DNA from: Prochlorococcus sp. AG-402-I20
GTDB lineage: Bacteria > Cyanobacteriota > Cyanobacteriia > PCC-6307 > Cyanobiaceae
Reading direction: 5' to 3'
Assembly: GCA_003216975.1 (NCBI GenBank)
Contig: QCHY01000012.1
Span: forward strand, 1-46,832
Length of the DNA stretch: 46,832 bases
Shown: positions 1 to 46,832 of the stretch, piece by piece
How positions within the stretch are numbered: position 1 is the stretch's first letter
Layout: every line of letters starts with the position of its first letter
Notes under the pieces: generated by a model
Seen by the model: the letters and a program-made list of their open reading frames with translations, nothing else
The model's database searches: none
What the model was told of the DNA's origin: nothing
Position numbers and translations under genes: made by a program

Positions 1-467
1 GGGACAATTTCTTTAACAAAAGGTACCAAAACTTTTTTACCTTCCACTAACTCTATCTCTAGCAGATCGTTTCCTCCCTTGATTAAGTCAGTTACATAAC
101 CAATTCGAGTCTTTTTGGGACCTCTTCTTGCTTCTAAACCAATTAAGTCAAAGTAATGGTACTCATCTTTACTCAAAATTGGTCTGTTATCAACTGGTAT
201 AACTAGTTTCCAACCAATAATTTCTTCTGCTGAACTTCTATTAGATACTCCCTCGATAGAAATTACATAAATTGATTTACCTGGAATAAGCGTTCCTTTT
301 TTTAAGTTTATTTCAGTCGGTAATTCGTTAGTTTTTTGAATCCATCGTTTCCCTGGTTTTGTAAATCTTTCAGGAAAGTCGCTGTTTGGTTTGATTCGAA
401 TATCTCCTTTTAAACCCTGCGGAGCAACAATTTCACCTATGGACATCCATTTATTTTTTTCTATCAT
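1..467 (-). CDS. rimM: Ribosome maturation factor RimM (partial, C-terminus outside window)
   Basis: RimM binds ribosomal protein S19 in the 30S head and helps late 16S rRNA maturation. I translated this leftward frame by hand because it runs off the left edge. It starts MIEKNKWMSIGEIVAPQG and continues with LKGDIRIKPNSDFPERF, the conserved G-x-I-x-x-x-x-G-x-x-G-x-x-R pattern of the RimM N-terminal beta-barrel. A PRC-barrel-like section follows, with DEYHYFDLIGLEA and GYVTDLIKGGNDLLEIE. About 155 codons are visible; the family is usually 165-190 residues, so only the last part is missing. It is divergent from ndhS across about 45 bases, which must hold both start regions. The family call is firm. 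Confidence 0.9.
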   Translation of the reverse strand, partial: MIEKNKWMSIGEIVAPQGLKGDIRIKPNSDFPERFTKPGKRWIQKTNELPTEINLKKGTLIPGKSIYVISIEGVSNRSSAEEIIGWKLVIPVDNRPILSKDEYHYFDLIGLEARRGPKKTRIGYVTDLIKGGNDLLEIELVEGKKVLVPFVKEIV

Positions 468-512
468 TTTTGTGAGTAGACTTTTTAAAAGTTTATTTGA
501 ATATGTTTGATT

Positions 513-698
513 ATGGCTGATTCAAAAGACCCTATTCTCCCTGGCTCAACAGTAACTGTTAATAACCATGAGTCAATTTACAACGGTTATGAAGGCTTTG
601 TTCAAAGAATCAGTGGTGATAAAGCGGCGGTACTTTTTGAAGGAGGTAATTGGGACAAATTATTAACACTACCTTTGCAAGATCTAGTGAAAAGCTAA
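513..698 (+). CDS. ndhS: NAD(P)H dehydrogenase-1 subunit S (NdhS)
   Basis: This small SH3-like protein is the cyanobacterial and plastid NDH-1 subunit that forms the ferredoxin docking site on the membrane arm complex, used in cyclic electron flow and respiration. The 61-residue product has ILPGSTVTVNN, a conserved YNGYEGFVQRI stretch and AAVLFEGGNWDKL, which match the family closely. An upstream TTG at 507 is in frame, but the ATG at 513 (MADSKDP) is the more natural start. It converges on rnc with a 25-base gap. No transmembrane segment is present, as expected of a peripheral subunit. I recognise it from its family sequence, not from neighbours. Confidence 0.82.
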   Translation: MADSKDPILPGSTVTVNNHESIYNGYEGFVQRISGDKAAVLFEGGNWDKLLTLPLQDLVKS

Positions 699-723
699 TT
701 AATTATTTTCCAAAATAAACTCA

Positions 724-1470
724 TTACTTATCAATCCGATTATTCTCGAAATACTTCAATGCGTTATTTGCTGCATTCTTTTCGGCTTGTTTCATTGATT
801 TTCCCCAACCTTCAGCTATCGATCGATTTTTGATATAAACAGTACAAAAAAATCGTTTAGGATTGTCATGCTTTTTGTCAATTTCAGTTGTTTTATATAT
901 GGGAATTGATAAACCTTTACTTTGAGTTAATTCCTGAAGTGCTGATTTATAATTTTTTTTATGAGGATCGGCTAGAACTTCTTTACTTTTTTCATCCCAA
1001 AATGGAATAAGCCAATCTTTAATAGGTTCTAAAATAGTGAGGCTTTCATACAAAGCTCCTATTAATGCTTCAGTTGCCTCTGCTTGAATAGTTGCATTCG
1101 CTGATTTATCATTAAGGGCTTTTTTCCCAATTACTAATACACTCTTGATTTCTATTTTTTTACCAACTTCTTCGAGCCATTGATCACTAACCAGATGTGA
1201 ACGAAGTTCAGATCTTTCTCCTACTTTCATGTATGGATATTTATTTTTTATGAAATCTGATGCAATTAGTCTTAGAACTGCATCTCCAAGAAATTCAAGA
1301 TTTTCATAATTCATTTCACTATTTGCGGAACTATGAGTTAGTGATTCGTTAAGATATAAAATATTTTTTATTTTTTTATTAGTAAATTCATTTTGATATT
1401 TTTGAGCTAAATTTAGACTTCGAACAAAATTAATTATTTCTTCTACTCTTTGATTTGAGATTTGCATCAT
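724..1470 (-). CDS. rnc: Ribonuclease III
   Basis: This is a double-strand-specific endoribonuclease that processes rRNA precursors and structured mRNAs. At 248 residues it has the usual two-domain layout. The catalytic domain carries the signature ENLEFLGDAVLRLIASD at about residues 56-72 (metal-binding Glu and Asp) and a second acidic site in AEATEALIGALYE near residue 130. A C-terminal double-stranded RNA-binding domain follows, from NYKSALQELTQ to about KQAEKNAANNALKYF. Two ATG codons stand at the start (MMQIS), either of which could be used. It lies just upstream of the RNase P RNA on the same strand, so two RNA-processing genes sit side by side. The call is secure. Confidence 0.95.
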   Translation of the reverse strand: MMQISNQRVEEIINFVRSLNLAQKYQNEFTNKKIKNILYLNESLTHSSANSEMNYENLEFLGDAVLRLIASDFIKNKYPYMKVGERSELRSHLVSDQWLEEVGKKIEIKSVLVIGKKALNDKSANATIQAEATEALIGALYESLTILEPIKDWLIPFWDEKSKEVLADPHKKNYKSALQELTQSKGLSIPIYKTTEIDKKHDNPKRFFCTVYIKNRSIAEGWGKSMKQAEKNAANNALKYFENNRIDK

Positions 1471-1540
1471 GATTTAAAGCATATAATTCAATTGGAAAGA
1501 AATAGGAATCTGTATGTAATTTTTTAGTATTAAATAAAGT

Positions 1541-1940
1541 GAAAGCAGGTCATAAGCCGGGTTCTGTTCATTCATCTTTCCTTAGAAAGAGGATGGGTAA
1601 TCATCTATCTGGGACTAACGTCACCGATAGCCTCAAGCGGCTCTCCACAGGGACATGGTCTATGGCCATCCAGTGTCCCTCGCCTTGCTCCTAGCCGGGG
1701 TTTACCTAGCCAGCACCTCTCGATGCTGCTGGTGCGCTCTTACCGCACCTTTGCACCCTTGCCGCGCTTGTTGGGATTTCCCCATTAAGCATTAGGCGGT
1801 GTGTTTCTGTGGCACTATCCTCACGGTCACCCGCACTGGGTATTACCCAGCAAGCCTGGCCATATAGGAGCCCGGACTTTCCTCAATTGAATTCTTCAGC
1901 TAATTGCTGAAGGTCAATTGCGATCACCTCCCCTGCTTTC
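1541..1940 (-). ncRNA. rnpB: RNase P RNA (M1-type ribozyme)
   Basis: This is the catalytic RNA that removes tRNA 5' leaders. Read leftward, it begins GAAAGCAGGGGAGGTGATC and ends GGCTTATGACCTGCTTTC, so its ends form a perfect nine-base P1 helix (GAAAGCAGG with CCTGCTTTC). Between them are the hallmark conserved blocks GAGGAAAGTCCGGGCTCC near the 5' end and the GAACCCGGCTTATGACC pairing partner near the 3' end. A GGGTGCAAAGGTGCGGTAAGAGCGCACC block lies in the specificity domain (quoted here as joined short motifs GGGTGCAAAGG, TGCGGTAAGAG and CGCACC). At about 400 nucleotides it matches the cyanobacterial A-type RNA. Exact ends were set from P1 and could be off by a few bases. Confidence 0.96.
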
Positions 1941-1975
1941 CACTCCATCATGCCTCAAGGCATAATTAATTTCAG

Positions 1976-2049
1976 GGGGCTGTAGCTCAGTTGGATAGAG
2001 CGACGGTTTCCTAAACCGTAGGTCGTGGGTTCAAGTCCCGCCAGCCCCG
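1976..2049 (+). tRNA. tRNA-Arg (anticodon CCU)
   Basis: The 74-base cloverleaf is complete. The acceptor stem pairs GGGGCTG with CAGCCCC, with discriminator G at 2049. The anticodon stem pairs ACGGT with ACCGT around loop TTCCTAA, giving anticodon CCT, which reads AGG arginine codons. The T-loop TTCAAGT lies in stem GTGGG/CCCGC, and CCA is not encoded. It runs rightward, divergent from the RNase P RNA, with 35 bases between them. Confidence 0.97.
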
Positions 2050-2148
2050 TTCAAAAAACGAATTAAAACTAAAATTTGTCTTCCTATATGTGGTGGGTGT
2101 GCAAAATCCTAACTCTCTCGCTAGCGTTGGTGTAGTGAATAAGTCAAC

Positions 2149-2487
2149 ATGGCCCAGCTTCACGATCTTCGCTTACGGTTGCTTGTTCAACAAGAGAGTG
2201 AGCGCATATCTAACTCTCAACCTAGTGATTTAGATCTATCAATTGTTCAAGCTCGATGCTTATGTTGGTTAACACTTTTAGCTGAAGCACATGAAGAACA
2301 AGCTAATGATGCTGAAGGAAGAGGTGATACAGAACAAGCTATGGGATGGTTTGCCGATTCAATGAGATTACGTGATGTTATTCAAGTGATTACCAGTATT
2401 GAAATACCTATACCTGGAAGCTCTGATTTAGATAGTAATGATGCAGGAGGAGACTTATATGACAGTGAGCCCCCTATGACGGCATAG
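2149..2487 (+). CDS. Conserved picocyanobacterial protein, unknown function
   Basis: I do not recognise a functional family. The 112-residue product is mostly helical, with a leucine- and arginine-rich first third (LHDLRLRLLVQQESERI), a tryptophan-containing helix (ARCLCWLTLLAEAHEEQ), a second helix (GWFADSMRLRDVIQVITSIE) and an acidic, disordered-looking tail. There is no signal peptide, membrane segment or metal-binding pattern. It is followed after about 30 bases by another unknown gene on the same strand, so the pair may be an operon. The ATG start lies shortly after a tRNA gene, and codon use looks native, which supports a real gene. Confidence 0.7.
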   Translation: MAQLHDLRLRLLVQQESERISNSQPSDLDLSIVQARCLCWLTLLAEAHEEQANDAEGRGDTEQAMGWFADSMRLRDVIQVITSIEIPIPGSSDLDSNDAGGDLYDSEPPMTA

Positions 2488-2517
2488 GAAATGCAATGAT
2501 GGTTTTAAGCTGCCTTG

Positions 2518-2976
2518 ATGAAGGTGCCCGAAGAACCATGCCAATGTCCAGATTGCCTCAGATTTTACAGGGAACATGATCGTTTGATTAGAGAGTTCCC
2601 CACTTTGCGTCAACAACAAGAGATCAATTGGGCTGCGCTTCAATCTTTTAGAACTTTATGTGGGAGAGTTTTAGAAGATTTGCAAAAGAAAATGAATAAA
2701 AATACGGACAATCAATTCGAAGAAAATTGTCAAACTGGAACTCTCGAGAAAAAAGAAAAATCTATTACTCAAGTTGTTTCTGATCTAGAGAATATTAATG
2801 CTCATCTTTATTCAATTGAAGCTTTAATGGAAAGAATTTTTGATGTCAAAGTTACTGATGAAGTTGAAGATATATTTCGAGAAGTTGCTGGTGAACTTGC
2901 TCCAGATCCACTTAATATTGATCGATTAAGGTTGAATAGATTATTACATCAAACGCCAGACTTGCCTGATAAGTAG
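2518..2976 (+). CDS. Conserved hypothetical protein with N-terminal Cys cluster
   Basis: Function is unknown. The product (152 residues from the ATG at 2518; a TTG lies one codon earlier) begins with KVPEEPCQCPDCLRFYREHD. Its C-x-C-x-x-C cluster looks like half of a metal site, but no second cysteine pair follows at the spacing of a zinc ribbon; one lone Cys is near residue 50 and another near 71. A basic-acidic helical stretch follows, then a C-terminal helical segment (EALMERIFDVKVTDEVEDI). It ends four bases before the convergent glgP stop codon, so the two messages must overlap at their 3' ends. Confidence 0.7.
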   Translation: MKVPEEPCQCPDCLRFYREHDRLIREFPTLRQQQEINWAALQSFRTLCGRVLEDLQKKMNKNTDNQFEENCQTGTLEKKEKSITQVVSDLENINAHLYSIEALMERIFDVKVTDEVEDIFREVAGELAPDPLNIDRLRLNRLLHQTPDLPDK

Positions 2977-2980
2977 CTAT

Positions 2981-5500
2981 TTATTTTTCACAACTTATTT
3001 CTACAGGTAATGGTTTAACTTTCCATATAGATTGACAATATTCTCTTATTGATCTGTCTGATGAGAAAAACCCTGACCTTGCTGTATTTAATAATGCCAT
3101 GCGGTTCCATTTTTGGCTCTTTTTCCAGGCTTGACTAACCTCATCTTGTGCACGAAGGTAATCATCAAAATCTGCCATTACAAAGAAAGGATCATTTCCT
3201 GTCAAAATATTTATTATTGGTCTAAATAGCTCGCTGTCACCATTACTAAAATGCCCAACTTCTATTAATTTAAGAGTCTCTTGCAGTTCATTCGATTCTG
3301 AAATAAAGCTATTGGGACTATATCCTTGATCTCTTAATTTCATGATTTCTGACTCAGTCTTTCCAAACAAAAAGAAGTTTTCTTCGCCTACTCTTTCTCT
3401 GATTTCTACATTAGCTCCATCAAGTGTTCCGATTGTTAAAGCTCCATTCATGGCGAACTTCATATTTCCAGTTCCTGAGGCTTCTTTCCCCGCAGTTGAA
3501 ATTTGTTCAGAAAGATCAGTTGCTGGATAGACTTGCTCACCAAGTTTCACGTTGTAGTCAGGAAGAAAAACTACCCTTAGCAATCCATCCATATCAGGAT
3601 CTGCATTTACTACATCTGCTATTCCATTGATAAATCTAATCATTAGTTTCGCCATGAAATAACCTGGTGCCGCTTTTCCTCCAAAAATGATGGTACGGGG
3701 TGCAATGTTTTGTGTTATTCCATTTTTAATTCTTAGATATTGTGCAATAACTTGCAAAGCATTTAAATGTTGTCTCTTATATTGATGAATTCTTTTGACT
3801 TGAACGTCAAACAAAGTTGAGGGATCGACAAGAACTCCAGTTTGTCTATGTATATAACCGGCGAGCTTCCTTTTGCCAGATAGTTTGGCGGATGCAAAAA
3901 GATCTAAAAAATTAGTGTCATTTTCTTTTTTTTCTAATTCTTTTAATAGGTCCATATTAGTAATCCAATTAGGACCTATTTCTTTATCAAGAAGTTTTGA
4001 AAGTTCAGGATTTGCTAGAGCCACCCATCTACGTGGAGTAACTCCATTGGTGACATTAGTGAATTTTTCAGGCCAGAGTTCTGCAAATTCAGGTAGTAAT
4101 TGTCTCTTGATTAGATCTGAATGAAGCGCAGCTACTCCATTGACATGGTGAGCTCCTATTGTCGCTAAATGTGCCATGCGAATGGCTTTCCCACCTTCTT
4201 CGTCAATAATTGAAAGCTTCCTTAAAATCGAGTCATTTCCAGGATACTTCAGTCTTACTTGTTGTAAGAATCGTCTATTTATTTCATAGATAAGTTCTAA
4301 ATGTCTGGGTAATAAATTTTTAAACAGGGTAAGATCCCATTTCTCGAGAGCTTCGGGCAACAAAGTGTGGTTTGTATATGCTACTGATCTATTTGTAATT
4401 TCCCAGGCTTTATCCCAGTCCAATCTATGTTGATCGATTAATAGTCTCATTAGCTCTGCAACTGCAATAGCTGGATGAGTGTCATTCAGTTGAACTGTCC
4501 AGTGATTGGGAAATTCCTCAACAGTTATAGACCTCTTTTCTAAACTCCGAAGCATATCTTGTAACGAACAACTTACAAAAAAGTGCTGTTGCTTTAAACG
4601 TAATCTTCTACCTTCATCAGTTCCATCATTTGGATATAGAACTTTTGACAGAGTTTCTGATGCTACTTTCTCTTCAACAGCTCCGTAGTAATCCCCAATA
4701 TTGAAAGCGTAGAAATCAAAACTTTCGGTTGCATCAGCTCTCCATAATCTCAATCGATCACAGCTATTTACTCGATAACCAAGAACAGGTACATCGTGTG
4801 GAACACCTATCGCGTGTTCGCTTGGAATCCATCGAGAGCGATAGTTTCCATTGTCATCTGTATAGCTCTCGGTTTGGCCTCCAAAACCGACTAAACAGGC
4901 TTCATCTGGTTGAGGTAATTCCCAGGGCCATCCCCCTTTGAGCCATTTATCAGTGACTTCTACTTGCCAACCATCCCTGATTAATTGGTTGAAAATACCA
5001 AATTCGTACCTTATGCCATATCCCACTGCAGGGACTTGCAGACTTGCAAGTGATTCCATATAGCAAGCTGCAAGTCTTCCTAATCCTCCATTCCCCAGCC
5101 CAGGCTCTTCCTCTACTTCCAAAATCTCATTTAGAGATTCAATTCCAAACCTTTTAAGAGCTTCTTCTGCCTCTTTCCTTATGCCTAGATTTAGTAAATT
5201 ATTATTGAGTTGAGGTCCTATTAGGAATTCAGCTGAAAGATATGCAACTGTTTTTTGAGGTCTTGCTCTTATTGTCTCTTGACTCGTTAAATATCTACTC
5301 ATCAATCTATCTCTAACAGCAAAGCTCAAAGCCATATAGAGATCTCTCAGACTTGCAGATGTAGCTAGCTTGCCAAGAGTAAAAAAGAGATGCTCAGTCA
5401 TTCCATCGAAGACGGCATCAGCATCCATGCCAGCCCGAACAGGATCCGCATAGCATCCTGGGGTAGGCAGACGCAGGTCTAGTGACTGGGAGCTGCTCAT
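2981..5500 (-). CDS. glgP: Glycogen phosphorylase
   Basis: The enzyme cleaves alpha-1,4 glucan with phosphate to release glucose-1-phosphate, mobilising glycogen in the dark. The 839-residue length is normal for the family. Clear motifs are the N-terminal LSAEFLIGPQLNNNL, EEEPGLGNGGLGRLAACYME, HPAIAVAELMRLL, the VKRIHQYKRQHLN block, and the pyridoxal-phosphate lysine segment EASGTGNMKFAMNGAL followed by TIGTLDGANVEIRE. The start MSSSQSLDLRLPTPG is a clean ATG. The gene converges with the preceding small gene and is divergent from the antiporter gene across about 165 bases. The call is secure; regulation is not visible in the sequence. Confidence 0.97.
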   Translation of the reverse strand: MSSSQSLDLRLPTPGCYADPVRAGMDADAVFDGMTEHLFFTLGKLATSASLRDLYMALSFAVRDRLMSRYLTSQETIRARPQKTVAYLSAEFLIGPQLNNNLLNLGIRKEAEEALKRFGIESLNEILEVEEEPGLGNGGLGRLAACYMESLASLQVPAVGYGIRYEFGIFNQLIRDGWQVEVTDKWLKGGWPWELPQPDEACLVGFGGQTESYTDDNGNYRSRWIPSEHAIGVPHDVPVLGYRVNSCDRLRLWRADATESFDFYAFNIGDYYGAVEEKVASETLSKVLYPNDGTDEGRRLRLKQQHFFVSCSLQDMLRSLEKRSITVEEFPNHWTVQLNDTHPAIAVAELMRLLIDQHRLDWDKAWEITNRSVAYTNHTLLPEALEKWDLTLFKNLLPRHLELIYEINRRFLQQVRLKYPGNDSILRKLSIIDEEGGKAIRMAHLATIGAHHVNGVAALHSDLIKRQLLPEFAELWPEKFTNVTNGVTPRRWVALANPELSKLLDKEIGPNWITNMDLLKELEKKENDTNFLDLFASAKLSGKRKLAGYIHRQTGVLVDPSTLFDVQVKRIHQYKRQHLNALQVIAQYLRIKNGITQNIAPRTIIFGGKAAPGYFMAKLMIRFINGIADVVNADPDMDGLLRVVFLPDYNVKLGEQVYPATDLSEQISTAGKEASGTGNMKFAMNGALTIGTLDGANVEIRERVGEENFFLFGKTESEIMKLRDQGYSPNSFISESNELQETLKLIEVGHFSNGDSELFRPIINILTGNDPFFVMADFDDYLRAQDEVSQAWKKSQKWNRMALLNTARSGFFSSDRSIREYCQSIWKVKPLPVEISCEK

Positions 5501-5664
5501 AAAGGCATCAAATGTTTCTGGACGCTAGCTAATAAAGCTTGAGTAATCAGTTAGTAACTTCAGATCCACACCTTATTGATTAAGTCTCCATTGATACTTA
5601 TGCCAAATATGCCCTGTGATTAGGTAATTTATGTCTTAAAGAAAAGGCTTTTCTAGTAAACCTG

Positions 5665-7038
5665 ATGGTATTAACTCCCTTAGTCTCAGCCCTAAATACG
5701 CATGATGTAGAGGTTGCGGAAACACTGATAGGGGTCATTAATTTCTTAATGATTTTTGTTGCAGCAAGGACTTTGGCTGAAATCTTAGTTCGACTAAGTT
5801 TGCCTACAATCGTCGGTGAACTTCTTGCGGGAGTTTTAATTGGTGCTTCAGGATTACATCTTCTTTTGCCGCCAAGTGCTCATGCTGAATTAAATCAAGG
5901 TTTTGTTTCTCTGATTAGCACACTTGCTTCAGTACCCAAAGAGGCAGTTCCGGATATTTATTTTGAAACTTTTCCATCATTACAAGCAGTAGCAACTTTG
6001 GGACTATATGCGTTGTTATTTCTAACCGGTCTGGAAAGTGAATTAGAGGAACTTGTAGCGGTTGGAGCGCAAGCCTTCACTGTTGCAATGGCGGGGGTGA
6101 TTTTGCCATTTGCTTTTGGAACTTTTGGATTAATGTTTATTTTCCAAGTAGATATCATTCCTGCGATATTTGCTGGCGCATCTATGACTGCGACAAGTAT
6201 TGGTATTACTGCAAGTGTTTTTGGTGAACTTGGATATTTAAAAACTCGCGAGGGTCAAATTGTTATTGGTGCTGCAGTTCTGGATGACATTCTTGGAATT
6301 GTAATTCTTGCTGTTGTAGTTGCACTTGCTACAGGAGGATCTTTGCAAATTGCTCCCATTGTCAAATTAGTATTAGCTGCAACTGTTTTTGTTATTGCTG
6401 CAATTGCACTTAGTAGAACAGCAGCTCCAGCATTTGATTGGTTGCTTGAAAGACTTAAAGCTCCTGGAGCTGTTGTTGTAGCTTCGTTTGTGATCTTAGT
6501 CCTAAGCTGTTTTGTTGCTACTGCTATTGGTTTAGAAGCTGCTTTGGGCGCTTTCGCAGCTGGATTGATACTAAGTAGTTCAAAAAATAATCATGCAATA
6601 CAACAATCTGTTTTGCCTTTGGTATCGCTATTTGCAACTATTTTCTTTGTTCTTGTTGGAGCAGGTATGGATCTGTCTGTAATCAACCCTCTTGATCCTG
6701 AGAGTCGATCTGCGCTCGTTGTGGCTGGTTTTTTATTTATTGTGGCAATTGTTGGAAAAATTGCGGCTGGTTGGTCCTTTGTGATTGATAAACCAACAAA
6801 TCGATTGGTAGTTGGCTTGGGAATGATGCCTCGTGGTGAGGTTGGATTGATATTTTTAGGATTAGGAACAAGTGCTGGTTTGCTTACCCCTTCCCTTGAG
6901 GCTGCAATATTGTTAATGGTTATTGGAACTACATTTTTAGCTCCCGTATTACTAAGAGTTGTTTTGAAAGATAAACCCCCTTCAGGTGGTAATTCTATTC
7001 CTGATGAGGTAGCAGCTGATCCAGTGGGATTAGTTTAG
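5665..7038 (+). CDS. CPA2-family cation/proton antiporter (Kef/Na+:H+ exchanger type)
   Basis: This inner-membrane protein should exchange Na+ or K+ for protons. The 457 residues contain about twelve hydrophobic segments. Family features include LPTIVGELLAGVLIGASGLH near residues 45-64, TSIGITASVFGELGYLKTREGQIVIGAAVLDDILGI (quoted as parts: TSIGITASVFGEL and VIGAAVLDDILGI) with the tandem aspartates of the ion path, and MMPRGEVGLIFLGLG near residue 385. The charged N- and C-termini are short and there is no TrkA-N regulatory domain, so it is not a full KefB/C. Substrate ion and direction cannot be read from the sequence. It is a single gene, with an alpha/beta hydrolase gene 118 bases downstream. 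Confidence 0.88.
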   Translation: MVLTPLVSALNTHDVEVAETLIGVINFLMIFVAARTLAEILVRLSLPTIVGELLAGVLIGASGLHLLLPPSAHAELNQGFVSLISTLASVPKEAVPDIYFETFPSLQAVATLGLYALLFLTGLESELEELVAVGAQAFTVAMAGVILPFAFGTFGLMFIFQVDIIPAIFAGASMTATSIGITASVFGELGYLKTREGQIVIGAAVLDDILGIVILAVVVALATGGSLQIAPIVKLVLAATVFVIAAIALSRTAAPAFDWLLERLKAPGAVVVASFVILVLSCFVATAIGLEAALGAFAAGLILSSSKNNHAIQQSVLPLVSLFATIFFVLVGAGMDLSVINPLDPESRSALVVAGFLFIVAIVGKIAAGWSFVIDKPTNRLVVGLGMMPRGEVGLIFLGLGTSAGLLTPSLEAAILLMVIGTTFLAPVLLRVVLKDKPPSGGNSIPDEVAADPVGLV

Positions 7039-7156
7039 GAAATCGTTTATAATTCTTTTTCAAAAAGGTGAGGAAATTTCGAAAAAAAGAAATAAAATTA
7101 CTAATCTGTTTCTATCGATGATTTACTAGGATCTATAAGTGTCAGTTTATTCTTAA

Positions 7157-8068
7157 ATGGTTTCCTCAGTTGCGGAGAAAAATCTTTCTGATTGGAAATT
7201 CTTAGGTCATTCTGTTCACAGTGTGAGTATTATTCCTGAAAATCATAAAAACAAGACTGTCAAAGACAAAGGACCAGCAATTCTTTTGATTCATGGCTTT
7301 GGTGCATCTACAACTCATTGGCGGCATAACTTGCCAGCACTAGGAAAGAAGTATGAAGTTCATGCTCTAGATCTTCTTGGCTTTGGTAAAAGTTCTAAAC
7401 CTGGTGGTCTTGCTTATGGAGGTCCACTTTGGAAAGATCAGATAGTTTCATACGTCAAAGAAAATATTGGGAGACCAACAATACTTGTTGGTAATTCTCT
7501 AGGAGGATATGCCGCGCTTGCAAGTGGGGCTGCTTTGGGTGATGAAGCAGCAGGTGTGGTTTTATTAAATGCCGCAGGTTATTTCAGTGAGGACAAAAAA
7601 CCAATCACAGGATTTTGGGCTACCGCTAGAAAAACTGTCGCTGGCATCTTTTTCAAAAATGCTTTATTGCAAAGGATAATTTTTGAAAATCTTAGACAGC
7701 CTTCAACAATTAAACGTACTTTGAATCAAGTGTATATTGATACATCAAACGTTGATGATGAACTAGTAGAAGCCATACGAAAACCATCTTTGGATTCTGG
7801 GGCTTTTAATGTCTTCAAAAGTGTTTTTGATCCTGCAGGGCCTCAGGGAAGACCACTTGATGAGTTGTTTGCTCAGTTGAAAGCACCATTGTTATTGCTC
7901 TGGGGTAATCGAGATCCTTGGATGAATGCACCTGGTAAAAGAGCTACCTATCAAAAACACACACCAGAAAATACAAAAGAAGTTGTTTTAGATGCTGGTC
8001 ATTGTCCTCATGATGAAGTTCCTGATCAGGTTAATTCTGCTCTTTTAGAATGGATTGACCATCTTTAA
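7157..8068 (+). CDS. Alpha/beta-fold hydrolase
   Basis: This is a soluble serine hydrolase of the epoxide hydrolase/haloperoxidase-like group. It has the oxyanion loop HGFGAS (residues 46-51), the nucleophile elbow GNSLGG with Ser114, a WGNRDPW segment carrying the likely acid, and AGHCPHDE carrying the catalytic His. A variable cap domain lies between residues 140 and 220. The 303-residue size is typical. Substrate is unknown; related cyanobacterial and plastid proteins include chlorophyll-dephytylase-like enzymes, but nothing here decides that. The mutarotase-like gene starts three bases after its stop, so the two are cotranscribed. Confidence 0.88.
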   Translation: MVSSVAEKNLSDWKFLGHSVHSVSIIPENHKNKTVKDKGPAILLIHGFGASTTHWRHNLPALGKKYEVHALDLLGFGKSSKPGGLAYGGPLWKDQIVSYVKENIGRPTILVGNSLGGYAALASGAALGDEAAGVVLLNAAGYFSEDKKPITGFWATARKTVAGIFFKNALLQRIIFENLRQPSTIKRTLNQVYIDTSNVDDELVEAIRKPSLDSGAFNVFKSVFDPAGPQGRPLDELFAQLKAPLLLLWGNRDPWMNAPGKRATYQKHTPENTKEVVLDAGHCPHDEVPDQVNSALLEWIDHL

Positions 8069-8071
8069 TTC

Positions 8072-8929
8072 ATGCCCGTCAGTTTCAAGAAGAAGAGAAA
8101 CCCTTACCCTCACTGGGAATATTCAAATACTGAGTACGATTCATTAATAAGAATTGCTCCTGAACGAGGAGGATTGATTACTGAATGGCGTAGCGAAGGT
8201 AAAGATCTTTTGTATTTTGATTTGGAGCGTTTCCTGGATGAAGACAAAAGTGTTCGAGGTGGAATACCTATCCTTTTCCCCATATGCGGTGATTTATCTG
8301 AGAGCTATTTAGTTGGCACTAATGAGTATGATTTGAAACAGCATGGTTTCGCAAGAGATTTACCTTGGTCAATTAATTTATTAAAAGATAAGTTAGGAAT
8401 CAGGCTAAAGCTAGTTGATACAGAAGATTCTCATTCTTGTTTCCCTTTCTTTTTTACTCTATTGATGGATGTTTACTTGAAAGAAAAAAGTCTTCAAATA
8501 TCGGTTAAAATTTATAATCAGGGTCAAGAATCTATGCCCTTTAGTTTTGGTCTGCATCCATATTTTCAGGTTTCAGATTTACAAAAGATAAAGATTGATG
8601 GTTTGCCTGGAAAATGTATTGATCAAACTAATATGAAAGTTACTAATGCTTCTGACCAGATTGGAATTTTAGATAAAGGAGTTGATTTTCTTTCCTATCC
8701 TTCTTGTTCGGTTAAACTTTTCGATTGTTTATCTAGGAACGTAATTGAATTAATTCACCAAGAGCCAATGGATACAACTGTTGTATGGACAGATCCACCC
8801 AGGCAGATGGTTTGTCTTGAACCATGGACTAGCCCCAGGAATTCATTAGTGACTGGAGACAGAAAACTTGAAATTAAACCAGCACAATATATTGAATTAT
8901 TTACCACTTTTAAACATAATTCTTTTTAG
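8072..8929 (+). CDS. Aldose 1-epimerase / hexose-6-phosphate mutarotase-like protein
   Basis: It belongs to the galactose mutarotase-like beta-sandwich superfamily, whose members interconvert sugar anomers. Seen motifs are GGIPILFPICGDL (residues 67-79), KQHGFARDLPW with a conserved His, SFGLHPYFQV with the second active-site His, and VCLEPWTSPRN with the catalytic Glu near the C-terminus. The 285 residues match the YeaD-like family better than the longer GalM. It starts three bases after the alpha/beta hydrolase stop, so it is an operon member. A role in anomer conversion of glucose-6-phosphate or galactose is inferred from family membership only. Confidence 0.83.
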   Translation: MPVSFKKKRNPYPHWEYSNTEYDSLIRIAPERGGLITEWRSEGKDLLYFDLERFLDEDKSVRGGIPILFPICGDLSESYLVGTNEYDLKQHGFARDLPWSINLLKDKLGIRLKLVDTEDSHSCFPFFFTLLMDVYLKEKSLQISVKIYNQGQESMPFSFGLHPYFQVSDLQKIKIDGLPGKCIDQTNMKVTNASDQIGILDKGVDFLSYPSCSVKLFDCLSRNVIELIHQEPMDTTVVWTDPPRQMVCLEPWTSPRNSLVTGDRKLEIKPAQYIELFTTFKHNSF

Positions 8930-9076
8930 TTATTTAAGTTTTTAAGGATTATAATGTGTCGGTAATTAAATTTTAATTTATAATTTTTTGTATGACAAAT
9001 ATTTCAATATTTTGTTAGTTTTTGCATCTATGATCAATATATTATAGATTCATCATTCATGAATTTGTGATGAATA

Positions 9077-10261
9077 ATGTTAGGAGCAGATGTTTCCTCT
9101 CCAGGTGTACTAAATATTGAGGACCTCAGGTCTAGGGCTAAAAATCGTTTACCGGCAATGGTTTTTAACTATATAGATAGTGGTGCAGATAGAGAACAAA
9201 CACTTTCACAAAATTGCAACGCATATAATGAAATTTTATTTAGACCTAGATGTGCGGTTTCTGTTCCTTCGTGTGATCTTGAAATATCTGTTTTAGATCA
9301 GAAGTTTCAACTTCCTTTTTTGTTGGGACCAGTAGGAAGTAGCAGGATGTTCTATCCCCGAGGAGAAGTAGTTGCAGCTAGAGAGGCAGGAAAAGCTGGA
9401 ACTGGATATACATTGTCGACTCTTTCAGGTTGTTTACTAGAAGATGTTAAAGCGGCTACAAAAGGGCCAGCTTGGTATCAGCTTTATTTACTAGGAGGTA
9501 AAGAAGTCGCGTTAAAGACAATTGCTAGAGCTAAAGAAGCAGGATTCTCAGCAATAGTTGTAACTATTGATACACCCGTATCTGGTTTAAGGGAAAGAGA
9601 TATGCGATCAGGAACTCAACAGCTTTTATCAATGAATCCTTTTGAGATGCTTCCTTATATTCCTCAAATATTAGTTAAACCATGCTGGATGACTCAATGG
9701 TTAAGTGATGGAGGCTTAATGAGTTTTCCAAATGTTCAACTTGATGATGGACCTATGGGGTATACGGCAATTGGACCTGCTTTAGAACAATCAGTTGTTA
9801 CTTGGGAGGATCTTCAATGGATACGCGAAGCGTGGGGTGGAAAAATTATTGTTAAGGGTATACATATTGGTGATGATGCAAAAAAAGCGGCAGAACTAGG
9901 AGCTGATGCGATCGTTATTTCTAATCATGGAGCCAGGCAACTTGATAGCGTTGCCCCCACGATCCGTGTTTTGCCCGAAATTTTAGCTGCAGTTGATGGG
10001 AAAATAGATGTATTGCTAGATGGAGGTATTCGCAGGGGTAGCGATGTAGTTAAAGCATTATGTCTTGGCGCAAAAGGAGTTTTGATAGGTAGAGCCTATG
10101 CGTATGGACTTGCTGCTGCAGGAGGAAAAGGCGTTGCCAGAGCTATAGAAATTCTTCAAACGGATATAGTGAGAACTATGAAATTATTAGGTTGCGGGTC
10201 TGTTGCCGATTTAAATAAATCTTATATTCAAGTTCCTGAAAGTTGGGAGAGGTTTGAATAG
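9077..10261 (+). CDS. FMN-dependent alpha-hydroxy acid dehydrogenase/oxidase
   Basis: It oxidises an L-2-hydroxy acid (lactate, glycolate or similar) to the 2-oxo acid with FMN. The 394 residues form the expected TIM barrel: NYIDSGADREQTL near the N-terminus (substrate-binding Tyr), GPVGSSRMFYPRGE, WYQLYLLGGKEVALKTIA, VVTIDTPVSGLRERDMR, the catalytic SNHGARQLD motif with its His, and the phosphate-binding DGGIRRGSDVVKALCLGA. Whether it is a lactate dehydrogenase, lactate oxidase or glycolate oxidase cannot be decided by eye. It lies 30 bases upstream of a four-carbon acid sugar kinase gene on the same strand, which hints at a shared small-acid pathway. Confidence 0.88.
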   Translation: MLGADVSSPGVLNIEDLRSRAKNRLPAMVFNYIDSGADREQTLSQNCNAYNEILFRPRCAVSVPSCDLEISVLDQKFQLPFLLGPVGSSRMFYPRGEVVAAREAGKAGTGYTLSTLSGCLLEDVKAATKGPAWYQLYLLGGKEVALKTIARAKEAGFSAIVVTIDTPVSGLRERDMRSGTQQLLSMNPFEMLPYIPQILVKPCWMTQWLSDGGLMSFPNVQLDDGPMGYTAIGPALEQSVVTWEDLQWIREAWGGKIIVKGIHIGDDAKKAAELGADAIVISNHGARQLDSVAPTIRVLPEILAAVDGKIDVLLDGGIRRGSDVVKALCLGAKGVLIGRAYAYGLAAAGGKGVARAIEILQTDIVRTMKLLGCGSVADLNKSYIQVPESWERFE

Positions 10262-10291
10262 ATGTTTTATTAAACAATAGATTAATTTTTT

Positions 10292-11644
10292 ATGAAAATA
10301 ATTATTTTTGATGATGATCCAACTGGATCACAAACTGTTTATGGTTGCCCATTATTATTAAATTGGGATGAACAAACTCTAGAGGAAGCATTTATAAAAT
10401 CTTCGCCTTTAATATTTATACTTGCGAATACAAGATCTTTATCTTCTGTTTTAGCTGTTAATAAAACCAGAGAAATATGCTCATCTATTAAGAAGTTTTT
10501 TTTAAGACAAGGATATTCTAAAGATGATTATTTTTATATTAGTAGAGGTGATTCAACATTACGTGGTCATGGTGTTTTGGAACCTGCAATTCTTGCGGAA
10601 GAATTAGGACCATTTCATGCAACATTTCATATTCCAGCTTTTTTGGAAGGTGGAAGAACAACTGAAAACGGTATTCATTATTTAAATGAAATACCAATTC
10701 ATATGACGGACTTTGCTCATGATAATGTTTTTGGATTTTCTACTAGTGATTTAGCTAAATGGATTGAAGAAAAAAGTTTTGGAAAGATACAGGTGGGAAA
10801 TATCTTGCACATTAAAATTAAACAATTAGATATAGCTTTTAATAATGAAGATGGCTTTAAATCTCTTTTAAGCTTTTTGTCTAAACTAGAAAATAATATT
10901 TCTGTAGTTGTGGATGCTAAATCACCTCATCATTTAGAAACACTAGCTAGAGCGATTAAAGTAGTTGCTAAACAAAAAAGATTTCTTTTCAGAACAGCAG
11001 CAAGCTTTATCAACTCTTTGGCTGAATTACCTCCTAATCCTAAATGTACTGCAGATTTAGTTTCTTTAAAATCGAAAAATAATCAATTTGAATATAAACC
11101 AGGTTTGATAATGGTTGGCTCCCATGTGAAATTAGCTACAGATCAATTAGAGGTTTTATTGAAAGATGATTCCTGTGAAGGTTTGGAAATACCAGTTAGT
11201 AAATTAGCTGATATTTTTGCTTTAGAAGATTTTCAAGATGAAATCTTAGAGCTGGAGGAAATTTTATTATCGAGAATAGATAATATTTTGGATATCAAAA
11301 AAGTACCCGTTTTATATACTTCTAGAGAAGAAATGAAGTTTTCTTCTCACTCTAAAAGAATGAATTTTGGACTGGAACTTGCAGAGTTTATGGCAATCTT
11401 AGTTGGAAAAATAAGTAATAAGCTTGGTTATATTATTAGTAAAGGAGGTATTACAACACAACTTTTATTGAAAAAAGGATTAAATTTTAATCATTTAGAT
11501 TTAAAAGGCCAAATATTACCAGGATTGTCAATAGTAAAAAGTAATTCTAATCAATATGATATGCCAGTAGTTACTTTTCCAGGTAATCTAGGCAATGAAA
11601 AAACACTTCTAGAATCATTCAGATTGATGGAGTCAAATTCTTAA
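10292..11644 (+). CDS. Four-carbon acid sugar kinase family protein (DUF1537/OtnK-like)
   Basis: Characterised members phosphorylate 3-oxo-tetronate, D-threonate or D-erythronate. This 450-residue protein starts with IIIFDDDPTGSQTVYGCPLL, the acidic DDDPTG signature of the N-terminal domain, followed by LANTRSLSS and ISRGDSTLRGHG. The C-terminal nucleotide domain shows IISKGGITTQLLLKKGLN and a closing VTFPGNLGN. Partner genes usual in bacterial operons (OtnC aldolase, OtnI isomerase, PdxA2/DenD dehydrogenase) are absent; the upstream neighbour is the FMN hydroxyacid dehydrogenase. The substrate is therefore open. It converges on icd with a 28-base gap. Confidence 0.82.
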   Translation: MKIIIFDDDPTGSQTVYGCPLLLNWDEQTLEEAFIKSSPLIFILANTRSLSSVLAVNKTREICSSIKKFFLRQGYSKDDYFYISRGDSTLRGHGVLEPAILAEELGPFHATFHIPAFLEGGRTTENGIHYLNEIPIHMTDFAHDNVFGFSTSDLAKWIEEKSFGKIQVGNILHIKIKQLDIAFNNEDGFKSLLSFLSKLENNISVVVDAKSPHHLETLARAIKVVAKQKRFLFRTAASFINSLAELPPNPKCTADLVSLKSKNNQFEYKPGLIMVGSHVKLATDQLEVLLKDDSCEGLEIPVSKLADIFALEDFQDEILELEEILLSRIDNILDIKKVPVLYTSREEMKFSSHSKRMNFGLELAEFMAILVGKISNKLGYIISKGGITTQLLLKKGLNFNHLDLKGQILPGLSIVKSNSNQYDMPVVTFPGNLGNEKTLLESFRLMESNS

Positions 11645-11672
11645 TTGCTGAAAGACTCTAAAGAATACTCAA

Positions 11673-13097
11673 TTAAAATCTTTCAACAATTGATTTAGCA
11701 AAATCACTACAACTAAGAGGCTCTACGCGTGGTTCCATTAATCGTGCCAGATCGTAAGTAACTTGTTTATCTGAAATAGATTTACTTAATCCATTTGTAA
11801 TTAATTTTGCTGCCTCATTCCAACCTAAATATTCCAGCATCATTACTCCACTAAGTATTACTGAACCTGGATTGATTCTGTCCAAGCCCGCATGTTTTGG
11901 AGCTGTTCCATGGGTGGCTTCGAAAATAGCCGCCCTATCTCCAATGTTTGCTCCTGGTGCCATCCCCAGTCCACCCACAATTGCTGCGGCCGCATCTGAT
12001 ATGTAATCACCGTTAAGGTTGAGAGTTGCAAGTATGGAATACTCTTGAGGTCGAGTTTGAATTTGTTGAAAAATACTATCTGCTATTCGGTCATCAACCA
12101 TCACCATGTCTTTCCATTTCCCATTGCCATGACTGGTGCCAATGCTTGTAAGAACTGAGCCAACTTCATCACAAATAGCTTTCTTTTTCTCTTCTGTTAA
12201 AGATGAATAACCTGGATCAATCAACTCAGCATTTTCCTCATGGGAGATGCGAGGATTTTTTTCTAAGTTATCTAAAATCCAACTTTCTCTTTCGGTTACG
12301 CATTCATTCCTAAATTCTGTGGTCGCTAATTCGTATCCCCAATCTCTGAAAGCTCCTTCAGTAAATTTCATGATATTTCCCTTATGAACTAAGGTCACAT
12401 GTCTTTTGCTCCCCTCAAGTTTGAGTGCATGTTTAATCGCTCGTCTGATATGTCTTTGACTACCACTTTTGCTAACAGGTTTAATTCCGATTCCTGCTCC
12501 TTTAGGGATTTTCCTGTTTTTTAGTTTTTGGCTTGCTGGAATTATTTCATTATTCAGTTGATTAATCAATTTGATACATTCGGGATCATCAGATTCCCAT
12601 TCAATGCCCATGTAAATATCTTCAGTATTTTCTCGATAAACAATTACATCTAAATCTTGCGGCTTTTTATGAGGGCTTGGAGTCCCTTCGTAATATTTGC
12701 AAGGTCTAACGCATGAATACAAATCAAAAATTTGTCTTAGAGATACGTTTAAAGATCTAATCCCTCCGCCTACAGGTGTTGTTAAAGGTCCTTTGATTGC
12801 TATACCGTAAGTTCGTATCGCCTCAAGGGTGTCGTTTGGTAAGTATTGATAGGTTCCATATAAGTCGCAAGCTTCATCACCAGCATAGATTTTGAACCAT
12901 TCTATGGATCTATTTCTTCCATAAGCTTTTTCAATAGCTTTATCGATTACTAATTGTGTAGCAGGCCAAATATCTATTCCGGTTCCATCACCTCTGATAA
13001 ATGGAATAATTGGATGGTCTGGTACGACTGGGTTTCCATCAACAAAAGTAATTTTTTGGCCTTCTGATGGAGCAATGAGCTTTTCAAAATTTGCCAT
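11673..13097 (-). CDS. icd: NADP-dependent isocitrate dehydrogenase
   Basis: The enzyme converts isocitrate to 2-oxoglutarate, the carbon skeleton for ammonium assimilation and the nitrogen-status signal in cyanobacteria. The 474-residue product shows IPFIRGDGTGIDIWPA at the N-terminus, the substrate loop GGIRSLNVSLRQIFDLYSCVRP, quoted as GGIRSLNVSLRQ then IFDLYSCVRP, the signature DLDVIVYRENTEDIYMGIEW and NLNGDYISDAAAAIVGGLG. The NADP-binding EATHGTAPKHAG follows. Its length, longer than the 416-residue E. coli form, is usual for marine cyanobacteria. The start is ATG (MANFEKLIAPSEG). It is divergent from ho1, with 79 bases between start codons. Confidence 0.95.
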   Translation of the reverse strand: MANFEKLIAPSEGQKITFVDGNPVVPDHPIIPFIRGDGTGIDIWPATQLVIDKAIEKAYGRNRSIEWFKIYAGDEACDLYGTYQYLPNDTLEAIRTYGIAIKGPLTTPVGGGIRSLNVSLRQIFDLYSCVRPCKYYEGTPSPHKKPQDLDVIVYRENTEDIYMGIEWESDDPECIKLINQLNNEIIPASQKLKNRKIPKGAGIGIKPVSKSGSQRHIRRAIKHALKLEGSKRHVTLVHKGNIMKFTEGAFRDWGYELATTEFRNECVTERESWILDNLEKNPRISHEENAELIDPGYSSLTEEKKKAICDEVGSVLTSIGTSHGNGKWKDMVMVDDRIADSIFQQIQTRPQEYSILATLNLNGDYISDAAAAIVGGLGMAPGANIGDRAAIFEATHGTAPKHAGLDRINPGSVILSGVMMLEYLGWNEAAKLITNGLSKSISDKQVTYDLARLMEPRVEPLSCSDFAKSIVERF

Positions 13098-13176
13098 AAT
13101 TTTTATTCAGCGATTAATAGATCTAATGTTGAGCTTATGTCTAAGTGGTAAGTTTTGATTAAATGATTTTGAACTC

Positions 13177-13884
13177 ATGTCAGTAGCCTTGGCTAGGCAA
13201 CTTCGTGAAGGGACTAAAAAGTCTCATACGATGGCTGAAAATACAGGTTTTATAAGTTGTTTTCTCAAGGGAGTAGTTGATAAGTCCTCATATAGAAATT
13301 TATTAGCTGATTTATATTTTGTTTACTCTGCAATGGAGGAAGAGATAGAAAAACTTTGTGAAAGTTCTCATCCGATAATTTCTCCAATTGGATTTAAAGA
13401 GCTTTTTCGTAAGAAAAAACTGGAACAAGATCTTTCGTTTTACTTTGGTAGTAAGTGGTCTGAATTGGTCAAACCCTCTAAGCCAGCTGTTGAATATGAA
13501 GCAAGAATTAGAGAAATTGCTAAAGATAATCCTGAACTTTTAATTGGGCATCATTACAGCAGATATATAGGAGACTTGTCTGGGGGACAGCTTTTGAAAA
13601 CCATCACTAAAAAAGCCATGAATCTATCTGGTGATGAGGGACTTAGCTTTTACATTTTTGAGGAAATTAGAGATGAAAAAGAATTTAAAATCAAGTATCG
13701 AAATACATTAGATAATCTTCCGATTAATCAGAAAATTGCAGATTCAATTATAGAAGAAGCTAATAGATCTTTTAAATATAATATGGACATTTTTAATGAA
13801 TTGGAAGGAAATTTAATTGCTGCTATAGGAAAAGTTTTATTTAGATTTTTTGCAAAGAAAAAGCGAAAAGGTAGTACCGAGTAA
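13177..13884 (+). CDS. ho1: Heme oxygenase (biliverdin-forming)
   Basis: It opens heme to biliverdin IX-alpha, CO and iron using ferredoxin electrons, the first step of bilin synthesis. The 235 residues carry the proximal-His region LREGTKKSHTMAENTGF (His near residue 17) and the heme oxygenase signature LIGHHYSRYIGDLSGGQLLK near residue 125. The family is soluble and helical, matching the pattern here. It is followed on the same strand, after a 160-base gap, by pebA and pebB, so the three genes cover heme to phycoerythrobilin. The last twenty residues are strongly basic (FRFFAKKKRKGS). Confidence 0.95.
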   Translation: MSVALARQLREGTKKSHTMAENTGFISCFLKGVVDKSSYRNLLADLYFVYSAMEEEIEKLCESSHPIISPIGFKELFRKKKLEQDLSFYFGSKWSELVKPSKPAVEYEARIREIAKDNPELLIGHHYSRYIGDLSGGQLLKTITKKAMNLSGDEGLSFYIFEEIRDEKEFKIKYRNTLDNLPINQKIADSIIEEANRSFKYNMDIFNELEGNLIAAIGKVLFRFFAKKKRKGSTE

Positions 13885-14043
13885 AAAAATGAATATTTTC
13901 TAAACACTATTCCTTTATTTATATTCAGTATCTATTAAGATGTCTATTAGAATAGTAAAAAAGCTTGTATTTATTCATTTTAACTGATTCAAACACTTTA
14001 ATGGAGAGAAAATTTTTAAATCCTATAAAGGAGATGATTGTAA

Positions 14044-14745
14044 ATGTTTGACGATCTTTTAGATGAGTTAACTAAAGATATTCTTGAACATGGCGGTAAG
14101 AAGTTGATTGTTCCGGATGAATTTTGTGAACGTGTTTCTACCAAAGGCAATTATAAATTGAATAGCTGGTTATGGGATGTTCCTGGATTTCGAAGATGGA
14201 GAGTGACCAGATTGGACGCAGGAGATCGCCTTCAAGTATTAAATTCAGTTGCTTACCCTCATGATCAAAATGATATGCCAATTATGGGTATTGATCTTTT
14301 GTGGTTTGAGAAAAAAGAAAAGCTAGTAGCTATTCTTGATTTCCAGCCTCTTGTTCAAGATAAAGAATATTTGGATAGATACTTTGATGGCTTAAAAAGT
14401 TTAAAACAATGTTTTAATGAGTTTAATTTTGATATGAAAAGTAATATTTATGATCCAAAAAAGTACTTCTCTCCATGGGCTCTATTTTGCAAAGGTGGTA
14501 ATTTTGAAGCCAAAAATATTTTACCAAAAGTTTTTAGCTCTTTTCTTAAATGTTATTGGATAAATCTTGATTTATCTAAAGTTAATGAAAATTATATTAA
14601 ATCTAAAGAGGTCAGCTTATTGCATATAGATTATAATAAATATAGTGCTGAAAAAGATCCTGCTCATGGTTTATTTTCTGGCTTTTTTGGCAAAGAATGG
14701 TCAGAGAAATATATGAATGATTTTTTATTTCCTTTGAGTCTATAA
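14044..14745 (+). CDS. pebA: 15,16-dihydrobiliverdin:ferredoxin oxidoreductase
   Basis: PebA reduces biliverdin to 15,16-dihydrobiliverdin with ferredoxin and passes the product to PebB. The 233-residue protein is a ferredoxin-dependent bilin reductase: WLWDVPGFRRWRVTRLDAGD, DMPIMGIDLLWFE, LDFQPLVQDKEYLDRYFDGL and the C-terminal DPAHGLFSGFFGKEWSEKYM. Assignment as PebA rather than PebB rests on being the shorter and first of the pair and on the SWLWDVPGFRRWR block. A strong ribosome site, AAAGGAGATGATTG, stands just before the ATG. In Prochlorococcus the pigment serves the small remnant phycoerythrin. Confidence 0.93.
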   Translation: MFDDLLDELTKDILEHGGKKLIVPDEFCERVSTKGNYKLNSWLWDVPGFRRWRVTRLDAGDRLQVLNSVAYPHDQNDMPIMGIDLLWFEKKEKLVAILDFQPLVQDKEYLDRYFDGLKSLKQCFNEFNFDMKSNIYDPKKYFSPWALFCKGGNFEAKNILPKVFSSFLKCYWINLDLSKVNENYIKSKEVSLLHIDYNKYSAEKDPAHGLFSGFFGKEWSEKYMNDFLFPLSL

Positions 14746-14772
14746 ACATTAATTCTTAATTTTATTTGTTAA

Positions 14773-15549
14773 ATGCAAAGTAACCGAAATAATAGTCTTG
14801 AACCTCTTTTAATCAGTAATTGGCGTTGGGCTTATTTTTTAGATGAAACTATTAAAAAGTTTTCTATTTTTGAACCTAGTCCTTATCCAATCAAGAAAGA
14901 TTTTCTTTGTAAAGAATCATTCTTTGGATCAAGCAAAAATCCTAAAAAAGTTATTTTGGAAACATGGGGTCTAAAGACGGAAAAAATACGACAAGCTAGA
15001 TGCGCATGCCTGCAAGCTGGTGAAATGACTTCTGTCATGAATTTGGTAATATCACCTTTGAATATTTATGATTTACCTTTTTTTGGTGCCGATTTTGTAA
15101 CACTACCAAATGGCCATCTGATTGCTTTAGATCTTCAACCTGCATTAAAAGATGATATTGTTCATACTCAATATTGTTTGGGAAAGTTAAAATCTATACA
15201 CGCTAAATGGCAATCTAAACTTCCTTCAGGAGGAGATATCCCATTAGAGGCTAGGCAATATTTTTCTCCAGGTTTTCTTTGGTCTAGAATTCCCTTGGGA
15301 ATAGAAGGTGATCAATTAATTAGTCAGATAATTAAACCAGCTTTCGATGATTATTTGAATTGTTTCTTGGATTTAATAGTTAATTCAAAAAGGATTTCAC
15401 GAGAAAGATCTTCAAAGGTTCTAGATGGTCAGAAAAAATATATGCGATATCGAGCTGACAAAGATCCGGCAAGAGGAATGTTACGAGGCTTCTTTGGGAA
15501 TGAATGGACTGAACATTATATAAATAATATTCTTTTTGACTTACAATAA
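14773..15549 (+). CDS. pebB: Phycoerythrobilin:ferredoxin oxidoreductase
   Basis: PebB reduces 15,16-dihydrobiliverdin to phycoerythrobilin. The 258-residue protein shares the bilin reductase plan with PebA: LETWGLKTEKIRQARC, DLPFFGADFVTLPNGHLIAL, LDLQPALKDDIVHTQYCL, LEARQYFSPGFLWSR and the C-terminal ADKDPARGMLRGFFGNEW. It begins 27 bases after the pebA stop, consistent with one transcript and with the known channelling between the two enzymes. The following phosphatase gene starts 18 bases after its stop, so it may be on the same message. Confidence 0.93.
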   Translation: MQSNRNNSLEPLLISNWRWAYFLDETIKKFSIFEPSPYPIKKDFLCKESFFGSSKNPKKVILETWGLKTEKIRQARCACLQAGEMTSVMNLVISPLNIYDLPFFGADFVTLPNGHLIALDLQPALKDDIVHTQYCLGKLKSIHAKWQSKLPSGGDIPLEARQYFSPGFLWSRIPLGIEGDQLISQIIKPAFDDYLNCFLDLIVNSKRISRERSSKVLDGQKKYMRYRADKDPARGMLRGFFGNEWTEHYINNILFDLQ

Positions 15550-15567
15550 AGTTGAGATTTGAAGACT

Positions 15568-16041
15568 ATGGTAAAAAAAATTCTTTTTGTTTGTTTAGGA
15601 AACATTTGTCGTTCTCCTGCAGCCGAAGGTATCTTTAAGCAAAAAATTAAAGAGAGAGATTTAGAAAACCTTTTTGTGGTTGATTCTGCAGGAACTGGTG
15701 GTTGGCATGTTGGAAATCTTGCAGATCCACGTATGCGTGAAACAGCATTATCAAGAGGTATAGAACTGACTAGCAGATCTAGAAAAATCGAAGAAAGTGA
15801 TGTATATGAATTTGATCAAATTTTGGTTATGGATAATGATAATCTTGATGCTGTTAAATCATTAATTAAAGATCATAAAAATCCTGTAAATTCTAAAATC
15901 AAACTTATTCTAAGTTACTCGAAAAAATCTCAATTAGAAGAAGTCCCTGATCCTTATTATGGTGGGCAAAATGGCTTCGATAAGGTTATAGATTTACTTG
16001 AAGATGCTATTGATGGATTAATAGATAGTATTATTGATTAA
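15568..16041 (+). CDS. Low-molecular-weight protein tyrosine phosphatase
   Basis: The P-loop FVCLGNICRSPAAEG at the N-terminus is the C-x5-R-S active site, and the general-acid loop is EVPDPYYGG near residue 132, so both catalytic parts are present. The 157-residue size fits the family. The ATG at 15568 (MVKKILFV) is preferred over an in-frame TTG three codons upstream. Its targets are unknown; the position right after pebB suggests cotranscription, not a functional link. Its end overlaps the convergent panC/cmk end by 11 bases. Confidence 0.93.
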   Translation: MVKKILFVCLGNICRSPAAEGIFKQKIKERDLENLFVVDSAGTGGWHVGNLADPRMRETALSRGIELTSRSRKIEESDVYEFDQILVMDNDNLDAVKSLIKDHKNPVNSKIKLILSYSKKSQLEEVPDPYYGGQNGFDKVIDLLEDAIDGLIDSIID

Positions 16042-17581
16042 GAGTTGGCCAGACTTCTTCTGGAATCTTTGATCTGAAAATATAAATCAGTTCTTTTAAT
16101 ACATCTTCAATATTCATTCCATCTGTTACTAACTCTATGGCATCTTCAGCTCTTTTTAAAGGAGCTATTTTTCTTTCACTATCTTTTTTATCTCTTTCTT
16201 TTATTTCTTGTTCAAGATCTTCAAGGCTGGAGAATTCATAACCTCTTGTCTTTAAGTCAAGAGCTCTTCTTTTGGCTCTTTCTGTGGGAGAGGCAGTAAG
16301 AAAAATTTTTACATCTGCATCTGGAAAGACAGCTGTGCCAATATCTCTTCCTTCAGCAATTAAACCCCCATTCTCTCCAATTATCTGTTGTTGTTTTGTG
16401 AGTAAATCTCGTACATATTGTTGTTTTGCAATTTCAGAAACCATTGAAGTCACTTCAGGGGATCGTATCTTTTTTGTTACGTCAATATTATTGATCAATA
16501 TTTTTTGCTCAGTAAAGCTTGAGTTTTGAAATTCTAATTTTGAATCTTTCAAGACTTTTTTGATTTCTGATTGATTACTTGGATCAATAGAATTCCTTAT
16601 TATTAACCAAGTAACAGCTCGATACATTGCGCCAGTATCTAAATAAATAAAACCAAGTTTTTTGGCAAATGCTTTAGTGACAGTGCTTTTCCCTGCACCA
16701 GCTGGACCATCAATCGCAATAATTGGTTTTCGATGCATAAGAAAAATGTGATCAATTAGCCTAGTAGACCCACATTTTACTGCTACTGCTAAAAGGCATA
16801 GTCTATTTATTTTTTCTGTTTCTTTTAATGAAAATGGATCTACTACTTTTAGATATTCAATTTTTAAATTGTTTTCTTTAATTATGGAAGCTATTTTTCT
16901 GAGGTTTATTATTTTCTCTTTCTCAAATTCTGTTTTTGCTTCTTTGAGTGCATTAGGTAATGATTGAGCATCTACTCTTTCAGAATCGCTCAAATAAGAA
17001 TTTCTTGAACTATAAGCCAATCCACTTAGGTTTCTTTTGGTGGAAAAGGATTCAATTTTTATAGGTATGGATAGTTCTTGAAATAGTTTTCTAATAATAA
17101 TCAATTGTTGCCAGTCTTTTTCCCCTAAGATTAGTTTCTCTGGTCTGATAATTCTGATGAGACGAATAATTACTGTTGCAACTCCATCAAAATGCCCCTC
17201 TCTCTCTGCTCCACATAATTGATTATGTAATGTTTGAGGAACTTGAATTTTAAAATGTGAATCTTCTCCACCTGGAAAAACTTCAAAATAATCCGGAGCC
17301 CAAATGGCATCTGCTCCCGATTCAAAAGCTAATTCAGCATCTTTGCTTATATTTCTGGGATATTTTTTGAAGTCTTCATCCTTTCCAAATTGCAATGGAT
17401 TGACAAAAATACTTACAAGAATAATTTCGTTGATTTTTGTTTTTCTTTCTTTTGCTTTTTCAATTAAATATTGATGCCCAGGGTGCAGTCCTCCCATCGT
17501 AGGGATAAAAATTACTGCTGAATTTTGTTCACTAAGCCAATCTTTTAATTCAGCATTAGTGTGGAAGATTTTTTGTACCAC
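16031..17581 (-). CDS. panC/cmk: Bifunctional pantoate-beta-alanine ligase / cytidylate kinase
   Basis: This is a fusion typical of cyanobacteria. Residues 1-275 are PanC, which joins pantoate and beta-alanine for coenzyme A: FIPTMGGLHPGHQYLIEKA holds the nucleotide-binding HPGH, and ILGEKDWQQL and SSRNSYLS follow. From about residue 283 comes cytidylate kinase: IAIDGPAGAGKSTVTKAFAK (Walker A), IYLDTGAMYRAVTW and EGRDIGTAVFPDADVKIFLT. The start codon is GTG at 17581 (MVQKIFHTN). At 516 residues it has the normal fusion length. It overlaps the convergent phosphatase gene by 11 bases. Confidence 0.95.
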   Translation of the reverse strand: MVQKIFHTNAELKDWLSEQNSAVIFIPTMGGLHPGHQYLIEKAKERKTKINEIILVSIFVNPLQFGKDEDFKKYPRNISKDAELAFESGADAIWAPDYFEVFPGGEDSHFKIQVPQTLHNQLCGAEREGHFDGVATVIIRLIRIIRPEKLILGEKDWQQLIIIRKLFQELSIPIKIESFSTKRNLSGLAYSSRNSYLSDSERVDAQSLPNALKEAKTEFEKEKIINLRKIASIIKENNLKIEYLKVVDPFSLKETEKINRLCLLAVAVKCGSTRLIDHIFLMHRKPIIAIDGPAGAGKSTVTKAFAKKLGFIYLDTGAMYRAVTWLIIRNSIDPSNQSEIKKVLKDSKLEFQNSSFTEQKILINNIDVTKKIRSPEVTSMVSEIAKQQYVRDLLTKQQQIIGENGGLIAEGRDIGTAVFPDADVKIFLTASPTERAKRRALDLKTRGYEFSSLEDLEQEIKERDKKDSERKIAPLKRAEDAIELVTDGMNIEDVLKELIYIFRSKIPEEVWPTLNQ

Positions 17582-17704
17582 TATGTTGGTAAATAAATTA
17601 ATTTGATCAACTTATGATTGAAATGAAATAAGTTGATTGCATACTGATCCCATATGGATTTCATATTAGGGTTCATATCTTTTGAATAAGAAAGCTTTTT
17701 ACTG

Positions 17705-18745
17705 ATGGATTACAAAACTGCGGGAGTTGATGTTACTGCTGGAAGAGCCTTCGTGGAGAGAATTAAATCATGCGTTGAAAAAACTCATAAAACTGAGGTC
17801 ATCGGCGGTTTAGGTGGTTTTGGAGGATGCATAAGAATTCCAAAAGGCTTTGAAAGACCAGTCTTGGTAGCTGGGACGGATGGTGTTGGTACAAAATTAG
17901 AACTAGCTCAGCAATATGCTTCTCATTTTGGCGTTGGAATAGACCTGGTTGCAATGTGCGTCAATGATGTAATAACTAATGGGGCTCGACCTTTATTTTT
18001 TCTTGATTACATAGCCAGCGGAACTTTGACTCCAGATGCTTTGGCTGAAGTAATAGAGGGAATTGCAACAGGCTGTTGTCAATCGGATTGTTCTCTCTTG
18101 GGAGGTGAAACTGCTGAAATGCCTGGTTTTTATCCCAGCGGAAGATATGATCTAGCAGGTTTTTGTGTTGGTATTGTTGAACATAATCACTTAATAGATG
18201 GCTCTCAAATCAATTCGGGAGATCAGATTATTGGGATTCAAAGTAATGGTGTTCATAGCAATGGTTTTAGTCTTGTTCGTAAAGTACTTTCCATGTCAAA
18301 TGTGGATAAAAATACTCTTTATGGGAAAAATCAAAGGAATTTGATTCAATCTTTGCTGGAACCAACCGCAATTTATGTTCAACTTGTTGAAAAATTGTTG
18401 AGAGAGAATTTACCAATTCATGGAATGACGCATATAACAGGTGGAGGCTTGCCAGAGAATCTCCCAAGAATATTTCCCTCTGGATTAGTACCACATTTGG
18501 ATATAACTAGTTGGGAAATATCTGAGATCTTTAAGTGGTTACAAAACGCTGGAGATATTCCAGAAATTGATCTTTGGAATACTTTTAATATGGGTATAGG
18601 TTTTTGTCTAATTGTTCCTAAAAGTGCAGTGAATTCTGCTTTAGAAATATGTATTAAAAATGATTTTGAAGCTTGGGGAATAGGTCAAGTTGTTGAAAGT
18701 CCTGAAAATACAAAGCATATGGATATTATAGGAATACCTAGCTGA
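17705..18745 (+). CDS. purM: Phosphoribosylformylglycinamidine cyclo-ligase (AIR synthetase)
   Basis: It catalyses the fifth step of purine synthesis, closing FGAM to aminoimidazole ribotide with ATP. The 346-residue protein starts [20 protein letters not shown]. It then has [13 protein letters not shown], the ATP loop [35 protein letters not shown] and [13 protein letters not shown], all in the order and spacing of the AIR synthase family. [15 protein letters not shown] lies in the second domain. It stands alone, divergent from panC/cmk across about 120 bases. Confidence 0.96.
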
Positions 18746-18908
18746 GGATATAAGCGTAGTTTTATAAAATTCTGTATAAGAATTTTTAGAACAAATTAAA
18801 TGAAGGTTAAAAAACATTTTCTATATCGGTAAAAAAACAGTAAGATGTAAAAAAACGCAAGCCGGATATTTAGTTCGGGTAATGCGAAGTTAGATCTTAA
18901 TTAGCTCT

Positions 18909-19541
18909 ATGCCTTTTGAAAATCAACAGCGTCTTACGCGTAGGAGAAGTTCTGCAGGTCCAACACCTCCTAGAAAGCCTTTAGGAGGACAACTAGAATC
19001 GGGTATGCGACAAACTGGTGGTCCAAGACCAACTTTTCTAACTCTTAGAGATCATGGAAAAGTTTATGTAGCTGATTTACCAAACTTGTCTGACGGACAA
19101 CTTTCTCACATTGGGAAAGAAGCTGATGAAGTTCTTACTAGTTTAGAGAACAGAATTAATGATCTAGAACAAGAAGCAACTAACGGTCAAAGAGATAACG
19201 ATACTTTGATTAAAGCTTCGACTAAGCATGAAGTTACTCTCAGATTTATTCGAGCCATTCAAGATGAACAAGAGCATAGAAAGAATAATCCTGCATTAAA
19301 AGATGCGGCATCAGAGTCTTTACCACTGACATTCCTCGAGGTCGCGAGACATAGGTTGCCAGGTGCAACCTTTGATTCTTTGTTGAGAGAAGCATTAGAA
19401 GCTTGTGCTAAAGATGGCGAGGAGGAAGAGACAGAAATAATTGAGAAAAGCCCAAATTCACAGCCTATTCCACCTGCAAAAGTGATTAGTCTTCCTACTT
19501 CCTCAGACTCAATTAAGGTTATCGTCAGCCCTGATACTTGA
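18909..19541 (+). CDS. Conserved marine picocyanobacterial protein, unknown function
   Basis: I do not recognise a functional family. The 210-residue product has a basic, proline-rich disordered start (NQQRLTRRRSSAGPTPPRKP), then FLTLRDHGKVYVADLPNLSD, a coiled-coil-like helix (GKEADEVLTSLENRINDLEQ), a second helical region and an acidic, disordered tail. There is no membrane segment or signal peptide. The intergenic stretch before it has A-tracts that could be a promoter. It ends seven bases before the convergent aldo/keto reductase gene. Confidence 0.75.
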   Translation: MPFENQQRLTRRRSSAGPTPPRKPLGGQLESGMRQTGGPRPTFLTLRDHGKVYVADLPNLSDGQLSHIGKEADEVLTSLENRINDLEQEATNGQRDNDTLIKASTKHEVTLRFIRAIQDEQEHRKNNPALKDAASESLPLTFLEVARHRLPGATFDSLLREALEACAKDGEEEETEIIEKSPNSQPIPPAKVISLPTSSDSIKVIVSPDT

Positions 19542-19548
19542 ATCTTGA

Positions 19549-20520
19549 TTAGGGACTAGTGAAAGGGTTTTGAGGCATAGTTGCGAGACATTTATTCCTG
19601 CAAAAATCCAGACTTTCTTTTTCACTTTTAGTTAACGACCAATTAAGTGCAGAAATGGCATCTTTAGCTTGGCATGGATTACGAATTCCGACTATTGGTT
19701 TAGCTCCATGAGACCTTACCCAATTCAAAGCAACTTGTGCCTGGGAGGCTGAATACTTTTTACCTATATTAGTTAGTAATGTTCTCAACTCTATACTTTT
19801 TGGAAGTATTCTTTGGAATAATTTTTTCCGTAAGAATGTTTTCGGCTTGGGAGATTTATTAGGTGGAACTGTTAGAATTCCCAGTCCTAAAGGACTATAA
19901 GCTAAATATTCAATTTCATTCTCATCACATAATTTTTTGATATTTTCATCTTCTAAAGATGGTTTTGTTAATAAAGAAAGTTGCATTTGTATACTGTTAA
20001 TTTTAATCCCTCTTTCTTTCAGTTTTTGGAATAAGAAATGCAGTCTTTTTGGACCAGTGTTAGAGAGCCCAATTTCTTTAATTAAACCTTTGTCGTATAA
20101 ATCACCAAGGCCATTTAGTAATTGCTCTTCTTGCCATGGTGCATAGCGATAAGTACTCCAATGAAGTTGTACCCTTGTCATATTCCCTTTCAGACGCTGA
20201 TTACTTTCTTGAAAAGCTTTATTTAGTCCATTGCGACCAATTCTCCATGGAAAGGGTGCAAGCTTTGTTGCGATAGTAATTTTTTTGAGCTTTCTTTTGG
20301 GTAACTCTTCTAAGAAATTGCCGATAAGCTTTTCGCTTTGTCCAAATAAACTTCCTGTGCCATATGAATCTGCACTGTCAACAAGATCTAATCCTCCATC
20401 TATGGCATCAAAAAAAGTTTTTTTAAGTAAAATATCATCTGTTTCAGCTTCGTAGCCCCATACAAGCTTATTGCCCCATGCCCAAGTTCCAAAACCAATC
20501 CCAATTTTTTTCTTAGCCAT
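19549..20520 (-). CDS. Aldo/keto reductase
   Basis: This NADPH-dependent oxidoreductase has the TIM-barrel family signatures. The catalytic tetrad is visible as DLVDSADSYGTG (Asp and Tyr), TIATKLAPFP (Lys) and VQLHWSTY (His). The C-terminal cofactor segment reads QAQVALNWVRSHGAKPIVGI followed by RNPCQAKDAISAL. The 323-residue length is normal. Similar plant and cyanobacterial members are annotated as pyridoxal reductase-like, but the substrate cannot be fixed here. It ends seven bases from the convergent upstream gene. A short unknown ORF starts 52 bases from its start, on the other strand. Confidence 0.92.
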   Translation of the reverse strand: MAKKKIGIGFGTWAWGNKLVWGYEAETDDILLKKTFFDAIDGGLDLVDSADSYGTGSLFGQSEKLIGNFLEELPKRKLKKITIATKLAPFPWRIGRNGLNKAFQESNQRLKGNMTRVQLHWSTYRYAPWQEEQLLNGLGDLYDKGLIKEIGLSNTGPKRLHFLFQKLKERGIKINSIQMQLSLLTKPSLEDENIKKLCDENEIEYLAYSPLGLGILTVPPNKSPKPKTFLRKKLFQRILPKSIELRTLLTNIGKKYSASQAQVALNWVRSHGAKPIVGIRNPCQAKDAISALNWSLTKSEKESLDFCRNKCLATMPQNPFTSP

Positions 20521-20571
20521 GACTTCATTAATGTTATTTCAAATTAAAAAAAACTAATATTATTATCTTAC

Positions 20572-20751
20572 ATGAATAAATTAAATAGGTTTATAGATCC
20601 TTCATTTGAAAATAAACACAGTAATGAAGTAAATCAAAAAGACAATGAAGGCAAAGAAAAACAAGAAAAAATTTTATGCAATCATTGTGGAAGAACTTCT
20701 AATAATGGAATAAGATGTCTAGGTATTTGCGTAGCTGATAATGATTATTAG
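20572..20751 (+). CDS. Small cysteine-containing protein (59 aa), unknown
   Basis: This frame encodes 59 residues. It starts MNKLNRFIDPSFENKHSNE, continues with a Lys/Glu/Gln-rich linker and ends with ILCNHCGRTSNNGIRCLGIC. The C-x-x-C followed by Cys-x4-Cys suggests a small zinc or metal knuckle. The ATG and codon use look natural, and the motif density argues against chance, but there is no ribosome site that decides it. It faces away from the aldo/keto reductase gene. Confidence 0.55.
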   Translation: MNKLNRFIDPSFENKHSNEVNQKDNEGKEKQEKILCNHCGRTSNNGIRCLGICVADNDY

Positions 20752-20782
20752 TCTGTAATTTAGATATAAAAGTATTTTAATA

Positions 20783-21214
20783 CTATTCAATTACATCAAT
20801 AATCCCTTCGGTTATATATCTTGCCATTTTGGTTATATGTTTTCTTATTTCACCTTCTTTTATATTCCACTTTACGGCCAGTTCCTTGACTTTTTTATTG
20901 TCTTTAATATACTCAATCATTTTATTTGCTAGGTATACAGGTAATTCTTGTTGGTTTGTAGAAGATAAAGTTTCCCATCCTTCTTTATCGATGAGTCCAA
21001 TTTCCTGGAGATCTTTTGTATTAGTAAAATTATATAATTCTGTTATACCTATAGAAAGATAAAGAGATCCTAATTCATCAAGAAAACTTTTAGAGTTTTG
21101 ACCATTTTTTAATTCATCGATTTTTTCATTGAGTAAAGATATTTTTTCGGATTCACCTTCCTTTATTGAATTTAATAATCTATAAAAAGAACTGAATTCA
21201 ATTTGATCAGACAC
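20783..21214 (-). CDS. Hypothetical helical protein, unknown function
   Basis: I do not recognise this 143-residue protein. It begins with GTG (MSDQIEFSSFYRLL), has a predicted coiled-coil start (EKISLLNEKIDELKNGQ), a Leu/Tyr-rich centre and an end that could be a helix-turn-helix-like segment (ELAVKWNIKEGEIRKHITKM). That last part loosely resembles DNA-binding helices, which is inference only. It is the last intact gene before the gene-poor scar and island, so it may be accessory. Its strong AT bias is similar to surrounding genes. Confidence 0.6.
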   Translation of the reverse strand: MSDQIEFSSFYRLLNSIKEGESEKISLLNEKIDELKNGQNSKSFLDELGSLYLSIGITELYNFTNTKDLQEIGLIDKEGWETLSSTNQQELPVYLANKMIEYIKDNKKVKELAVKWNIKEGEIRKHITKMARYITEGIIDVIE

Positions 21215-21950
21215 TGTTCTTATTGTTAAATATGATTAATATTAATTCATGAATAATGTTTCTATGTGAATTCTTCTATTTAATTGTAATGAAAAAAAAC
21301 CTTCACAACATAGGCAAAAAATATTCAATCAAGTAGTGAATATAAGCTGTAAATATTCGTCATCCTTACTGCCCTAATAGCTTTTCTCTAGTGCTTCTTT
21401 TAGAGACTAATTGTAAGAATGGATATATGAGCAATATTTAGATCAAGTAAAAATCAATCAACAACTTGATTTTGAGATCTATAGATTGGGGATTCCCCTA
21501 CCGCTTACTTACCTCCAATGATTTTGTTTGGATGCAAAATCATGAATTTGAAACAGATAGTAGTAAGAAAAATTTTTTCAGAAATTTATTTTGATGCTCA
21601 TCAAGAAATTGCACCTTCATTGATTTCATCAGTCCAAGGATAGTCGTATTTTCCTATTGCCCCTTCATGTATCCCATCAGTCCAAGGATCGTCGTATCCA
21701 GCAAATACTGGCGCTGTTAATAATGCGCTTAAGAACAAGAGTCCCAGAATTTATTTTTTCATGTTTTTAAGTAGGGAAGTTATTTGTTCCTCAACTTCTT
21801 GTTCTGAATTATTTAAGTGATTCCAAAAGTAAAACTTGTATGAAATTGATTTATGGGAAAGAATAAATGTATTAGGAAAGTTTTGCTTGAATAGGAAATT
21901 GCAAACAGTTTTCTATTAGTTTCCTACCATTTTCATACCATATAAATTTT
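21215..21950. other. Gene-poor accessory stretch left of the island
   Basis: No intact gene of normal length is seen here. It holds a broken small secreted-peptide gene (21601-21762, minus). A nine-base hairpin lies at 21518-21543, ATGATTTTG pairing CAAAATCAT around eight bases, with no T-run. On the minus strand, an open but start-less frame immediately precedes the broken gene. Together with the fossil attachment sequence to its right, this looks like debris of an earlier insertion at the same tRNA. Confidence 0.5.
21601..21762 (-). pseudogene. Small secreted repeat peptide, broken by stop at codon 4
   Basis: Read leftward from the ATG at 21762, the frame is M-K-K-stop and then continues for 49 more residues. 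These are ILGLLFLSALLTAPVFAG (a textbook signal peptide core with an A-x-A-like cleavage site) followed by two 16-residue tandem repeats, YDDPWTDGIHEGAIGK and YDYPWTDEINEGAIS. Changing the TAA to TTA would restore MKKLILGLLFL, so a single-base nonsense change is the simplest reading. An alternative is initiation at the TTG at codon 9, giving a shorter signal. Function is unknown. The 48-base DNA repeat is still well preserved, so the break is recent or the peptide is still made some other way. Confidence 0.6.
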
Positions 21951-22048
21951 TTGAAACTTGCAACCCGCTATACATGGAGCATATTCCTAGAGAGGGTTCT
22001 CAAGAGATTTAAATATAAATTACAGAAGGCGGCACCCAGATTCGAACT
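21951..22048. repeat. Left attachment-site repeat (attL) with tRNA-Cys 3' fragment
   Basis: This 98-base block aligns without gaps to 32123-32220 with 82 identities by my count. The last 23 bases (22026-22048, beginning AAGGCGGCACCCAGATTCG) are identical and correspond to the 3' end and T-arm of tRNA-Cys. After 22048 the sequence departs from the tRNA, so this is a displaced 3' end and not a working tRNA. Confidence 0.9.
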
Positions 22049-22107
22049 AGGTCTTAAAACTGTAGAAGCATTGGTATAACTAGGTTTTTTAATTGTAAAT
22101 TTCATAC

Positions 22108-22141
22108 TTCCCCTTCTGCTCCCCTTCCATTAGAACTAATT
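22108..22141. repeat. Left-end direct repeat, candidate recombinase arm site
   Basis: TTCCCCTTC, three bases, TCCCCTTCC, then a TAGAAC about two bases on, form a pattern found again at 32091-32124 in the same orientation. Each copy lies 60-90 bases inside the element from the core. Paired nine-base sites at this distance resemble arm-type binding sites of tyrosine recombinases. Confidence 0.55.
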
Positions 22142-22259
22142 AACACAAAGGGGGGACGGTTAAACTGCGCCTATAGGTGAGGGGTCTTTTTCCAGTAAGG
22201 AAGGGGATTTCTACCCCCTAATTAACAAGAAGGGGGGTCGCATAAAGTGTCCCTATTAC
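22137..22259 (+). promoter_or_regulatory. Repeated regulatory unit upstream of the tyrosine recombinase
   Basis: Two copies of AATTAACA-two/three bases-AAGGGGGG(A/T)C occur at 22137-22157 and 22219-22239. The first is followed by GCGCCTATAGGTGAGGGG and the second by GCATAAAGTGTCCCTATT. The recombinase ATG follows directly at 22260. The same unit, in the same orientation relative to the downstream gene, is repeated three times at 30168-30340. Operator or promoter function is inferred. Confidence 0.6.
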
Positions 22260-23657
22260 ATGAACCATTCAACAGATATTTGGAATTTTGGAGCAACGTA
22301 TTACGTGCGTGATTTTGTGAAAGGTGGAACTTTCCCAACGGATCTTCGTATCTTTATTAAACCGAGTAAGAGCAAAAACATTTACGCAAAGTGGATGCCG
22401 TTGGCGAGTGAAGATCCAAGAGCAAAACAAGGAAGAATAAAAGGATCAGGAAAAACAAAAAGAACTCCGATTGAAGCGTCAATGCAAACGGACGATCCAA
22501 TGGAGGCAGCAAAAAGAGCGATTAAATGGTTTCAGAAAAAATCAAAAGACTATTCATTGTCTGTCGTTGTTGGTCATGATTATTCGCTATCTCGCTATTG
22601 GGAAATTTGGTCAGTTCGTGAGTTCGAGAAACCAAGAAGAAACAAGCAAGCAGTAATTAAATTCCGAAGAGATACACAACTAAAATGGGACGCAAATGAA
22701 TGGGGAGTTGCCAGTCAAGATTGGGCAAAGAAAAGTGTTGACGAAATAAATCATTCAGACTTTGCAGATTATTTTTCTCTGTTAGAAGCAAGAGCAAAAA
22801 AGAATAACGGATCTAATGGAAGTGGAATGAAAGAACAGCAAAAGGCATTTATTCGAGCACTAATGAAAGAGGCAAGAATTGATTTTCCAAATCTGCAAAT
22901 ACCAGACTTCCCTTCTATAAGTCGTCAAACAAAACAAGTTACGCACCTCAATCATGAGCAATGGGACTTGTTAATACGAACAGTTAAAGAGCAATGTGAT
23001 TTTGTAGTTAATAAAGAAATGAACTACAAGGGATATCAATCATTACCTTGTTCATACAAAAGAGAGAACCAACGTAATTGGGTTGATTTATACGACGCAC
23101 TTCTTTTGGAGTATTTCTTTTTTCTTCGATCAGAGGATATGAACAGACTGAAAAGTGAATGGTTCCAAGACAATGGAAAGGGCGAATACCAGTGCTTATT
23201 GGAAGAAACAAAAAAGGATAGAGATATTCATGTCACACAATCCTATCGACCTGAAGCAGACGGTTACATGAGAAGAATGAAAGAAAGAAGACCAAAAAAA
23301 GGTTATTTAATTTTCCCTTTAATGCTTCGTCCAGATCAAGGAGGAGCAGAAAATAAAGTGCGAAATCTTCTTAATCACTTACTCAAAAAAGCAGTTGAAA
23401 AATGTCTACCTGATTTTGATTTAGGAAAGAAACCTTGGACGACGATTCGCCATACAACTATTCGTCTAATGCTGGAAGACGATCCTTCCTTGTGGGTTGG
23501 ATATAAGTTGAGAGACTTTGCAGCGAATTGCCATACCTCTCCCGATCAAATACAAACCACATATATTCAACCGATACAAGCAGGACAAACTGCAAGAGAA
23601 ACACGAGAAAATCTTCGTCTTAAAGGTTGGGAGAGTGGATCAAGAGTTCGGGTTTGA
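22260..23657 (+). CDS. Tyrosine recombinase (site-specific integrase)
   Basis: This enzyme should integrate and excise the island at tRNA-Cys. The 465-residue protein has an N-terminal DNA-binding part and a C-terminal catalytic part. Box I is YFFFLRSEDMNRLKSEWF (catalytic Arg near residue 288), box II is KPWTTIRHTTIRLMLED with the R-H-T core, and the nucleophile Tyr is in QIQTTYIQPIQAG near residue 440. The first position of box II, commonly His (H-x-x-R), is Thr here, a change worth noting. The ATG abuts the repeated regulatory unit. It faces into the island from the left end, as tycheposon integrases do. Confidence 0.9.
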   Translation: MNHSTDIWNFGATYYVRDFVKGGTFPTDLRIFIKPSKSKNIYAKWMPLASEDPRAKQGRIKGSGKTKRTPIEASMQTDDPMEAAKRAIKWFQKKSKDYSLSVVVGHDYSLSRYWEIWSVREFEKPRRNKQAVIKFRRDTQLKWDANEWGVASQDWAKKSVDEINHSDFADYFSLLEARAKKNNGSNGSGMKEQQKAFIRALMKEARIDFPNLQIPDFPSISRQTKQVTHLNHEQWDLLIRTVKEQCDFVVNKEMNYKGYQSLPCSYKRENQRNWVDLYDALLLEYFFFLRSEDMNRLKSEWFQDNGKGEYQCLLEETKKDRDIHVTQSYRPEADGYMRRMKERRPKKGYLIFPLMLRPDQGGAENKVRNLLNHLLKKAVEKCLPDFDLGKKPWTTIRHTTIRLMLEDDPSLWVGYKLRDFAANCHTSPDQIQTTYIQPIQAGQTARETRENLRLKGWESGSRVRV

Positions 23658-23767
23658 GCAGCGTCAACACGAGCATGTGAATCTTTCGTTACTGCAAATA
23701 AGACAAACTTATTAGACCTAGCAGAATAGATACGAAAGCAAGCAATTCAAAAGGAAAGCAAGTTGAT

Positions 23768-25339
23768 ATGACGAAGGCAATTTGCTGGAATTGTGGAGTC
23801 TTTAAGTCAGGCAGTTTTATCCCATGCCCTAATTGCAATGCAGACCCGACAACTGAAGATGAAAGATTGATATCTCTATTTCTTACCGATCACTATCACG
23901 ATGAAGCAGCACTAAATGCTTTGCATGTTCAAATCCGTAGTGGAGGTAAAAAATATCAAATAACAGATGACTTAAGAGAAGAGATGAGACCTGCTCTTCG
24001 GATGGTCTCAAGAATGATTGGTGATGGCAAAAACAACGATACTGTTGCCAACCAAAAACAAGAAAAAATTAAACCTCAATCTAATAAGTTTTTAATTAAC
24101 CTAATACGTATTGCACTATTAGTTTTTATACCACCATTCGTATCAACTTTTGCGTGGTCTCTCTATGGAAATATCACCTTATTTGCAGATCAATTAATTC
24201 CATTTGGAAAGATCTTTGGTCAATCATTTTATTTTATTGTTGATTTTATAGGTGGAATTATTTTTGCTTATTGCATGTTTTGGACTGCATTTAAGTTAGG
24301 ACCTAAGAAAAGTTTAGAAGGTATATTATTTCCTATATCTGCATTTATCATAGATGCTTATTTGCCACAGATAAGATTTTCATTTCTAGAATTAGCAAAT
24401 TTTTCATATCTATATGCAGCATTTGCAGGTTCTCTTCTTGTTATCTTTAGTGCATGGACTAGTAAGTTAAAAGTTCTTTCTCCTATAGAGATATTAAGGA
24501 GACGAAAATCACTACAAAGAAAAGAATCAGATAAACCAGTAGACAATTTAAAGAAGGAAGAATTAATCGTAAATAACAAAGGTTTAATTAAAACAGGTAT
24601 AGATAATCGTGAAAATGAAACTGCTCAAAGATTGGTATTGCAGTCAATTGATAAGTATGTTGCAGGAGATATTGATGGTTCATTACAAGATGCAGAGAAT
24701 GGACTTGCTTTAGACAAAAGATTAGTTGTTGCTAATTTCATTATTGGTTTTATCAAGCATGCAAAAGAGGACTATCAAGGAGCAAAAGAAGCACTTGATA
24801 TAGCAATCAATTCAGGTATCGATATATCAGATAAGTTTTATTATGATGCCTATGCTTATAGAGGTTTTTGTAAAAATGCTTTTGAAGATAGTGAAGGTGC
24901 CGCAGAAGATTTCTCTAAGGCATTAGAGTTGATTCCTGATGAAATTCAGATAATCAGAGCAAGAGGAGAAGCAAGATTCGAGTCAAAGGATTATATGGGT
25001 TCATCAAAGGATCTAGAGGTTGTATATAAATCTTTTCCTGATGATATTGATAATTTACATCGTCTTTCCTATTGCAAGTTTGTCACATTAGACTACGAAG
25101 GTGCTATTGAAATTTATTATAAATTGCTAGATCTTGATAAAGAAAGGGAAGTATTAACATTATCTAATTTATCGAAGGCATTTTATAATCTAGATAACTT
25201 TGATGAAGCACTTGAATATATCGATAAAGCAAGAAGACTAGATCCAAACAATAGAAAGATTCTTGCTGAATTTCATAAAATAAGGAAAAAACATTTTAAA
25301 GATTGGAATGATAAAATGTCTGAAGAAGAAGATTCATGA
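23768..25339 (+). CDS. Zinc-ribbon, multi-membrane, TPR protein, unknown function
   Basis: The 523-residue protein has three parts. Residues 1-30 form a zinc ribbon (CWNCGVFKSGSFIPCPNC, two C-x-x-C pairs). Residues about 103-240 hold four or five hydrophobic membrane segments. After a basic linker, residues 285-510 form about six tetratricopeptide repeats, for example SLQDAENGLALDKRLVVANF and EALEYIDKARRLDPNNRKIL. This layout suggests a membrane-anchored scaffold. It is the first cargo gene after the recombinase, starting 110 bases downstream, and converges with another large membrane protein. No enzyme motif is seen, and a defence role is only a guess. Confidence 0.8.
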   Translation: MTKAICWNCGVFKSGSFIPCPNCNADPTTEDERLISLFLTDHYHDEAALNALHVQIRSGGKKYQITDDLREEMRPALRMVSRMIGDGKNNDTVANQKQEKIKPQSNKFLINLIRIALLVFIPPFVSTFAWSLYGNITLFADQLIPFGKIFGQSFYFIVDFIGGIIFAYCMFWTAFKLGPKKSLEGILFPISAFIIDAYLPQIRFSFLELANFSYLYAAFAGSLLVIFSAWTSKLKVLSPIEILRRRKSLQRKESDKPVDNLKKEELIVNNKGLIKTGIDNRENETAQRLVLQSIDKYVAGDIDGSLQDAENGLALDKRLVVANFIIGFIKHAKEDYQGAKEALDIAINSGIDISDKFYYDAYAYRGFCKNAFEDSEGAAEDFSKALELIPDEIQIIRARGEARFESKDYMGSSKDLEVVYKSFPDDIDNLHRLSYCKFVTLDYEGAIEIYYKLLDLDKEREVLTLSNLSKAFYNLDNFDEALEYIDKARRLDPNNRKILAEFHKIRKKHFKDWNDKMSEEEDS

Positions 25340-25359
25340 TTCTTTTGTTTATATAATTA

Positions 25360-26943
25360 TTAATCAGAAATTTCACGATAAATTTTATTAATTTTTTCTG
25401 CGATTGGTTTTATTTTTTCGTATGCACTTTCAGGGTTATCAGAACAATATTTTGAAATTATTGAGACAAAAAATGAGTCAACAAATTCAATCATAATCTC
25501 TGCATTATGCAAATGAGATTCCTCATCTGAGACAAATGAATAGAAAAGTGTTTTATCTAAAGGAACAACAATCTCATATGCATACCTTTCATCATACGAA
25601 GCACCTTTCTTATTTTCCATCAAATACTTAATTGTTTCCTTCCCTTTATCTAATGGGTCTGCTATCTGATTCATCAACCAAGATTGAATTACTTTCTCTT
25701 TCTGATTAATAATTCCTAGACCATTTAACACACCAACAATGATGATCATTTGTAATTGCATTATTGCAAAATAAGGTGCTCTTTTTACTGGATCATCTTT
25801 TGATACATCTTCTGCTATTTGAATCATTCTCTTTGGAATTTGGATCAGAGAATAAAAGATTATTCTTTCAATATCTTTATTCTTAATTGCTGAACCAATA
25901 GGATCTTTATCAAAAATCTCGAATTTATAAAAATCTGAAACTCTATCCATATCTTGTATGTTTTCTACAAAATCTTTTCCAAATAAAGATTCATAATGCT
26001 TCTTATTATTAAAAATACCTGCCATCCTTATTTCCTTCATTTCCACCTCATCTGTTGTTACATTAAAAGCATTAATAACAGGATATTTAGAATACTTATC
26101 TCTTACATATTCTCCTAACTTAATTGCATCTTCTAGTTTCCATTTGATAATACTTTTTATTTTATTTGGTTTTTTTGAACCAAGATCTTCTGGGAAAGAC
26201 TTTATGAAATCCTTATGAACTTCTTTTATCTCCTCTGCCTCTTTTTTTAAGTCCAATTCAATTAATAATTTAGAATCATTTACTTGCTCCTCAGGTAAAC
26301 TTTTTAGATATTCCTCCTTTTTATTTTTTCTATAAGAGTCTTGAAATTGAAATCTTTCTTTCGTGCATTCTTTTTTCATTTGTTTCTCAACCACTTCAGC
26401 AATAAAGAATGACCATGAAATATCTTCCCATCTTTTCTTTCTGATTTGTTTTATGGTTGAAACTATATCTGGGAATCTCAGATAAATTAGTTCTTCAGGT
26501 ATACCTCTTTTCTCTAATTTTCTGTAAATTGTCCAGCACTTCATATACTCTTTACCATCAAAAAAAGCATCACAAGATGCTTTTGCTTTTTCAAGTTTAC
26601 TAACCATCAATTGGTCTTCTTCACATTTAATATTCTCAGAGTTATATAAACCTTGTGCATTAACAATATCTACCGTAATACTTAATTCTCCAAGAACATC
26701 ATAAAAGGTTTTAGGTTTTACTAGGTCTTCAAATAAATTTTTATACTTTAAACTGACATCATTATTTTTCCGTGATAAATCCTTCTCTGAGTTATTAGTA
26801 TCATAAACAAGAACTGCAATAATGAATGCTGGAGGAATAAGTATCGTTGAAAATGGAAAATATGCTATTAGACAGAAAATAAAAACACCAAGAATGATAT
26901 TCCTGAAAGTTTTATTCTTAAATAATTCAGAAAGGAAATCCAT
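25360..26943 (-). CDS. Large membrane-anchored protein, unknown function
   Basis: I do not recognise this 527-residue protein. Near the N-terminus is a hydrophobic hairpin (about residues 14-48, IILGVFIFCLIAYFPFSTIL and onward). The remainder is charged and helical, with a likely coiled-coil near residues 190-250 (KKEEYLKSLPEEQVNDSKLL) and a second hydrophobic stretch, MQLQMIIIVGVLNGLGI, near residue 395. There are no known catalytic motifs. It ends 20 bases from the convergent zinc-ribbon/TPR gene, so the pair shares a terminator region. It is island cargo; AT-rich codon use is like that of its partner. Confidence 0.72.
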   Translation of the reverse strand: MDFLSELFKNKTFRNIILGVFIFCLIAYFPFSTILIPPAFIIAVLVYDTNNSEKDLSRKNNDVSLKYKNLFEDLVKPKTFYDVLGELSITVDIVNAQGLYNSENIKCEEDQLMVSKLEKAKASCDAFFDGKEYMKCWTIYRKLEKRGIPEELIYLRFPDIVSTIKQIRKKRWEDISWSFFIAEVVEKQMKKECTKERFQFQDSYRKNKKEEYLKSLPEEQVNDSKLLIELDLKKEAEEIKEVHKDFIKSFPEDLGSKKPNKIKSIIKWKLEDAIKLGEYVRDKYSKYPVINAFNVTTDEVEMKEIRMAGIFNNKKHYESLFGKDFVENIQDMDRVSDFYKFEIFDKDPIGSAIKNKDIERIIFYSLIQIPKRMIQIAEDVSKDDPVKRAPYFAIMQLQMIIIVGVLNGLGIINQKEKVIQSWLMNQIADPLDKGKETIKYLMENKKGASYDERYAYEIVVPLDKTLFYSFVSDEESHLHNAEIMIEFVDSFFVSIISKYCSDNPESAYEKIKPIAEKINKIYREISD

Positions 26944-27091
26944 TTATTTCTAATTCACTCCCATATCAATAGAAATTTTATCGGTATTGTTTTTGCAATT
27001 CATTATTCTCTCTTACCTAGTTCATCTATCTTTTCTAACTTTATAGAGTTTGCTTATTAGTTCAACAAGTCATTTGCTACTTGCATTAAAG

Positions 27092-27119
27092 AAGGGGGCA
27101 AGATTTTGGTTGCCCCCTT
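27092..27119 (-). terminator. Hairpin terminator
   Basis: AAGGGGGCAA and TTGCCCCCTT form a perfect ten-base stem around an eight-base loop. In the leftward direction it is followed by TTCTTTAA. It would end transcription of the leftward envelope-protein gene before the next leftward gene, and it could work in both directions. Confidence 0.7.
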
Positions 27120-27121
27120 TA

Positions 27122-27208
27122 AGTTCAGCACTTGTTTATCCGTGTGAACAATCCGATTCCCTTTAACTAACCACTTCCCTGACCTACGGGAAGACAAGTG
27201 CTAGAACT
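27122..27208 (-). ncRNA. Candidate structured RNA upstream of the hairpin terminator
   Basis: AGTTC-AGCACTTGT at 27122-27135 pairs with ACAAGTGCT-A-GAACT at 27194-27208, a 14-base-pair stem with one bulged base. Directly inside it lies a second hairpin, CTTCCC with GGGAAG at 27174-27193. The leftward strand then runs straight into the terminator. Whether it is a free RNA or the 3' leader of the envelope-protein message is open. Confidence 0.4.
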
Positions 27209-27261
27209 CCAACCCATTTCTAATCAAACTGAATTATTGAAGCATGAGACAAAACACCTGT

Positions 27262-27738
27262 TTAGCAATCAGCGTTAGCAATACCCATACCAAGAACAGC
27301 ACCTAAAGGAATAGACCATCCATAAGCATCTTTCTTAGATAGTGCAGCAGCAAGACCACCACCAAGCAATCCTCCTGTGGTTGCACTACTTGAACTACAA
27401 CTTCCGCCACTGGTTCTATAACTACGAGACACTAATACTTGCTGGTGAGTTGGTCTGTAATACCTGCGATGAGTGTGAGGGGAATAATGAGCATGATTAT
27501 GGTGATGACGATATTTACGAACTGGTGGTTGCCAACTAAGGGAAGAGCAAGGAACCTCAACCTTATCCAGATGAGATTTTACGTAACCCTTAGATTCTCT
27601 AGTTCCCGCAACATATTCCTCTTTATAAATTTCTTTGTAGCAAGTTCGTTGAGTTGTATATCCCCTCTGGTATTCATCTGCTATCGCTACTGTTGGTGAT
27701 ACAAGCATTGCTGCAAGTATTAGTGGTTGGAATCTCAT
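27262..27738 (-). CDS. Secreted His-rich envelope protein with glycine zipper
   Basis: The chosen start at 27738 follows a good ribosome site (AAGGAGCATC) and gives a signal peptide, MRFQPLILAAMLVSPTVAIA, then mature DEYQRGYTTQRTC. A longer frame from 27783 would add 15 residues and spoil this. The middle is rich in His, Tyr and Arg (RKYRHHHNHAHYSPHTHRRY), which suggests metal binding. The C-terminus is GGLLGGGLAAALSKKDAYGW followed by SIPLGAVLGMGIANADC, the glycine-zipper pattern of outer-membrane or envelope lipoprotein-like proteins. It has five Cys. Function unknown; it is island cargo read leftward. Confidence 0.75.
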   Translation of the reverse strand: MRFQPLILAAMLVSPTVAIADEYQRGYTTQRTCYKEIYKEEYVAGTRESKGYVKSHLDKVEVPCSSLSWQPPVRKYRHHHNHAHYSPHTHRRYYRPTHQQVLVSRSYRTSGGSCSSSSATTGGLLGGGLAAALSKKDAYGWSIPLGAVLGMGIANADC

Positions 27739-27893
27739 GATGCTCCTTACCTCTAAACAAAACATATGAAGTTTGCGACCCATTCACATCGGAATTGAGA
27801 CACTATTGGAAGTGTTTGACTCAAAAGATACTTTTATCAAAAATATATCAAGGTTTTTGTCACAAAAGTGGTGTGTTAAAAACTGTTGGATAT

Positions 27894-27993
27894 CTAATAC
27901 ACCTTTTACCTCAAATTAAACAGAACAAAATCCAGGTATTTTCATTAAATTAGTGTATTAATAAGGGTGTTTAGTTGTATTGTGCTATAAAAT
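27894..27993 (+). promoter_or_regulatory. Promoter region of the serine recombinase operon
   Basis: An extended -10 element, TGC-TATAAA at 27983-27991, lies about 30 bases before the start codon. Upstream are short related repeats: CTAATACACC (27894-27903), TTAGTGTATTA (27950-27960) and GGGTGTTTAG (27964-27973), partly in opposite orientations. They could be operators or recombination subsites. Confidence 0.45.
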
Positions 27994-28022
27994 GATAATA
28001 AGAGAGTTAGTTTCTAGCACAA

Positions 28023-28604
28023 ATGAACAAAATAATTGGGTATAGCAGAAAAAGCACTCATTCTCAGACGAATGAACCTGATGTTGCTGCCCTTAAAGAA
28101 GCAGGAGCAGAGATCGTGTTTGAGGAAAAGATAAGTTCAAGGAAAGCAGAGAAAGACAGACCCCAACTTCAGGCAGCACTTACAGCATTAAGAAGTGGAG
28201 ACGAGTTGGTTATAACCAAATTGGACAGATTAGGAAGATCTCAAGTTGAGGTTGTGAATCGCCTCCATGAATTACAGGCACAAGGAATAAATGTAAGAAC
28301 TCTGGATGGTTTGGTGAACACTGCTGGTCTAGGTCAGTTCGCACCAATCCTTATTGGTCTTCTTTCTGGTCTTGCTGAAGTAGAAAGGTCACTCATACAA
28401 GAACGCACTAGAGAGAGTGTTGCTTATAGAAGAGCAACAGGTGGAAATCTTGGAGGAAGACCAAAGACAGCACCTAAAAAAGAAAAATTGGTAATGCGTT
28501 TACGTGAAGAAGGAGAAAGTTTAAGAGGTATTCGTGAGCAAACAGGACTTGCAGTTGCCACTATTAGAAAGATCCTTGAAAGGAATAAGGAGGTGGCAGC
28601 ATGA
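28023..28604 (+). CDS. Serine recombinase (resolvase/invertase family)
   Basis: This is a site-specific recombinase of the small serine type. At 193 residues it has the catalytic start IIGYSRKSTHS with the nucleophile Ser near residue 8, VITKLDRLGRSQVEV with the conserved R-L-G-R-S, LSGLAEVERSLIQERTRES, the hinge GGNLGGRPK, and a C-terminal helix-turn-helix (REQTGLAVATIRKIL). All expected parts are present, so it looks active. Its site could be in the flanking repeats. It heads a chain of overlapping small genes; the next gene starts within its stop codon. Two recombinases of different chemistry in one island is notable. Confidence 0.92.
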   Translation: MNKIIGYSRKSTHSQTNEPDVAALKEAGAEIVFEEKISSRKAEKDRPQLQAALTALRSGDELVITKLDRLGRSQVEVVNRLHELQAQGINVRTLDGLVNTAGLGQFAPILIGLLSGLAEVERSLIQERTRESVAYRRATGGNLGGRPKTAPKKEKLVMRLREEGESLRGIREQTGLAVATIRKILERNKEVAA

Positions 28605-28795
28605 GCAAGGAAATAAAAATAATGCAAGCAATGGATGAATGTGTGGTGAATGCTTGCGAGCGAATGAAATCCCTCAATCCTGAAGATAGATTCCACCTTC
28701 TTTGTGAGATGGGTGAGTGGATGTATAACCCTCTTTCAGAAGAGATCGAAGAGGTATTGATGGTTCCTAATTTTGAAGAGGAGGAAGCAGCATGA
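28601..28795 (+). CDS. Small acidic protein (64 aa), unknown
   Basis: Its ATGA start overlaps the stop of the serine recombinase, which implies translational coupling. The product is acidic and helical (MQAMDECVVNACERMKSLNP, then a tail EEIEEVLMVPNFEEEEAA). A ribosome site, AGGAGGTGGCAGC, stands before the start. No family is recognised; acidic small proteins of this kind in mobile elements are often anti-host or DNA-mimic proteins, but that is inference. Confidence 0.7.
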   Translation: MSKEIKIMQAMDECVVNACERMKSLNPEDRFHLLCEMGEWMYNPLSEEIEEVLMVPNFEEEEAA

Positions 28796-28992
28796 CTAGA
28801 AAAAACATAGGGGGATTATCTGATTACATTGTTTTGAAAGAAGAGAAGGAAGTTATCTTTTATTTGCATAATCCCTATCCAGATTGCTTGGAAATTCCAG
28901 CAATCATGAAGCAAAGATTCCCTGATGATTACAAGAGCATAGTTACAAGTTCATTAGATGAGTTCAAGAAATATCGAGGGCAGGTGTCATGA
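28792..28992 (+). CDS. Small protein (66 aa), paralog of the next gene
   Basis: The ATGA start overlaps the previous stop, with GAGGAGGAAGCAGC as ribosome site. The core, KEVIFYLHNPYPDCLEIPAI then MKQRFPDDYKS and EFKKYRGQV, aligns with the product of the next gene (K-E-V-x-F-x-L, P-x-x-L-x-I-P, M, F-P, K, E-x-x-K-x-R-x-x-V). The two are tandem copies of one unknown family. Sizes and overlap are typical of phage or satellite operons. Confidence 0.7.
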   Translation: MTRKNIGGLSDYIVLKEEKEVIFYLHNPYPDCLEIPAIMKQRFPDDYKSIVTSSLDEFKKYRGQVS

Positions 28993-29171
28993 GTCTTCCT
29001 CCGCATTTCATAGATGAAAAGAAGAAAGAAGTGGTATTTCATCTCAAAGGAACCTTTCCAGTTCAGTTGGCAATTCCTACTTGGATGCAATCTTTTCCAA
29101 AAGGGTTTAAAGGCGTTACTTGTCGCTGCGAAGAGACCTTTTACAAGTTGAGAGCGAAAGTAAACGAGTAA
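28989..29171 (+). CDS. Small protein (60 aa), paralog of the previous gene
   Basis: It starts in an ATGA overlap and ends in a TAATG overlap with the next gene. The product has KKKEVVFHLKGTFPVQLAIP, a Trp-Met pair, FPKGFKGVTCRCEETFYKLR and a short tail, which matches the preceding gene in order and spacing. Two cysteines (CRC) are unique to this copy. Function unknown. A long leftward frame on the other strand here is a shadow. Confidence 0.7.
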   Translation: MSLPPHFIDEKKKEVVFHLKGTFPVQLAIPTWMQSFPKGFKGVTCRCEETFYKLRAKVNE

Positions 29172-29515
29172 TGCCAGTCTTGATAATTGGGTGGAGTATT
29201 TACGACAAACTCCCAGAGGAAGAGCAAAAAGAGTTTGCGTTAGTAGAGCGATATCGAACTGATTATTTTTATGAGTGCTATGAATATGAAAATGCAAAAG
29301 GGAATAAAAATTATGAGTGGAGCGATAGATGCTTCAAGAATCAAGAGGAATTATTGGAGTTCTTCGGATACGAAATGATTGAGGACTTAAATGCAGATGC
29401 CGTATACGCAAGAAGAGTAGAAACCTTTACCGATGAAGACGAACAGAAATGGATGCAGTTAAGTGATACTGGAAATCAAATTAAACTAATGGGAGCGAAG
29501 GTGAATGAATCATGA
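29171..29515 (+). CDS. Hypothetical protein (114 aa), operon member
   Basis: The ATG at 29171 shares bases with the previous stop (TAATG), so it is coupled to that gene; a longer frame from 29120 would overlap the coding sequence and is less likely. The product begins MPVLIIGWSIYDKLPEEEQK, is rich in Tyr, Glu and Asp, and has ERYRTDYFYECYEYENAKGN. No membrane or enzymatic motif is seen. Its stop overlaps the next, frameshifted, gene in ATGA fashion. Confidence 0.65.
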   Translation: MPVLIIGWSIYDKLPEEEQKEFALVERYRTDYFYECYEYENAKGNKNYEWSDRCFKNQEELLEFFGYEMIEDLNADAVYARRVETFTDEDEQKWMQLSDTGNQIKLMGAKVNES

Positions 29516-29668
29516 CCATGAGGAAATGGGAGATCAGATACAAACTCCAACAGCAAGGAAAGTATTTTTTCCTAAACTGTTGAAGCGGTGTATCAACACG
29601 AGGCAAATAAGATCTTTGATTCTGAAATGCCAAATGCGATCAGGTGTGGATCAGCAAGATCGATTTAG
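29512..29668 (+). pseudogene. Small phage-like protein with +1 frameshift
   Basis: The ATGA-coupled frame reads MTMRKWEIRYKLQQQGKYFF-LNC and then meets TGA at 29581-29583. Skipping one base there gives EAVYQHEANKIFDSEMPNAI-RCGSARSI and a stop at 29668. The joined 51-residue protein looks like one continuous small domain (K-W-E-I-R-Y-K ... E-A-x-K-I-F-D-S-E-M-P-x-A ... R). A single inserted T is the simplest cause. The end of the operon may thus be decaying. A programmed +1 shift is less likely but not excluded. Confidence 0.55.
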
Positions 29669-29674
29669 TATTAG

Positions 29675-30055
29675 TTACTCAAATTCACTAATACACCATG
29701 TTCGTTTAAGACCTTTACCTATTTGTTTCTTATTTGGGTAATAAAAACCTTCGCAAGAAATCTCTTCACCAGATTCATTAAGTCGAAATATTCCATTGAA
29801 AAATCCATATGACTCACCAACTTGATCAGCAATGCCGTCTAATACTGCTTGCGTATAGGTATCTCTAACGTCGTCATAACCTTCTTCATTCTTGTCTTGG
29901 TCCCACTCGTCAAAATCGTCACTTGATGGTTCACTAAAATAGATCCCTTCTGCAATTGATGTGTGACCATGTGTCACATTATCAATAACTTTAATCTCTT
30001 TAAGATTCCATTTCTTCATTTCCTCTAATAAAGAGGTTGATGTCAAAGTAGTCAT
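29675..30055 (-). CDS. Hypothetical acidic protein (126 aa) downstream of the repeat units
   Basis: No family is recognised. The product starts MTTLTSTSLLEEMKKWNLKE, has a very acidic centre (EPSSDDFDEWDQDKNEEGYD) and a C-terminal half with aromatic residues and GFFNGIFRLNESGEEISCEG. It carries no signal peptide. Its start lies about 113 bases after the triple regulatory repeat, which is oriented towards it as the similar repeat is towards the tyrosine recombinase. Shared control with the recombinase is inferred from this. It converges on the serine recombinase operon. Confidence 0.65.
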   Translation of the reverse strand: MTTLTSTSLLEEMKKWNLKEIKVIDNVTHGHTSIAEGIYFSEPSSDDFDEWDQDKNEEGYDDVRDTYTQAVLDGIADQVGESYGFFNGIFRLNESGEEISCEGFYYPNKKQIGKGLKRTWCISEFE

Positions 30056-30167
30056 AATAAAAGTTAGGTAGTGTTTATATCTTTCAGTAGGGTTTTAAGT
30101 CGGTTCTGATTGCTCTATCGACTTTTCAGGGATTATTGAACCCCTCATATATTCGGACAGTTTCAGA

Positions 30168-30340
30168 GTCCCCCTTTGTTGTTAATTAAGAGAGTTAAAT
30201 GAAAATTGTCCCTTCACTAGAAAGGCAATTTAAGCGTCCCCCTTTGTTGTTAATTAAAGAGTTAAGCGAAAATTGCCCCCTCACTATAGGGACACTTTAT
30301 ACGTCCCCCCTTGTTTATAATTAAGACAGTTAATCCGTGT
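30168..30340 (-). repeat. Triple repeat of the regulatory unit (67-68 base period)
   Basis: GTCCCCCTTTGTTGTTAATT begins at 30168 and again at 30236, and a variant, GTCCCCCCTTGTTTATAATT, begins at 30303. Between copies are variants of AAAATTG-CCC-TCACTATAGGGACA. A 39-base inverted match links 30286-30323 with 22219-22257. The 67-68 base period is close to six to seven helical turns. No gene lies in this stretch. A further CGCCTATAGG copy is at 30422. Confidence 0.7.
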
Positions 30341-30424
30341 TTAGAAAAAACAAATTAGAAAGTCTACAAAAGTGGGTTCATGTTGGATGTATATACAAAA
30401 ATTTCGCCAGAATATTTTTTGCGC

Positions 30425-30745
30425 CTATAGGGTCGCAAGTTCTTTTTTATATTGTCTGAAAAGAGCAGGATTATACATTGCAAGAAAGTTATGAAATGAT
30501 CTGCCACCATATATTCTCCTACATTCATTACTTCTACTCCTCATGCATATGAACTTGTAATCGTATGACCCCTGTATGGGCGTGAGAGAGGCACATTTAT
30601 TCTTTCTTGAGTCTTCGCTATCAGAGTAAATATGACAGAAAGGACAGGCAAATTTGTATGATATAAGACCATTAATCTTTTCGGTCTCAATATCATTATC
30701 AAGATAAGGAAGTATCTTATTAATATATTTCTCGGTGATGGTCAT
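30425..30745 (-). CDS. Zinc-binding protein resembling a primase zinc finger (106 aa)
   Basis: The product has CPFCHIYSDSEDSRKNKCAS in the first half, then LTPIQGSYDYKFICMRSRSN and ECRRIYGGRSFHNFLAMYNP. The order C-P-x-C, hydrophobic strand with a Cys, later Cys, then G-G and F-L resembles the CHC2 zinc ribbon at the N-terminus of DNA primases and primase-helicases of phages. It lacks the rest of a primase, so it is a free zinc-ribbon protein or a remnant. It is divergent from the right-end cluster, starting 346 bases from the next gene across a promoter region. Confidence 0.6.
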   Translation of the reverse strand: MTITEKYINKILPYLDNDIETEKINGLISYKFACPFCHIYSDSEDSRKNKCASLTPIQGSYDYKFICMRSRSNECRRIYGGRSFHNFLAMYNPALFRQYKKELATL

Positions 30746-30751
30746 ATTGAT

Positions 30752-30829
30752 TTGACAAAATGTTACTTTCTATATAGAATTACTCTGTTACGGAAGATAA
30801 GGATTGTTAAGACTTGTATATAGAAAGTA
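30752..30829 (+). promoter_or_regulatory. Strong sigma-70-type promoter with palindromic operator
   Basis: TTGACA at 30752-30757, exactly 17 bases, then TAGAAT at 30775-30780 is a near-consensus promoter facing right. The 12-base palindrome TTCTATATAGAA (30768-30779) overlaps the -10. A 13-base perfect inverted repeat, TACTTTCTATATA at 30764-30776 and TATATAGAAAGTA at 30817-30829, brackets the start point. It probably drives the right-end cluster under repressor control. Confidence 0.65.
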
Positions 30830-31090
30830 TATCCTAGAGATTTAGAAACTTATAAATATCTCTGTAGATATTGAAGGGTTCTTGTATCTAGTTTTTCTAC
30901 CAACTAATTAATAAACAACAGATAAGGCGAACGTAGTGAGCAATCACCGTAGGTGATTCAATTAGTAAATCTCTTGTAAATCAACTTGAGCGTTCTAACT
31001 ATCTACATGTAAGTCTGCGATCTAACAAGTTCCCTCAAATCTCACATGAACCTAAATAATAATTAACCATATAAGTCTTAAGTAGAAATT
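30787..31090 (+). other. Long untranslated leader before the right-end cluster
   Basis: About 300 bases lie between the strong promoter and the first start codon at 31091. No open frame of note is present. It contains a perfect hairpin, AATCACC-GTA-GGTGATT at 30942-30958, preceded by GGCGAACGTAGTGAGC. It could be a regulatory leader or a separate small RNA. Confidence 0.4.
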
Positions 31091-31276
31091 ATGTCGGAGT
31101 TCAGGCAACAAAAACAAACCTTTTGTATGCACTATCGCAAAGGTGAAGTATCCAAAATTATTCCTATTGAGCACCAATTAATGGACGAAACAGGATTTAG
31201 TAGAGCACAGATTCATAAGGAAGCAATCAAGCATTACTGGAATTCAAGGCAGCAATCAAAACTACAAATGGTATGA
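31091..31276 (+). CDS. Small basic protein (61 aa), possibly ribbon-helix-helix
   Basis: This is the first gene after the strong promoter. The product is basic, with HQLMDETGFSRAQIHKEAIK that could be the first helix and turn of a ribbon-helix-helix DNA-binding protein, although the strand before it is not classic. The next gene overlaps its stop (ATGA). It would suit a repressor of its own promoter or an accessory excision factor, but this is inference only. Confidence 0.55.
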   Translation: MSEFRQQKQTFCMHYRKGEVSKIIPIEHQLMDETGFSRAQIHKEAIKHYWNSRQQSKLQMV

Positions 31277-31404
31277 CTATGAAAACGCTAAAAGTGAATC
31301 CAGTTGCCTATCAAATGGCAATCGAAGCAAGTAAGAAGAAACGCAAAAATTTAGAGAATTACGTTGCAGATTTAATTCAAGCAGATTATTCAGGAGGTAA
31401 ATAA
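31273..31404 (+). CDS. Small ribbon-helix-helix-like protein (43 aa)
   Basis: It begins at an ATGA overlap (a second ATG is two codons on, at 31279) and ends in TAATG. The product MTMKTLKVNPVAYQMAIEAS continues KKKRKNLENYVADLIQADY. This fits the short strand, helix A (AYQMAIEASKKKR), turn with Asn, and helix B (LENYVADLI) of the Arc/MetJ fold. Coupling on both sides supports a real gene. It is likely a DNA-binding regulator or excision-type factor of the island. Confidence 0.6.
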   Translation: MTMKTLKVNPVAYQMAIEASKKKRKNLENYVADLIQADYSGGK

Positions 31405-31661
31405 TGGACACCAGACAGGAAAGAACAAGGCAAGATGCCAAACAGTGGAACAGTCAGATTGGGAAGATCTATTACCACCGATGCGAAGACAATCCGAATT
31501 ACTTCAGAAGTATCAGGATTTGGCATAACCCTTGGACAGGTGCTAACCAACCGCAAATATCAGAGGCAGTTTATGGAGAACCACCTGACAATCTTGAACC
31601 AATACCAAAGTTGATGCTCTCAAGGTTGATGCGTTTACAGAGCATGAGTGCATTCCATTGA
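31404..31661 (+). CDS. Hypothetical protein (85 aa), operon member
   Basis: A strong ribosome site, AGGAGGTAAATA, precedes an ATG that overlaps the previous stop codon. The product, starting MDTRQERTRQDAKQWNSQIG, is rich in Arg, Gln, Trp and Tyr, with HRCEDNPNYFRSIRIWHNPW in the middle. No family is recognised. Position between two DNA-binding-like proteins suggests a role in element maintenance, without any direct evidence. Confidence 0.6.
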   Translation: MDTRQERTRQDAKQWNSQIGKIYYHRCEDNPNYFRSIRIWHNPWTGANQPQISEAVYGEPPDNLEPIPKLMLSRLMRLQSMSAFH

Positions 31662-31662
31662 T

Positions 31663-31938
31663 ATGAATATTTCAGGAGAAACTTATATTCGTCTGACTGA
31701 AGAAGACAGAGGAAAATTGGATGTGGTGCAGTCAAGTATTGAAGAGTCCACAACCCACCGACAATTAGTTAGAGGTGCTATTGACCATTTCTATTGCAAT
31801 GCTCTTCGCTTCCTTTATAGAGATGGTGAACTTACGGATGAAGGTTTAGAGAATGGATTAAGTCATGTTGAAGATTGGATGGCAGAGAAAACAATGAAGG
31901 AGATTGCTGCAGATATGGAAGAAATAAATAGTAAGTAG
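31663..31938 (+). CDS. Ribbon-helix-helix-like protein (91 aa)
   Basis: The ATG at 31663 lies one base after the preceding TGA; an earlier in-frame ATG at 31648 is possible. The product MNISGETYIRLTEEDRGKLD then has VVQSSIEESTTHRQLVRGAI and DHFYCNALRF. The strand T-Y-I-R-L followed by two helices separated by S-T-T fits the ribbon-helix-helix pattern. A further acidic helix ends the protein. It is the last gene of the right-end cluster, followed 40 bases on by a perfect terminator. Confidence 0.6.
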   Translation: MNISGETYIRLTEEDRGKLDVVQSSIEESTTHRQLVRGAIDHFYCNALRFLYRDGELTDEGLENGLSHVEDWMAEKTMKEIAADMEEINSK

Positions 31939-31978
31939 GCACACTTCTGTGGAATTAAAATCTAAATTCTTCTTTGCT

Positions 31979-32013
31979 GTCCTGACTCTTCTGCCTAGTG
32001 AGTCAGGACTTTT
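31979..32013 (+). terminator. Rho-independent terminator of the right-end cluster
   Basis: GTCCTGACTC (31979-31988) pairs perfectly with GAGTCAGGAC (32000-32009), with an 11-base loop, and is followed by TTTTCTTTT. It closes the right-end operon before the attachment site and would shield the following core gene from island transcripts. Confidence 0.85.
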
Positions 32014-32090
32014 CTTTTGATTAATAGCGAGGGAAGGGGAAATCTGGGAAGATAGGAAATAATTACAGTTTGGGCGAATTAATAATTAAA

Positions 32091-32124
32091 TTCCCCTTCC
32101 TATCCCCTTCCGCTAGAACCTATT
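32091..32124. repeat. Right-end direct repeat, candidate recombinase arm site
   Basis: TTCCCCTTC, CTA, TCCCCTTCC and TAGAAC match the left copy at 22108-22141 in the same orientation (about 27 of 34 positions). It ends about 75 bases from the core of the right attachment site. A weaker relative appears at 21920-21945, left of the island. Confidence 0.55.
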
Positions 32125-32220
32125 GAAACTTGCTACCCGCTACACATGGAGCATAGTGCTGGGAAGGTTTCTCAAGAAATTAAAGCGTAAATTAGTAAAG
32201 GCGGCACCCAGATTCGAACT
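32123..32220. repeat. Right attachment-site repeat (attR), overlapping tRNA-Cys
   Basis: This is the partner of 21951-22048. Its last 23 bases (32198-32220) are the identical core and lie within the 3' half of tRNA-Cys. The preceding 75 bases are the element end and are also similar to chromosomal DNA on the far side of the island. Confidence 0.9.
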
Positions 32221-32269
32221 GGGGATAAAGGATTTGCAATCCTCTGCCTTACCACTTGGCCATGCCGCC
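32199..32269 (-). tRNA. tRNA-Cys (anticodon GCA), island integration site
   Basis: Read leftward, the acceptor stem pairs GGCGGCA with TGCCGCC. The anticodon stem GAGGA/TCCTT encloses loop TTGCAAA, giving anticodon GCA, and the T-arm has loop TTCGAAT in CCCAG/CTGGG. The gene is intact at 71 nucleotides including discriminator U at 32199. Its 3' end is the 23-bp core repeated at 22026-22048. CCA is not encoded. Confidence 0.96.
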
Positions 32270-32326
32270 GATAATGAAATTTTCATTACCAACCCAAATC
32301 GTATCAGTCAAACCGAACAAAATCTT

Positions 32327-33547
32327 TTGTTTCTTTGTAATGGACATGGAGAAGACACGATTGCTTGCAGGCTTATAGAGGCTTTACATGAAATTAATCC
32401 AGATATTTCCCATGAAGTTCTCCCTATGGTTGGAGATGGGAAAGTGTTTGCAAAGTTTGTCCAAGAAGGATGGCTTTCCAAAATTGGTCACCAAAAAGTT
32501 TTGCCAAGCGGTGGATTCAGTAATCAGAGTTTTAGTGGTTTGTTTTTAGATTTAAAAGCTGGATTATTAGCAAGTCTTTGGAGGCAATGGACTTTGATTC
32601 ATAGATCAGCCAAAGAGGGAAGATTTATCGTTGCAGTTGGAGATTTATTACCTCTTCTTTTTGCATGGGCTAGTGGGGCAAATTATGTTTTTATTGGCAC
32701 TCCTAAAAGTGATTACACATGGGCCAGTGGGCCAAGATCAGCTTTGAGTGATTGTTACCATCGATTGAAAGGAACTGAGTGGGATCCATGGGAATATTGG
32801 TTGATGCGATCTACTCGTTGCAGGATGGTTGCAGTAAGAGACAAAATCACTGCTAGAGGTTTGAGGAATCATGGTGTAAAGGCACTATCTCCCGGAAATC
32901 CAATGATGGATGGACTTTCTAAGGGAGAATGCCCTAAAGATTTTAGAAAATATAGACGTTTGATTTTGTTATGTGGAAGTCGTTTACCTGAGGCGTATCA
33001 GAATTTTAAAAAACTTCTATTTGCAATCCAGCTGATACAAATTTCATCTTCTATTGCAGTATTTGTGCCTTTAAGTTCTTCTTCAATGAGAAAAAAAATA
33101 GAATTTATCTTGATTGATTCAGGTTTTAAGTCTACGTATCAGTCAACAGGTGAAAATGGGATTTCCGAAACTTGGGAAAAAAATTCATTAATTATATTGA
33201 TTGGCTTTAACCAATTTTCTTCTTGGGCTAATTGGGGAGAAGTAGGAGTTGCTAATGCAGGTACAGCTACAGAACAATTAGTAGGTTTAGGTATCCCATG
33301 CGTTTCCTTGCCAGGTAATGGACATCAGTTTAATTTCAATTTTGCTAAGCGTCAAAGTCGTTTATTAGGCGGTGCGGTAGCTATTGCTAAGGGATATGAA
33401 ACTCTCGCAAATCAAGTTGGGTTTTTATTGAAGTCCGACTTTGATAGAGAGAGTATTGGTTTAAGAGGGGCTAAAAGAATGGGTTCAGAGGGTGGAAGCC
33501 ATGCTATAGCTCATAGTATTTTAACTCGATTGTCGGAGGGTTCATAG
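32327..33547 (+). CDS. Lipid-A-disaccharide synthase-related protein (LpxB-like glycosyltransferase)
   Basis: It resembles the cyanobacterial LpxB-related family (GT-B fold) whose substrate is not established. It has FLCNGHGEDTIACRLIEALH at the N-terminus, VAVGDLLPLLFAWASGANYV, ALSPGNPMMDGL and the C-terminal NAGTATEQLVGLGIPCVSLP with PGNGHQFN. The frame is open into tRNA-Cys with no stop, but a start inside the tRNA is not credible. No ATG lies between the tRNA and the first conserved motif. I therefore use TTG at 32327 (406 residues); ATT or ATC codons a little upstream are alternatives. Its upstream DNA is now the island end. Confidence 0.8.
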   Translation: MFLCNGHGEDTIACRLIEALHEINPDISHEVLPMVGDGKVFAKFVQEGWLSKIGHQKVLPSGGFSNQSFSGLFLDLKAGLLASLWRQWTLIHRSAKEGRFIVAVGDLLPLLFAWASGANYVFIGTPKSDYTWASGPRSALSDCYHRLKGTEWDPWEYWLMRSTRCRMVAVRDKITARGLRNHGVKALSPGNPMMDGLSKGECPKDFRKYRRLILLCGSRLPEAYQNFKKLLFAIQLIQISSSIAVFVPLSSSSMRKKIEFILIDSGFKSTYQSTGENGISETWEKNSLIILIGFNQFSSWANWGEVGVANAGTATEQLVGLGIPCVSLPGNGHQFNFNFAKRQSRLLGGAVAIAKGYETLANQVGFLLKSDFDRESIGLRGAKRMGSEGGSHAIAHSILTRLSEGS

Positions 33548-33604
33548 TGCGGTGTAATCTGGTAGAAGATTTTTTATGAAGATTTTCTATTCAAGCTTCT
33601 GCAT

Positions 33605-33874
33605 ATGCCACTAATTGAAGATCATCATTATCTTAAAATTTGTGCTCAAATAGCATCTTCTTTAAGTATTAGTATTGCAGCCGCTCGACGAAAAATAGAG
33701 GTAGCGGCAGCTAAAGAAGGGAAAAAAGATTTGCAATCGAGAAAAGCAATTGCTCAACAGATCCTTGAGCAAACTTTAAATAATGATAAAAAACAAAGTG
33801 TATCGGCCTCTGAATCATTTGACCAATTATTAAAGGCTCTAAAAGAAGAGGAGAATTTTATGCTTGAGGATTAA
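33605..33874 (+). CDS. Conserved small helical protein, unknown
   Basis: The 89-residue product has a hydrophobic helix (ICAQIASSLSISIAAARRKI), an Ala/Lys-rich coiled-coil-like part (EVAAAKEGKKDLQSRKAIAQ) and an acidic end. No signal peptide or membrane-length segment is present. It follows the LpxB-like gene by about 57 bases on the same strand and ends 21 bases from the convergent RNase D gene. I do not recognise its function; gene order suggests a core picocyanobacterial gene. Confidence 0.7.
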   Translation: MPLIEDHHYLKICAQIASSLSISIAAARRKIEVAAAKEGKKDLQSRKAIAQQILEQTLNNDKKQSVSASESFDQLLKALKEEENFMLED

Positions 33875-33895
33875 TAGAGTTTTAGGTTGAATAAA

Positions 33896-34540
33896 TTAAT
33901 GATCAAAAATATTTGTAAATCTTCTTCTATCAAGCTCGGATAAAATAGGTACGCATTGGAAACATTTTTTGGCTAATTCCCATCTTTCTTCACGTTTCAA
34001 CATCTCTTTAAGTTTGCATTTTGCTTCTAGCAAATATCGAACATCATTAGCTGCATAGATAAGTTGTTTTTGAGTCAAATCACCAACTTTTCCCCAGTCA
34101 CTGCTTTGAGCTTGTTTATCTAATTCCACTCCAACGGTTTCCATAACTACTTCTTTCAATCCATGTCTTGGACTGTAAGTTCTACCTATTTTACTTGCGA
34201 TTTTTGTACAAAAAATTGGATTAACGTCAATATTTAGATTACTTGCTAAGGCAGCAACATCAAATCGTGCAAAATGAAAGACTTTTTCAATTGTTTCTTT
34301 CTCAAGAATAGATTTTAAGTGTGGTGCTGAATGTTGATTTTGTTCTATACGTATACAAATCACATTATCAAATTCATCACATATTTGTATTAAACATAGC
34401 CTGTCTCTACCATGAATTAATCCCATGGCTTCGGTATCAACCGCTAAAGCTGTAGATGAGCTTAAAGCAATTTTAGTTTCATTATCTATGTCATTATCAA
34501 AGATCTTGAAAGTCGAGGGTTCATCAATTTTTTTTGGCAT
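33896..34540 (-). CDS. rnd: Ribonuclease D-type 3'-5' exonuclease
   Basis: It trims tRNA and small-RNA 3' ends in 3'-5' direction. The DEDDy catalytic motifs are in order: VDTEAMGL (motif 1, D-x-E), VFHFARFDVAAL (motif 2) and YAANDVRYLLEAK (motif 3 with Tyr and Asp). At 214 residues it has only the exonuclease domain and lacks the HRDC domain of E. coli RNase D, as is common in cyanobacteria. ATG start. Symbol rnd is used loosely since domain content is reduced. Confidence 0.88.
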   Translation of the reverse strand: MPKKIDEPSTFKIFDNDIDNETKIALSSSTALAVDTEAMGLIHGRDRLCLIQICDEFDNVICIRIEQNQHSAPHLKSILEKETIEKVFHFARFDVAALASNLNIDVNPIFCTKIASKIGRTYSPRHGLKEVVMETVGVELDKQAQSSDWGKVGDLTQKQLIYAANDVRYLLEAKCKLKEMLKREERWELAKKCFQCVPILSELDRRRFTNIFDH

Positions 34541-34726
34541 AACAAATTTAATGGTAATTTAATTCATCACTAATTTCTTTGTGATCTAATTCTAATATCT
34601 CAAATGATAAAAATATTCAGTAAATTTAATGATTTTTATCTTTTCAAATATCTTTTGATTTTTTTAGCTAACTTTTGTAGCTATGTATTCCAGAACAATT
34701 AAAATAAAAAGGATCGTATTTTTGAG

Positions 34727-35284
34727 ATGCAATCTGCATTCTCCTCAACTTTATTTCTTACTATCCTATTGTCGATAGGCTTGGGGTTTTTTCTGCGAGC
34801 AGCGTCTAAGGATCGCACTACAGTTGTAGATGTTCAGTCTCCTTTGCCTCCTTTGGAAGTTTTGAAAGGTATAAGTTTTTGGTTAGAAGAACGTGGTTGG
34901 AAAAGAAATGGAGGCAATGTTGAAGAGAAATTGTTGATCTTTAATGGCAATGTTGCTTCTAGTACTTTTTTAGCGATCTTTTTATCTTTTCTTGGAGGGG
35001 TAGGATCAGCCTGTTTGGGGCTTGTTCTGATTCAGCTTTATCCCTCTTTAAGTTGGTGGCCTTTACTACTGGCTGCTGTTGGTGCGCCTTTAGCGGGAAT
35101 CATTTATCGTGTTAAATCCAAAAGAGAGGAATCATTAGAAGTTAAGTTATTAAGTACTGATCTATCAGAGATCAGTACTTTACGGATCAAAGCTCATCGC
35201 GATGAGCTGATAGCAATTCAGTTGGAATTGTCTGAAAGTCTTCAGCTGAGTAGTGAAAATTCTCTACTTTCTTCCCCTATTTAA
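34727..35284 (+). CDS. Cofactor assembly of complex C subunit B (CCB2/CCB4-like)
   Basis: This membrane protein belongs to the family that attaches heme c(i) covalently to cytochrome b6. The 185-residue product has an N-terminal hydrophobic segment followed by LRAASKDRTTVVDVQSPLPP, which recalls the conserved arginine-rich start of the family, then two membrane segments, FLAIFLSFLGGVGSACLGLV and LSWWPLLLAAVGAPLAGIIY. A charged C-terminal domain ends the protein. Identification is by resemblance to annotated cyanobacterial family members, so it is moderately sure. It is followed after nine bases by the amidase-like gene. Confidence 0.75.
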   Translation: MQSAFSSTLFLTILLSIGLGFFLRAASKDRTTVVDVQSPLPPLEVLKGISFWLEERGWKRNGGNVEEKLLIFNGNVASSTFLAIFLSFLGGVGSACLGLVLIQLYPSLSWWPLLLAAVGAPLAGIIYRVKSKREESLEVKLLSTDLSEISTLRIKAHRDELIAIQLELSESLQLSSENSLLSSPI

Positions 35285-35293
35285 TTAGCATTT

Positions 35294-36049
35294 GTGGTAA
35301 GAAAAATATTATTAAATAGTTTAAAATTAATAACATTTTTAATTTCTTTTTATGCTTTTTCTCGATTTTATTCCCCTAAGAATTTTAATTTTACTAAAGA
35401 TTTTGAACTAATCATTGGTGAAGCTTCAAATATTCCTGCAACTTGGGTTGGCAGTAAAGATGTATCTAAAAATATCCCTATTTTAATATTAGCTGGTCAT
35501 GCAGACTCTCAGGGATTGGCTGGGGCTGGTACACCTGGTGAAGCTGTTGACAAGTTTGGGTTGAATCCAATGAATCCTGAAATTAGTGATGAACTTTTTT
35601 GGAATTTAAAATTACAAGAATCAATTGTTAAACTTGGCAAAAAGAAAGGTTTAAATATCAGTTCTTATGATCCAGGAATAAGAAATATAGATGATGCTAA
35701 TGATCCAAGAACGAATTGGTCAGTAGGGAGGAGATTCGCAAAACGTGGTGGGTACGCCATTGAGATTCATTTTGATGCATATGGTAAGTATGGAGTTGGT
35801 TCAGGATTGATCCCTCCTGTTTCAGAGATGCCAAATAAAATAGACGAGTCAATCGCAAGAACATTTGGACGGTTTCCTGTTTTATATAGAGGAGGTTTAG
35901 GTGCTCCAAGAAGGCAAATAAGAATTCTTGAAATTGGAAAATTAGAGGGTTTGCTAGAAAAAAATCTCAGAAATTTAAAAACCAGGCAAAAAACAATAAA
36001 GCTCCTTGCAAATGAAATAGTTCAGGCTTTTTTAGATGGAATGATCTAG
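35294..36049 (+). CDS. Amidase_3-like protein with N-terminal membrane anchor
   Basis: The 251-residue product starts with GTG and a hydrophobic anchor (LLNSLKLITFLISFYAFSRF). The rest shows PILILAGHADSQGLAG, with the first metal His, and GGYAIEIHFDAYGKYGVGSG, with another His, in the order of zinc N-acetylmuramoyl-L-alanine amidases. LRN and EIG motifs follow near the end (RILEIGKLEGLLEKNLR). The family assignment is by motif only, and the usual second-His context differs. It is read directly after the CCB-like gene and ends 11 bases from the convergent hemF gene. Confidence 0.6.
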   Translation: MVRKILLNSLKLITFLISFYAFSRFYSPKNFNFTKDFELIIGEASNIPATWVGSKDVSKNIPILILAGHADSQGLAGAGTPGEAVDKFGLNPMNPEISDELFWNLKLQESIVKLGKKKGLNISSYDPGIRNIDDANDPRTNWSVGRRFAKRGGYAIEIHFDAYGKYGVGSGLIPPVSEMPNKIDESIARTFGRFPVLYRGGLGAPRRQIRILEIGKLEGLLEKNLRNLKTRQKTIKLLANEIVQAFLDGMI

Positions 36050-36060
36050 AAGTGCGGTAT

Positions 36061-37107
36061 CTAATCAAGTGCTTGATGAGTTAAACATCTCTTTTCGAGA
36101 GATTTATCTGTAAACCAATCTTGAGGCTTAGTAAATAAATCTGTTAATAGCGCCTCACGTGAATTTGGTTCTGGCTTATATCCATACTCCCATCTAGCTA
36201 GCGGCGGTAATGACATCAAAATGGATTCCGTTCTTCCATTCGTTTGCAATCCAAAAATGGTGCCTCTATCCCATACCAAATTGAACTCTGCATATCTACC
36301 TCGCCTGTAAAGTTGAAAGTTTCTTTCTTTGGTGGAAAAGCTTTGATTTTTTCGTTTTTTTATTATTGGCTCATAAGAGGGCAGAAATGCCTGCCCGCAT
36401 GCTTTGGCAAGTGAAAAAAGATTTTCCCAATTCAAAGAATAGTTTCCTAACTCTTTTGAAATGTTAGAGGCCTTCCCATTTGCATTTTGTCCTTTATAAA
36501 GCAAGCCTGATCCGTCTTGATAGTCATAAAAAATACCTCCAACTCCTCTTGTCTCATTTCGATGTTTTAAGAAGAAATATTCGTCACACCAAGGTTTGAA
36601 AACTTTGTGAAGATCTTTGTTAATTGTGTCACATGCAGCTTTATGGCATGAATGAAAGTGACGGGTGTCAGACAAATATGGATAGAAAGGTGTTAAATCT
36701 GCCCCTCCCCCAAACCACCAAACAGGACCTGCTTCGAAATATCTATAATTAAGATGAACAGTTGGTATATAGGGACTTTTGGGGTGAAGAACCATTGAAG
36801 TTCCTGTCGCAAACCAAGAGTGACCTTTTGCTTCTGGTCTTTGGCTAATGATTGAGGGTGGAAGTTCATTGCCATGTACTTCAGAAAAATTCACTCCTCC
36901 CTGTTCAAAGATTTTTCCATTTTTTAAGACTCTTGAGCGTCCGCCACCACCCTCTGGTCTCTCCCAAGATTCTTCTAGGAATTTACCTTCTCCATCGATA
37001 GTTTCCAAGCCAGCACAAATTTCATCTTGAAGACCTAAAACAAGCTTTTTGGCTCGATCTCTTGAGTTTTTTGCCGGTGAATTGGCTTGATCTTTTAAGG
37101 AGGACAA
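36061..37107 (-). CDS. hemF: Oxygen-dependent coproporphyrinogen III oxidase
   Basis: It decarboxylates coproporphyrinogen III to protoporphyrinogen IX in heme and chlorophyll synthesis, using O2. The 348 residues show [74 protein letters not shown] and [20 protein letters not shown], all in the family order. The only start near the conserved region is a TTG at 37107 preceded by nothing better in frame. It converges with the amidase-like gene. It feeds the same heme pool that ho1 uses. Confidence 0.95.
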
Positions 37108-37287
37108 AATTAATTGTATTTTGCTTTCTTTAAAAAAATACTTTCAAATGATGCAAATTTCACACCAATATTGGAAAAGTTTGTATTGCGAACATTTTTT
37201 ACTTATTACTAAAGGCAATATCATTGGATAATTAGGTGGAAAATGTGTCGATTTTTTTACTATTATCAAATGTAATAGAAATTAAGA

Positions 37288-38373
37288 ATGAAAACTAACG
37301 ATAAGTTTTTAAAAGCTTTTAATTCAGTCAAAGATGTCGGAAGTAAACGATCTATTGTTGAACTTGGATGGCTGGACATAGTTTCGGTAAAGCCTCCGAA
37401 ACTTGTTGTAAGACTGACTCTCCCTAATTTTGCAATGACTCAAAGAAGTCAAATAGCAAATGATATTCAGGAAAGCATTAAGTCATTGAAAGAAATAGAA
37501 GAAGTACAAATAGAGATAGGTGATTCATCTCCATCTGGGGACTCACCTATTGGTCAAGCGGGTCATGGTGGTCAATCTCAGGTATTGACTCCAATACCAA
37601 AAGTAAAAAATGTTATTGCCATAAGTAGTGGTAAAGGTGGTGTCGGTAAAAGTACTGTTGCTGTAAATTTGGCTTGTGCTCTGAGTCAAAAGGGGTTCAA
37701 GGTTGGCTTGCTGGATGCAGATATCTATGGGCCAAATACGCCTTATATGCTTGGTGTTAGTGAAATAACTCCTGAAGTAAGTGGTTCTGGCGCTGAGCAA
37801 AAGATTATTCCTATTGAAACATGCGGAATCGGAATGGTTTCAATGGGATTATTAATTGATCAAAATCAGCCAGTAATATGGCGTGGTCCAATGCTTAACG
37901 GAATTATTCGACAATTTTTATATCAAGCTTCTTGGGGTGAACGTGATTTTTTAATCGTAGATCTTCCTCCCGGTACAGGAGATGCTCAACTGTCATTGGC
38001 TCAAGCAGTTCCTATGGCAGGGGTGATAATCGTAACAACTCCACAAAATGTTTCGCTTCAAGACTCAAGAAGGGGATTAGCAATGTTTAAACAAATGAAT
38101 ATTCCTGTACTCGGAGTGATCGAAAATATGACCTGTTTTATTCCTCCAGATCAGCCAGAAAAATCATATGAGATTTTTGGTTCAGGAGGAGGAAATCAAC
38201 TAGCAAAAGAGAATAATGTACCTTTACTTTCTAAGATACCAATAGAATCAGATACTTTTTCTGGAACAGGAAAGGATCTACCAGTCGTGCATACATCTCG
38301 AGATTCAATAACAGCAAAAGTATTTTTAGAACTTGCAGGAACTCTATGTAATGCATTATCTGTTAAAAAGTGA
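37288..38373 (+). CDS. mrp: Mrp/NBP35-family iron-sulfur cluster carrier (ApbC)
   Basis: This P-loop ATPase carries Fe-S clusters to target proteins. The 361-residue protein has an N-terminal DUF59-like domain (SIVELGWLDIVSVKPPKLVV), then Walker A AISSGKGGVGKSTVAVNLAC at about residues 111-130, the LLDADIYGPNTPYMLG motif, and DLPPGTGDAQLSLAQ. The CxxC usually near the C-terminal third in bacterial ApbC is absent: the segment reads MTCFIPPDQPEKSYEIFGSG, and this form is normal in cyanobacteria to my knowledge. It is followed nine bases on by rodA. Confidence 0.9.
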   Translation: MKTNDKFLKAFNSVKDVGSKRSIVELGWLDIVSVKPPKLVVRLTLPNFAMTQRSQIANDIQESIKSLKEIEEVQIEIGDSSPSGDSPIGQAGHGGQSQVLTPIPKVKNVIAISSGKGGVGKSTVAVNLACALSQKGFKVGLLDADIYGPNTPYMLGVSEITPEVSGSGAEQKIIPIETCGIGMVSMGLLIDQNQPVIWRGPMLNGIIRQFLYQASWGERDFLIVDLPPGTGDAQLSLAQAVPMAGVIIVTTPQNVSLQDSRRGLAMFKQMNIPVLGVIENMTCFIPPDQPEKSYEIFGSGGGNQLAKENNVPLLSKIPIESDTFSGTGKDLPVVHTSRDSITAKVFLELAGTLCNALSVKK

Positions 38374-38382
38374 TTTAAAGTA

Positions 38383-39657
38383 ATGATGGGTTTTGGTCGA
38401 AATAGAATACCTACTTTAAAAATAGTTAGAAATAAAAAATTTTTGAAAGATGTAGATTTAATAATTTGGATTATACCTCTATTTTTAGTACATTTATCTT
38501 GTTTATTAATTGCAAGTACTCAAAGAAATATTGGAATTACGAATTGGTATCAGCATGCAATTATTGCTTATATAGGTTCTGTAATTGTTTACTTTTTAGC
38601 TCAATTTCCATTGCAAGATTTACGAAAATATATTATGCCAATATATTTATTTACTATTTTAATACTTTTATATGTAAATTTTAGTGGTACTTCTGCCCTG
38701 GGAGCACAAAGATGGTTCAATTTTGCTGGCTTATATATTCAACCATCGGAATTCGCAAAATTAACCTTAATACTTATCTTGTCTTCTATTCTAGACCGAA
38801 AAAGGTTTTCTGATTTATCTCATTTAATTAAACCTTTATTAGTATCCTTATTACCTTGGGTTTTGGTTTTTATACAACCTGATCTTGGAACTTCTCTTGT
38901 TTTTGGGGCAATACTTCTTGGAATGCTGTATTGGTCAGGGATGCCATATGAGTGGGCATTTATTATTTTGGCTAGTTTAGTGACAGGCTTAATTGCATAT
39001 TTATATCAATTAGGTCTTTTTCTATGGATTCCAATAATTGGTTTTTTGTCTTATAAGTCTTTACCAAATAAAAAAAAATTACTAACTTTACTTGTTGTCT
39101 TTTTTCATTCATTAATAGCAAAAATTTCTCCTTGGTTTTGGGAAAATGTTCTGAGAGACTACCAAAGAGATCGGTTAATTCTTTTTCTTAATCCTAGTAA
39201 AGATCCTTTAGGTGGTGGATATCATATGCTTCAAAGCAAAATAGGTATTGGATCTGGAGGATTGCTTGGCTCAGGTCTGATGCAAGGCCAATTAACTAAA
39301 TTAAAATTCATCCCAGAGCAACATACTGATTTCATTTTTAGTGCCCTTGGAGAAGAGACAGGTTTTTTAGGAACTGTATTCGTTTTATTTTTATTTTTTA
39401 TTTTAATTGTTCGATTAATAAAGATAGCTATTGAGGCACGTACCGATTTTGAATCTTTGATTGTTATTGGCATAGCTTCAATGTTTATTTTTCAAATTAT
39501 GGTGAATATCTTTATGACTATTGGTCTGGGTCCCGTGACTGGAATCCCATTACCTTTTATGAGCTATGGAAGAACTGCATTATTTGTTAATTTTATAAGT
39601 TTAGGGTTTTGTTTATCTGTCTCTAGAAGAGGTCAGTCAGTAAGAAAAAATCTTTAA
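38383..39657 (+). CDS. rodA: Rod-shape-determining peptidoglycan polymerase RodA
   Basis: RodA is a SEDS glycosyltransferase that polymerises glycan strands during elongation. The 424-residue membrane protein has about ten hydrophobic segments. Conserved SEDS blocks are LGAQRWFNFAGLYIQPSEFA, IQPDLGTSLVFGAILLGMLY, GGGYHMLQSKIGIGSGGLLG, EQHTDFIFSALGEETGFLG and GLGPVTGIPLPFMSYGRTAL. Two start codons are adjacent (MMGFG). It begins nine bases after mrp, so they share a transcript. Confidence 0.94.
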   Translation: MMGFGRNRIPTLKIVRNKKFLKDVDLIIWIIPLFLVHLSCLLIASTQRNIGITNWYQHAIIAYIGSVIVYFLAQFPLQDLRKYIMPIYLFTILILLYVNFSGTSALGAQRWFNFAGLYIQPSEFAKLTLILILSSILDRKRFSDLSHLIKPLLVSLLPWVLVFIQPDLGTSLVFGAILLGMLYWSGMPYEWAFIILASLVTGLIAYLYQLGLFLWIPIIGFLSYKSLPNKKKLLTLLVVFFHSLIAKISPWFWENVLRDYQRDRLILFLNPSKDPLGGGYHMLQSKIGIGSGGLLGSGLMQGQLTKLKFIPEQHTDFIFSALGEETGFLGTVFVLFLFFILIVRLIKIAIEARTDFESLIVIGIASMFIFQIMVNIFMTIGLGPVTGIPLPFMSYGRTALFVNFISLGFCLSVSRRGQSVRKNL

Positions 39658-40078
39658 TTAGATACTTTTGCTTGTGTATTTGTAAATGCATTAATTGAGT
39701 CACTATGGAGCATTGAGATTTCGTAGTGTTAACTCGCGAATACCATCTTGAGGTTAAGTTTTTTCATTTATGTAAAGGAAGGAATCCTCACTTCCAAATT
39801 AAACATTAGTTCCATTGAATTAGATATGTTTATTTTGGTGGGAGTAAAAGGCTTGATTCTCCTTAAAAATCCAACTTATAGACGAATCAGGTCCAATGAC
39901 CCTAATTTGTCCCAAGAGACTTAGTTGCCTATTAAATAGATTGACTTTGAGGTTCTCAATCTATCTATTTTCAAAAATAGTCAACTCATACAACTTCACA
40001 AGCTGCAACTCCACTTTCTATGCTTTTTCATCCTTTAAAATCTAATCAATCAAATGGATTTAAAGGTTTGCATGAGGC
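39658..40078. other. 421-base intergenic region between rodA and the sensor kinase
   Basis: No gene is seen. It holds a nine-base hairpin (ATAGATTGA with TCAATCTAT, 39936-39964, 11-base loop) and, upstream, a smaller one around 39776-39798 (GGAAG with CTTCC). CTATTTT-C-AAAAATAG lies just after the first hairpin, near 39966-39981. A small RNA or long leader is possible, but I could not match a known family. Confidence 0.35.
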
Positions 40079-40090
40079 TTGGAGGACTTC

Positions 40091-41482
40091 GTGACCGCTC
40101 CTCTAGTAACCATTAAAGCCTTACAAGAAAGAATGGCTCAGGGTGTCCCTCGTGCTTCATGCAGTGAGTCTGCAGTAAGGAGAATGTGGTGGGCAGCTCT
40201 TGATACTCTTCAATCAGATATCTTATTGCCAATGAACCTCACAAGAGGTTTATGGTTGTCTGCACCTTTACCAGCATTATACGAACCTAAATTACTCAAG
40301 AAATTTCAAGGATGGGTTTGGGCACCAAAGGATTTGTTGAACCTGACCAATCCTTCTATGGGGATGTTGCCTCCCAGTCAATCAGTTGCGATGGATTTTC
40401 ATAATGTTTCTACATGTTATGAGCGCCTTAGTCTGTTGGAGGAAGATGGAAATGATCCATTGCTAATAGTTATTACTCCTGAAATTCAAATTGCTTTAGC
40501 CCTTGAAGGTAAATCTCAGGAGAGAAAATTATTAATGAGAAGTGATCCTGAAACTTTGAGTGATCTTTTGACATTACTTGATAATAGATTGAACTCAGAA
40601 AATGTTGAACAAGCAAATAATCTCCGAAATGCACTTGGAGAGATGGGACAGCTGAAAACAAATGATGATTTATCTAAGGTTTTTTGGCCGCTGCTATCTC
40701 AACGTCTCGCGGATATTGCACCAAGTTTAAATATTCAAACTTTGCCGGATAGTTTAATTAATGATCACAAGTCAAGTTCAAAAGATAGTGAAATTTCCTT
40801 GCTAGAGGCTTTAACTCATGAAATTAGAACTCCATTAGCTACAATTAGAACCTTAATAAGATCTCTTCTAAGAAAGCAAGATTTACCTAAAATTGTTGAA
40901 ACACGTTTGAAGCAAATAGATATTGAATGTACAGAACAAATTGATCGTTTTGGTTTGATTTTTAATGCAGTGGAGCTTGAAAGAAGCAAGCCTGAACAAA
41001 CAAATCTAGCTTTAACTGATTTGGGTAAAATGCTCATCATGCTTTCTCCAGTTTGGAACAATCAGCTAGAGCGAAAAGGCTTGAAACTGATTCTTGATAT
41101 CACACCGGATTTGCCAAAGGTTTTGAGCGACTCTGAAGGGCTTGAATTGATGTTGACCGGTCTTATTGATAGGAACAGTCGTGGATTGCAAGCAGGTGGG
41201 GAATTAACTTTGAGATTAAGGCCTGCTGGACAGAGATTAAAGCTTCAAATCTTGACTCAGCTTTCCACAACTACTCATTGTGGAGTGTCAGAAAGTGTTT
41301 CTAATGAAGAAATTGGACCAGTACTTAGTTGGAATCCAGCCACAGGAAATTTGCAGCTTAGTCAAGCTGCTACTCAAAGGCTTTTGAAAAGTCTTGGTGG
41401 ACGACTTACTAACAGGCGTGATAGTGGAATGACGATATTTTTTCCTATTTCAGAATTAAAAGAATTTGATCTTCAAGGTTAA
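40091..41482 (+). CDS. Sensor histidine kinase with degenerate ATPase domain
   Basis: The N-terminal 235 residues form an unrecognised sensor domain without membrane segments. The H-box ALTHEIRTPLATIRTLIRSL carries the phospho-accepting His near residue 243, followed by the dimerisation helices. The ATPase region is weak: the N-box reads ELMLTGLIDRNSRGLQAGGE, without the usual N-x-x-x-N-A pattern, and I see no D-x-G-x-G. The end GGRLTNRRDSGMTIFFPI matches the tail of the fold. So it may sense without hydrolysing ATP, or phosphorylate by an atypical route. The start is uncertain: GTG at 40091 or TTG at 40079. psaD follows 96 bases later. Confidence 0.8.
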   Translation: MTAPLVTIKALQERMAQGVPRASCSESAVRRMWWAALDTLQSDILLPMNLTRGLWLSAPLPALYEPKLLKKFQGWVWAPKDLLNLTNPSMGMLPPSQSVAMDFHNVSTCYERLSLLEEDGNDPLLIVITPEIQIALALEGKSQERKLLMRSDPETLSDLLTLLDNRLNSENVEQANNLRNALGEMGQLKTNDDLSKVFWPLLSQRLADIAPSLNIQTLPDSLINDHKSSSKDSEISLLEALTHEIRTPLATIRTLIRSLLRKQDLPKIVETRLKQIDIECTEQIDRFGLIFNAVELERSKPEQTNLALTDLGKMLIMLSPVWNNQLERKGLKLILDITPDLPKVLSDSEGLELMLTGLIDRNSRGLQAGGELTLRLRPAGQRLKLQILTQLSTTTHCGVSESVSNEEIGPVLSWNPATGNLQLSQAATQRLLKSLGGRLTNRRDSGMTIFFPISELKEFDLQG

Positions 41483-41578
41483 TGTTGACGCGTGTGAAGT
41501 TGACGTGAAATGAGTCAAAAGGCACAAAATAAAGTGCTAATTTAAAAATATAAAGAATAAGTTGATTTAATTGAAAGC

Positions 41579-42004
41579 ATGACTGAAGTATTACCTGGAA
41601 CACTTCCAAAGCACATTGGTAGCACGGGTGGATTATTAAATTCGGCTGAAACCGAAGAGAAATACGCAATTACATGGACAAGTAAAACGTCTGAGGTTTT
41701 TGAACTTCCAACTGGAGGAGCTGCAGTCATGCATGAGGGTGATAATCTCATGTACTTTGCAAGAAAAGAACAGTGTTTTGCTTTGAATACTCAATTGCGG
41801 GGATTTAAGCCAAGAATTGAAACAAGTAAAATATATAGAATTTATCCTGGAGGAGACAGAGAATTACTTTTCCCTAAAGATGGGGTTTTTTCTGAGAAGC
41901 CTAATGAGGGCCGTTTGAAAGAGGGTTACAATAATAGACGAATTGGAGAAAATCCTAATCCAGCAAGTTTGAAATTTAGCGGTAAAAAAACTTACGATTC
42001 TTGA
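41579..42004 (+). CDS. psaD: Photosystem I subunit II (PsaD)
   Basis: PsaD is the stromal subunit that docks ferredoxin on photosystem I and stabilises PsaC. The 141 residues have [57 protein letters not shown] and the end [19 protein letters not shown], all hallmark PsaD sequences. A TTGACG lies near 41501 and an AT-rich box before the start, so a promoter of its own is likely. It is the clearest proof of a cyanobacterial source in the right half. Confidence 0.97.
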
Positions 42005-42065
42005 GTTATTCAATTTAAACTTTTGCCCCCTTTAAATCTATATATTGGGCTGCCATTATGCAGTC

Positions 42066-43586
42066 ATGCTTAATTTAGACAAGGAAGAATTTCTTTCAGC
42101 AGCCTCCAGCGGAGCCAACTACATACCAGTTGCAAAAAGTTGGCCTGCAGATTTAGAAACTCCTCTTACAACCTGGCTTAAAGTTGGTAATGATGGTCCT
42201 CCAGGAGTATTGCTTGAATCGGTCGAAGGTGGAGAAACGATAGGGAGGTGGAGCGTTGTGGCAGCAGATCCTCTTTGGAAAGTGATAGTAAGGGGTAATG
42301 AATTGACTAGAAGTTGGAGAAATGGAAAACAAGAAAAGTTTCATGGAAATCCAATTGAAATACTTAGAAAAATGCTTGAGCCTTATAAATCTGTTTCTTT
42401 GCCTGGTTTGCCACAATTGGGACAGCTTTTTGGAATGTGGGGATATGAATTAATTCAATGGATTGAGCCCTCTGTTCCTACCTATGAATTATTAGATCAA
42501 GACTTACCTGATGGTATTTGGATGTTCATGGACAAAGTTCTTATTTTTGACCAAGTCAAGCGTTTAATAACAGCTGTTGCATATGGAAATTTAAATGATG
42601 GAGTTTCGTCTACAAAAGCTTATGAAATTGCCTGCGAACAAATTAATGAACTTCAAGATTTAATGTCTGCCCCTTTAAAACCAATAAAATCTTTAAAGTG
42701 GAATCAAAAAGGGAATAGATCTCTTAATATGACTATTAATACTTCAAAAAGTGAATTTGAAGATAGTGTTGAAGCTGCAAAAGAATTTATTAAACAAGGT
42801 GATATTTTTCAGTTGGTACTTAGTCAGAAATTGGAGTCGACTGTCATACAAAAACCCTTTGAATTATATCGAAGTTTGAGGATGGTAAATCCTTCTCCAT
42901 TTATGGCATTTTTTGATTTTGGAGAGTGGCAACTTATTGGTTCTAGTCCAGAGGTAATGGTCAAGGCGCAACAAATACAACAGGGTATTCAAGCAAGTTT
43001 GAGACCAATTGCAGGTACTCGTCCAAGAGGTGAAAATGATATTGAAGATTCAACTCTTGAGAAAGATCTTTTAAAAGATCCAAAAGAAAGAGCAGAGCAT
43101 GTAATGTTAGTAGATTTAGGTCGAAATGATTTGGGTAGAGTTTGCAGGCCAGGTAGCGTTTTTGTAAAAGAATTAATGGTTATAGAAAAATATTCCCATG
43201 TAATGCACATAGTCAGTGAGGTTGAAGGTCTTTTGAAAGAAGGAAAGGATGTATGGGATTTGTTAATTGCTTCTTTCCCCGCTGGGACTGTTAGTGGAGC
43301 CCCAAAGATAAGAGCGATGCAACTAATCAATCAATTAGAAAAACAGCGGAGAGGTCCTTATTCCGGCGTCTATGGGTCTATAGATTTAAATGGAGCATTG
43401 AATACAGCTATTACTATTAGAACAATGGTTGTTCGTAGGAAAAATAAAAATGATTTTACTGTTCAAGTTCAAGCTGGGGCAGGTGTAGTTGCAGATTCTA
43501 TTCCCTCTAATGAGTATCAAGAAACTTTAAATAAAGCCAAAGGAATGTTCACTGCTTTAGCGTGCTTAGAAACCCCTGATTTATGA
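42066..43586 (+). CDS. trpE: Anthranilate synthase component I
   Basis: TrpE turns chorismate plus ammonia into anthranilate, the first step of tryptophan synthesis. The start used is ATG at 42066 (MLNLDKEEFLSA), giving 506 residues; an in-frame TTG at 42045 is less likely. Conserved parts are GVLLESVEGGETIGRWS (the L-L-E-S tryptophan-inhibition motif), KQGDIFQLVLSQKL, PSPFMAFFDFGEWQLIGSSP, RPIAGTRPRG and the catalytic SFPAGTVSGAPKIRAM block. Its stop overlaps the start of gshA by four bases, ATGA, which points to translational coupling. Confidence 0.96.
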   Translation: MLNLDKEEFLSAASSGANYIPVAKSWPADLETPLTTWLKVGNDGPPGVLLESVEGGETIGRWSVVAADPLWKVIVRGNELTRSWRNGKQEKFHGNPIEILRKMLEPYKSVSLPGLPQLGQLFGMWGYELIQWIEPSVPTYELLDQDLPDGIWMFMDKVLIFDQVKRLITAVAYGNLNDGVSSTKAYEIACEQINELQDLMSAPLKPIKSLKWNQKGNRSLNMTINTSKSEFEDSVEAAKEFIKQGDIFQLVLSQKLESTVIQKPFELYRSLRMVNPSPFMAFFDFGEWQLIGSSPEVMVKAQQIQQGIQASLRPIAGTRPRGENDIEDSTLEKDLLKDPKERAEHVMLVDLGRNDLGRVCRPGSVFVKELMVIEKYSHVMHIVSEVEGLLKEGKDVWDLLIASFPAGTVSGAPKIRAMQLINQLEKQRRGPYSGVYGSIDLNGALNTAITIRTMVVRRKNKNDFTVQVQAGAGVVADSIPSNEYQETLNKAKGMFTALACLETPDL

Positions 43587-44722
43587 CCAACTGTATGCTT
43601 TTAAAGGGGTTCGAAGTTGAACTTTTTACTGGCACGTTTTCTGGAGAAAATGTAGGTGTTTCCTCTGCTATCACTAAAGATCTATCAGACTTTGTTAAAG
43701 AACCAGATCAAAGAAATCTCGAATATATAACTGTTCCAGATCAAAGATATGCAGTTTTAAAACATGCCCTTTTACTACCAAGACAAAAACTTAGGAAATG
43801 GCTTGATTGCAAAAAACTAACAATTCTTCCAGGAAGTACTTTAAGTCTTGGAAATACAAAAAAATTTGAAAGGTCAGATATGGAAAATTCATATCACTCC
43901 TTTATAGAAAAAAATTATGGAACAACAGTTGTAACAGCAAGCATACATATCAATTTAGGTATTGAAAATTTGTCCTTACTTTTTGCGGCTCTTCGCTTGG
44001 TTAGATGTGAGGCATCATTATTTTTGGCATTAAGCGCGAGTTCTCCTTTTTTAGGAGGAAATGCAACAGGGGCGCATTCTCAAAGATGGGTGCAATTTCC
44101 TAAAACCCCTTTAAATGTGCCTTTGTTTGTGGATCACGCACATTATGTCAAATGGGTTGAAGACCAACTAGATAAAGGCAAAATGCAAAATGAAAGACAT
44201 TTGTGGACATCAGTCAGGCCAAATGGTCCAGATAGGCCTCATGTTTTAAATCGATTAGAACTGAGAATATGTGATTTAGTTGGTAATGTTGATTTGCTGT
44301 TGGCTATTACTGCATTACTTGAACTCAGAATTATTAATCTTAGAAATAACATAAAAAAATATGATCCAATTGAAGCAAGCTCTAAAACACAAAAAGAGTT
44401 GGCTTTATTGGCAGATGAAAATGATTTGATTGCAGCCAAATCGAGTCTTGATGCAAATTTATCTCATTGGAAAAGTGGAAAAACAATAAACTGTCGTGAA
44501 TGGATAAATGAACTTCTGTTAGATGTAACGCCTTTGGCTAAGGATCTTGATATGTTTGAGTTACTGCAACCTATCGAAACTGTTCTGATCAATGGAAATC
44601 AATCAATGATATGGCTGAACTCTTATTCCAAGGGTGTTTCAATTCAGTCCTTGCTTCAGAAAGGTATTGGAGAAATGCAACGTGAAGAGATCAATTTTAT
44701 TCAAATGAAATCAACCTATTAG
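43583..44722 (+). CDS. gshA: Glutamate-cysteine ligase, cyanobacterial/plant type
   Basis: It makes gamma-glutamylcysteine, the first step of glutathione synthesis. The 379-residue protein begins [20 protein letters not shown], with the conserved EVELF active-site start, then [32 protein letters not shown] and [20 protein letters not shown]. The plant/cyanobacterial class differs from the E. coli enzyme. The ATG overlaps the trpE stop, and its own stop, TAGTG, overlaps a possible GTG start of ppc. So trpE, gshA and ppc may be one transcript. Confidence 0.9.
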
Positions 44723-44757
44723 TGACTAAGTCGGTAGAACTGCTTCATAATAAGTTT

Positions 44758-46832
44758 ATGTTGAAAAACCCTTCTAACGAAAATATCTCTAATCACTCGA
44801 CTGAATGTGTTGAGGATCAAGATCCTGGATATTTATTACAACAAAGGCTTGAATTAGTTGAGGATCTATGGAAAACAGTTCTCAAAAGTGAATGCCCTCC
44901 TGATCAAACAAAACGATTATTGCGTTTAAAACAATTAAGTGATCCTAGCCAGTCAAATCAAGATAATTCCTCCAAGGCAATAGTTCAATTGATTACAGAA
45001 ATGGATTTAGCTGAAGCAATAGCTGCTGCTAGGGCTTTTTCTCTTTATTTTCAGTTGGTAAACATTCTTGAGCAACGCATAGAAGAAGATAGTTATCTAG
45101 AAAGTATGAAAAAAGGGAAATTAAACAATAGTAATTCTGAGATAGATCCATTTGCTCCAGCTTTAGCCAGTCAAACTGCGCCAGCAACTTTTACACAATT
45201 ATTTGAGCGATTACGTCGTTTGAATGTCCCCCCAGCCCAGCTTGATGCTTTGATGAGGGAAATGGATATTCGTCTTGTTTTTACAGCTCATCCAACTGAA
45301 ATAGTTAGACACACTGTCAGACACAAGCAACGTAGAGTAGCCACTCTTTTGCAACAACTTCAATCAAATAGTTTAATTTCCGAATCTGAGAGGGAAATTT
45401 TTAGGTTGCAATTAGAGGAGGAAATAAGACTTTGGTGGAGAACTGATGAGCTTCATCAATTCAAGCCTACTGTTCTTGATGAGGTTGACTATGCACTTCA
45501 TTATTTTCAGCAGGTTTTGTTTGATGCTATGCCTCAATTGAGAAGGAGATTGACTACGGCACTAGCTTCTAGTTATCCAGATGTAGATATTCCTAATGAA
45601 GCTTTTTGTACATTTGGCTCTTGGGTAGGTTCAGATCGTGATGGGAATCCCTCGGTGACTCCTGAAATCACATGGAGAACAGCTTGTTATCAAAGACAAT
45701 TAATGTTGGATAGGTATATTGCATCAGTTCAAGAGCTAAGAGATCAGCTGAGTATATCTATGCAATGGAGTCAAGTTAGTCCTCCTTTGCTTGAGTCGTT
45801 AGAAATGGATAGAGTGCGTTTTCCTGAAGTCTACGAGGAACGGGCTGCTAGATATCGATTAGAACCTTATCGCTTGAAGCTTAGCTATACACTAGAGAGA
45901 CTTCGATTGACGCAACTACGTAATCAGCAACTAGCGGATGCTGGGTGGCAATTTTCACCTGAAGGAAAACCTTTAATGTCTACTAATAATAGTTTTGATG
46001 AATTTCTCCACTATAGATCTGTAGATGAATTTAAGAATGAGTTGGAACTTATTAGGAATAGTTTAGTTAGTACAGATCTTACCTGTGAACCACTAGATAC
46101 TTTATTAAATCAAGTCCATATTTTTGGATTCTCTTTGGCTAGTTTAGACATTAGACAAGAAAGTACACGACATAGCGATGCGTTGGATGAACTTACTTGC
46201 TATTTGGATCTACCCGAGTCATATGGAGTAATGAACGAGGAACAGCGAGTCACTTGGTTGATGAGGGAACTGAAAACTCGACGACCACTGATTCCACCTG
46301 CTTTTGAGTGGTCAAAAAGTACTCAGGAAACTATCTCAGTTTTTCATATGCTGCATAGGCTTCAGAAAGAATTTGGTACTCGTATATGTCGTTCGTATGT
46401 GATTTCAATGAGTCATACAGCATCAGATTTATTAGAAGTTCTTCTATTAGCCAAAGAGTCAGGGTTGGTTGATCCAACTTTAGGAGCTGCTGATTTTCTC
46501 GTTGTCCCATTATTTGAAACGGTTGAGGATTTACAACATGCTCCTTCTGTAATGGAGTCATTGCTTCAGACAGATGTTTATCGCGAATTACTTCCTCGCG
46601 TAGGAGAGAAAAACCTTCCTTTACAGGAACTTATGCTTGGATATTCAGATAGTAATAAGGATTCTGGTTTCCTTTCAAGTAATTGGGAAATTCACAAGGC
46701 CCAAATAGCACTTCAAGATCTGGCTAGCAGACAAGGGATAGCATTACGTATTTTTCATGGCAGGGGTGGGTCTGTAGGAAGAGGAGGCGGACCAGCTTAT
46801 CAAGCAATTTTGGCTCAACCAAGTGGTACCCT
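44758..46832 (+). CDS. ppc: Phosphoenolpyruvate carboxylase (partial, cut at right edge)
   Basis: It carboxylates PEP with bicarbonate to oxaloacetate, the anaplerotic step in cyanobacteria. The frame stays open to the window end, about 691 codons of an expected 980-1000. It starts [20 protein letters not shown] from the ATG at 44758; a GTG at 44722 is in frame and overlaps the gshA stop. The catalytic blocks are [18 protein letters not shown] (active-site His), [30 protein letters not shown] and [15 protein letters not shown] near the end. No stop codon or frameshift interrupts the visible part. Confidence 0.96.

Follow-up and report, generated by a model that had tools for sequence, protein, structure and literature searches.

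The DNA analysed here, called the window, is a contig of 46,832 nucleotides from Prochlorococcus sp. AG-402-I20 (QCHY01000012.1). It carries a tRNA-Cys(GCA) gene whose 3' end is found a second time to the left, and the stretch between the two copies is an island with a tyrosine recombinase gene next to its left end. The features are as follows (positions, strand, description).

21459–21950, no strand: probable relic, from alignment to empty-site relatives, with two arm-like sites 11 bp apart, TTTCCTACC at 21920 and TTTCATACC at 21931
21951–22048, +: attL, the 75-bp 5' coding block that stayed behind, its TTG start and frame preserved, and 23 bp of tRNA-Cys 3' end
22026–22048, −: left copy of the 23-bp tRNA-Cys 3' end repeat (putative crossover segment)
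22049–32198: island bounded by the tRNA-Cys 3' end repeat
22108–22128, +: left arm-type pair TTCCCCTTC and CTCCCCTTC, starts 11 bp apart (by sequence, as for the other arm-type sites)
22137–22256, +: repeat of about 40 bp, two copies, just upstream of the recombinase
22199–22207, −: left inverted arm-type site GGAAGGGGA
22260–23657, +: tyrosine recombinase, 465 aa (fold; catalytic residues in alignment)
23768–25339, +: membrane protein with C-terminal TPR repeats (TPR by family match; membrane and zinc-ribbon-like parts by eye)
25360–26943, −: 527-aa protein, no assigned family; 3 of 400 family genomes, its own among them, have a match
27262–27783, −: glycine-zipper-like protein (PHROG 767, E=3.5e-23; glycine-zipper match weak, E=0.11)
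28023–28604, +: small serine recombinase of resolvase/invertase type (PF00239, E=3.8e-30)
28601–29515, +: four small ORFs (starts 28601, 28792, 28989, and 29171) in a run with the serine recombinase
29675–30055, −: 126-aa ORF, no assigned family in the family scan
30151–30323, −: three more copies of the repeat of about 40 bp
30425–30745, −: 106-aa cysteine-rich protein (zinc-finger-like, motif by eye)
31091–31276, +: 61-aa protein, modelled with two helices, conserved in Cys- and Phe-site elements alike
31279–31938, +: three small ORFs towards the right end, of 41, 85, and 91–96 aa
31838–32122, +: right end of the island, common to a relic at the same site in genome G006 (DNA 93% identical)
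32032–32040, −: right inverted arm-type site GGAAGGGGA
32091–32111, +: right arm-type pair TTCCCCTTC and ATCCCCTTC, starts 11 bp apart
32123–32220, +: attR, an element-supplied TTG start codon and coding block of the opposite-strand gene, and the tRNA 3' end
32123–33547, +: lipid-A-disaccharide-synthase-related gene (TIGR03492; family match), its reading frame antisense through the whole tRNA
32199–32269, −: tRNA-Cys(GCA), intact, 3' end from the element (ARAGORN)

An earlier note on this DNA had described a complete integrative island borne by tRNA-Cys. This is well supported by empty sites, by relatives at the same site elsewhere, by the tyrosine-recombinase fold, and by the sparse distribution of the recombinase. 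The perfect 23-bp repeat of the tRNA 3' end lies where it had been placed (22026–22048 and 32198–32220), but the repeat extends further than reported. It is really 98 bp long, with an outer 75 bp of 79% identity. A 20-bp part of the perfect repeat, with one mismatch allowed, has no match outside these two places in the host assembly (1.70 Mb, 92% complete), and its reversed control pattern has 0 occurrences there. As had been noted, the tRNA at the right end is intact, the recombinase faces inward at the left, and there are about 15 ORFs inside. The recombinase ORF starts 212 bp inside the left repeat. An Rfam search of 21500–32800 with E up to 1 gives no match besides the tRNA. The five repeats of about 40 bp include a stretch that may resemble a T7 promoter.

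An empty tRNA-Cys site is found in 20 of 30 loci of the same genus, while the other 10, the present one included, have fills or extra sequence. Related elements occupy the same site in other species and genera. The 13 relatives in which both ends could be located are all at Cys or Phe tRNA. In 13 elements the size is 6–13 kb. In the recombinase tree, the 10 Cys rows and the 4 Phe rows each lie on one side of a branch, with weak support (41/72). A short contig holds the locus of G221, whose sole tRNA is a tRNA-Val; no tRNA is seen at the loci of G308, G155, and G304.

The recombinase has a lambda-Int-like fold, with an N-terminal arm-binding domain followed by core-binding and catalytic domains. 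In 17 aligned sequences (the window copy and 16 relatives), R290, K318, R397, and Y435 are invariant, and H425 is found in 12. None of the 17 matches a recombinase family in Pfam. Three of them have a weak match to DUF6538 (best E 0.064), a domain that occurs at the N-terminus of phage integrases. PHROGs gives only two matches to the window copy (E 0.22 and 0.35), and a profile search of PDB sequences gives three, the best with E 0.38 and none a recombinase. No relative is found in phage records or plasmids. Two scans of IMG/VR with short peptide patterns, which could miss relatives, also yield none; in one of them 17 stretches match a pattern but are unrelated. Of 41 genomes of the same genus, some of which are incomplete, 37 contain no match to the recombinase.

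As in lambda-Int-like systems, putative arm-type sites recur on either side of the attP core. In 12 of 13 elements each end has a pair of arm-like sites spaced by 11 bp, compared with 0 of 300 base-composition shuffles for each element. In the window, the right pair ends about 11 bp before the start codon of the opposite-strand gene. The island could have decayed and be fixed and immobile now, its repeats being kept through tRNA function alone, and the ten loci with fills or extra sequence as well as internal stops in several integrase relatives (e.g., G142, G304, and G299) would fit this. Here, however, the recombinase is full length and keeps its key residues, the left arm pair matches the right one, and the perfect repeat is retained; decay is therefore considered unlikely.

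The earlier note had not recognised the cargo as a set. It is recognisable in part: pieces of the serine-recombinase run are found at other loci in related genomes. The small serine recombinase itself is also present in 13 of the 19 other recombinase loci searched. Two ORFs, o66 and o131, about 90% identical between genera, were considered as element backbone and rejected. o131 matches 31 of 41 genomes of the genus (own included, several matches weak), often at other loci, and thus neither is diagnostic of the element. The 106-aa cysteine-rich protein has relatives in the loci of G051, G068, and G308. The 61-aa protein is a candidate directionality factor or regulator. Its model has fold matches of E 2.5 or worse only, Arc and ParD among them, so that a ribbon-helix-helix factor is only a lead.

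As the earlier note had claimed, conjugation families do not appear when subsets of the ORFs (the 41- and 85-aa right-end ORFs left out) are scanned with Pfam, PHROGs, NCBIfam, and PADLOC. Nor do phage structural genes, the lone match being at chance level (E 0.1), between the DNA-binding end of the serine recombinase and a terminase small subunit family. The single PADLOC match among 8 ORFs (E 0.018) is likewise regarded as chance. A phage satellite travelling in phage capsids would be of such a small size and would also be without recognised structural genes. One cargo product, from 27262–27783, is related to a cyanophage protein annotated as 'cAMP phosphodiesterase' and matches 210 phage records. 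Against a satellite stand the lack of recombinase relatives in phage records and in the two IMG/VR scans and the lack of any recognised packaging gene beyond the terminase match. Two other ORFs, the 106-aa protein among them, also have no relative in phage records. Travel as a satellite is improbable on this evidence.

The attachment site itself has two layers. The tRNA lies antisense within the 5' coding part of the lipid-A-disaccharide-synthase-related gene, for which 385 of 400 family genomes have a match (a few weak ones may be paralogues). The 98-bp repeat consists of a 75-bp coding block (start and 24 codons) and the tRNA end, and the element thereby contributes the beginning of the protein gene and the end of the tRNA gene. 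The ORF of the block left at attL ends 15 codons beyond the boundary. In the genus set (30 loci listed, of 35 genomes with a match among 41), the block has third-position bias, no stops, and TTG or GTG at codon 1. These properties are also found in empty sites without any element. Its pN/pS is 0.34, and 0 of 1000 column permutations are as low. Note that the block sets also took in the right-hand block of G016 and that the pN/pS sets exclude the four blocks left behind. In other genera, 9 of 40 loci have type A blocks, 26 have type B, and 5 have neither; an amino-acid motif served to pick these sets, a procedure that favours low pN, and the 26 type B sequences give pN/pS 0.17. Translation of the 75-bp block is what these patterns suggest.

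The block might instead be kept as DNA for the recombinase (the attP spacer between arm and core) or as tRNA 3' flank and not as codons. It exactly fills the interval from the arm pair to the crossover segment, and in Phe-site elements no long opposite-strand ORF is seen at the corresponding place. The codon-like pattern, its presence in empty sites, the permutation result, and, with the bias of motif picking, the type B value argue against this, and a non-coding role is regarded as quite unlikely. The coding interpretation is limited to the type A and B lineages, because six other Cys-site elements, including those of Prochlorococcus MIT 0701 (G069) and Synechococcus UW105 (G203), have no such blocks. 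In several of the six the segment beyond the tRNA is terminator-like by eye, and in G130, also without a type A or B block, the frame is interrupted. A start of translation downstream of the tRNA is also possible, since in 60 of 70 loci a potential start codon lies between the tRNA and the conserved core.

Within coding blocks, the supplied start can be of a different kind. In G051 it differs from the start left behind, and two N-terminal types are found within each of three single genera (g4, g17, and g40). Among the 20 empty-site copies of the block, three (G003, G017, and G019) lie outside the native branch. The right-hand copy of G036 is equally close to the empty-site G017 (0.93) and the element-side G006.

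The left flank of the island has a history of its own. Beyond the left repeat, the stretch 21459–21950 is likewise absent from the empty site; alignment of the native flank with empty-site relatives breaks off at 21458 and picks up again at about 21948. Judged by its arm-like sites, it is probably the right end of an older element. The left block of this locus lies behind this relic and hence is not a simple native copy.

Taken together, we regard the island, with a probability of roughly 0.8, as a marine picocyanobacterial integrative element of the tRNA-Cys/tRNA-Phe integrase kind that uses a two-layered site and rebuilds both genes at attR. The recombinase would bind the arm-site pair at each end of the element, and the tRNA-Cys 3' end in attP would recombine with the same chromosomal sequence, of which empty and filled sites are both observed. 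In type A and B lineages, the present one included, this segment would serve as the tRNA 3' end on the minus strand and as part of the first codons of the gene on the plus strand. The element would bring the 3' end of the tRNA, preceded by a start codon of its own with the next 24 codons of the opposite-strand gene and by a new upstream region for that gene. Because it carries both parts, both would be rebuilt at attR, and the old start would be cut off and left at attL. Insertion thus appears to break neither the tRNA nor the opposite-strand gene but to give the latter a new beginning, and since the supplied start may be of another sequence type, it could swap the N-terminus of the protein. 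The element would presumably also excise and pass between cells.

The closest described relative is the picocyanobacterial integrase family cluster158946, reported as novel in PMC10187409. In the text available, its site is inferred from proximity, its mechanism is called not yet known, and in its tree the Cys/Phe integrases lie apart from tycheposon integrases. The shared traits are the picocyanobacterial host; a divergent tyrosine integrase with catalytic residues that lies beyond Pfam and PHROG models; tRNA-Cys beside the integrase, with Cys/Phe grouping that follows integrase phylogeny (weak support); a small serine recombinase nearby (here at 28023–28604; frequent, not obligatory); and variable cargo. 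To that description, likened here by its traits as far as available, the present work adds att boundaries, empty sites, arm-like sites, and the overlapping coding block. The earlier note had called the island tycheposon-like. As membership this is unsupported, because the features match the family of PMC10187409 as described there in part, a likeness drawn from description and not from direct sequence comparison. A tycheposon that happens to use tRNA-Cys is very improbable: the Prochlorococcus host, the tRNA site, the tyrosine recombinase near one end, and the odd cargo speak for it, and tycheposons are described in a secondary paper as islands with a tRNA border and a tyrosine recombinase, but the recombinase group differs according to the tree in the available text of PMC10187409, and the 17 recombinases fall outside Pfam recombinase families, with PHROGs matches as weak as those given above.

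The element of the Cys/Phe kind proposed here can also be compared with two other systems. The dusA elements (IMEVchUSA3) and SXT at prfC, in the accessible part of PMC8409611, insert at gene 5' ends and supply an upstream region and an in-frame N-terminus, and by sequence the present element likewise supplies an in-frame start and N-terminal codons at attR. There the sites are described as protein genes; in the present case a tRNA and a protein gene on the other strand share a single att segment. Expression was measured for dusA, whereas for the present gene it is predicted. The phages of tRNA-dependent lysogeny, as partly seen in PMC10865867, share attB over a tRNA, a tyrosine integrase, and putative arm-type pairs flanking the attP core, but they bring a whole tRNA instead of rebuilding it, and the portion available describes no rebuilt opposite-strand host gene. 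No report of an element that rebuilds a tRNA and an opposite-strand gene together was found in the literature searched; most subscription papers lay outside it, so this absence means little. Both the antisense overlap of tRNA and gene at the att site and the paired arm-like sites seem unreported there.

An element family whose mechanism was stated to be unknown thus gains named ends, a crossover segment, arm-like sites, and empty sites, which makes excision, integration, and host range directly testable. It also adds a case in which a single attachment site is common to a tRNA and an opposite-strand protein gene. Beyond this, we tentatively propose, at slightly less than even odds, that the tRNA-Cys site of small-genome Prochlorococcus is a locus of N-terminus swapping, where successive elements replace the promoter, start, and about 25 codons while rebuilding the tRNA, and where the N-terminal types record past insertions. 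If this is true, one att segment must satisfy the recombinase, the tRNA, and the protein at once. The pattern suggests repeated change, by mobile elements, at the N-terminus of a gene found almost throughout this family of abundant marine phototrophs.

The island had been placed at 22026..32220 in an earlier note, and these coordinates are correct, with a 23-bp repeat that copies the 3' end of tRNA-Cys marking both ends. The features at its boundaries are:

22026-22048, left copy of the 23-bp repeat
32198-32220, right copy of the 23-bp repeat
32199-32269, minus strand, intact tRNA-Cys
32123..33547, plus strand, gene related to lipid-A-disaccharide synthase (the right-hand gene)

A 20-bp part of the repeat occurs only at the two repeat positions in the host assembly (92% complete). 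The recombinase, a 465-aa ORF, lies 212 bp away from the left repeat and points inward, and the interior (10,150 bp) holds about 15 ORFs. The GC content of the interior is 35.4% versus 35.3% and 36.1% in the flanks, which is no difference.

The repeat extends beyond 23 bp for a further 75 bp at 79% identity. This 75-bp block adjoins tRNA-Cys in all 20 loci of the genus first aligned. Its sequence reads as codons, since it has a single stop-free frame among the six in 30/30 loci, a pN/pS of 0.34 among 31 copies (below all 1000 column permutations), and TTG (30 copies) or GTG (one copy) as its first codon. A second sequence type of the block (type B, the first being type A) is found at 26 of the 40 loci examined in other genera of the Cyanobiaceae; in 23 of the 26 an ATG lies shortly upstream of the motif, and its 12-codon core has a pN/pS of 0.17, a value lowered by the choice of rows by amino-acid motif. 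In all 70 loci examined, the block frame continues, antisense to the tRNA over its full length, into the right-hand gene (TIGR03492); in 60 of them a potential start codon is present downstream of the tRNA. Given a coding block and a frame running antisense of the tRNA into the gene, the chromosomal att site of the type A/B lineages would belong to two genes simultaneously, and the missing part of each would come with the element.

Among the 30 same-genus loci that have the right-hand gene, 20 are empty sites, where the native left flank reaches within 6 bp of the tRNA-side block. The other ten, including the window, are occupied by an element or extra sequence. Several comparisons indicate that the gene start comes from the element. 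One genome (G036) has a clean element of 12.8 kb. Its left-behind block (attL) has a mean identity of 0.86 to empty-site blocks, and against element-side blocks the mean is 0.74. For the block at attR these values are 0.79 and 0.85; the two nearest blocks to the latter, each at 0.93, are the element-side block of G006 and the empty-site block of G017. In the block tree, a branch with support 97/97 unites 17 of 20 empty-site copies with the copies left behind in G036 and in G022 (the latter containing a stop codon) and includes no element-side copies; outside it are the empty-site copies of G003, G017, and G019, together with those left behind in the window and in G016. In the elements with type A/B blocks (the window, G036, G051, and G068), the left ORF stops 8-15 codons beyond the boundary and the right frame continues for 447-449 codons. 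G051, which holds the most closely related recombinase (70-72%), has a supplied start that differs in sequence from the one left behind. Both block types are present within each of three genera (g4, g17, and g40), as would be expected from start-swapping insertions. A type A genome of g40 (G142) has a broken integrase ~7 kb away.

Six other elements at the Cys site (G130, G114, G203 [Synechococcus UW105], G069 [Prochlorococcus MIT 0701], G170, and G044) have neither block type. The right-hand frame still enters the gene in five of them and is broken in G130; several have terminator-like hairpins, as judged by eye. The coding reading of the att site is thus proposed only for type A/B lineages.

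In 12 of 13 elements tested, a 9-bp site occurs twice at each end, the copies being exactly 11 bp apart. The site sequence varies from element to element, and pairs at both ends arose in 0/300 shuffles for any element (shuffles preserving base composition only). The exception is locus L072 (G203), where both ends have pairs and the right pair, CCCCTACA, mismatches the left pair, TTACCTACC; this element is perhaps a hybrid of two. In 8 of the 12 there is also a third, inverted copy, 56-58 bp away on the left and 47-49 bp away on the right. The distances are 81 and 58 bp in the window and 69 and 57 bp in G036, and the copy is weak or absent in the related tRNA-Phe elements L076 and L077. The natural reading is that a bivalent recombinase would bind the paired sites as arm-type sites.

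An older element probably preceded the island at the same site, since window positions 21459-21950 are non-native and contain an arm-like pair of a different sequence. The same stretch also has a 42-bp repeat at 21608-21697, whose two copies are 86% alike and lie 48 bp apart. G006 retains 285 bp of the right end of the window's element at 93% identity. G023 (loci L079 and L055) has both a tRNA-Phe element of the family and, at tRNA-Cys, extra sequence that contains arm-like repeats.

Within the cargo, which also includes a TPR protein and small ORFs, the 527-aa protein is rare (3/400 genomes), and the glycine-zipper-like protein (27262-27783) is related to proteins in 210 cyanophage records, for which 'cAMP phosphodiesterase' is a frequent annotation. 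The serine-recombinase run (28023-29515) may be a separate module, possibly mobile in its own right. Its o60-o131 ORF pair occurs at other loci, without the window's recombinase, in 5/5 genomes of the genus looked at. The whole run occurs elsewhere in G007, which has o131 twice, and in G016, where it includes a distant serine recombinase and adjoins distant relatives of both the TPR protein and the 527-aa protein. The 66-aa and 60-aa ORFs (28792-29171) look like tandem paralogues, each matching the other's place in related loci. A ~40-bp repeat (TAATTAACAACAAAGGGGGACG...) has five copies:

22137-22256, two copies, just before the recombinase
30151-30323, three inverted copies, upstream of the 126-aa ORF

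The G051 and G068 loci hold single, weaker matches. These repeats are possibly operators or promoters.

The element shares its host, divergent integrase, tRNA, and serine recombinase with the Cys/Phe integrase element of PMC10187409, whose authors separate it from tycheposons and term its mechanism not yet known. Insertions that replace the start of a gene have precedents in dusA-specific elements and in SXT at prfC (PMC8409611). Within the papers searched, what we would call new is the predicted rebuilding of both a tRNA and the gene on its opposite strand, together with the geometry of the putative arm sites.
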